Part shown: piece after piece, positions 1 through 37,377 of the stretch
Layout of the letters: every line of letters starts with the position of its first letter
Numbering within the stretch: position 1 is the stretch's first letter
Assembly: GCA_903892565.1 (NCBI GenBank)
Contig: CAITIX010000302.1
Coordinates: forward strand, 1-37,377
DNA length: 37,377 nucleotides
From: an uncultured Acidobacteriia bacterium
GTDB lineage: Bacteria > Acidobacteriota > Terriglobia > Bryobacterales > Bryobacteraceae
Direction of reading: 5' to 3'
Notes under the pieces: model-generated
The model's input: only the letters and a program-made list of their open reading frames with translations
Database searches by the model: none
What the model was told of the DNA's origin: nothing
Made by a program: the position numbers and the translations under genes

Positions 1-335
1 CGAGAGATCAGCATCAACTAAGTTTGGACCGCGCACAACGCATTCGCTGTGCGCTTTCCTATGCAACGCGTGCTGGCCAGCAAGAAAACTTTTTACGCCT
101 GGAGCGTAGCAGGGTTGTGATGGTTTGAGCGGAGCTCGAAATGGGAAGTGATTGGCGGGAGGGGAGATGCAGTTGCTGGAAATCGGGTGACAGTATTGAA
201 TCAAACCCATCCGAAAGTCTCGGGGCGCGCCAAGACTAAGCGGCTAGCCACACTCGATCAAAAAGCAAGTTACTCCTGTATCACGCGCATGCCGAAAGGA
301 ACTTTTCCGACTTTGGGGTTCTGCGGAAGTGGCAA
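1..335. other. gene-free spacer at window edge
   Basis: No convincing gene is seen. The one open frame across 148-453 has no recognisable domain, an atypical composition and an antisense overlap with the DUF4242 gene. The only structure I can support here is the hairpin at 31-54, described separately. Confidence 0.6.
31..54. repeat. 24-nt hairpin repeat, copy 1
   Basis: The arms GCGCACA and TGTGCGC form a 7-bp stem, extended by two further pairs after one mismatch. An identical 24-nt copy lies at 880-903, and a weaker variant (GCGCAC...GTGCG) lies at 18161-18180. It looks like a dispersed intergenic palindrome. On the plus strand it is followed by only three T residues, so it is a poor terminator candidate. 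Confidence 0.6.
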
Positions 336-614
336 CTATAGAGACTCAGCGGTGGTCGGATCAATCACCGACCGAACTTGCGAGATCCGATTGGCTGGGA
401 AACCACCCTTTTGGGCGTGCTCACGCACGGTTTCTTCATCAGGAGCTACGTAGACACAGTAAATCTTGTCATCCGTGATATAACTCTGAACCCACTGAAT
501 CTGAGGGCCCAGTTCGCGCAGCACGCTGCACGACTTCTGAGATATCCCTTGCAACTGCTGCGGCGACATCTTACCGACTGCGGGAATGTCTCTCTCAATG
601 ACGAACTTTGGCAT
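336..614 (-). CDS. DUF4242 family protein (SCO4226-like fold)
   Basis: This 92-residue protein fits the DUF4242 family, whose SCO4226 member is a small nickel-binding ferredoxin-like protein. The supporting text is the start MPKFVIERDIP, the central QQLQGISQKSC and WVQSYITDDKIYCVY segments, and the closing HAQKGGFPANRI block. It appears full length and cytosolic, with no signal peptide or membrane segment. The ATG at 614 has GAGG about 10 nt upstream. It stands alone: the next gene on this strand is more than 400 nt away across a repeat-rich spacer. The family assignment is firm. The metal and the physiological role are not shown by sequence. Confidence 0.85.
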   Translation of the reverse strand: MPKFVIERDIPAVGKMSPQQLQGISQKSCSVLRELGPQIQWVQSYITDDKIYCVYVAPDEETVREHAQKGGFPANRISQVRSVIDPTTAESL

Positions 615-760
615 GGTGATGACCTCGTTTATTATTTGGACAGTCTCTATTTTATCGCAACCGTAGTGATTGGGTCACCGAACAGCAGATCCATCGACTG
701 CGCTCGGGATGACAGGGGAGGAGAACGGGTGGACGGCGGAAGCGATGGATGGCCGCGCGG

Positions 761-809
761 GCTGGACCGCTCCCTCTGGTCGCGGCTCGGGTCCGATGTG
801 TGGGGCGAT
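761..809. repeat. 49-nt exact direct repeat, copy 1
   Basis: The block from GCTGGACCGCTCCCTC to TGTGGGGCGAT is repeated without change at 971-1019, with a 210-nt period. Its core CCGCTCCCTC..GGTCGCGG recurs in diverged form at 2427-2460. Inside the core GACC and GGTC can pair, suggesting a small stem. It is an intergenic repeat family of unknown mobility. Confidence 0.8.
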
Positions 810-879
810 GGGAGTTGGGACATTCGCGGTTCGGTGCTCGGCGGAAGGAACAGCAGATCTCTCGTCGCTTGCTTGAAGC

Positions 880-903
880 GCGCACAACGCATTCGCTGTG
901 CGC
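880..903. repeat. 24-nt hairpin repeat, copy 2
   Basis: This is identical to 31-54 (arms GCGCACA/TGTGCGC). It is followed by GGGCGCTCGCTCGGGATGAC, a text related to the block near 701. Confidence 0.6.
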
Positions 904-970
904 GGGCGCTCGCTCGGGATGACAGCGGTGGGGGTTCGGATGAAAAATCGAGGTTTTGTGGGATGTCGGC

Positions 971-1019
971 GCTGGACCGCTCCCTCTGGTCGCGGCTCGG
1001 GTCCGATGTGTGGGGCGAT
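971..1019. repeat. 49-nt exact direct repeat, copy 2
   Basis: This is identical to 761-809 and ends just 4 nt before the tandem repeat that spans the stop of the phosphatidyltransferase gene. Confidence 0.8.
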
Positions 1020-1022
1020 CCG

Positions 1023-1067
1023 AGTCGGCTAAACTTTGTTGGGCTAAACTTTGCCGGGCTAGACCTT
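1023..1067 (-). repeat. 3 x 15-bp tandem repeat across a stop codon
   Basis: Read on the minus strand the units are AAGGTCTAGCCCGGC (1053-1067), AAAGTTTAGCCCAAC (1038-1052) and AAAGTTTAGCCGACT (1023-1037). The first unit holds the last two codons and the TAG of the phosphatidyltransferase gene. The unit is a multiple of three, so all three TAG codons lie in the same frame and give backup stops at 15-nt intervals. Confidence 0.85.
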
Positions 1068-1709
1068 GGTGGCGGCGCGGGCGGAGCGGTTTTGTTTGGC
1101 TTCTTCTAAGGTCAGCTGGGCGTCCTCGAGGCGTTTTGCTTCTTGGAAGGTGAAGATCATGCGGTGGACCACCGTTAGGTTGCCGAGGACGGCGATGACC
1201 CAGAGCACGGGGGCCATGCGGTCGAAGAGGGCTCCGATGATCATCAGCACGACGCGTTCGGGGCGTTCGAGGAAACCGACTTTGCAGGTCGGGATGGTGT
1301 TTTCGGCGCGGGCTCGGGCGTAGCTGATCATGACGCAGGCGGTCATGGCGAGCGCGGTCAGCACGACGTAGAAAGGCCGATTGATGGTGCCGTACCAGAC
1401 GAGCAAGCCCATCAGCAAGCCAAGGTCGGAATAGCGATCGAGCACGGAATCGAAGAAGCCGCCGAAGCGCGTGACTTGGTTGGTTTCGCGGGCGACGCGG
1501 CCATCAACCATGTCGAAGAGTCCTGCGCCGATGATGACGAATCCGGCGGAGCGGAAGGATCCCACGGCGAGCAGCACAGCGGCCCAGACGTTGATGAGCA
1601 ATCCGAGGAAGGTGAGAACGTTGGGGTGAATGCGCGAGAGGGCGAGTCCCCGCACGATGAGGCGGATGACGTAGTTACAGCTGACGCCGATGACGCGCGT
1701 TACAGTCAT
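1059..1709 (-). CDS. CDP-alcohol phosphatidyltransferase
   Basis: This 216-residue integral membrane enzyme of the CDP-OH-P family moves a phosphatidyl group from a CDP-lipid to an alcohol or sugar phosphate. The complete metal and catalytic signature DxxDGxxAR..GxxxDxxxD is visible as DMVDGRVAR followed by GGFFDSVLD, near residues 67-93. Hydrophobic helices flank it. The tail is charged and probably cytosolic. Its ATG overlaps the greA stop by 4 nt (ATGA), so the two are translationally coupled. The exact acceptor (glycerol phosphate, inositol phosphate or another) cannot be read from the sequence. The stop codon is the first of three in a tandem repeat. Confidence 0.88.
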   Translation of the reverse strand: MTVTRVIGVSCNYVIRLIVRGLALSRIHPNVLTFLGLLINVWAAVLLAVGSFRSAGFVIIGAGLFDMVDGRVARETNQVTRFGGFFDSVLDRYSDLGLLMGLLVWYGTINRPFYVVLTALAMTACVMISYARARAENTIPTCKVGFLERPERVVLMIIGALFDRMAPVLWVIAVLGNLTVVHRMIFTFQEAKRLEDAQLTLEEAKQNRSARAATKV

Positions 1710-2182
1710 TTCTTTGCGTTGACTTGGTGAATCGTAATAAGTTCCACGATTTCCATCTCGCGAGTGCCGCCGGGAACCTGAATCTTGACGGTATCACCGA
1801 CTTTCTTGCCGAGCAAGCCCCGTCCGATGGGGGAGGTGGTAGAGATCATACCTTTGGAGACGTCGACATCTTCGCTGGTCACCATGGTGTAATGCATCTT
1901 TTCGTCTTTATCGACGTCGAGAACCTCGACCACGGAGCCGAGTCCGACGCGGTCGTGAGGGATGGTGGACATATCGACCATGGAGAGCTCGCGCAAGCGG
2001 CCTTGCAGCTGGTTGAGGCGCGCGTTGACCCACGCCTGGCGCTCCTTGGCGGCGTGATATTCGGCGTTTTCGCTCAAATCCCCGTGCGCGCGGGCGCGCA
2101 GAATCTCACGGGGAAGCTCAATGCGCAGTTCGATTTCCAGTGCGCCGATTTCTTCCTGGAGTTTCTTGATAAGGGCTTCCAT
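1706..2182 (-). CDS. greA: transcript cleavage factor GreA
   Basis: GreA binds RNA polymerase through the secondary channel and stimulates cleavage of backtracked RNA. The 158-residue product matches the usual family length. It has an N-terminal coiled coil with the tip motif HGDLSENAEYHAAKERQ (acidic D35 and E38) and a C-terminal FKBP-like domain that includes TTSPIGRGLLGKKVGD. The frame stays open upstream to 2275. The start at 2182 is preferred because it gives the canonical length, and because the upstream residues come from a 12-bp tandem repeat (2183-2218). No strong ribosome binding site is visible. It is coupled to the downstream phosphatidyltransferase gene by a 4-nt overlap. Confidence 0.95.
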   Translation of the reverse strand: MEALIKKLQEEIGALEIELRIELPREILRARAHGDLSENAEYHAAKERQAWVNARLNQLQGRLRELSMVDMSTIPHDRVGLGSVVEVLDVDKDEKMHYTMVTSEDVDVSKGMISTTSPIGRGLLGKKVGDTVKIQVPGGTREMEIVELITIHQVNAKK

Positions 2183-2218
2183 GGTGTCTTTAGGGGTGTC
2201 TTTATGGGTGTAGTTAGG
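2183..2218 (-). repeat. 3 x 12-bp tandem repeat upstream of greA
   Basis: On the plus strand the units are GGTGTCTTTAGG, GGTGTCTTTATG and GGTGTAGTTAGG. The array abuts the greA start. If translation began further upstream it would encode a THKD/TPKD peptide repeat, so it decides between a long and a short GreA. Confidence 0.75.
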
Positions 2219-2350
2219 GCGTGACTCTTCAGGCTTTGAATGTGCAGACAGCCCGATTATACCGCGCTTCCGCAAACCGGAGCCGGGGGCTAGGGCTAGG
2301 AAGGAACAGGGCAGTACTGGTGGGCTGTCGCGGCGAGATCGTTACTCGGT

Positions 2351-2382
2351 CCCCGCCTTGTCGCTTCCCTAAGCAGGCGGGG
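2351..2382 (-). repeat. stable hairpin between HD-GYP gene and greA
   Basis: CCCCGCCT (2351-2358) pairs with AGGCGGGG (2375-2382), and an inner GCTT/AAGC pair closes a CCCT loop. It lies 137 nt past the HD-GYP stop and about 170 nt before greA, both minus-strand genes. It has no U-tract on the minus strand, so its role as a terminator or leader structure is uncertain. Confidence 0.5.
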
Positions 2383-2426
2383 TTTGGTGCTCTTCTTGTG
2401 CAAGGTATCTGTAAACGTTGTCATTC

Positions 2427-2460
2427 GGTCCGCTCCCTCACGGTCGCGGTTCGGTGCTGA
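2427..2460. repeat. diverged copy of the intergenic CCGCTCCCTC repeat
   Basis: The text CCGCTCCCTCACGGTCGCGG is shared, with substitutions, with the 49-nt repeats at 761 and 971, and is followed by TTCGGTGCTGA, resembling 831-841. Apart from this and the hairpin, the 2219-2518 spacer shows no gene. Confidence 0.6.
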
Positions 2461-2518
2461 GATGCGGAGCTGAACACTGTTGCGACGGGCCACTAGGAGG
2501 CGCGTTGGGGGCGGGAGG

Positions 2519-3676
2519 CTACCTTGTAATGGCTCGGCGCATGTTTTCGAGCGAGGACTGCATGGGCAAGTTGCCTGCGGGAGATGCCGGATTCGGCCTG
2601 GTGAGGCTTGTCGTGCCCAAACTGGTGGCTCCCAAATCCTCAAAGGTTTGCGCGAACAGCTGCACGAGGTCCGGATCGCGCCAGCCGCGCTTTGCCTCAT
2701 CGCGTAAGATGGCGATGGCCTGGTCGTGCGAAAAGGCCGGCTTGTAGGGACGGGCGGTGGTCAGCGCGTCATATATATCGACCACTTGGAGGATGCGCGC
2801 GAGTAGAGGGATTTCCTCACCGCGAAGGCCGTCGGGGTAGCCGGAGCCGTCCCAACGCTCATGATGGCTGCGGATGATGGGCAGCACGGGGGCCAGCGAT
2901 TTCAAGGGGCGGCAGATTTCCTCGCCACGGATGGTGTGCTGACGCATGATCTCCCAATCCTGCTCGCTGAGATGGCCGGACTTGAAGAGGATCGCATCGG
3001 GGATGGTGATCTTTCCGATGTCGTGGAGATAGCCGCCGCGATAGAGCGCCTGTTGATCGTGCTTGGATCGCCCGAGCGTTTGGCCGAGCGCGAGGCTGTA
3101 GGCGGCGAGGCGTTCGCAATGCACGCCGGTGGAGGGATCGCGATGTTCCACCGATTGCGCGAGTGCGAAGAGAATGGTTTCGGCCTGTTCCAGAGAATCC
3201 GTGAGGGCCTTATTGCGCAGCATGGAACGAACGCGCGCGCGAACCAGTTCGGGACGCAGGGGCTTAACGAGAAAATCGTCGGCGCCGGAATCAATGCCCG
3301 CGATTTCATTTTCCGCGTTGAGGAAGCTGGTGGTCATGATGATGGGAATCAACTGCGTGACCGTATTATTTTTCAACACCCGGCAAAATTCGTGGGCACT
3401 CATCTCGGGAATGGAAAGATCGACCAGGACGACGTCAACCTTCTCGATCTCCAGAATCATGAGGGCGCTTAAGGGGCGCGCCGCCTCGAGGATCCGATAA
3501 TCACTGGTTTTGAGGATGCCCTTGATGAGTCTGCGATTGATATCCGCGGGATCCACCAGAAGGATCGTCGGAACCTGGGAGGTGCTTTCCAGGGCGTTTT
3601 CCCACAGAAGAAGTTCCAGCCGAGGGTCCGCCGGAGCCGGACTCGCTGCGTTCGTCTTGGTAGAAAAAGGACTCAT
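2519..3676 (-). CDS. response regulator with HD-GYP phosphodiesterase domain
   Basis: The 385-residue protein has a receiver domain (about 36-155) followed by an HD-GYP domain (about 168-335), which typically degrades cyclic-di-GMP. Receiver Asp86 (VVLVDLSIPEM) and Lys138 (FLVKPL) are present. The first acidic pair is reduced to one residue (LLVDPAD), with proline where Asp/Glu is usual. The HD-GYP domain keeps H218-D219, GK at 221-222, HHERWDGSGYP (271-281) and DIYDALT. The C-terminal tail carries a 15-nt coding repeat giving LGATS-LGTTS. It is transcribed divergently from aroA across a 139-nt spacer. No cognate kinase gene is adjacent; the soluble kinase at 5126 is the nearest candidate. 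Confidence 0.9.
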   Translation of the reverse strand: MSPFSTKTNAASPAPADPRLELLLWENALESTSQVPTILLVDPADINRRLIKGILKTSDYRILEAARPLSALMILEIEKVDVVLVDLSIPEMSAHEFCRVLKNNTVTQLIPIIMTTSFLNAENEIAGIDSGADDFLVKPLRPELVRARVRSMLRNKALTDSLEQAETILFALAQSVEHRDPSTGVHCERLAAYSLALGQTLGRSKHDQQALYRGGYLHDIGKITIPDAILFKSGHLSEQDWEIMRQHTIRGEEICRPLKSLAPVLPIIRSHHERWDGSGYPDGLRGEEIPLLARILQVVDIYDALTTARPYKPAFSHDQAIAILRDEAKRGWRDPDLVQLFAQTFEDLGATSLGTTSLTRPNPASPAGNLPMQSSLENMRRAITR

Positions 3677-3815
3677 GATCGACGGGGGAGATACCGTTCC
3701 CTATGTAGTTATCGACCAAACCTAGGAGCTTCTTTAGGTCCGCGTAGGGTAAATTGCTGGGACGGCCTAGGGCGGACCCGAGAGGAGGCCAGCGAAACGG
3801 CTAAACTGGAAACTC

Positions 3816-5108
3816 ATGGATATTTCTGTTTCCCCTGCACATTCCATCGAAGGGATCGTAAAGCTCCCGGGCGACAAGTCGATTTCGCATCGTTACGGCA
3901 TCCTGGGTGCGGTGGCCGAGGGCACGACGACGATCCACAATTATGCGACCGGCGGAGATTGCCAGTCGACCTTGCGCTGCATGCAGGCGCTGGGTGCGCG
4001 TGTGGAACGCGACGGCTCTAAGGTGATCATCCACGGCGGCAAGCTTTCCGAGCCGAAGGAAATGCTGGACGCGGGGAATTCGGGATCGACGATCCGAATG
4101 CTCTCGGGCATTCTGGCGGCGCAGCCGTTTACGTCGCGCATTATGGGCGATGAGTCGCTGTCGCGGCGTCCCATGGGACGAATCATGCGGCCGCTGCGCG
4201 AGATGGGCGCGGTGATTGAGGGCAGCGCGCTCGAGGGAAAAGAAGAAGCGCAATATCCGCCGTTGACCATTCGCGGCCAGAAGCTGCACGGCATCGATTA
4301 CACGCTGCCGATGGCCAGCGCTCAAGTGAAGAGTTGCGTTCTGATGGCCGGCTTGTTCGCCGAGGGCGAGACGATCGTCCGCGAACCGGTGCGCACGCGC
4401 GATCACACGGAAATCGCGTTGAAGGGTTTTGGCGCGGATTTGGAAGTGCAAGGCAAGGTGATCCGTTTGGCTCCAGGCGCGAAGCTCACGGGGCAGGAGC
4501 TGATGGTGCCGGGCGATCTTTCGTCGGCCACCTTCTTTTTAGTGGCGGCCTTGTTGATGAAGGAATCGAACTTGTTGATCCATCACGTGGGATTGAATCC
4601 TACGCGTTCGGCGCTGCTGGATTTCCTGGTGGGAATGGGCGCTTCGATCAAGGTGATCGATGTACAGCAGAGCGGTGGCGAACTGATCGGCGATTTGCGC
4701 GTGCGCGCGTCGAAGATCAAAGGCGGCGTGATTGAGGGCGCCTTGACGGCGGCGCTGATCGACGAAATTCCGGCGCTGGCGGTGTTGGGCGCGGCGAGCG
4801 AAGGCGGACTGACTGTGCGCGATGCGAGCGAGCTGCGGGTGAAGGAAACGGACCGCATCGCGATGATCGAAACGAATCTCAAGCTGATGGGCGTGGAGAT
4901 CGAGACCACGCCGGATGGCTTTCACATCCCGGGTGGGCAGAAGTTCCATGCGGCGAAAATGCATTCCGCGGCAGATCATCGCATTGCGATGGCGTTTGCG
5001 GTGGCGGCGCTGGCTGCCGATGGTCCCTGCACGATTGGTGAGGCAGAGGCCGCCAGCGTGTCTTTTCCGGAGTTTTATCAGACGCTGCAAGAGATCGCAC
5101 GAAGGTAG
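3816..5108 (+). CDS. aroA: 3-phosphoshikimate 1-carboxyvinyltransferase (EPSP synthase)
   Basis: This enzyme joins phosphoenolpyruvate to shikimate-3-phosphate, the sixth step of the shikimate pathway, in the cytosol. The 430-residue length is normal. Visible signatures are LPGDKSISHR (K21, S22, R26), DAGNSGSTIR (85-94), the catalytic Asp in LIDEIPALAVLGA (D316) and Glu in ELRVKETDRI (E344), and the late DHRIAMAFAVAAL segment. The ATG at 3816 has only a weak GGA upstream; the stronger AGGAGG lies about 30 nt away and is too distant. It is followed after 17 nt by the kinase gene, which probably shares its transcript. No other shikimate gene is in the window. Confidence 0.96.
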   Translation: MDISVSPAHSIEGIVKLPGDKSISHRYGILGAVAEGTTTIHNYATGGDCQSTLRCMQALGARVERDGSKVIIHGGKLSEPKEMLDAGNSGSTIRMLSGILAAQPFTSRIMGDESLSRRPMGRIMRPLREMGAVIEGSALEGKEEAQYPPLTIRGQKLHGIDYTLPMASAQVKSCVLMAGLFAEGETIVREPVRTRDHTEIALKGFGADLEVQGKVIRLAPGAKLTGQELMVPGDLSSATFFLVAALLMKESNLLIHHVGLNPTRSALLDFLVGMGASIKVIDVQQSGGELIGDLRVRASKIKGGVIEGALTAALIDEIPALAVLGAASEGGLTVRDASELRVKETDRIAMIETNLKLMGVEIETTPDGFHIPGGQKFHAAKMHSAADHRIAMAFAVAALAADGPCTIGEAEAASVSFPEFYQTLQEIARR

Positions 5109-5125
5109 GTTGGAGGCAACGTTTG

Positions 5126-5941
5126 ATGGGCGTACCACGGACGGCGAAAGATCGAGCAGGGCGTAAACAAGCCGAGCATCATCACGCGGCGGCTCGTCCG
5201 GCACAGACGCCATCGAGCGCCGATCTCACGCTGCCATGCGTGGTGCACGACCTGAATAATGTGTATCAGGCCCTCATGAGCGCGGCCGACGCGCTTTCCG
5301 AAGATCCGCAATGGCAAGGCGTTTCTGCCGCGATCCTGCGCAGTGTGGACCGTTGCCGGGAAATTACGGCCAGCCTGGTGACGGCTGCGCAGCCTCCCGC
5401 GGAGCTTGCCGTGGTTGTGGAGAACGCGATCGCACTCGCGAAAGATTCGATGATCGCGGGTCGCGGTCCGGCGATGAAGTTTGTTAGTGAGGTGGAGCCG
5501 GGTTTAGTCCTGCCGCAGGCGTGGGCGTGGGAACGCGTGTTGATGAATTTGCTGTTGAACGCGGTGCATGCCATGCCGCAGGGCGGGACGGCCACGGTTC
5601 GCGCGCGCCAAGTGGAAGGCCGCATCGAAATTGTGGTGACGGACGAAGGCACCGGCATTGCGCCGGAGTTGCTTGCGGCGATCTTTGAACCGCATGTGAC
5701 TACGCGGGCTCCGCAGCAGAACGAAGGACGATCCGCGAGCGAACAAGGCAGAGGTCTGGGACTGCACATTGTTCACACGATCGTCACAGAACAGCGCGGC
5801 CAGGTGCGCGTTGCGAATCGTCCCGAAGGCAGGGCGGAGTTTACGATCACGATTCCCGACGCGGCATTGCATAAAATGGCGTATGAAACGACGCACAAAA
5901 CGGCGCAAGACGCGGCCTTGGTGCGGTCGGCCAACGCATAG
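5126..5941 (+). CDS. soluble NtrB-like sensor histidine kinase
   Basis: The 271-residue protein has a compact kinase core and no membrane segment or recognisable sensor domain. The H-box is VVHDLNN (H41). The ATPase domain shows the N-box MNLLLNAVHAMP, the G1 box DEGTGIAPE and the G2 box GRGLGLHIV. The H-box form resembles NtrB-type kinases rather than EnvZ types. ATG 5126 is preferred over the TTG immediately before it because TGGAGG sits 9 nt upstream. It lies 17 nt behind aroA, so it is probably co-transcribed. Its partner regulator is not adjacent on the same strand. What signal it reads cannot be told. Confidence 0.85.
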   Translation: MGVPRTAKDRAGRKQAEHHHAAARPAQTPSSADLTLPCVVHDLNNVYQALMSAADALSEDPQWQGVSAAILRSVDRCREITASLVTAAQPPAELAVVVENAIALAKDSMIAGRGPAMKFVSEVEPGLVLPQAWAWERVLMNLLLNAVHAMPQGGTATVRARQVEGRIEIVVTDEGTGIAPELLAAIFEPHVTTRAPQQNEGRSASEQGRGLGLHIVHTIVTEQRGQVRVANRPEGRAEFTITIPDAALHKMAYETTHKTAQDAALVRSANA

Positions 5942-6090
5942 CGACGAAAAAGCGGCGGAAAAAGCAAACTTTCTTGCGCCATCCCGAGTGCATTTGTCAT
6001 AGTTACAAAGGGCGTGACAATAGGCTTGACCCATGGGTGTGAACCATTGCATCCACGGTGCAAGGCCACATTTATGGGCTTAGGCGAGAG

Positions 6091-7365
6091 ATGCCGGATC
6101 AAACTGCACGGGATCAATACAAGCCGGAGAATTTCCTGTTCTTCACCGAACTTGTCGGCCTCAAGGTCCACGACCTTAAGGGTCGCAAGTTGGGTGTGGT
6201 TCGTGATGCCGCGCTCGTGCCGCTGGTCGATCCTGTCCGCATCGATCGTTTCCTGATTGGCGGCGACGGAACGCTGCTGACGGTTCGCTACGATCAGGTC
6301 AAGTCCATTGGTCTCGATGGGATTCACCTGCGCGACGAGAATCTTACGCCGTACCATTCCGACGAATACATGCTGCGGTTGAAGCGCGATCTGCTGGATC
6401 AACAGATCATCGATGTGCATGGCCGTAAGGTGGTCCGCGTCAACGATGTGACCTTTGAACTGCGCGAGGAAAACGGAGCGCAGATTTTGTGGATCCTGGA
6501 AGTGGATATCGGGATTCGCAGTATTTTCCGGCGTGTGTTGCAGGGCGTGATTCCGGCCACTTGGATCCGGAATTTGCAGCAGGGGATTTCGCCGCATTCA
6601 ATCCGCTGGGAATTTTGCAATATTTTGGAGCCGGATCCACAGCGGCGGTTGCGCCTGAACATTTCGAATAAGCTGCTGGAAGATATGCATCCGGCGGATC
6701 TGGCGGACATCGTCGAGGAACTGGGTCCCGAGGATCGCGAGGCGATCTTCGAAAACATCGACAGCGAAGTGGCGGCCGATGCGCTCACGGAAATCGATCC
6801 GGATATTCAGGCCAGTATTCTGGAGTCGCTCGAGACGGAGAAGGCCGCGGAAATTATCGAAGAAATGTCGCCGGACGAAGCCGCCGACGTCTTGTCTGAA
6901 CTCGAAGAAGAAACCAGCGAAGAGATTCTGGACGAAATGGAAGAAGGCGAGCCCAAGCAGGACGTGGAAGATCTGCTGGAGTTCGACGACGACACGGCAG
7001 GCGGCTTGATGAACACGGAATACTTATCGTTGGGCGAAGAGGCCACGGTGGCCGACGCGCTCGCGGCGCTGAGGGCGAATGAAAGCCTGGTGGAAAGTGT
7101 CAACGTCCTGTTCCTGGTGGACGGCGAAGAACATCTGAAGGCGGCGGTGCCGCTCGCACGATTATTCCTGCACGAAGGCGCGACGCAGCTGAAGACGCTT
7201 TCGGTGGAGCGACTCCTGCATGTGAATGTGGAAGAGAAGCAGGATCGCATTACGGAACTTTTCGACAAGTACAACTTGCTCACGCTGCCGGTGCTGGATG
7301 ACGACGGCAAGCTCGCGGGCGTGGTGACGGCGGACGATATCATTTCCGTCCTGCGGCAGAAATAG
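6091..7365 (+). CDS. PRC-barrel / MgtE-N / CBS protein without a channel
   Basis: The 424-residue protein seems to contain two PRC-barrel-like segments (about 20-85 and 100-155). These are followed by an MgtE N-terminal superhelical domain (about 198-300, HPADLADIVEEL and SPDEAADVL repeats) and a CBS pair (about 305-424, DTAGGLMNTEYLSL and VVTADDIISVLRQ). In MgtE the last two domains gate a Mg2+ channel, but no membrane segments follow here, so this is a soluble cytosolic relative. The start at 6091 is chosen because AGGCGAG lies just upstream; a GTG at 6058 has no such site. The acidic middle (EEETSEEILDEMEEGE) suits divalent-cation binding. Its stop lies in a 17-bp tandem repeat. Confidence 0.82.
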   Translation: MPDQTARDQYKPENFLFFTELVGLKVHDLKGRKLGVVRDAALVPLVDPVRIDRFLIGGDGTLLTVRYDQVKSIGLDGIHLRDENLTPYHSDEYMLRLKRDLLDQQIIDVHGRKVVRVNDVTFELREENGAQILWILEVDIGIRSIFRRVLQGVIPATWIRNLQQGISPHSIRWEFCNILEPDPQRRLRLNISNKLLEDMHPADLADIVEELGPEDREAIFENIDSEVAADALTEIDPDIQASILESLETEKAAEIIEEMSPDEAADVLSELEEETSEEILDEMEEGEPKQDVEDLLEFDDDTAGGLMNTEYLSLGEEATVADALAALRANESLVESVNVLFLVDGEEHLKAAVPLARLFLHEGATQLKTLSVERLLHVNVEEKQDRITELFDKYNLLTLPVLDDDGKLAGVVTADDIISVLRQK

Positions 7366-7407
7366 GGACGCGGCAAAAGTAGTGAGCGAAACTCGTGAGC
7401 GAAATTC
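7353..7407 (+). repeat. two adjoining tandem repeats at a gene junction
   Basis: GCGGCAGAAATAGGGAC (7353-7369) and GCGGCAAAAGTAGTGAG (7370-7386) match at 13 of 17 positions and span the TAG of the MgtE-N gene. GTGAGCGAAACTC (7382-7394) and GTGAGCGAAATTC (7395-7407) match at 12 of 13 positions and span the GTG start of the MFS gene. The two arrays overlap by 5 nt. Confidence 0.75.
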
Positions 7408-8614
7408 CAACGGTTCTCTGTGGCACCGGTCTTTCCTTTTCTTAGTAGGCTCGCGCGCGGCGTCCACGCTGGCGTTTCAGATCCAGGCGGTGGCCGTCGG
7501 CTGGCAGATTTACGCGCTGACGCACAGCACGTTTCAGTTGGGCATGGTGGGCTTGGCGCAGTTCCTGCCGATGGTGCTGCTGAATCTAGTGGTGGGCCAT
7601 GTGGCGGATCACTACAATCGGCGCAACATCGTGGCGACGTGCCAAATCGCGGAATGCGGGTGCGCGGCATTTCTGGCAACGGGCAGTTTCGGCGGATGGT
7701 TGACGGCGCCGATGATGTACGGCGCGATCTTCGTGCTGGGCGCGGCGCGTGCGTTCGAGGGTCCTTCGATGCAGGCCCTGACGCCAGGACTCGTCGAGAA
7801 AAACCAACTGCCACAGGCCATGGCGATGATGTCTTCGTTCTTCCAAACGGCGGCGATTGTGGGTCCGGCGCTCGGCGGATTTCTGTACGCGCTGGGGCCG
7901 ACGGCTTGTTACGCTTCGACCTCCACGTTGTTCCTGATCGCCGGTTTGGCGACATCGTCGATCCGAATGGAATACACCGTGCCGCGGCGTGAGCCTCCGA
8001 CGATGAAGTCTATTTTCCTGGGGATCAACTTTATTCGCAGCCGTCCGGCGGTGTTGGGGGCGATCTCGCTCGACTTGTTCGCGGTGCTGCTCGGTGGCGC
8101 GACGGCGTTGCTGCCGGTGTTCGCGCGCGAGATCCTGCACACGGGTCCGTGGGGATTGGGATTACTGCGCGCTTCGCCGGCGCTGGGAGCGTTGATGATG
8201 TCCGTAACACTGGCGCATCGTCCGCTGCCGGGGCGCGCGGGCAAAGCGATGTTCGGAGCGGTGATGGCGTTCGGCGCGGCGACCGTGGTGTTCGCAGTAT
8301 CGCACTGGATTCCGCTCTCGATGCTGGCGTTGTTCGTGCTGGGCGCGTCCGACGTGGTGAGCGTGGTGATCCGGCAATCGTTGGTGCAGCTGGAAACACC
8401 GGACGAGATGCGAGGGCGCGTGAGCGCGGTGAACTCGCTGTTTATCGGGACGTCGAATCAGTTGGGCGAATTCGAATCGGGCGTGACGGCCGCGTGGTGG
8501 GGAACGGTCCCGGCAACGGTGCTCGGCGGAGTGGGAAGCATCGTGGTGGCGGGGCTGTGGATGTTCTTGTTCCCGGATTTACGGAAGCTCGATAAGTTGC
8601 GGGCGCGGGAGTAG
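7382..8614 (+). CDS. MFS transporter, EntS/MFS_3-like exporter
   Basis: The 410-residue polytopic inner-membrane protein fits the MFS_3 (EntS-like) group of major facilitator exporters. It has about twelve hydrophobic segments, the loop 2-3 signature GHVADHYNRRNI, EGPSMQALTPGLV, and the second-half signature ETPDEMRGRVSAVNSLFIG typical of this branch. The GTG start at 7382 lies within a short tandem repeat and no clear ribosome binding site is seen, so the start is uncertain. It follows the MgtE-N/CBS gene by 16 nt and is probably co-transcribed. The substrate is not identifiable. Confidence 0.85.
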   Translation: MSETRERNSNGSLWHRSFLFLVGSRAASTLAFQIQAVAVGWQIYALTHSTFQLGMVGLAQFLPMVLLNLVVGHVADHYNRRNIVATCQIAECGCAAFLATGSFGGWLTAPMMYGAIFVLGAARAFEGPSMQALTPGLVEKNQLPQAMAMMSSFFQTAAIVGPALGGFLYALGPTACYASTSTLFLIAGLATSSIRMEYTVPRREPPTMKSIFLGINFIRSRPAVLGAISLDLFAVLLGGATALLPVFAREILHTGPWGLGLLRASPALGALMMSVTLAHRPLPGRAGKAMFGAVMAFGAATVVFAVSHWIPLSMLALFVLGASDVVSVVIRQSLVQLETPDEMRGRVSAVNSLFIGTSNQLGEFESGVTAAWWGTVPATVLGGVGSIVVAGLWMFLFPDLRKLDKLRARE

Positions 8615-8672
8615 GCGCATCAGCACGTGGCTTGCCTTGGCCGAAAGATTGCTTTATCTTGAAGGCAGAATC

Positions 8673-8897
8673 ATGGAACTAAATTTCACGCCTGAACAGC
8701 AAGCGCAGTTGGCGCAGATGGCGACGAAAGCCGGCACCGTTCCAGAGCAGCTCGTGACCGACGTTGTTGCTCGTTATCTCGATGAGGAGGCCCGTTTCCT
8801 CGCAGCGGTGGAAAAAGGAATCGCAGCTGCTGAGCGTGGGGAGTTCATCGAAGAAGAAGAGATGGATGCGCGTGTCGAGGCCATGTTTAAGGCCTGA
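8673..8897 (+). CDS. ParD-like antitoxin
   Basis: This 74-residue acidic protein has an N-terminal helical part (MELNFTPEQQAQLAQMATKAG) and a strongly acidic C-terminus (EFIEEEEMDARVEAMF) of the kind that wraps a ParE/RelE toxin. The ATG at 8673 is preferred over a TTG at 8637 because the family starts with a short LxFTPEQ strand. The toxin gene follows after 19 nt. The function as an antitoxin and autorepressor is inferred from context and family resemblance. Confidence 0.75.
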   Translation: MELNFTPEQQAQLAQMATKAGTVPEQLVTDVVARYLDEEARFLAAVEKGIAAAERGEFIEEEEMDARVEAMFKA

Positions 8898-8916
8898 TTT
8901 CCGAGTTTAGGGTTCG

Positions 8917-9192
8917 ATGCGTATTCGCTGGACGGTTCCCGCAGCAGACGATTTAGAGAGTATCAAGAACTACTTGGTGCGGCAGTTTCCCACTTTCGCT
9001 GAACCGACTATCAGGTCCATTTATCAGCGGGTTAGTTTTTTGAAGAACAATCCGTATATTGGCAGACCGGGCCACCGTGTAGGAACACGAGAGTTACCGC
9101 TGAAGCCACTTCCATATGTGGTCGTGTATTCGGTAAGAGCAGAGGACGTTGAGATCCTGCATATTTATCATGGAGCGCAGGATTGGCGATGA
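8917..9192 (+). CDS. RelE/ParE superfamily toxin
   Basis: The 91-residue protein has the ParE/RelE pattern: RIRWTVPAADDLESIKNYL at the N-terminus, the middle FLKNNPYIGRPGHRVGTREL and the end YVVVYSVRAEDVEILHIYHGAQDW. It is full length. ParE members poison gyrase and RelE members cleave mRNA on ribosomes; the sequence alone does not separate them, though the R-E-L-P-L/YVVVY text is nearer ParE. It is paired with the upstream antitoxin gene and probably co-transcribed with it. Confidence 0.85.
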   Translation: MRIRWTVPAADDLESIKNYLVRQFPTFAEPTIRSIYQRVSFLKNNPYIGRPGHRVGTRELPLKPLPYVVVYSVRAEDVEILHIYHGAQDWR

Positions 9193-9209
9193 TCCGCCGG
9201 AGCTGAGCG

Positions 9210-9719
9210 ATGCGAGTCTATGACTTCGTCAACAAGGAAGGACAGGTCTACGCATTCGAGATCAGTTCCATACTTGGTCGATGGAAACCCATTAGAGTCA
9301 TTTCGGCCATTCCCGGTGTCTCGAACATTTGGACACCATCGCTTTCCTGGGTGAGCCCTGACGTGTTCTGCAAGTTTGAATTGGATGGCGTCGCCTTCGA
9401 GATTGACGAGCCATTCGGCGATAACAGCAGATACTGGATCGGAACGGTGCCTACCCGATATGTTCCCCAGCTCGAAAACTATTCGACGGGCATTCCTCCG
9501 GGCGAACCGTCTTCCCTGGTAGAGGCGGGAAATCGTAGCACAATTACCCCTTATTCACGAACTTCTCGAAGCCGCGCTGAGCGTCTTCGGTCATGCGAGC
9601 AAACGCGTTGGTTTGCACGGCGGCTTCGATGGATTTTTCCAGTGACAGGCCGTCGGTTTGGATCAATAGATTTTTCAAGAGCGCGAGCGCGGAGGCGGAT
9701 TTGCTGGCGAAGTCCGTGA
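9210..9719 (+). CDS. small uncharacterised protein with a run-on C-terminus
   Basis: The first ~95 residues read like a genuine protein (MRVYDFVNKEGQVYAFEIS, then DEPFGDNSRYWIGT), and the ATG has GGAG about 9 nt upstream. I recall similar proteins of about 100 residues but no function. From residue 112 the frame lies antisense to the last 176 nt of the enoyl-CoA hydratase gene and becomes arginine-rich, which suggests read-through. A TAG in a shifted frame at 9536-9538 would give a natural length, so an indel or lost stop is likely. It follows the toxin by 17 nt and may be part of that operon. Treat the true end as unknown. Confidence 0.5.
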   Translation: MRVYDFVNKEGQVYAFEISSILGRWKPIRVISAIPGVSNIWTPSLSWVSPDVFCKFELDGVAFEIDEPFGDNSRYWIGTVPTRYVPQLENYSTGIPPGEPSSLVEAGNRSTITPYSRTSRSRAERLRSCEQTRWFARRLRWIFPVTGRRFGSIDFSRARARRRICWRSP

Positions 9720-10302
9720 CGAAGGCATCCACGCCGTCTTCGAAGGCGGCGTCGGCGAAGACGCGATTTACTAAGCCTAGTGCGTGGGCGTGATGCGCGG
9801 TGATGTTTTCGCCTCCGGCGAGCAATTCGAAGGCGCGCTTTTCTCCCAGAGACCGGCGGAGCAGGACGGCGACGATGGCGGGCACGAAACCGATTTTTAC
9901 TTCGGGGTATCCAAAGGACGCGGACTCGGTGGCGAGGATGAGGTCGCTGGCGGTGGCGATGCCGGCACCTCCGGCGAAGGCGCGTCCGTGGACGGCGGAG
10001 ATGATGGGCTTGGGATGGCGGCGGATGTCGAGGATGAGATCGCCAAACAGGCGCGCGCCGTTGAGGTGATCGAGGATGCCGGTGCCCGAGGCTTCGTCGA
10101 GCGCTTTGAGATCGAGGCCCGCGCAGAAATCCTTACCAGCACCCGCGAGGAGCACGACGCGGACGTCCGCTTGTTTGGCAGCCTCGGCGAGCGCCTGGCG
10201 CAATTCGGCGATGAGCTCGGGATTGAGGGCGTTGCGCTTTTCGGGGCGCTGCAACGTGATGCGGGCAACTCCGGCAGCGGCGTGATAGGTGATAACTTCC
10301 AT
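9544..10302 (-). CDS. enoyl-CoA hydratase/isomerase family protein
   Basis: The 252-residue protein is a crotonase-fold enzyme acting on a CoA thioester. The oxyanion-hole segments AGAGKDFCAGLDLKAL and HGRAFAGGAGIATASD are present, as is the FGYPEVKIGFVPAIV block carrying the equivalent of Glu164. The equivalent of Glu144 is a glycine (GGAGIA in place of GGxxE). This is also seen in methylglutaconyl-CoA hydratase-like branches, so simple hydration should not be assumed. ATG 10302 gives the canonical MEVITYHAAAGVARITLQRP start; in-frame upstream starts add unrelated residues. No neighbouring CoA-metabolism genes help to define the substrate. Confidence 0.85.
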   Translation of the reverse strand: MEVITYHAAAGVARITLQRPEKRNALNPELIAELRQALAEAAKQADVRVVLLAGAGKDFCAGLDLKALDEASGTGILDHLNGARLFGDLILDIRRHPKPIISAVHGRAFAGGAGIATASDLILATESASFGYPEVKIGFVPAIVAVLLRRSLGEKRAFELLAGGENITAHHAHALGLVNRVFADAAFEDGVDAFVTDFASKSASALALLKNLLIQTDGLSLEKSIEAAVQTNAFARMTEDAQRGFEKFVNKG

Positions 10303-11045
10303 GTCTTGATTGTAGGGTTCGTGGGGTAGGTTGGAAAACCGCATTATATTTAGAAATGCTGCCAGGCGGGTTACCAATCCCGCCGCAGCTTGCCAAGTTG
10401 GATGTTGCGGATTTTAGTACTGGTTCGCGCTGCAGCTTTCAACAACTTGCAAACACCACCCATTCCTCGTTATGCCGTTTATGCCTTTAAGCCAAGTACG
10501 TTGGGGCTACCTGACTTTCGGGTTGTGATTTTCGAAGCACCGAGGCTTCGAGTTTGTGGACAGCGGCTCGCTTCTGCTCGAGGTCCGAACTCGTGCAGAC
10601 CTCCATGCTGACGCGGGGTTTCGTCCTCCAGCGATTTCAGCCGCTGCGCCTCGCTGACATCCATCCCGCCGTACTTCGACTTCCAGGTGTAGATCGTCGC
10701 TTCGCTCACGCCAATCTCACTAGCCAGTTCCGGCACCTTGCGCCGGGCTTCGTGCTGCTTCAGCACGCCGATAATCTGCTCTTCACGGAATCGACCCTTC
10801 TTTATCTCGAATCTCCTTTCGTCTTCTTTCGACGAGCTGAGATCCTCAAGTTTATCTGGTCCAGATTCGCGAGGGCAGGTCAAATGCTCCGTGATGCCGG
10901 ATTAAATTTCTTGCGGAGCACCTGACGGCGAACGGATCAGGATGCACTTCGCCGAAGCCACTCGCATCGATCAGCAATGAATCCGTGGACGGGCTGCGCG
11001 ACTTGCTTTCGTGGTTTGAATTTCAATGAAAACGTCGGACCGTCG
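10303..11045. other. decayed spacer with IS3 remnant
   Basis: Apart from the orfA fragment at 10620-10805, nothing is recognisable. A perfect 6-bp stem GGCGGG/CCCGCC lies at 10365-10384. AAAACGT and ACGTTTT around 11027-11056 form a weak inverted repeat at the end of gmhA. No IS termini or target duplication could be identified by eye. Confidence 0.6.
10620..10805 (-). pseudogene. IS3-family transposase OrfA remnant
   Basis: About 60 residues match the N-terminal helix-turn-helix half of IS3-family OrfA: GRFREEQIIGVLKQHEA, ELASEIGVSEATIYTWKSKY, GGMDVSEAQRLKSLEDE. The expected ENRRLKKL leucine-zipper part is missing because the text diverges after LEDE (about 10620). The expected start codon is ATA (10803-10805), with AAGGAG 7 nt upstream, so ATG has mutated. 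OrfB is absent. The element is dead and heavily truncated. Confidence 0.85.
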
Positions 11046-11687
11046 TCACAACGTTTTCGCGATCCGGCTTCCCGGCGCGATGCCGTTTTCGTCGAACTCC
11101 AGGGACTGCTCCACTAAATCGCACAGGATATGGCCCATCATGATGTGCGATTCCTGGATGTATTGGGTGACGCGGCTGGGGGCGCGCAACACCAAATGAG
11201 ACACGCCCGGGAGTTTCCCACCGCCTTCCCCCGTCATGCCGATCGCGTGCATTCCGTGGCTCTTCGCGTAGACCAGCGCCCGCAAAACGTTCTCCGAAGT
11301 GCCGGACGTGGAGATCCCAATCACCACGTCTCCCGGCCGGCCGAGCGCCTGCACTTGACGCTCGAACACACCGGCGAATCCGAAATCGTTGCCGCTGCCG
11401 GTCAGCATGCTGCTATCGGTCGTCAACGCGATCGAAGCCAGGCCGGGCCTGGGGAACGTCTGGTTCAGGACGCTGACGAACTCCGCGGCGATGTGCTGGG
11501 CGTCGGCCGCGCTGCCGCCATTGCCGCACAGCAAGATCTTGCCGTCCGCAGCAAGGCACTCCACCATGATCCGCGCCGCCTGCAGAATCGAATCGATCCC
11601 GCCTTCGACCAGCTTGCGTTTCGTCTCCATGCTGCCCTCGATATGCCGGTGCACGCGGGCGACCGCATCCATGGTTAGCTTTGCCAT
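11046..11687 (-). CDS. gmhA: sedoheptulose-7-phosphate isomerase
   Basis: GmhA converts sedoheptulose-7-phosphate to D-glycero-D-manno-heptose-7-phosphate, the first step to ADP-heptose for the LPS core. The 213-residue SIS-domain protein shows LLCGNGGSAADAQHIAAEF (55-70, with E69 matching the catalytic Glu), the phosphate loop GISTSGTSENVL, and the C-terminal QESHIMMGH segment that carries the catalytic His. The ATG has AAAGGA about 8 nt upstream. It is the last gene of the minus-strand heptose cluster, 82 nt past the GT39 gene. Confidence 0.93.
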   Translation of the reverse strand: MAKLTMDAVARVHRHIEGSMETKRKLVEGGIDSILQAARIMVECLAADGKILLCGNGGSAADAQHIAAEFVSVLNQTFPRPGLASIALTTDSSMLTGSGNDFGFAGVFERQVQALGRPGDVVIGISTSGTSENVLRALVYAKSHGMHAIGMTGEGGGKLPGVSHLVLRAPSRVTQYIQESHIMMGHILCDLVEQSLEFDENGIAPGSRIAKTL

Positions 11688-11769
11688 ATTGATTCGTCCT
11701 TTCTGTCTTTCCTGACCTGAGATCTCTCGCGATCTCCCTGGACTCCGATTGCCTCAAACTGGGCGGAGA

Positions 11770-13290
11770 TTATGGTGCCACGGCCGGCGATGAAGCGCCC
11801 TCCGCCACTTTCCCGACTTTGTCGACTCTAAAACGGTCGTTCTCGAAAACCGGCGCGTACAACTGTGGGCGGGCCTCCGTCATCGGCGCGAGAAACTGCT
11901 GGTCCTGGTCCCACTGCTTGTCAATCACAATATAGTTGGGCCGCACGCGGTCCACGTAGCGCTGCAAGTCCTCCGGCGCAACCAACGGATAAGCGCTCGC
12001 CGGGCGATCGGTGTACAACGCCAGCACCCGCGGACTCCAAAACAAGACGTAGTCATGCGGGCCCGTCTTGGTACTCATCTGGTCGCAGAGCTGTTGGAAC
12101 GCGGGAGTTTCCACCAGTGTGTCGTAGCGGAAGCTGCGGATACCCGCGAGGTTCAAGGCGGGCGCCAAAAGAAGCGCGGCGCCTGCCGCCAAACAGGTCC
12201 CTTGGCGATAGCGCTCCGGCATCCGCTCGATCACGACTTGCGCCCCCTGCACGGCGTAGCAAAGGAAAATGGGCAATACCGGTAATAGATACCGCGTATT
12301 CGAAAGCCAGTAGACGCACAATACGGCCAGGAGGACCGCGCAATACAGATCTACGAAGGTGAGCCCGATACGGCGGATTTTCGTCCAGACTCCTACCGCC
12401 GCGAGCACAACAAAAGGGGCCCAAGCCAGATGGCGGAACTGGTTGCTGATGGGATTGGCGAATACCTGGGAAAGGCCGATCAAATAGTCCAATGCGTGCC
12501 GGGCAATGAGGCCCGGCGAGTGAGTAAATTCGTCGTTGTAGGCGCTGTCCTTATGAAACAGCGAATTGTTCAAGAACCCCGAGGCGGCTACCGTGACCAA
12601 AAGCGCGATCAAAAAAGCCGAGAGCCGACGTTTGCGAATTACATCCGCAATAGCCACGCCAATGACCAGAGCAAGTCCGATGGGCCGGCTGAGATAGGCC
12701 GCGGCGATGACCGCTCCGCAGAGAAATCCCCATAGCCAGCTTTGGGCCATGTCCCTGCCGTTATCGTAAACCCATAACAGCAGGGCGATCGCCGCGAAGG
12801 AGAGAAGTTGATATTGGGCGTCGGAACCCAGTTCGTTCTGCACTTGCATTGTTTCCCAGCCGAAGGCCGTGGCCACGACGATGGCAAGGGAGCCCCACAC
12901 GGAGACGTAACGGCGGCAGAACTGGTAGATCGGAATGAGCGACAGAGCCAACGTTACGTCGACCACAATCTTGAACACCCTGATACTCATTCCAAAAGCG
13001 GCGTACCAGGGCACTAGCAGCAGCGCAAATCCGGAAGGATAGCTACGGGGCCCTTCAAAGCTCGCTTCCGGCTGGAACACGTAGGGCGTATCGGCATACG
13101 CCCGCCCATGCAGGATGTTCCGCGCGTGCATCACGTACATGGCCCAATCGGTGGCCGTTAAGCCGACGCCATTCGTCAGCACAGCGAAATACACCCCGAG
13201 GGCCGCTACGACAACTACCGCCAAAGCAATCCACGCCCACCGGGGAGCGTCGCTTGCGGATGACGAAGGCGGCGTTGTGTTTGGAATCAT
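11770..13290 (-). CDS. GT39-like membrane glycosyltransferase
   Basis: The 506-residue protein has about ten or more hydrophobic segments, with the first near residues 18-38. A long periplasmic loop then contains TDWAMYVMHARNIL, which resembles the acidic first-loop motif of dolichyl-phosphate-mannose/ArnT-like GT-C enzymes. A soluble C-terminal domain of about 120 residues follows the last helix. Such proteins transfer sugars from polyprenyl-phosphate donors to a lipid or protein acceptor. The ATG overlaps the stop of the upstream nucleotidyltransferase-gmhB gene by 4 nt, so it is coupled to heptose synthesis. Donor and acceptor are unknown. Confidence 0.8.
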   Translation of the reverse strand: MIPNTTPPSSSASDAPRWAWIALAVVVVAALGVYFAVLTNGVGLTATDWAMYVMHARNILHGRAYADTPYVFQPEASFEGPRSYPSGFALLLVPWYAAFGMSIRVFKIVVDVTLALSLIPIYQFCRRYVSVWGSLAIVVATAFGWETMQVQNELGSDAQYQLLSFAAIALLLWVYDNGRDMAQSWLWGFLCGAVIAAAYLSRPIGLALVIGVAIADVIRKRRLSAFLIALLVTVAASGFLNNSLFHKDSAYNDEFTHSPGLIARHALDYLIGLSQVFANPISNQFRHLAWAPFVVLAAVGVWTKIRRIGLTFVDLYCAVLLAVLCVYWLSNTRYLLPVLPIFLCYAVQGAQVVIERMPERYRQGTCLAAGAALLLAPALNLAGIRSFRYDTLVETPAFQQLCDQMSTKTGPHDYVLFWSPRVLALYTDRPASAYPLVAPEDLQRYVDRVRPNYIVIDKQWDQDQQFLAPMTEARPQLYAPVFENDRFRVDKVGKVAEGASSPAVAP

Positions 13291-14318
13291 TTTGGGATTG
13301 CCTCCACTATTTTGTCAGTTGCTTCCGCGATGCTGCACGAGGAATATGCGGGATGGATGGGCCCCAGATAGAAGCCCGTGCATCCGGCCGCTTTCGCCGC
13401 GGCCATATCGTCGACCGAATCTCCGATCATGACACAGCGGCTGGCTGGGACATTCTGTTCGCGCATGGCCCTTAGGAGCATTCCCGGCGCCGGTTTGCGG
13501 CACTTGCAGGTTTCTCCCCAGGAGTGCGGGCAAAAATAGATTTTGGTGATGGAAATCCCTGCCGCCCCCAGCGCTCGCAAAAGCCTCCGGTTCCCATCGA
13601 TGAAATCGCGATACCCAAAATAGCCGAGGCCAATCCCTTGCTGATTGCTGACCAGGCAGAGGCGAAAACCGGCGTCCTGCAACTTGCGCAATGCCCCAAT
13701 TACTTCCGGCAGGATTTCTATGCGCGACGGATCGAACGGCACGTCCCGCACCAGCGTTCCATCCCGATCGAGGAGCACCAAACCGCGCGGTTCGGCGGTC
13801 TGGGACTGCTCCGGCGCGGCGTGGATCGCCAGCGCTTGAATCCTCTCGAACATTGCCGTGGTGCTGGCAGCGAATTGCGGGGGAATGACCACCGTCTGCC
13901 CTCCGTAGGCTTCCACGGCGGAGCCGGATCGTAGAGCGGCGGATGCGTAGTCGCCGCCTTTTATATAAAAATCGGGCTTCCACCGCAGGATCAGGGAGAG
14001 CGGTCGATCTTCCTCCAGCACGGTTACGCAATCGGTCGAGGCCATCGCCGCCACCACGAACGCGCGTTCTTTCCACGGATTCACGGGACGCAAAGGATTC
14101 TTATAACGCTGAATCGAGGAGTCGCTGTTGACGGCCACCAGGAGCCGGTCGCACGCTGCGCGGGCCTCAGCCAAATACTGCGCGTGGCCCGCGTGCATGA
14201 CGTCGAACGCTCCGCACGTAAATCCGACGCGGTGGCCGGCGGCGCGTTCGGCCGCCACCCAAGCATCCACCTGTTCCGTCGTCAGGATTTTGTCGATTGG
14301 TTTGAGCGCTGCCGTCAT
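13287..14318 (-). CDS. fusion: heptose-phosphate nucleotidyltransferase + GmhB phosphatase
   Basis: The 343-residue protein joins two enzymes. Residues 1-165 form an HldE C-domain-type nucleotidyltransferase with FTCGAFDVMHAGH (HxGH at 42-45), NSDSSI, RPVNP, KGGDY (120-124) and ASTT. Residues 178-343 form a HAD phosphatase of GmhB type with LLDRDGT (D184, D186), SNQQGIG, the zinc-binding CPH..CKCRKP (C263, H265, C271, C273) and GDSVDD. It should remove the 1,7-bisphosphate's C7 phosphate and then activate the heptose-1-phosphate with a nucleotide. The ATG at 14318 is one base past the GT9 stop, which settles the start. E. coli keeps GmhB separate and fuses this nucleotidyltransferase to the kinase instead. 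Confidence 0.92.
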   Translation of the reverse strand: MTAALKPIDKILTTEQVDAWVAAERAAGHRVGFTCGAFDVMHAGHAQYLAEARAACDRLLVAVNSDSSIQRYKNPLRPVNPWKERAFVVAAMASTDCVTVLEEDRPLSLILRWKPDFYIKGGDYASAALRSGSAVEAYGGQTVVIPPQFAASTTAMFERIQALAIHAAPEQSQTAEPRGLVLLDRDGTLVRDVPFDPSRIEILPEVIGALRKLQDAGFRLCLVSNQQGIGLGYFGYRDFIDGNRRLLRALGAAGISITKIYFCPHSWGETCKCRKPAPGMLLRAMREQNVPASRCVMIGDSVDDMAAAKAAGCTGFYLGPIHPAYSSCSIAEATDKIVEAIPK

Positions 14319-14319
14319 G

Positions 14320-15486
14320 TCAATGAAGCACCCATGGGGGATTTGACGGCACCGGTGCCGAAGGATTGGCGGCCAGCCGCATACATAAATTGCGCCCATT
14401 GCAGGGCGGTTGGGCCGAAACGTGGATACACGGCGAACACGGGAGCTTGACGTAGTGAATCTCGTCTAAATTGCCCGCCCTTGGACGCGCCAGCACCCGT
14501 GGATCGGTGGGCCCCCAAAACGAAATGGTTCGCAGGCCCAGCAAACGGCTGAAATGCAGCAGCGCCGAATCAATGCACAATGCCTCGTTCATGCCGCTCA
14601 ATAATCGAATCGATGCCAAGAGTTTCGTCTTGCCGGCATGGTTCACGGCCTGAATGCGTTCGCCGAACCGATTTTCGAATCTTTCCTTTAGTGCGTCCAA
14701 ATAAACTTTATCGACCGGTCCCCCCAACAGATGCACGCGCACCTGCTGGCCGGGGTAGTTTTCGAGCCGTTTCGCAAGTATTTCAGTCCATTCCTCCGGT
14801 TCCAGCATTCTTTCACGACTCAATCCGGAGCAGGTTGGCGTGATGGCGATATTGGTTTCGGCGGGATCGGCCGGCGGCGCCTGCAACTGCCGCCGGAACG
14901 TTGCCGTGCATACGTCCTCTGCCACCGGTACCGTTCCAAAGATGATGGCGATTTGATCGTAAAATTGGTAGATCCCGTTGGAAACATTGCAGAACAGCAA
15001 GTGCGTGCTGATCCCGCGCCGCCAAAACGAGATGTTCGTGAAGAAGCCGATACGATTGCGCGCGCACGTCAAAAGAGAAAAAACCGTGCTCAGACGGCTG
15101 TGGATTTCGAAATCGATGATGGCATCATAGCGGAACAGGCGGCGGATCGCCTGAAACGAATCCGCTCCCACGTGCAATAGAGAATCCTCGCGAATCACCA
15201 CTATTTCATCGAAGATCCCCAAGATCTCGCCGAAAGGGCGGATCGCGGGCGTGGTGATCAGGGTCAGTTTCTTTACGGCTGGTAGCCGTCGCAAGGCCAG
15301 CAGCGCCGGGTAGGCGATCACCAAGCTGCCGCCGCCCAGCAGCTTCATGACCGCGATCTCCTTGCACTGGGACAGATCGTGGTTTCTCCCCATCAGTTTT
15401 CCCAGCAGGATGGTGGGAATTTTGAGGATCGCGTGCAACAACCCTCCAAAATAGAAATCAACCAGCAGCCGGAGTCTTAGATTCAT
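14320..15486 (-). CDS. GT9 family (heptosyltransferase-like) glycosyltransferase
   Basis: The 388-residue GT-B protein fits family 9, which adds heptose from ADP-heptose to the LPS inner core on the cytosolic face of the inner membrane. Supporting text includes MKLLGGGSLVIAYPALLALRRL (N-terminal fold), the late CIDSALLHFSRLLGLRTISFWGPTDPR donor-site block, and ITPTCSGLSRERMLEPEEW. The final ~40 residues contain a cysteine-rich stretch (LPCSPCIH..PPCNGRNLCM), common at GT9 ends. The gene overlaps hldE by 4 nt and ends 1 nt before the fusion gene, so translation is coupled both ways. Acceptor specificity cannot be read. Confidence 0.85.
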   Translation of the reverse strand: MNLRLRLLVDFYFGGLLHAILKIPTILLGKLMGRNHDLSQCKEIAVMKLLGGGSLVIAYPALLALRRLPAVKKLTLITTPAIRPFGEILGIFDEIVVIREDSLLHVGADSFQAIRRLFRYDAIIDFEIHSRLSTVFSLLTCARNRIGFFTNISFWRRGISTHLLFCNVSNGIYQFYDQIAIIFGTVPVAEDVCTATFRRQLQAPPADPAETNIAITPTCSGLSRERMLEPEEWTEILAKRLENYPGQQVRVHLLGGPVDKVYLDALKERFENRFGERIQAVNHAGKTKLLASIRLLSGMNEALCIDSALLHFSRLLGLRTISFWGPTDPRVLARPRAGNLDEIHYVKLPCSPCIHVSAQPPCNGRNLCMRLAANPSAPVPSNPPWVLH

Positions 15487-16823
15487 GGCCTGTGAGATTT
15501 CGTACCCGGATCGGGTGCGGACAGTTCCGCTCGCAGCGCCTCTAAATGCTCTGCTGATTGGGGGGCGCAGATTACTACACCATCCACGTTTGCCAGAGAC
15601 GCGAGAAGAAACGCGTGCGTCTGAGATTGCTCTGGCGACCGGCGACCGTCGCCCACGCTTAAGCCCACCATTAGGCGATCGCAGCCCGCCCGCGCCTGTT
15701 CCAGCATCTTGAGACTTTCCACCGAAAGCGGCTCGAAGGATCCCTGCGTGTAGCCGACCTTGCGGCCTGCGCGGCGCCAGGCCCGCACCCGCTCGATCGC
15801 TTCCGCCACTTGCAGGATTTTGCCGCTGGCGGCGATCGCCAGATCCTGTTCGATTTCGTCGACGATTTCGGAGCGCTCCACCACGGCGGTGCCCACTTTT
15901 CCGACGACGATCCCCGCGGCGATATTCGCCAGTTCTACGGCGTCGGAAATTCCCACACCGGAACCGAGCACGCCGGCTAAAACGGCCGCCACAGTGTCGC
16001 CCGCGCCGGAGACGTCGTAGACTTCACGCGCCAGGGCGGAAAACTCCAGCGGCGGCTGATCGCGCGGCACCAACAGCATGCCCGCCGGTCCCCTGGTCAG
16101 CAAGATAAATTGGGCCTCCGTCAGTTCCAGCAATTTCCGCGCCGCCATTTCCTGGCTGGCGTTGTCCCGCGGCGCGATTCCGGTCGCTTCGCCCAGTTCC
16201 TTCAAATTCGGTTTGATCAGCGTTGCGAGCCGGTAGCGCTCAAAGTCGCGGCCCTTGGGATCGACCACCACCGGTTTTCCCGCCGCCCTGGCAACGCGGA
16301 TAAAAGCCTGCGCGTTCGAGCCATTCAGCACACCCTTTGCGTAATCGGACAGGAACACGATGGAGCATTCGGCCACGTGAGCCTCGAACTGCGCTAACAA
16401 GGCCCGAAACACGGACGCTTCAACCGTATGTGTGCTCTCGTGATCGGCTCGCAGCAACTGCTGTCCGTGGGCGATGTAGCGGATTTTGACGGGTGTGTGG
16501 CGCGCGGCCTCGTTCAAAATATAGGCTTCGCAGCCGGCGACGCCCTTTACCAGCGCCTTCACTTCCGCGCCGGGACCATCTTCCCCGGTGACCGAGAACA
16601 AGCGGATTCCGCAGCCTAGGGCTCCTAAATTCCGGACCACGTTTCCCAACCCGCCCAGCATGGATCGTTGCGTTTCAATGTGCAGAACGGGAATCGGCGC
16701 CTCGGGCGAAATACGGCTCACGGCACCGTAGACGAAACGGTCCAGCATGACGTCGCCCGCGCAGCCGACTACGGCCGATTGTAACCTGTTTAGAAATGGA
16801 ATCAGATGCCGCCGCTGACTCAT
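15483..16823 (-). CDS. hldE: heptose-7-phosphate kinase with degenerate nucleotidyltransferase domain
   Basis: The 446-residue protein has an intact PfkB-type kinase domain (about 1-335). It carries GGLGNVVRNLGALG, DPKGRDFERY, KPNLKEL and VSGAGDTVAAVLAGVL (catalytic D276). It should phosphorylate heptose-7-phosphate at C1. The C-terminal domain (about 350-446) resembles the HldE nucleotidyltransferase but has lost the catalytic HxGH: GSFEPLSVES (361-370) stands where FDxxHAGH belongs. It also stops before the KGGDY and STT motifs. The frame is unbroken, so this is divergence rather than a frameshift. The ATG at 16823 is favoured over a GTG at 16871. The active nucleotidyltransferase lies in the fusion gene two genes downstream. 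Confidence 0.9.
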   Translation of the reverse strand: MSQRRHLIPFLNRLQSAVVGCAGDVMLDRFVYGAVSRISPEAPIPVLHIETQRSMLGGLGNVVRNLGALGCGIRLFSVTGEDGPGAEVKALVKGVAGCEAYILNEAARHTPVKIRYIAHGQQLLRADHESTHTVEASVFRALLAQFEAHVAECSIVFLSDYAKGVLNGSNAQAFIRVARAAGKPVVVDPKGRDFERYRLATLIKPNLKELGEATGIAPRDNASQEMAARKLLELTEAQFILLTRGPAGMLLVPRDQPPLEFSALAREVYDVSGAGDTVAAVLAGVLGSGVGISDAVELANIAAGIVVGKVGTAVVERSEIVDEIEQDLAIAASGKILQVAEAIERVRAWRRAGRKVGYTQGSFEPLSVESLKMLEQARAGCDRLMVGLSVGDGRRSPEQSQTHAFLLASLANVDGVVICAPQSAEHLEALRAELSAPDPGTKSHRP

Positions 16824-16905
16824 TATCGATCCGATCGCCAGCCGTCCCGATCGTCTATCGCAGGGCTCCACACGCCTCCGCAGCGACCGATTTGGAGGTA
16901 CGAAG

Positions 16906-16914
16906 ATAGTATCA
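16906..16914 (-). promoter_or_regulatory. candidate extended -10 promoter for the hldE operon
   Basis: Read on the minus strand this is TGATACTAT, an extended -10 (TGN plus TACTAT) about 80 nt upstream of the hldE start, inside the 281-nt gap between the flippase-like gene and hldE. No good -35 hexamer is seen at the right distance. The assignment is a guess from sequence only; the rest of the 16824-17104 gap shows nothing else. Confidence 0.3.
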
Positions 16915-17104
16915 TGGCGATGGCAGTCTCCCGCAAGTCCAACAATTTTCTAGAATTGAACGCGTGATTTTGTGATTCGAAACGGGCATCCCATTGTTTG
17001 AGTATAGACCCGCAGCCGGAACCACCGCAATGGAACCGGGGCCACAGCACACATTCTGTTTCAATCACTTGGGCGAGTATTCGTAGTCCCCCTTCTTCCA
17101 CTGG

Positions 17105-18109
17105 CTACAGCGGCTCGGTGTCGGCTGGAATCGGATGAGCACGGCGGAACCCGGCCGTCACCAGGAGTTTTCGGCTCGTTAGAAACCACAAACTGCCCAG
17201 CCCCCAAAGGAGAAGGTTGATCACAATCAGCGCCTGCCAGATCAGCGAGAAAAACAGAGCCGCCGAGCGCCCGACGCCGAACGGAGCCAGAACCGTGACC
17301 GCCACAACCTGAAAAACGCCTGCGTTTCCTGGCGCCGCCGGAATGGCGCTCGAAAGCGCCAGCGACATCAGCAGCAGTGCGACGACAGCGGGCGGAACCG
17401 TCGATCCTGTTGCCACGACCAGAATCCAGATTCCAAAACCATCTAGGAACCAGATACAAACCGTCAGCGCCAGAAAGGCAAGTATCGCTTCCATCCGGTG
17501 AATACTGCGCAGGCCAAGGACAAATTGTTCGATCAGGGCCGTCGCCAGATTCTGCCAACCGCGCGGCAACACACCTTGCAGCAGACGCAAGAAGGGCGCT
17601 TCGAAAAAGGGTAGTGCGAAGATGAATGCGAGTCCCAACAGAGCCACTATGCCGACTACTCCGGAGGCGTGCAGCAGCCATTCCGGCAACTTTCCGACGA
17701 AGGGTGCCGCGGCTGCTCCCACCAGCACTAGAAAACCGGCGTCGAAGACCCGTTCCACGAAGATGGTTGCCAGCGAAAAGCTACTGCTGGTTCCGGATCG
17801 TGTCAGATTCGTCGCGCGGAATAGATCGCCCAGCCGGGCGGGCAGAACACTGTTGCCCAGCTGGCCGACACAGTTCACGGCGAAAACGGTTCCGAAAGGG
17901 ATCGAATCGTTTCCCGTCAGCAAAACGCGCCAGCGTGCCGCCCGCAAGAAAAGATTCACGCTTGCCACGCCAACGTAAAAGAGCGGAAACCGCAGCGGCA
18001 AATCCTGGGCCAGTTTCCAGAGTTCTCCCACCGGCACTCCCCGGAAGGCCAGGAACAGACATGTCGCGGAGACACCAATTCCCAAGGCCAGACGCAAGTA
18101 TTTGTTCAA
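17105..18109 (-). CDS. UPF0104/LPG-synthase TM-domain (flippase-like) membrane protein
   Basis: The 334-residue protein has about eight hydrophobic segments and the family landmarks RAARWRVLL, GQLGNSVLPARLGDLFRA and SSAIPAAPGNAGVFQ. These place it with PF03706 (lysylphosphatidylglycerol synthase TM region). Stand-alone members near glycosyltransferases are thought to move or modify lipid-linked glycans. The start is a TTG at 18109 with AGGTGG 5 nt upstream; the open frame further upstream is arginine-rich and unlike coding sequence. It precedes hldE on the same strand by 281 nt, so it may be a separate transcription unit serving the same envelope pathway. Confidence 0.82.
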   Translation of the reverse strand: MNKYLRLALGIGVSATCLFLAFRGVPVGELWKLAQDLPLRFPLFYVGVASVNLFLRAARWRVLLTGNDSIPFGTVFAVNCVGQLGNSVLPARLGDLFRATNLTRSGTSSSFSLATIFVERVFDAGFLVLVGAAAAPFVGKLPEWLLHASGVVGIVALLGLAFIFALPFFEAPFLRLLQGVLPRGWQNLATALIEQFVLGLRSIHRMEAILAFLALTVCIWFLDGFGIWILVVATGSTVPPAVVALLLMSLALSSAIPAAPGNAGVFQVVAVTVLAPFGVGRSAALFFSLIWQALIVINLLLWGLGSLWFLTSRKLLVTAGFRRAHPIPADTEPL

Positions 18110-18639
18110 CGAACCACCTTTGCCGCCGCTAGGACGGTAAAGACCGGTACGGGATTTGATGCGCACGGATCGCTGTGCGTGGCGCGGGCCTCGCGCTCGA
18201 AGCGGGCGCACATATCTTCACGCTTGGCGATGGGGCGGAGTGCGTCGCGGGGCTGGAGGGACATATACAGGATTCAGTTCAGTTTATCCGATCAGAAAAC
18301 GGTTTGTGCCTGGATCACGCGCCACTTCCATGAGAAGGCCGGCCCTGTCAAGCCCATTTCTTGGTCGGGTCAACCCTACATCAGACTGCCGAGCAACGGG
18401 AGGCGGAATCGTCTCCCGGCCCTTCCTTTACTTCACAACCGCCGAAACTTCACAACCGCCGACTCGCCCTACCTCCATCCGCACTCTTGGTGGAGCTGTC
18501 GCTCCGGTGCCAGCTGGGTATCCTCCATTGGAAACGGGTGCTGCCTTCTCGGGCCCGAACTGAATGTCGCTGTTTCCAGCCATGTCGTTCCTTGCGCGTG
18601 GCGCAGTCACCCGAACTCGGCGATTTGCTGCAAATTCGA
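18110..18639. other. gene-free spacer between the flippase gene and the IS110 remnant
   Basis: No gene is recognised on either strand. A 20-nt imperfect hairpin (GCGCAC...GTGCG, 18161-18180) resembles the repeats at 31 and 880. The open frames present have low-complexity composition and no family resemblance. Confidence 0.55.
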
Positions 18640-19278
18640 TCAAGCTGCTTTCTTCCGTCCCATCCTTAGATTCCGATTTCGCAATGGCACGTAAACCTCA
18701 CCGGTGACCCACAGCCGATGCAGCAGGATGCCGAGCTTTCGCGCAACGGCCACAACCGCTTTCTTCTTTCCGCGTTTGCCGCCATGTTCCGCCAAGCGCA
18801 GGCCCCATCGCTTCAGGTCGGTCTCCGGTCCTCGACGGCTGAGGATGTAGTGCGCTCCTTGCACCAGCATCGTCCGCAGATAGGGGTCTCCTTCCTTCGT
18901 GATTCGTAACTGCGGTTGGCTCTGACCCGAATCGCTGCGCCTGGGCCGCAGCCCGACGTAACAGCCGATATCGCGACCCTTCTGGAATCTGTCTTTGTCC
19001 TCGACGGTGAGTACGAAGGTCAGAGCGATCAGAAACCCAATAACAGCCACTTGCTGCAGGAGTGCGGTCTCCGGATCATCGTTCCGGGCGAGCGGCTCCA
19101 TCTCGCGATCCCTGTCTTTGATCTTCTCGGTCAGCGATTCCACTTCTTTCAGCAATGGCTCCCACACCCGTTGCACGTCCGGCGGCAGGGACTCGGCTCG
19201 GAGGACTCCCATCTGATCGGCGTCACACGGTGGCAATCGCTTCCCTACTGCCTTGGCAAGCCTTTGCTATTCGTGCAT
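18640..19278 (-). pseudogene. IS110-family transposase fragment
   Basis: About 200 residues match the C-terminal half (Transposase_20) of IS110-family recombinases: ALTFVLTVEDKDRFQKGRD, GCYVGLRPRRSDSGQSQPQL, LRTMLVQGAHYIL and a basic tail. The N-terminal RuvC-like DEDD domain is absent. Tracing the frame upstream gives QRLAKAVGKRLPPC preceded by an in-frame TAG (19267-19269) and MHE, so the coding frame is broken as well as truncated. The usual GVGP hairpin motif reads AVIGF. No element ends or guide-RNA region were identified. It lies just past the glycan cluster. Confidence 0.88.
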
Positions 19279-19811
19279 TAAAAAGGATCCGCATTACGAA
19301 TTGGATTTGCTAAGCAAAAAGAGACCCGGCGGTATCGCACGACTCCTACTGCATAGGACTTGCCGCAACATCGAACGCGATGATGTTCGGGCGCATCCGC
19401 TCTGCTTTGACAAAACCTGGGGCCTGGAAAGAGGCAAGAAACAGAATCTAGTTTAACGAAGCTCTCTAGCGCCAGGGGAACGAGGCTAATCGCAAAAACG
19501 GCTCCGCCGGAATGTTCGTGCGCGAATGCGCCCACATCCGGCATTTGGATTTGCGTCGACGAAGCTTCGCGGCAGGAATCTCGGAGCCAAGCTCTTTTCA
19601 CACGCTCGAAAGATTGCGTGTGCACTGGGGTGAGAAGCGAGCGGAGAGAGGTCGAAGCGATGATTCCATTTATTTCGTTCAGGAACATCTGAAGACCGCA
19701 TTCGAGGCATCGGTGGTTTGGGTAGCCTTGTATCAGCGCCTTGGATGCAAAAGTCTTCTATTTCCAACCGCCGATCAAATTGCCAAGCTGCCCAACAAGG
19801 GCCGCGTTGGT
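19279..19811. other. spacer without recognisable gene
   Basis: Open frames exist on both strands (for example 19278-19688 minus), but none shows a domain, a ribosome binding site or plausible codon use. The frame that reaches the PPIase gene from 19512 is upstream noise. It is probably decayed DNA left around the IS110 fragment. Confidence 0.5.
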
Positions 19812-20711
19812 ATGCTAAAAGGCATGAAGAAATTCCTTACCTTTGCCACTGCTGCGCTGATTTGGCTCGGCGCTGTCCCTGCCTGGAGCCAGACGGCGAC
19901 GTTCACCGACCCTAACCCTGTGGTCCTCACGGTGGGCAAGGAAAAGGTCACGAAGTCCGAATTTGAAATGCTGTACAACGAGGTACTGAAGACGATGCAG
20001 CCGCAGCAGAGGGCGGGCATGCAGGGTCCCGAGGGCAAGCGGCAGTTGGCGGAACAACTGGCGGAATTGAAGGCGATGGCGCAGGAGGCGCGCGCCAACA
20101 AGCTGGACGAACAGCCCGAGGTCAAATCGCAGATCGCGATGCGCCTGGATCAGCTGCTTGCGAGCACCTATTATCAGCAGCTCGGAAATAATATCAAGGT
20201 CGACGATGCCGCCGTCAAGAGCTACTACGACGAGCACAAGGGCGAGTACGAACAGGTGACCGCGCGTCACATTCTGATTCGCTTCAAGGATTCTCCTGCG
20301 CCGTTGCGCGAAGGCCAGAAGGAGCGCAGCGATGCCGAAGCACTGGCGAAGGCCAAGGAAGTGCGCGCGGCGATCGTCAAGGGCGGCGATTTTGCGGAGA
20401 TCGCGAAAAAAGATTCGGATGATTCGGGATCGGGTGTGAATGGCGGGACGCTGGGCGCGTTCGGGCACGGGTCCATGGTGAAGCCGTTTGAGGATGCGGC
20501 GTTCTCGATGAAGGTGAATGAAGTGAGCGAGCCGATCAAGACGCAGTTCGGATATCACATCATCCAGGTGCAGGAACACACGAACAAGACGATGGCAGAG
20601 GCTCGTCCGGAGATTGAGGCGAAGATCCGGCCGGATATGGCGCAGAAGGCTGTGGATGCCATCCGCGATAAGGCGGGGATCACGTACGACAAGGATTACT
20701 TCGGGCGATAG
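19812..20711 (+). CDS. secreted PpiC-type peptidyl-prolyl isomerase
   Basis: The 299-residue protein begins with a signal peptide (MLKGMKKFLTFATAALIW, cleavage near residue 27), so it acts in the periplasm. A helical chaperone-like region of about 120 residues is followed by a parvulin domain (about 150-270). That domain shows ARHILIRF, KGGDFAEIAKKDSDDSGS, GGTLGAFGHGSMVKPFEDAAF and TQFGYHIIQV. This layout is that of SurA/PrsA-like folding helpers for envelope proteins. The start is either 19812 or 19824 (MKKFLTF); both keep the signal peptide. It stands alone, with the nucleotidyltransferase gene 54 nt downstream. Confidence 0.9.
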   Translation: MLKGMKKFLTFATAALIWLGAVPAWSQTATFTDPNPVVLTVGKEKVTKSEFEMLYNEVLKTMQPQQRAGMQGPEGKRQLAEQLAELKAMAQEARANKLDEQPEVKSQIAMRLDQLLASTYYQQLGNNIKVDDAAVKSYYDEHKGEYEQVTARHILIRFKDSPAPLREGQKERSDAEALAKAKEVRAAIVKGGDFAEIAKKDSDDSGSGVNGGTLGAFGHGSMVKPFEDAAFSMKVNEVSEPIKTQFGYHIIQVQEHTNKTMAEARPEIEAKIRPDMAQKAVDAIRDKAGITYDKDYFGR

Positions 20712-20754
20712 GTTCGCTTCAATAGCGCCCAGGGCGTGGCGGTAAAATGGGGAC

Positions 20755-20760
20755 GAGAGG
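20755..20760 (+). promoter_or_regulatory. ribosome binding site deciding the GTG start
   Basis: GAGAGG lies 5 nt before the GTG at 20766 and nothing similar precedes the GTG at 20736. This supports the shorter protein. Confidence 0.6.
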
Positions 20761-20765
20761 TTTTC

Positions 20766-21329
20766 GTGGCGACGAACACTATTTTTGAGAACGCCGTGGA
20801 AAAACTCCTTGATGTCACCGGCAAGTTCGGGTCGGCGCTGGACGCCGCCGGAATCCCTTATCGCGTGATAGGCGGACTAGCCGTATTTCTGCACGTAGAC
20901 ACGCGCGATCCGCTGGCTGCGCGTATGACCAAAGACGTGGACGTCGCCGTGGATCGCAAGAGCCTGGACGCGATCCGCCAAGCGGTGGAGCCGTATGGTT
21001 TCACATTCCGTCATGTCGCTGGCGTGGATATGTTTTTGGATGCGAACGAGCCGCGGGCGCGCAACGCAGTCCACGTGGTGTTCGCGGGCGAAAAAGTAAG
21101 GCCGGACTACCTGGAGGCTGTACCTGCGTCAGATCCCGTACGCGTTGCGCAAGGATTTCTGATTGCCCCGGTTGTGGATCTGGTTCACATGAAGCTGACG
21201 AGTTTCCGGTTGAAGGACAAAGTCCACATCCAGGATATGGACGCGGTGGGGCTGATCACGCCGGAGATCGAAGCGACGTTGTCGCCGGTGCTGGCGGAGC
21301 GGCTGGCGGAAGTCCGGGCGACGGAATAA
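20766..21329 (+). CDS. nucleotidyltransferase-fold protein (AbiEii/MNT-like)
   Basis: The 187-residue protein shows the minimal nucleotidyltransferase pattern: GGLAVFLH (G36, G37) followed by TKDVDVAVD (D57, D59), and later VVDLVHMKLTSFRLKDKVHIQDM. This is the arrangement of small AbiEii/MNT-like transferases, some of which act as toxins. No antitoxin-like partner lies alongside. GTG at 20766 is chosen over GTG at 20736 because GAGAGG sits 5 nt upstream of it. The stop is the first of three in-frame stops in an 18-bp tandem repeat. The substrate is unknown. Confidence 0.75.
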   Translation: MATNTIFENAVEKLLDVTGKFGSALDAAGIPYRVIGGLAVFLHVDTRDPLAARMTKDVDVAVDRKSLDAIRQAVEPYGFTFRHVAGVDMFLDANEPRARNAVHVVFAGEKVRPDYLEAVPASDPVRVAQGFLIAPVVDLVHMKLTSFRLKDKVHIQDMDAVGLITPEIEATLSPVLAERLAEVRATE

Positions 21330-21365
21330 GAGCGGGCCCCAGAATAAAAGCGGAAAAGGGAATAG
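21324..21365 (+). repeat. 18-bp tandem repeat with three in-frame stops
   Basis: GAATAAGAGCGGGCCCCA (21324-21341), GAATAAAAGCGGAAAAGG (21342-21359) and a partial GAATAG (21360-21365) follow in phase. The first contains the stop of the nucleotidyltransferase-fold gene. TAA, TAA and TAG fall in one frame at 18-nt spacing. The first half of the unit is better conserved than the second. Confidence 0.7.
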
Positions 21366-21396
21366 GGACAGATCGCTCTGTCCCCTTCTCGTTTTT
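21365..21396. terminator. hairpin between convergent genes
   Basis: GGGACAGA (21365-21372) and TCTGTCCC (21377-21384) form a perfect 8-bp stem with loop TCGC, followed on the plus strand by CTTCTCGTTTTT. It sits between the convergent nucleotidyltransferase-fold and UDP-sugar dehydrogenase genes. It is a reasonable rho-independent terminator for the plus strand and perhaps both. Confidence 0.65.
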
Positions 21397-21415
21397 GCGC
21401 TGCAGCAGTTTCATT

Positions 21416-22726
21416 TTACAGCCGGGCGATTTTGTCGGATTTGATGCCCTTGAGCGCGTTGCGCGTATCGACGATCAGCTTGGATTTGTCGACGAGCTGT
21501 GCGTAATTGAAGTTTTTGTGATCGGTGACGATGACGACGCAATCGGCTTCGGCGGCGGCTTGCAGCGGATCGACGGACGACATCTCCGGCACTACGCCAT
21601 CGGCGCGCAGCACGGGAACGTAGGGATCGCTATAGGTCACCTTGGCGTGGCGCTTGTCGAGCAAGTGAATAATATCGAGTGCCGGGGATTCGCGCACGTC
21701 GTCGATATCGCGCTTGTAGGCCACGCCCATGATGTGGATGTGCGAGCCGCGCAGAGGTTTCGCGTGCTCATTGAGCGCGTTCTGAATTTTATCGACGACA
21801 AAGTGAGGCATCGTGCCGTTGATGTAGCCGGCGAGTTCGATGAAGCGCGCTTCAATGCCCGCTTGCTTGGTCTTCCACGATAGATAGAACGGATCGATCG
21901 GAATGCAGTGGCCGCCGAGGCCCGGGCCGGGATAAAACGGCATGAAGCCGAACGGTTTCGTCGCCGCGGCGTCGATCACTTCCCACACGTTGATGTTCAT
22001 GCGATCGCACAGCATGGCGATCTCATTCACCAGGCCGATGTTGATCATACGGAACGTATTTTCGAGCAGCTTCACCATTTCGGCGACGCGCGTGGAGCTC
22101 ACGGGCACGACGATTTCCAAAGCCTGCGAGTAGAACAACGCGCCCATCTTGGTACAGGCGTCCGTGATGCCGCCGACCACCTTGGGGATGTTCTTGGTTT
22201 GATACTTGGCGTTGCCCGGATCCACGCGTTCGGGCGAGAAGCACAAGAAGAAATCTTCGCCGACTTTACACTCGGGAGTCTCGAACATCGGGAGCAGCAA
22301 CTCGTCCGTGGTGCCCGGATAGGTGGTGGATTCGAGGATCACCAGCATGCCGGGATGGAAGTACTTTGCCATGGACTGGCAGGCGTTGACGATGTAGCTC
22401 ATGTCCGGGTCCTTGGTTTTACGCAAGGGCGTGGGGACGCAAATGTCGATGGTGTCGAGGCTTGCGACGATGCTGAAATCGGTGGTGGCCTTGACCTTGC
22501 CGGATTTCACCAGCGGCGCGAGAGCCTCGCTTGAAATGTCCTGAATATAGGACTCGCCGCGGTTGATGGCGTCGACCTTCTTCTCGTCAATATCAATTCC
22601 AATCACCGTGTATCCGGCGTTGGCAAATTCCACGACGAGCGGCAAGCCGACGTAGCCCAAGCCGACCACGCCCACGCGCGCCTGCTTCGACTGGAGCTTC
22701 TTCTCTAAATCCGATAGATGACTCAT
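21416..22726 (-). CDS. UDP-N-acetylglucosamine/mannosamine 6-dehydrogenase
   Basis: The 436-residue cytosolic enzyme oxidises C6 of a UDP-sugar twice to a uronate with NAD+. Visible are the Rossmann motif GLGYVG (22-27), ICVPTPL, the ESTTYPGTT loop, FSPERVDPG, LLENTFRMINIGLVNE and the catalytic Cys in GGHCIP (C274). The PGPGLGGHCIPIDPFYLSW context points to the WbpA/TviB type (UDP-GlcNAc 6-dehydrogenase) rather than UDP-glucose dehydrogenase, but the substrate is not proved. It probably feeds surface polysaccharide synthesis. It is 54 nt upstream of the dapF end and reads in the same direction, after the pfkB-GT39-dapF operon. Confidence 0.9.
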   Translation of the reverse strand: MSHLSDLEKKLQSKQARVGVVGLGYVGLPLVVEFANAGYTVIGIDIDEKKVDAINRGESYIQDISSEALAPLVKSGKVKATTDFSIVASLDTIDICVPTPLRKTKDPDMSYIVNACQSMAKYFHPGMLVILESTTYPGTTDELLLPMFETPECKVGEDFFLCFSPERVDPGNAKYQTKNIPKVVGGITDACTKMGALFYSQALEIVVPVSSTRVAEMVKLLENTFRMINIGLVNEIAMLCDRMNINVWEVIDAAATKPFGFMPFYPGPGLGGHCIPIDPFYLSWKTKQAGIEARFIELAGYINGTMPHFVVDKIQNALNEHAKPLRGSHIHIMGVAYKRDIDDVRESPALDIIHLLDKRHAKVTYSDPYVPVLRADGVVPEMSSVDPLQAAAEADCVVIVTDHKNFNYAQLVDKSKLIVDTRNALKGIKSDKIARL

Positions 22727-22750
22727 GAGGACGTTCTTACGCGATCCCTT

Positions 22751-22790
22751 CCTACTAAAAGTTCCCAGTACAAATTCCCACTACAAATTC
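22751..22790 (-). repeat. three-unit 13-14-bp tandem repeat across the dapF stop
   Basis: Minus-strand units are GAATTTGTAGTGG (22778-22790), GAATTTGTACTGG (22765-22777) and GAACTTTTAGTAGG (22751-22764). The first holds the last codons and the TAG of the dapF-like gene. Confidence 0.8.
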
Positions 22791-23587
22791 GTCCAATAAA
22801 ACTCGCCCCGCGCCACGATTTCGGCGGGTCCCGCCAGCAAAATATTTGAATCTTCCCAACGCAATTTCAAAGGTCCCGCCGGAGTCTCGACCGTCACAGG
22901 GCTTTCCACCAGCCCTCGCGCGAGAGCCGCCGCTGCGGCGCCCGTGGAACCAGTACCAGAACTCATGGTAACGCCCGCACCACGTTCGAAGAAACGGACG
23001 TCCACCGTATGGCGGTCCACAACGCGCACAAACGAAACATTGGTCCGATTTGGAAAGCGCGGGAGGCGTTCCACTTTTGCGCCAAGCGCCGCCCAGTCGA
23101 ACGCGAAGTCATCCACAAAGAAGGCGCACTGCGGATTGCCGACGTTCAAGATGGTGGCATCGCGGCCTTCCACTTCGGCATGCAGCTGTTCGATGTGCGC
23201 TTGTCCCATGTTCATTTCGAAGGAAAACGTATTGCCGTCACGATGCAGCAACTGCAGGTGCTTCACCCCGGCGCCGGTCGCAATCCGAAGGGCAGAGCCG
23301 GTGTGGCCCGCATCGTAGAACTGAGCCGCGGCGCAGCGCGTGCCATTGCCGGAAATCTCACTGCGGCTGCCGTCGGAATTCCACAGCTCGATCGCACCGT
23401 CTGCTGATCCATCGGTAGGATTTGGCCGGGACATCAGGAGCCAGCCGTCGGCGCCAACGCCGGTGTTGCGCTCGCAGATGGCGATGGAGGCGGCGGTCAT
23501 TTCAGTAAGTTCCGGCGGCAGTTCGTCGCGCCAGGTCAGCAGAAAATCGTTACGGGCGCCGTGCGCCTTGGTGAAAGGGATCTTCAT
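22781..23587 (-). CDS. dapF: DapF-like epimerase with both catalytic cysteines replaced by serine
   Basis: The 268-residue protein aligns along its length with diaminopimelate epimerase, which interconverts LL- and meso-diaminopimelate for lysine and peptidoglycan using two cysteines. Substrate-binding landmarks are kept: HGARNDF, LWNSDGS, NVGNP, FPNRTNV and FFERGAG (E201, R202). The first catalytic site reads ISGNGTRC (S79) where the family has CGNG. The second reads GAGVTMSSGTG (S210) where it has GAGETxACGxG, and His of GNPH is Gln. The codons TCC and TCT are clear. It may be a variant epimerase or a related isomerase. The ATG overlaps the GT39 stop by 4 nt. Confidence 0.85.
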   Translation of the reverse strand: MKIPFTKAHGARNDFLLTWRDELPPELTEMTAASIAICERNTGVGADGWLLMSRPNPTDGSADGAIELWNSDGSRSEISGNGTRCAAAQFYDAGHTGSALRIATGAGVKHLQLLHRDGNTFSFEMNMGQAHIEQLHAEVEGRDATILNVGNPQCAFFVDDFAFDWAALGAKVERLPRFPNRTNVSFVRVVDRHTVDVRFFERGAGVTMSSGTGSTGAAAAALARGLVESPVTVETPAGPLKLRWEDSNILLAGPAEIVARGEFYWTNL

Positions 23588-25161
23588 CTCGTTTGGGTTG
23601 GCAATTCGCGGGGCAATCTGCGCTGATAGATCTCGATAACCGGCGCTCCTTTCACGATAACCTGCTTCCTGAGTTGATAGTGCGGGCCAGAGGCGGCGGT
23701 TCTCGCGATCACTTGCGAAATCGTGTCTCCCGAAATGGACAGCGCCCATTCCTCGTGCAAAAACAGTTCGGGACGGGCGATGGCGGAGTCCCAGGACGGG
23801 TGATTCCCCTCGTGCAAGCCTTCTATGAGAGGAATTTCAGCGGCGCGTAACACCCCAGTGAGATCTCCAAAGGCAAAGATGATACCCATGCCGGGTTTGT
23901 AATGATCCGCAAGGTATGCCGCGGCTTGGTGGGTCCACTCGCGGCGTGCGACGGAGTTGACCTCGGATTCTTTCCAACAGGCGAACATCCCGGTGGGATT
24001 TTGCGCAAGACCGACCAGCGTCCCGATGGTCAGCAAAACTCCCGTTGCCATCCGCCAGTGGCGAGGCAGAGAGGCCACCAGCGCAGCTCCGGTGAAGGCA
24101 ACCAAAGGCAATGCCGCGAGAGCATAGCGCGTGTTGTACCAGGAGTGCGGCCACAGCGCGGGGATGTAGATCGGCGTTCCTCCCGAATGCATGCTCAGGA
24201 TGTAGAAAATGGGCGGCAGAGCTAATAAGATGACGGGCCAGAAATATCTTCGGCCTGCGCAAATCAGTGCGCCAAACGCTGCGATCGCGAGCGCGACAGG
24301 ACCGATGGTCAGCTTCATCGCCGCGAAGTAATACTGCATCGCCTGTAGCCAGTTGTGATCTCCGGGATTGATGATTCCTTGAGCGTGTTGGCGCGCGCTG
24401 ATGGCTGCCGCTGAATACGGGCCGTTGAAAAATTCCAAAGGGTTTTGGAAGTAATACTGATTGTGCGCGAGCCATGCGAGAGGTCCCACGGAGGCGAGGA
24501 CCGCGAAGAGAATCGCGTCCCGCTTGCGTGGTCCAAGGGCAAAAAATAAAACGACGAAGGGGATGACGAACCAGCCTTCGTAACGGGTGAGCGATGCGGC
24601 GTTGCAGGCGGCAGCGGCCGCGAACAGCGGCCACAAAGATGGTTCGTCGCGATACCAAAGTGTTGCCCACAGCAGCGCCGCAAGTGCCGCGGCAAACACG
24701 GGCTCTGTCATGGGCGTCGATGACAGATAGAGCATGTTGGGATTGACGGCGAAGAGCGCGGCTGCGGTAAATCCAGCGGCCGGTCCGCAGCATCTTCTCG
24801 CTGCGGCGTAGAGAAACGTGCCGGCCGCGACGAAACACGCCCATGCGGGGATCACGCCTGCCCAGCCGCTCTTCCACGCCGCGTCGACTTGCACGAACGG
24901 AAGCATCAACAGATGCGGCAGAGGGAGCCACACGGTGCCGAACTGCTCGCCATTGGGAGTGCGGGAATCCAGTATGCGGCGCGCGATGTTGAGGTGCGCC
25001 TCGGCGTCGCCGTAATAGAGCGTGTAGCCTTGGCGCGCGCAGAACAATGCAACGGCAGCGCCCACAGCGGCCAGCAATCCGGCGACCGCCGCGAGCGATG
25101 CGAAGGGAGAAGCAGCGAAGTTAGAACGACGTAAACTTTCGGAATTCTTCAAAGCGGGCAT
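23584..25161 (-). CDS. GT39/PMT-like membrane glycosyltransferase
   Basis: The 525-residue GT-C protein has roughly ten hydrophobic segments. The first-loop acidic motif is YYGDAEAHLNIARRILDS, followed by FGTVWLPLPHLL, and there is a periplasmic C-terminal domain. It would take a sugar from a polyprenyl-phosphate donor. ATG 25161 is the first usable start and overlaps the pfkB gene by 41 nt; the alternatives lie downstream within the first helix. It is coupled to the dapF-like gene by a 4-nt overlap. Pairing a sugar kinase, a GT-C enzyme and a DapF-like protein in one operon is odd and has no obvious pathway. Confidence 0.8.
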   Translation of the reverse strand: MPALKNSESLRRSNFAASPFASLAAVAGLLAAVGAAVALFCARQGYTLYYGDAEAHLNIARRILDSRTPNGEQFGTVWLPLPHLLMLPFVQVDAAWKSGWAGVIPAWACFVAAGTFLYAAARRCCGPAAGFTAAALFAVNPNMLYLSSTPMTEPVFAAALAALLWATLWYRDEPSLWPLFAAAAACNAASLTRYEGWFVIPFVVLFFALGPRKRDAILFAVLASVGPLAWLAHNQYYFQNPLEFFNGPYSAAAISARQHAQGIINPGDHNWLQAMQYYFAAMKLTIGPVALAIAAFGALICAGRRYFWPVILLALPPIFYILSMHSGGTPIYIPALWPHSWYNTRYALAALPLVAFTGAALVASLPRHWRMATGVLLTIGTLVGLAQNPTGMFACWKESEVNSVARREWTHQAAAYLADHYKPGMGIIFAFGDLTGVLRAAEIPLIEGLHEGNHPSWDSAIARPELFLHEEWALSISGDTISQVIARTAASGPHYQLRKQVIVKGAPVIEIYQRRLPRELPTQTR

Positions 25162-26038
25162 CGATTTCCGAGCGCTCGAGCGTGCGGAAGCGTTCCACAC
25201 CGAAACGCTCGCAGCAGAAGCTGCCCATGACCGAACCATAAATGACCGCACGGCTCAGCATCCCGCGGCTGATGTGGTCGCCGTCGAGGCTGAAGCCATG
25301 TTCGGCCAAATAACCGATGAAACCGCCGGCGAAGCAATCGCCAGCGCCAGTGGGATCGAACACGTCATCGAGCAGATAGCCGGGAACGATAAAGTACGAA
25401 TCCTTGCGGAACAGCATCGCGCCGAATTCACCGCGCTTGATGACCAGGGTGTGAGGACCCATTTCCATGATTTTGTTGGCGGCCTTGCGCAGGTTCGATT
25501 CGCCGGACAGCATGCGAGCTTCGTGATCGTTGATCAGCAGGAAATCCCAACCGGCGATGGTTTTGAGCAACTCGTCCCGATGATCGTGGATCCAGTAATT
25601 CATGGTATCGCCGCCGGCCAAGCGGGGATTCTTCATTTGCGCGCGCACGTCGCGCTGCAGCGCGGGTTGAATATTCCCCATCATCAGATAGCGCGCCAGG
25701 CGATAGCTTTCGGGGAGCTTCGGCTGGAAATCGGCGAACACGTTGAGCTCGGTGGTGAGCGTTTCGCGATCGTTCATGTCGGGCGTGTACTTGCCCGCCC
25801 AGTAGAAACATTTTCCGGGGACGCGTTCGAGGCCTTCGAGATCGATGCCGTGATCGGTCAGAAGCGCCTCGTCTTCGGGAGCGAAATCGTCACCGACGAC
25901 TGCGACGATCCGCGTCTGCGTGAAATAGCTTGCGGATAAGGCAATATACGTCGCCGCTCCCCCCAGCATCTTATCTACGCGGCCGTGGGGTGTTTCGACG
26001 CCGTCGTAGGCAACAGAACCTACTACTACAAGTGACAT
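25121..26038 (-). CDS. PfkB-family sugar or nucleoside kinase
   Basis: The 305-residue ribokinase-fold protein has the N-terminal GGAATYIALSASYF substrate segment, LLINDHEARMLSGE and LVIKRGEFGAM. The signature DPTGAGDCFAGGFIGYL supplies the catalytic base D234. It phosphorylates a sugar or nucleoside alcohol with ATP; the substrate is not evident. It is first in a minus-strand operon with the GT39 and dapF-like genes. It is divergent from the metallophosphoesterase gene across only 29 nt, so the two promoters must lie close together or inside coding sequence. Confidence 0.88.
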   Translation of the reverse strand: MSLVVVGSVAYDGVETPHGRVDKMLGGAATYIALSASYFTQTRIVAVVGDDFAPEDEALLTDHGIDLEGLERVPGKCFYWAGKYTPDMNDRETLTTELNVFADFQPKLPESYRLARYLMMGNIQPALQRDVRAQMKNPRLAGGDTMNYWIHDHRDELLKTIAGWDFLLINDHEARMLSGESNLRKAANKIMEMGPHTLVIKRGEFGAMLFRKDSYFIVPGYLLDDVFDPTGAGDCFAGGFIGYLAEHGFSLDGDHISRGMLSRAVIYGSVMGSFCCERFGVERFRTLERSEIDARFEEFRKFTSF

Positions 26039-26067
26039 CTTTTGATTGTAGTGAATCTGCCGATAAG

Positions 26068-27252
26068 ATGAAGAGAGTGGTAGAACGCCTCGTCAGTTGG
26101 ATCCCCGATCTCGTGCTGTTTGCACTTGCCCTCTTGGCACAAGGTGTCGTGATGGTCGCGATGCTCCGAAGCTCGCGCTCGAAGCCGCGCCGCGCGCTGC
26201 TGATGTGCTGTTGCGGGATTTCCAGCCTGGCGATGACAGCGGGCTTTGTTCTTCGCTCCGGTCTCGTTCTAAGAATGCTGCACGGGAACGGGCCGATCTG
26301 GGCGCGTGCCGTACTTTTTGCCTGGACGCTGCTTGTCCTATGCTGGGCCGTAACGTATTTGGCGCTACGCCTGACGCACCGGTCCTTTCCGAACGTCCGC
26401 CTCCGCGGCCGTTTCCAAAGCACGCGCCGCAACTTCCTGCGAGCGGTGGGCAGCGCGGTTTACGCTGCGCCGGTGGCGGCCCTGGGGTATGGGGCGATCA
26501 TCCAACGGCGCGACATCTCCTTGCGCGAGCACGAGATTCCGATCGCAGGATTGCACGAAGATCTGAACGGCCTGCGGCTGGTACAGATCACGGATATCCA
26601 CATGAGCGCGTTCTTCAGCCGCGCGGAGTTGGACTACGCTATCGCGATGGCCAATGAAACGCGCGCGCAGATTGCCCTGGTGACGGGTGATTTGATTACG
26701 AGCACGCGCGATCCGCTCGACAGCTGCCTCGAAGGTCTGAAAGCATTGCGAGCCGATGCGGGAGTGTTCGGATGCCTGGGCAATCACGAAATTTACGCAC
26801 GCGCAGAAGATTACGTCGAGCAGGCGGGCGCGCGCCAGGGCCTTCGCATTCTGCGCGGCACGAACGCAACGGTGCGTTTCGGCAACGCCCGGCTGAACCT
26901 GGCCGGTGTGGATTACCAACGCATGAACAAGCCGTATTTAGAGGGTGCCGGGAGGCTGATCGCGCCGGACGCCTGCAACGTAATGCTCTCCCACAATCCG
27001 GACGTGTTCGACGTCGCGGCACGTCAGGGCTACGATCTGACCGTCAGCGGCCATACGCACGGAGGACAAGTGCGCGTCGAAATACTGGGCGCGGATTTAA
27101 ACATGGCGCGTTTTTTCACGCCTTATGTGGATGGCATCTATCGCAAGGACAAGTCCGCGATTTTTGTGTCTCGCGGTTTGGGAACTATTGGAATTCCGGC
27201 GCGGTTGGGAGCGCCTCCTGAAGTGACGCTGCTGCGCCTTCGCCGCGCCTGA
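26068..27252 (+). CDS. membrane-anchored metallophosphoesterase
   Basis: The 394-residue protein has three or four hydrophobic segments in the first ~100 residues. A twin-arginine-like stretch STRRNFLRAVGSAVYAA follows, then a calcineurin-like phosphoesterase domain. The metal motifs are complete: ITDIHMS, VTGDLI, LGNHEIY, LSHNPD and SGHTHGGQ. The catalytic part probably lies outside the cytoplasm or at the membrane surface, but topology is not certain. Members of this YkuE/YaeI-like group act on phospholipid or sugar pyrophosphate esters. The start at 26068 is chosen because the upstream frame overlaps the divergent pfkB gene. Confidence 0.85.
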   Translation: MKRVVERLVSWIPDLVLFALALLAQGVVMVAMLRSSRSKPRRALLMCCCGISSLAMTAGFVLRSGLVLRMLHGNGPIWARAVLFAWTLLVLCWAVTYLALRLTHRSFPNVRLRGRFQSTRRNFLRAVGSAVYAAPVAALGYGAIIQRRDISLREHEIPIAGLHEDLNGLRLVQITDIHMSAFFSRAELDYAIAMANETRAQIALVTGDLITSTRDPLDSCLEGLKALRADAGVFGCLGNHEIYARAEDYVEQAGARQGLRILRGTNATVRFGNARLNLAGVDYQRMNKPYLEGAGRLIAPDACNVMLSHNPDVFDVAARQGYDLTVSGHTHGGQVRVEILGADLNMARFFTPYVDGIYRKDKSAIFVSRGLGTIGIPARLGAPPEVTLLRLRRA

Positions 27253-27285
27253 CGCCTCTTCTCGCGCATTGCTTCTTCTTGCCTC

Positions 27286-28008
27286 ATGCCTTTTCTCATA
27301 CTCAGCGACATTCACGGAAATCTGGAAGCACTGACCGCAGTGCTGGAAGATGCGCGCGGCCGCTATGACCGAATCCTTTGCCTGGGAGATCTGGTCGGCT
27401 ATGGCGCCGATCCCAATGCGATTGTCGAATGGGTGCGCGCGAACGTCGACGTGGTGGTGCGCGGCAATCACGATAAGGTCTGTGTGGGACTGGATTCGGC
27501 GGAACACTTCAACCACGCGGCGCAGGCGTCGGCTCGATGGACCGAGTCGCAACTGAACGCGGAGAATCGCGCTTATCTGGAGCGTCTGCCGCGTGGTCCT
27601 CTGCCGTATCAAAGCCTTGATCTGGTGCACGGTTCGCCGGCCGATGAAGACGAATACTTGCAAAGTGCTTATCAGTTGCAAGGATATCTGCCGTTTCTCG
27701 GAGCGCAGGTGACTCTGTTCGGACACACGCACGTGCAGGGAGGGTTCCTGCTGACGACGCGCGCGGCTGCGCCCATTTCACCGCGGGGTGTCTTAGATAT
27801 CGAGCCCGATTACTATTACCTGATCAATCCGGGGTCCGTTGGACAGCCCCGGGATCGTGATCCGCGGGCGGCCTACGCGTTATACTGCGAAGAAGAGCGG
27901 ACGGTGGAGTATCGCCGTGTCGCTTACGACGCCCATCGGGCAGGCGCCAAGATTCGCGCCGCCGGCTTGCCTGACTTCCTCGCGGCCCGTCTCCTCGAAG
28001 GAATCTAA
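27286..28008 (+). CDS. YfcE/MJ0936-like metallophosphoesterase
   Basis: The 240-residue soluble protein carries the calcineurin-like motifs SDIHGNLEAL, LGDLVGYG, VRGNHD, LVHGSP and LFGHTHV with LINPGSVGQPRDRD near the end. This is typical of cytosolic phosphodiesterases of the YfcE/serine-threonine-phosphatase-like group. It follows the membrane phosphoesterase by 33 nt in the same direction and probably shares its transcript. Two unrelated-subfamily phosphoesterases side by side suggest a shared pathway, but the substrate is not shown. Confidence 0.85.
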   Translation: MPFLILSDIHGNLEALTAVLEDARGRYDRILCLGDLVGYGADPNAIVEWVRANVDVVVRGNHDKVCVGLDSAEHFNHAAQASARWTESQLNAENRAYLERLPRGPLPYQSLDLVHGSPADEDEYLQSAYQLQGYLPFLGAQVTLFGHTHVQGGFLLTTRAAAPISPRGVLDIEPDYYYLINPGSVGQPRDRDPRAAYALYCEEERTVEYRRVAYDAHRAGAKIRAAGLPDFLAARLLEGI

Positions 28009-28060
28009 GCCCTTGCGACTGCGGTGTAACCCAAAAACTCGCTAGGATAGTAACTTACGG

Positions 28061-31341
<3,281 letters not shown>

Positions 31342-31364
31342 ACTTCCACAAGTAACGTTGTTCG

Positions 31365-31395
31365 AATCCCCGGACTCAGGTCGGGGGATTTTTTT
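31365..31395 (+). terminator. rho-independent terminator after gapA
   Basis: AATCCCCG and CGGGGGATT form a GC-rich stem around a GACTCAGGT loop, followed directly by a run of seven T. The hairpin starts 24 nt past the gapA stop. Confidence 0.9.
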
Positions 31396-31435
31396 GTCCT
31401 AGCGTGTAAACTATCGTGTGAAATTACGACGTCGC

Positions 31436-32620
31436 ATGAAGTCTCCCCGCTTGATCATCATGGGTGGTGGCATTGGTGGATTAGCCACCGCTCTTGCCGC
31501 CTCAGCTGCTGGTTGTGAAGTGCAGGTGCTGGAAAAGGCCGAGCGCTTTGCGGAGCTTGGCGCAGGGTTGCAACTCGCGCCTAATGCCTCGCGTGTATTG
31601 CAGTCGTTGGGGATTCTAGATGACGTCCACAAGCACGCCTGCTTTCCTCCGCGGCTTGTCTGCATGGACGCGATCACCGGCAAGCAACTTACGTATGTCG
31701 AAGCGGGAGCCAAGTTCACGGAGCGGTATGGTTATCCGTATTTCGTGGTCCATCGCGCGGATTTGCTGGATGCGGAAGTCGCTGCCTGCCGAAGGCGTAG
31801 TGGGATCGCACTTGCCTCGAGCAAGGAAGTCGTCTCGATCGCAGATACGGGGAGTTCGGTTCGCGTGGACTGCGCCGACGGGTCGCATTATGAAGCGGAC
31901 GCGCTTATCGGGGCCGATGGACTTTGGTCCACCGCGCGAAAGCTGATTACGGATCAGCTTCCTGCATGCAGCGAATACGTGGCGTATCGCGGGACCACGT
32001 CACCCGAGCGCATCCCGCAGCGGGAAGGGCTCGACGACATGACGATCTGGATCGGGCCGGAGCTGCACTTGGTGCAATATCCTTTGCGCGCGGGCCACGT
32101 CTACAATCAGGTGGCCGTGTTCCGCAGTCCTCGGTATCGGGCGGGGATGGGTGCGGGCGACGATTGGGGCACGGCGGAAGAATTTGTCGCAGCGTTTTCG
32201 AAAACGTGCAACTACGTCCGCTCCTGCGTGCCTTTGCTGGATCACTATCGTCGCTGGCCGATGTACTTCGCAGAGCCGTTGTCCGGGTGGACGCGCGGGC
32301 GCGTCACGCTGTTGGGCGATGCGGCGCATCCGATGTTGCAATATCTTGCGCAAGGCGCTTGCCAGGCACTGGAAGATGCTGTTTGCCTGGGCCGGGAATT
32401 GCAGGCCCATGGCGACGATTTCGCAACAGTGTTTTCCAAGTACGAAGCGGCGCGGCGTCCTCGCACAGCGCGTGTGCAACGCAGTGCGCTGCAGTTCGGT
32501 GAGATGAAACACGACGGTGGACCGCTCGGTGCGCGCTTCCGGCGTTATTTAGAAGAGCGCTCGCTCGAGGATTGCAGCGAACTCGATTGGCTCTACGCGG
32601 AACACGCCGACCTTGGCTAG
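31436..32620 (+). CDS. FAD-dependent aromatic-type monooxygenase
   Basis: The 394-residue class A flavoprotein monooxygenase has the FAD motif GGGIGGLATAL (10-20), the DG motif GADGLWSTAR and the GD motif LLGDAAHPMLQYLAQGACQALEDA. It most resembles salicylate- or 3-hydroxybenzoate-type hydroxylases using NAD(P)H and O2. The HPMLQYLAQGA wording is typical of that group. GTG at 31418 is an alternative start; neither has a good ribosome binding site. There is no neighbouring ring-cleavage gene, so the aromatic substrate is a guess. It follows the gapA terminator, so it should have its own promoter, but none is clear. Confidence 0.87.
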   Translation: MKSPRLIIMGGGIGGLATALAASAAGCEVQVLEKAERFAELGAGLQLAPNASRVLQSLGILDDVHKHACFPPRLVCMDAITGKQLTYVEAGAKFTERYGYPYFVVHRADLLDAEVAACRRRSGIALASSKEVVSIADTGSSVRVDCADGSHYEADALIGADGLWSTARKLITDQLPACSEYVAYRGTTSPERIPQREGLDDMTIWIGPELHLVQYPLRAGHVYNQVAVFRSPRYRAGMGAGDDWGTAEEFVAAFSKTCNYVRSCVPLLDHYRRWPMYFAEPLSGWTRGRVTLLGDAAHPMLQYLAQGACQALEDAVCLGRELQAHGDDFATVFSKYEAARRPRTARVQRSALQFGEMKHDGGPLGARFRRYLEERSLEDCSELDWLYAEHADLG

Positions 32621-32675
32621 TACGGAATGAACGCGGAGCCTGCCTGACGCAGTTTGCTGCGCTAATCTGAAATCT

Positions 32676-33116
32676 ATGGCACAAGGATCCAGTCAAGCAA
32701 CCTACGACGACGCGAATTTGTTATTGAAGCTCTACGAGCTCCGCCGCGAAGACAAAATGCGCGAGGCGCGCGCGTGGTTCGTGTCCAACTTCAAACCGAA
32801 GAGCGTGGACGAAATGCTGCAGCTCTGCCCGCCGGGCTCTGCGGAAAACGCCAAGATGCGCCAGGTGATCACGTATTGGGATATGGCCGCATCGTTCGTG
32901 GCGAGCGGTGTGCTGAATCCCGAATTATTCTTCAGCAACAACCGCGAATGCCTGCTGGTGTGGCTGCGGGTGCGTCCGTACCTGGCGGCGTTGCGGGAAA
33001 AATACGCCGATCCGAACTATTTCGAACACCTGGAAACGGTGGGCAATATGAACCTGGATTACTTGAATCGCAAGAGCCCGGGCGCGGCGGAAGCGTTTCT
33101 CAAACGAGTGAGTTAG
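32676..33116 (+). CDS. uncharacterised conserved protein
   Basis: I do not recognise a domain. The 146-residue soluble protein starts MAQGSSQATYDDANLLLKLYELRRE and is rich in helices, with WFVSNFKPKSVDEML, VITYWDMAASFVASG, LFFSNNRECLLVWLRVRPYL and a final helix. It has no signal or membrane segment. The wording resembles DUF4760-like small helical proteins, but I would not rely on that. It follows the monooxygenase by 55 nt. Its stop lies in a 17-bp tandem repeat that also contains the stop of the convergent gene. Confidence 0.7.
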   Translation: MAQGSSQATYDDANLLLKLYELRREDKMREARAWFVSNFKPKSVDEMLQLCPPGSAENAKMRQVITYWDMAASFVASGVLNPELFFSNNRECLLVWLRVRPYLAALREKYADPNYFEHLETVGNMNLDYLNRKSPGAAEAFLKRVS

Positions 33117-33134
33117 GCAAACCGGTGAGTTAGC
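33101..33134. repeat. 2 x 17-bp tandem repeat shared by two convergent stops
   Basis: CAAACGAGTGAGTTAGG (33101-33117) and CAAACCGGTGAGTTAGC (33118-33134) match at 14 of 17 positions. The first holds the TAG of the plus-strand gene (33114-33116). The second holds the TAA of the minus-strand gene (33130-33132). Confidence 0.8.
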
Positions 33135-33534
33135 GGTAATTGAACGCTGCCCAGACAATAAACCCGACGGCGACGGGCAAGCTGATCTCCAACCAATTTC
33201 GTTGGAGGAATGCGACGACTCCGGTTTTCGCGCCGGGTGCAGCCGCAGGTCGAGCCGTAGGCACGCCTTGAGTCGGAGGCGCTGGCGCAGGTGCCAGAGA
33301 AGACGCCAGACGGCTGCGTAGACTGGACGGCAAGCCGTTTAGCGCACGAACGATCTCCGCGCGACCGCGCCGGTCGGCTATTAAAATAGTCGCGGAATTG
33401 AAGCTGTTGGTGGATTCTTCCAGTTCTTTGCGTAGCGCCGCGGGAACTTCATCCATGGAGTGATAGACGCGCGTACGTCCGCGCTTGGCAACAAAAATTG
33501 TCGAGGTCTTGACCGTAAGACGTTGCGTGCCCAT
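33130..33534 (-). CDS. tail-anchored protein with an internal ~30-residue duplication
   Basis: The 134-residue protein has no known domain that I recognise. Residues about 12-41 (TIFVAKRGRTRVYHSM, EVPAALRKELEES) and 49-80 (TILIADRRGRAEIVRAL, GLPSSLRSRLASS) align with each other, indicating a tandem duplication. A proline/alanine linker follows, then one membrane segment (about 113-131, LEISLPVAVGFIVWAAF) at the very end. This suggests a cytosolic head held at the inner membrane by its tail. It lies downstream of lysR on the same strand, separated by a tandem repeat array. Confidence 0.75.
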   Translation of the reverse strand: MGTQRLTVKTSTIFVAKRGRTRVYHSMDEVPAALRKELEESTNSFNSATILIADRRGRAEIVRALNGLPSSLRSRLASSLAPAPAPPTQGVPTARPAAAPGAKTGVVAFLQRNWLEISLPVAVGFIVWAAFNYR

Positions 33535-33544
33535 GTTGAATAAG

Positions 33545-33602
33545 CCCTGTTTTGCTAAACCCTGTTTTGCTAAATCCTGTTTGCTAAATCCTGTTTGCTA
33601 AC
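33545..33602 (-). repeat. four-unit 14-15-bp tandem repeat across the lysR stop
   Basis: Minus-strand units are GTTAGCAAACAGGA (33589-33602), TTTAGCAAACAGGA (33575-33588), TTTAGCAAAACAGGG (33560-33574) and TTTAGCAAAACAGGG (33545-33559). The first spans the TAG of lysR. The array ends 11 nt before the next gene's start and could supply its AGGG ribosome binding site. Confidence 0.9.
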
Positions 33603-34548
33603 CCTTCACCGGAACGGCCTGGGCCGCAGCCCTTTCGACACCGGCACGCTTTGAGGGTATCGTACCTGCGGCCGCGTACGCCAAGGTGACTTCGATGAAG
33701 CCGAGGGCGGCCTTCGAGAGCGCCTTGTCTTTTCTGTAAATGAGGCCGATGATGCGCTCCATGGGTTCGGGTCCAAGAGAACGCGCGACGAGTTTTCCGG
33801 CGTCCACCTCTTCCTGACAATGGGCTCCGGCGACGAAGCCGACGCCGAGGTCCGCCATGACAAAGCGCTTAATCATTTCCGTGGCGTCGAGTTCCATCGA
33901 GATATTTACGTTCTCATCGACAGGCTCAAGCCAGGCGTTAAGCCGACTGCGCGTGACGCCGGCTTTGGGAACCAGCAACGGCACGTCGATCAGATCCGTG
34001 GGCAATAACGGTGTTTTCGCCGCAAGTGGATGCGAGGGAGGCAGAATGGCCTTGATTTCGTCTGTATGAATTTTGGCCACTTGCAGACGTTTTTCCGTCA
34101 CCGGGAGTTGGACGATTCCAAAATCCGCTTGATTATCGACCACGGCGTCCACCACACGCGCGCCGAAGGAACGATCCACCAGAATCTGCACGTTGGGGAA
34201 GCGTTTTTTGAATTCGGCGAACACACGCGGCAGAACGTAGATACAAGTCGCCTCGTTGGCGGCGATCACAAGTTCCCCGCGCGGCACGCGCTCCAATTCG
34301 TGAATGGAATCTTGCGCACGACGCTTCAATTCCAGGATTTGTTCGGCGTAGTCCGCAAAAATTTGCCCGGCCGGGGTGAGAGCGATCTTGGTTCCGAGCC
34401 GGTCGAACAGGGTGGCGTTCATCTCCTGTTCCAGTTGCCGGACTTGGGCGCTCACGGCGGGCTGGGTTCGAAAACACACCTGCGCAGCTTTAGAGAAGCT
34501 CTTCAGGCGGACGATTTCGAGGAACGTATGTAATTGATCGAGATCCAT
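33598..34548 (-). CDS. LysR-family transcriptional regulator
   Basis: The 316-residue protein has the LysR winged helix (MDLDQLHTFLEIVRLKSFSK, QPAVSAQVRQLEQEM, LFDRLGTKIALTPAG) at residues 1-65. A periplasmic-binding-like effector domain (about 90-295) follows, with GELVIAANEATCIYVLP and the late DLGVGFVAGAHC segment. It would bind DNA as a tetramer near its own promoter. The divergent TIGR03790 gene across a 135-nt spacer is the likely target, and a dyad sits next to its start. The effector cannot be read. Confidence 0.92.
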   Translation of the reverse strand: MDLDQLHTFLEIVRLKSFSKAAQVCFRTQPAVSAQVRQLEQEMNATLFDRLGTKIALTPAGQIFADYAEQILELKRRAQDSIHELERVPRGELVIAANEATCIYVLPRVFAEFKKRFPNVQILVDRSFGARVVDAVVDNQADFGIVQLPVTEKRLQVAKIHTDEIKAILPPSHPLAAKTPLLPTDLIDVPLLVPKAGVTRSRLNAWLEPVDENVNISMELDATEMIKRFVMADLGVGFVAGAHCQEEVDAGKLVARSLGPEPMERIIGLIYRKDKALSKAALGFIEVTLAYAAAGTIPSKRAGVERAAAQAVPVKG

Positions 34549-34550
34549 CG

Positions 34551-34564
34551 TGGATGGTCATCCA
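34551..34564. promoter_or_regulatory. candidate LysR-type operator
   Basis: TGGATGGTCATCCA is a dyad (TGGATG/CATCCA) placed 2 nt upstream of the lysR start in the divergent spacer. GGTCATC recurs about 22 nt further on. It has the T-Nx-A form expected of LysR boxes. The position next to the ATG suits autorepression. No binding evidence exists. Confidence 0.4.
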
Positions 34565-34683
34565 TCATTCAAATAAGGGTCATCTAAAAAACAACGCGCT
34601 GCGATCTGCGTCGATGCCCTGTACCAGTATCCCACGCACAAACGTCCGCAGTGTAGGATGATGTTACCAGAAGGGTAAACTCG

Positions 34684-35802
34684 ATGGGGAGAATGCGGGC
34701 AAAAGTTGCGCTTTGTGGGCTGTTTCTAACAAGCTTGGCCGCTTCCGCCGCCGAAATTGCGCCGGGTGCCCGCGTCCTGGTTGTTGTGAACGATAACTCT
34801 CCCGTTTCCAGAACGATAGGCGAATACTACGCGCGCAAGCGAGAGATCCCCGGACAGAACCAGTGCCACGTGAACGCGGCGATGACCGAAGAGGTCAGCC
34901 GTGCGCAATTCAACCAGCTGGCCACCGCCGTTCGCGAATGCCTGGAACGCGCGGGCCTGTCCGAGACGGTGTACTACATTGTGACCACATTGGGGGTTCC
35001 GCTCAGAGTCGCCGGGTCGGACGGACTGAACGGTGACGTCGCATCCGTGGATAGCGAGCTCACTTTGCTGTATGGGGAAATCAAGGGTGCGCCACCGCAT
35101 CGTATCGCCGGTGCGCTCGTAAATCCGTTCTTTGGGAAAACCACGGCGGAGTTCTCGCATCCGCAATTTCCGATCTACTTGGTGACACGCTTGGCTGCTT
35201 ACGATTTTGCCGGCGTCCGCGATATGATCGATCGCGGCTTGCAGGCTACGAATCGCGGCAAATTTATCATTGACCTGGCGCTCGCGCCGGCTCACGAGGG
35301 CGACGACTGGCTCAGAGAGGCGGCCGCGAAGTTGCCGAAAGACCGCGTGGTGCTGGAGGAAACCTATAGCCCGTTGTACGATCAAGTCGACGTGATCGGC
35401 TATGCCAGCTGGGGGTCCAACGATCATAGCCACAATCGCCGGTTTCCGAATTTCCGCTGGCTGCCTGGCGCCATCGCAACCGAGTATGTTTCGACGGATG
35501 CCCGGACGTTTAAGCGTCCGCCCGATGGATGGGTTCCGTCTGCGAATTGGACCGACAAGGCAGGGTGGTTCGATGGGACCCCACAGGCGCTGACGGCCGA
35601 TTTCATCCTGGAGGGGGCAACTGGGGCTACCGGTCACGTTTCCGAGCCGTATTTGGAGCTGAACCCCCGGCCGAATTTCCTACTTCCGGCGTATTTCAGC
35701 GGGAGAAATCTTGCCGAGAGTTTCTACCTCTCGATACCTGGGCTGAGCTGGCAGAATATAGTGGTGGGAGATCCGCTGTGCTCGTTGGGAAAGCCGCAGT
35801 AA
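34684..35802 (+). CDS. TIGR03790 family secreted protein
   Basis: The 372-residue protein starts with a signal peptide (MGRMRAKVALCGLFLTSLAA, cleavage near residue 22). It then follows the TIGR03790 pattern: ARVLVVVNDNSPVSRTIGEYY, YARKREIP, YYIVTTLGVPLRV, DSELTLLYG, YASWGSNDHS and the FILEGATGATGHVSEPYL block before a C-terminal NIVVGDPLC. The family has no assigned function; it is found in acidobacteria and other soil groups. ATG 34684 has AAGGG about 9 nt upstream. It is divergent from lysR. Its role is unknown. Confidence 0.87.
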   Translation: MGRMRAKVALCGLFLTSLAASAAEIAPGARVLVVVNDNSPVSRTIGEYYARKREIPGQNQCHVNAAMTEEVSRAQFNQLATAVRECLERAGLSETVYYIVTTLGVPLRVAGSDGLNGDVASVDSELTLLYGEIKGAPPHRIAGALVNPFFGKTTAEFSHPQFPIYLVTRLAAYDFAGVRDMIDRGLQATNRGKFIIDLALAPAHEGDDWLREAAAKLPKDRVVLEETYSPLYDQVDVIGYASWGSNDHSHNRRFPNFRWLPGAIATEYVSTDARTFKRPPDGWVPSANWTDKAGWFDGTPQALTADFILEGATGATGHVSEPYLELNPRPNFLLPAYFSGRNLAESFYLSIPGLSWQNIVVGDPLCSLGKPQ

Positions 35803-35859
35803 GAGCGCAGAGTCGTCATTCCAAAAGCCGCGTTGCCGGAGCTCTTCCTGTCATCCTCC

Positions 35860-36828
35860 ATGCGTCCCTTTGATCCCCTGTTCCGCAACGCGGATCTCGC
35901 CACCATTGCGGGAAATTTTTGGAAGCGCCCGGAGCTGGAAAGCCGCTGGCCGGTGACAGACTCGTTTTATGAACCGGAGCCCGGCATACAAGTGCTGGTT
36001 CGCGTGCAAAATCCGTCCGCGGGCACGGCGCCACGCGGCGAAGTCATTTTGGCGCATGGGCTGGAAGGCTCCAGTGAATCCGGCTATGCTCGCAGCATGG
36101 CGGCAGCGGCTCTGGAAGCGGGCTTCGTGGTGCATCGCTATAACATGCGCGGCTGCGGTGGCTCGCCATGGAACCCGAAGGCGAATTATCATTCCGGCCA
36201 AACGGAAGATTTGCTGCTGATCGCGCGCGAGCGCAGGAAAGCGTCGGGCTTGCCGCTGTTTCTCGTTGGTTATTCTCTGGGCGGCAATATGGTGCTGAAG
36301 CTGGCGGGGGAGCTGGGCGAGGAAGGCTCGGGATTACTCGATGGCGTGTGCTCCGTGTCTGCCCCCATTGATCTGGGAGCGAGCGTCGACAGCTTGGCGC
36401 GGCCGCGCAATTACATTTATCAAAGGCGCTTCGTGAAACGCCTGAAAGAGCGCGTGCTGCGGCGTCATGCGCAGGCTCCGGATTTATATCCGCTGGAGCC
36501 GCTCCGGAAAGTACATAGCGTTCGCGACTTCGATCACAACTACACGGCGAAAATCTTCGGCTTTGGAACGGCGGATCGCTACTATCACACGCAATCGTCT
36601 CGGCAGTTTCTGGAGCGCATTCGCGTGCCCACGCTCATGCTCCATGCCAAGGACGATCCGATGGTGCCGTATTCCAGCTACCAGCATCCGGCAGTAGGCG
36701 CGAATCCGAAAGTGAGATTGGTGGCGCTTGATTATGGCGGCCACCTGGGATTTCTGGCGAAGGGCGGGGACCGCTTCTGGCTGGATCATGCGCTGCGCGA
36801 TTGGATGCTGGAGACGCTGTCAACGTGA
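35860..36828 (+). CDS. YheT-like alpha/beta hydrolase
   Basis: The 322-residue protein fits the YheT/ABHD alpha/beta hydrolase branch. It shows LAHGLEGSSES (oxyanion region), NMRGCGGSPW, the nucleophile elbow GYSLGGNMVLKL (S139), the acid in HAKDDPMVP and the His in DYGGHLGFL. These suggest an esterase or lipase-like activity on a medium-chain or lipid substrate, but YheT itself is little characterised. The start at 35860 is an ATG without a clear ribosome binding site; a TTG at 35833 is less likely. It lies 57 nt after the TIGR03790 gene and may share its transcript. Its stop is within a 16-bp tandem repeat. Confidence 0.85.
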   Translation: MRPFDPLFRNADLATIAGNFWKRPELESRWPVTDSFYEPEPGIQVLVRVQNPSAGTAPRGEVILAHGLEGSSESGYARSMAAAALEAGFVVHRYNMRGCGGSPWNPKANYHSGQTEDLLLIARERRKASGLPLFLVGYSLGGNMVLKLAGELGEEGSGLLDGVCSVSAPIDLGASVDSLARPRNYIYQRRFVKRLKERVLRRHAQAPDLYPLEPLRKVHSVRDFDHNYTAKIFGFGTADRYYHTQSSRQFLERIRVPTLMLHAKDDPMVPYSSYQHPAVGANPKVRLVALDYGGHLGFLAKGGDRFWLDHALRDWMLETLST

Positions 36829-36858
36829 AACGCTGTCTACGCGAGACGCTGTCAACGT
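36811..36858 (+). repeat. 3 x 16-bp tandem repeat across the yheT-like stop
   Basis: Units are GAGACGCTGTCAACGT (36811-36826), GAAACGCTGTCTACGC (36827-36842) and GAGACGCTGTCAACGT (36843-36858). Units 1 and 3 are identical. The TGA stop spans the junction of units 1 and 2. A further direct repeat, CGTAAATCCGG and CGTAGATCCGG, begins at 36856. Confidence 0.85.
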
Positions 36859-36891
36859 AAATCCGGCGCGGGCCGCGTAGATCCGGTCTGG

Positions 36892-37326
36892 CTACGAATG
36901 CGCGCGAGCGGCCTGTGTTGCAAGCTCGTCGCAACGGTTGTTGTCGTCGTGGTTGGCGTGGCCTTTGGTCCAAGTCCAACGAACGTGATGGTTTTGCACG
37001 AGCTCATCGAGTTCGATCCACAAATCCTGGTTTAACACGGGCTTCTTCGCCGCGGTCTTCCAGCCGTTGCGTTTCCAACCGTGGATCCAGGTGGTGATCC
37101 CGTTCTTGAGGTATTCGGAATCGGTGACGACTTCCAAGTCGCAGTCTTCTTTGAGCGCGCGCAAGCCTTCAATGGCAGCCGTGAGCTCCATGCGATTGTT
37201 GGTGGTTTCGCCCACGGATCCGAACATCTCTCGCGTGTGCTCGCCGAAGCGCAGAATATAGGCCCATCCGCCGCGCCCCGGATTTCCAATGCACGCCCCG
37301 TCGGTAATCAATCGAACTTGTTTCAT
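36892..37326 (-). CDS. rnhA: ribonuclease HI
   Basis: The 144-residue enzyme cuts the RNA strand of RNA-DNA hybrids. The catalytic DEDD residues are visible in [11 protein letters not shown] (D9), NNRMELTA (E47), TDSEY (D69) and NRCDELA (D133), with H123 in [10 protein letters not shown]. Length and motifs are those of bacterial type 1 RNase H, without an HBD extension. It is convergent with the YheT-like gene and divergent from whatever starts at 37348. Confidence 0.97.
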
Positions 37327-37347
37327 GTTTCTTCTATCATAAGATTG

Positions 37348-37377
37348 ATGGCAGATTCCGAAGAGATCCGACGAGAC
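37348..37377 (+). CDS. possible gene start cut by window edge
   Basis: An ATG at 37348 opens [10 protein letters not shown] and the frame stays open to the end. It lies 21 nt upstream of the divergent rnhA start. Only ten codons are visible and no ribosome binding site is clear, so this is only a suggestion. Confidence 0.3.

Follow-up and report, generated by a model that had tools for sequence, protein, structure and literature searches.

The window, the whole stretch of DNA analysed here, comprises 37,377 nucleotides from an uncultured Acidobacteriia bacterium and encodes a homologue of the diaminopimelate (DAP) epimerase DapF that carries serine at both catalytic positions. DapF is a textbook example of an enzyme that works through a cysteine thiolate/thiol pair, and it recurs as a target for antibacterials. 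We consider it probable (roughly 0.7) that the window gene is the organism's DAP epimerase, with the two-cysteine acid/base pair replaced by a two-serine pair; we infer catalysis, DAP as the substrate, the serines as both bases and the roles of their partner residues. Judged by its sequence, Ser/Ser DapF is a new variant of the enzyme. In many sampled acidobacterial genomes it is apparently the only enzyme for making meso-diaminopimelate, a cell-wall amino acid, and this suggests that DapF can work with serine-based chemistry.

A DapF homologue with two active-site serines

The dapF gene (22781–23587, minus strand, as are all window features below) encodes 268 residues in a frame that is open from its ATG start at 23587 to its TAG stop at 22781. 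With E. coli K-12 DapF (NC_000913.3) as the alignment reference for residue equivalence, Ser79 (codon TCC, 23351–23353) corresponds to Cys73 and Ser210 (codon TCT, 22958–22960) to Cys217, confirming the two replacements that a first-pass annotation of this DNA had described. In DapF, DAP-binding roles belong to N11, N64, N157, N190, E208 and R209 (E. coli numbering). All six are kept in the window protein, as the first-pass annotation had held for the substrate-binding Asn, Glu and Arg landmarks: the substrate-site landmark Asn13 (E. coli Asn11; 23549–23551) and the DAP-binding landmarks Asn70 (Asn64; 23378–23380), Asn151 (Asn157; 23135–23137), Asn183 (Asn190; 23039–23041) and Glu201-Arg202 (Glu208-Arg209; 22982–22987). 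The second active-site motif reads V-T-M-S-S-G-T-G in the window and E-T-M-S-S-G-T-G in the same-genus homologues L004 and L005.

The protein scores 185.3 bits against TIGR00652, the NCBIfam equivalog for DapF (cut-off 114.65), and both of its halves exceed the cut-off of PF01678. An AlphaFold2 model made with a 28-row alignment has a mean pLDDT of 93.2 and a pTM of 0.89 (L060, which has a stop codon in its stretch, was dropped from the fold alignment, and L040, L054, L058 and L062 were also left out). The model has the two-domain DapF fold, and its best Foldseek match is the DapF structure 9mro_A (TM 0.87); DapF structures rank first, with O-ureidoserine racemase among them, followed by PhzF and proline-racemase-family folds. 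In this predicted structure, Ser79 and Ser210 each directly precede the N terminus of a helix (residues 80–92 and 211–223, respectively). Ser79 and Ser210 stand where the paired catalytic cysteines (C73 and C217) would be, and we classify the protein as a homologue of DapF whose active site is variant, rather than as a DapF of the cysteine-pair kind. Nor does it correspond to the Ser/Cys epimerase of the proline racemase family, as both of its sites are Ser, its profile is that of DapF and it has the DAP landmarks. Annotation by family profile alone conceals the changed active site.

The start of dapF overlaps by 4 bases the upstream gene, which encodes a membrane glycosyltransferase-like protein (Pfam PMT_2, GT-C-like; 23584–25251). 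A gene for a PfkB-family carbohydrate kinase (25121–26038) comes before it, and a nucleotide-sugar dehydrogenase gene (21416–22726; TIGR03026, 436.8 bits, above the cut-off) lies downstream of dapF. Many loci of close relatives hold homologues of each of these genes. In this order (kinase, GT-C-like membrane protein, dapF, dehydrogenase), dapF has no adjoining lysine or peptidoglycan genes, which counts against the DAP-epimerase reading. Elsewhere in the window, the ORF at 18640–19236 has the sequence style of an IS110-type transposase, presumably of its C-terminal portion.

Distribution and origins of the Ser/Ser pair

Two DapF subfamilies are distinguished here. Canonical DapF is defined by a GNP motif with Asn151 and by a 197–210 segment that is 14 residues long; the second subfamily, GVP, is defined by mostly Val at 151 and one extra residue (ERGVExET). 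The window protein matched 279 of 297 genomes of the phylum, as did a Cys/Cys DapF from the phylum used as query against the same genomes (279). Loci for reading were chosen from listed coordinates with the aim of covering at least one per genus, and the sample is not random. With the window protein, 214 locus proteins formed an alignment of 215 rows, in which Ser/Ser occurs 136 times, Cys/Cys 75 times, Cys/Ser 4 times and Ser/Cys not at all. These rows take in 30 named close relatives, two repeats among the Cys/Cys rows and two non-acidobacterial proteins (L061 and L064, both Cys/Cys). The first-pass annotation had proposed mapping the two states across Acidobacteriota, and at 136 versus 75 rows the window protein is not one odd gene. 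A degenerate DNA pattern for the Cys motif was also tried for typing; its reversed control matched many genomes as well, and the genes were read instead.

At the level of genomes, a DapF type could be assigned to 180 of the 297, namely canonical Ser/Ser to 102, GVP Ser/Ser to 4, Cys/Ser to 4 and Cys/Cys to 70; the other 117 comprise 18 without a match to the window protein and the remainder without a read locus. Both DapF types were found together in none of the 180 classified genomes, usually with one region read per genome. Most genomes of the phylum sample give one DapF match, and two or three matches may be pieces of one gene. Ser/Ser DapF was found in 43 of the 74 acidobacterial families seen: 39 families have only canonical Ser/Ser and 2 only GVP Ser/Ser, 27 have only Cys/Cys, 4 only Cys/Ser, and 2 have both Ser/Ser and Cys/Cys. 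The corresponding figures for the 146 genera are 85 with only canonical Ser/Ser, 4 with GVP Ser/Ser, 52 with Cys/Cys, 4 with Cys/Ser and 1 with both.

Genus g64 has Ser/Ser DapF in G072 and G170 (L222 and L202) and Cys/Cys DapF in G216 and G272 (L242 and L265), a mixture suggesting that one DapF type can stand in for the other. Two trees place L242 and L265 with the rows from Neomarinimicrobiota and Chlorobiota, and a third places them with Neomarinimicrobiota alone; the Cys/Cys genes of this genus possibly reflect replacement by gene transfer. The Cys/Ser DapFs (L229, L236, L240 and L241, from families f8, f74, f19 and f41, respectively) belong to the GVP subfamily and occupy two places in the tree. 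As for Ser/Ser outside the phylum, the relatives that a contig scan suited to close relatives picked up there were two, both Cys/Cys, besides a single match of 17 residues, and 15 non-acidobacterial DapFs from plasmid and E. coli records are all Cys/Cys.

The DAP landmarks are nearly invariant in Ser/Ser DapF. Of its 136 rows, all have N70, N183 and E201; R202 is present in 135 and N13 in 134 (the other 2 being gaps); N151 is present in 132, with Val in the remaining 4. The glycines and Asn of both active-site motifs are nearly always kept. Canonical Ser/Ser rows use both TCN and AGY serine codons at both sites, with AGY in 13 of the 131 rows with readable codons at site 79 and in 8 of 131 at site 210. 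Because the landmarks are conserved and both serine codon classes are used, the Ser/Ser site looks like a working site, not one in decay. The two codon classes, together with the 135 other Ser/Ser rows, also dispose of sequencing error at both codons, which the first-pass annotation had allowed for. Directly after the first catalytic position, all 136 Ser/Ser rows have Gly, whereas the 75 Cys/Cys rows vary (Gly 53, Ala 13, Leu 4, Met 3 and Val 2).

A set of columns, L68, E77, S209 and S214 among them, shifts alike between Ser/Ser and Cys/Cys rows in both subfamilies. Glu77 (23357–23359) has a frequency of 0.86 in canonical Ser/Ser rows (n = 132) versus 0.21 in the canonical Cys/Cys comparison set (n = 14, of which only 11 rows carry both canonical marks), and of 1.00 in GVP Ser/Ser rows (n = 4) versus 0.15 in GVP Cys/Cys rows (n = 73). 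For Ser209 (22961–22963) the corresponding values in these same sets are 0.73 (n = 132) versus 0.07 (n = 14), and 1.00 (n = 4) versus 0.32 (n = 73); residue 209 is Ser in 101 and Ala in 35 of all 136 Ser/Ser rows. One DapF of the 14-row set, from Enterococcus raffinosus, was assigned there by source; it has Ile151 and the insertion and clusters with GVP rows. Glu77 and Ser209, enriched in both Ser/Ser groups, are candidate partners of Ser79 and Ser210, respectively. With only two probable origins, the parallel shifts near both serines are no more than suggestive of adaptation as opposed to simple loss.

The 136 Ser/Ser rows consist of 132 canonical rows and 4 with Val151 and the insertion (families f3 and f30). 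The insertion is also found in all four Cys/Ser rows, and every Cys/Cys row that carries both of the canonical marks (the larger alignment has 11) comes from another phylum. Trees were built without the two catalytic columns and without L108, L110 and L111 (the last two being repeats of other rows, whereas L108 could have stayed in), and they separate the four GVP Ser/Ser rows from the canonical ones. Constraining all Ser/Ser rows to one clade cost 49 log-likelihood units with 95 rows (p-AU 0.074) and 26 units with 74 rows (p-AU 0.188); finished searches of the 74 rows under another model gave a cost of 65 units (p-AU 0.049). An earlier comparison had given p-AU 0.006, from unfinished searches. 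A single Ser/Ser origin is disfavoured by these tests, not cleanly rejected (p-AU 0.074, 0.188 and 0.049). The free trees are themselves sub-optimal. That of 95 rows puts the canonical Ser/Ser rows in two places (35 + 5), as does a FastTree of all 220 rows (126 + 6); when the 95 rows were analysed with their 40 canonical Ser/Ser rows constrained together, the result scored 42.6 log units above the free tree (p-AU 0.966). The 74-row free tree, from a set with none of the Ser/Ser rows of families f23/f66, lies 34.5 units below the tree in which the GVP rows were constrained together. Because the insertion and the GVP marks add to the evidence of the trees, we favour two origins: Ser/Ser probably arose twice, with the formal test borderline and the case not proven.

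Routes to meso-diaminopimelate and the setting of dapF

The window genome (G000) is 95.6% complete and yielded one PF01678 protein, the window DapF; a second, Cys/Cys dapF, a possibility raised in the first-pass annotation, was not found in it. Searches for meso-DAP dehydrogenase (Ddh, TIGR01921) gave 0 matches in this genome. LysA (496 bits) and MurE (500 bits) are both present, the latter with the DNPR motif that marks DAP-type MurE. On contig C280, a DapE/ArgE-type M20 gene is clustered with asd, dapB, dapA and dapD, and an argD-type aminotransferase gene lies on the lysA contig. The M20 gene falls below every DapE cut-off shown, and the matches that would cover DapC and DapE are multi-role or sub-threshold ones. 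This gene set fits the succinylase route, which ends in LL-DAP; therefore, meso-DAP for LysA needs an epimerase. No window-genome protein reached the cut-off for the LL-DAP aminotransferase DapL (TIGR03540). The two best DapL candidates fit other aminotransferase models better, with none of those over cut-off; the succinylase cluster can be the source of LL-DAP in place of DapL.

Across the phylum sample, Ddh exceeds its cut-off in 2 of 297 genomes (G085 and G196, family f28), and both of these also have Cys/Cys DapF. LysA exceeds its cut-off in 153 of 297 genomes. Among the 150 of these genomes whose matches were listed are 75 of the 102 canonical Ser/Ser genomes, 18 of the 70 Cys/Cys genomes and none of the 4 GVP Ser/Ser or 4 Cys/Ser genomes. 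In Ser/Ser genomes without LysA among the over-cut-off matches listed (27 of the 102 canonical ones and all 4 GVP ones), peptidoglycan would be the sole reason for a meso-DAP demand. In the GVP Ser/Ser and Cys/Ser genomes, DapF may serve peptidoglycan only, or LysA may be divergent; their zeros cut against a uniform lysine role. The remaining 52 of the 70 Cys/Cys genomes have no LysA over cut-off among the matches listed, and lysine biosynthesis may differ in the Cys/Cys lineages.

The surroundings of dapF in relatives bear on its role. Twelve family-f2 loci were fetched, 7 with useful flanks (L006, L007, L008, L010, L014, L024 and L025) and 5 without. In 7 of the 7, the genes after Ser/Ser dapF are first one for an S66 LD-carboxypeptidase-like protein and next mpl; profiles named the carboxypeptidase of L006 and the start of mpl in L007. 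In L300, which covers more of the L007 genome, dapF (6495–7277) is followed by the LD-carboxypeptidase-like gene (7261–8208, below its equivalog cut-off) and mpl (8221–9645, 467 bits, cut-off 388.7). Both neighbours belong to the recycling of meso-DAP peptides, and the f2 arrangement thereby links Ser/Ser DapF with that metabolism. The GT-C gene is also found upstream of dapF in these f2 relatives, which speaks against the first-pass view that an operon with a kinase and a GT-C enzyme signals a new role. Elsewhere, dapF adjoins a PBP4 gene in L017, and L011 and L029 hold PBP4 homologues near dapF; the distance between dapF and lysA is about 3.6 and 3.8 kb in two genomes of f61. Other families have dapF neighbours of other kinds, for example HtrA, Lon and phosphomannomutase-type genes. 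The M20 genes adjoining dapF in L028 and L292, and that in L296, fall below the DapE cut-offs shown.

Proposed mechanism, alternatives and known systems

In our model, Ser/Ser DapF would convert LL-DAP into meso-DAP, supplying lysine (through LysA) and peptidoglycan (through MurE). The retained Asn/Glu/Arg set would hold DAP as in ordinary DapF, with the α-carboxylate bound between two helix N termini; Ser79 and Ser210, directly before those helices, would face the α-carbon from opposite sides. One serine, as an alkoxide or a hydrogen-bonded hydroxyl, would remove the α-proton, stabilized by the helix N terminus and perhaps also by the local partners Glu77 and Ser209, and the other would donate a proton from the opposite face. 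A precedent for a serine base in a related fold is found in the proline racemase family, where the Ser/Cys hydroxyproline epimerase and the Ser/Thr dehydratase use a serine positioned by an Asn motif (PMC4113996). Losses in engineered enzymes count against a serine-pair epimerase: PddB with Cys substituted shows <0.1% activity, which PMC8225329 says matches reports on a DapF and other racemases, and the same paper puts the pKa gap between hydroxyl and thiol at about six units. HisR C67S and C209S have greatly reduced activity (PMC11602996), and Cys-to-Ser replacement has been employed to hinder catalysis for crystallization (PMC12039745).

Alternatively, the serine pair might make a much slower DAP epimerase, tolerable in slow growers such as these bacteria and perhaps favoured by selection because catalytic thiols are open to oxidation. 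The residual activity of Cys-to-Ser enzymes is small, not zero (PMC8225329), and PMC5296763 reports that H2O2 lowers the activity of the Cys/Cys DapF of C. glutamicum, whose catalytic cysteines can form a disulfide. However, the like changes near both serines in two subfamilies, albeit from only two probable origins, hint at adaptation more than at simple loss, and we regard a slow enzyme, with or without selection by oxidation, as rather unlikely.

It is also unlikely that the protein is a racemase or dehydratase for another amino acid while an unrelated enzyme makes meso-DAP, although a non-homologous epimerase doing so is conceivable. Substrate switches within the DapF fold exist (HisR, PddB and O-ureidoserine racemase), and a first-site Ser occurs in the dehydratase of the related proline racemase family (PMC4113996). 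The switch is disfavoured because the DAP-site landmarks, 6 of 6 in the window protein, are near-invariant in Ser/Ser rows and because the window genome combines the succinylase route with one DapF homologue and no Ddh found; mpl and the LD-carboxypeptidase-like gene adjoining dapF in relatives point the same way. The same evidence, with the spread of Ser/Ser over 43 of 74 families, makes a non-catalytic protein that binds DAP or regulates a partner very unlikely. Loss of both catalytic thiols with retention of the binding residues would suit such a role, and E. coli DapF interacts with RppH (PMC4227774), RppH–DapF structures being among our Foldseek matches. Yet it would leave 106 classified Ser/Ser genomes without any meso-DAP route found, the active-site glycines and Asn are nearly always kept, and the state is fixed as Ser, not drifting. 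Conversion of Ser210 into a dehydroalanine- or MIO-like electrophile with different chemistry is extremely improbable: [S/A]-S-G at 209–211 is similar to the Ala-Ser-Gly from which ammonia-lyases form MIO, but those have a fold other than DapF's, Ser79 would go unexplained and the likeness is confined to the tripeptide.

Thus, among the three explanations offered in the first-pass annotation, serine-based chemistry is the best supported, and the amino-acid switch and the binding-only role are disfavoured. That annotation had also reckoned with a large Ser/Ser set already known as ordinary DapF; the large set exists, an assay of any member was not found, and word searches of open-licence PubMed Central papers returned no report of a natural Ser/Ser DapF. 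The natural set of Ser/Ser, Cys/Ser and Cys/Cys enzymes makes deprotonation of an α-carbon by a weak base directly testable by comparison. If the serine-pair epimerase reading is true, it predicts DAP epimerases that neither thiol reagents nor thiol oxidation would affect.

Known DapF enzymes (TIGR00652; 9mro, 3ejx, 1bwz/1gqz and 4ijz) resemble the window protein in profile, predicted fold, length, DAP-binding landmarks, helix N-terminus architecture and pathway slot; they have Cys/Cys at the two acid/base positions, whereas it has Ser/Ser. The GVP Cys/Cys and Cys/Ser DapFs of other Acidobacteriota are homologous enzymes from the same phylum, adjoin lysA in G274, G196 and G258, and differ from the window protein in having mostly Val for Asn151, a one-residue insertion in ERGVExET and Cys at site 79, except in the four GVP Ser/Ser rows. 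The same Cys-to-Ser replacement is found in engineered DapF C73S and C217S (PDB 2q9h and 2q9j) and HisR C67S/C209S; those changes are single and laboratory-made, with HisR activity strongly reduced, whereas in Acidobacteriota both sites are changed, naturally and in conserved form. Among other racemases, an aspartate/glutamate racemase has Thr replacing one Cys (PMC8142540). Finally, the Ser/Cys 4-hydroxyproline 2-epimerase and the Ser/Thr trans-3-hydroxyproline dehydratase share a related two-domain fold in which, according to PMC4113996, a natural serine takes the α-proton; they differ in having one serine base, with Cys or Thr opposite, and proline-type substrates.
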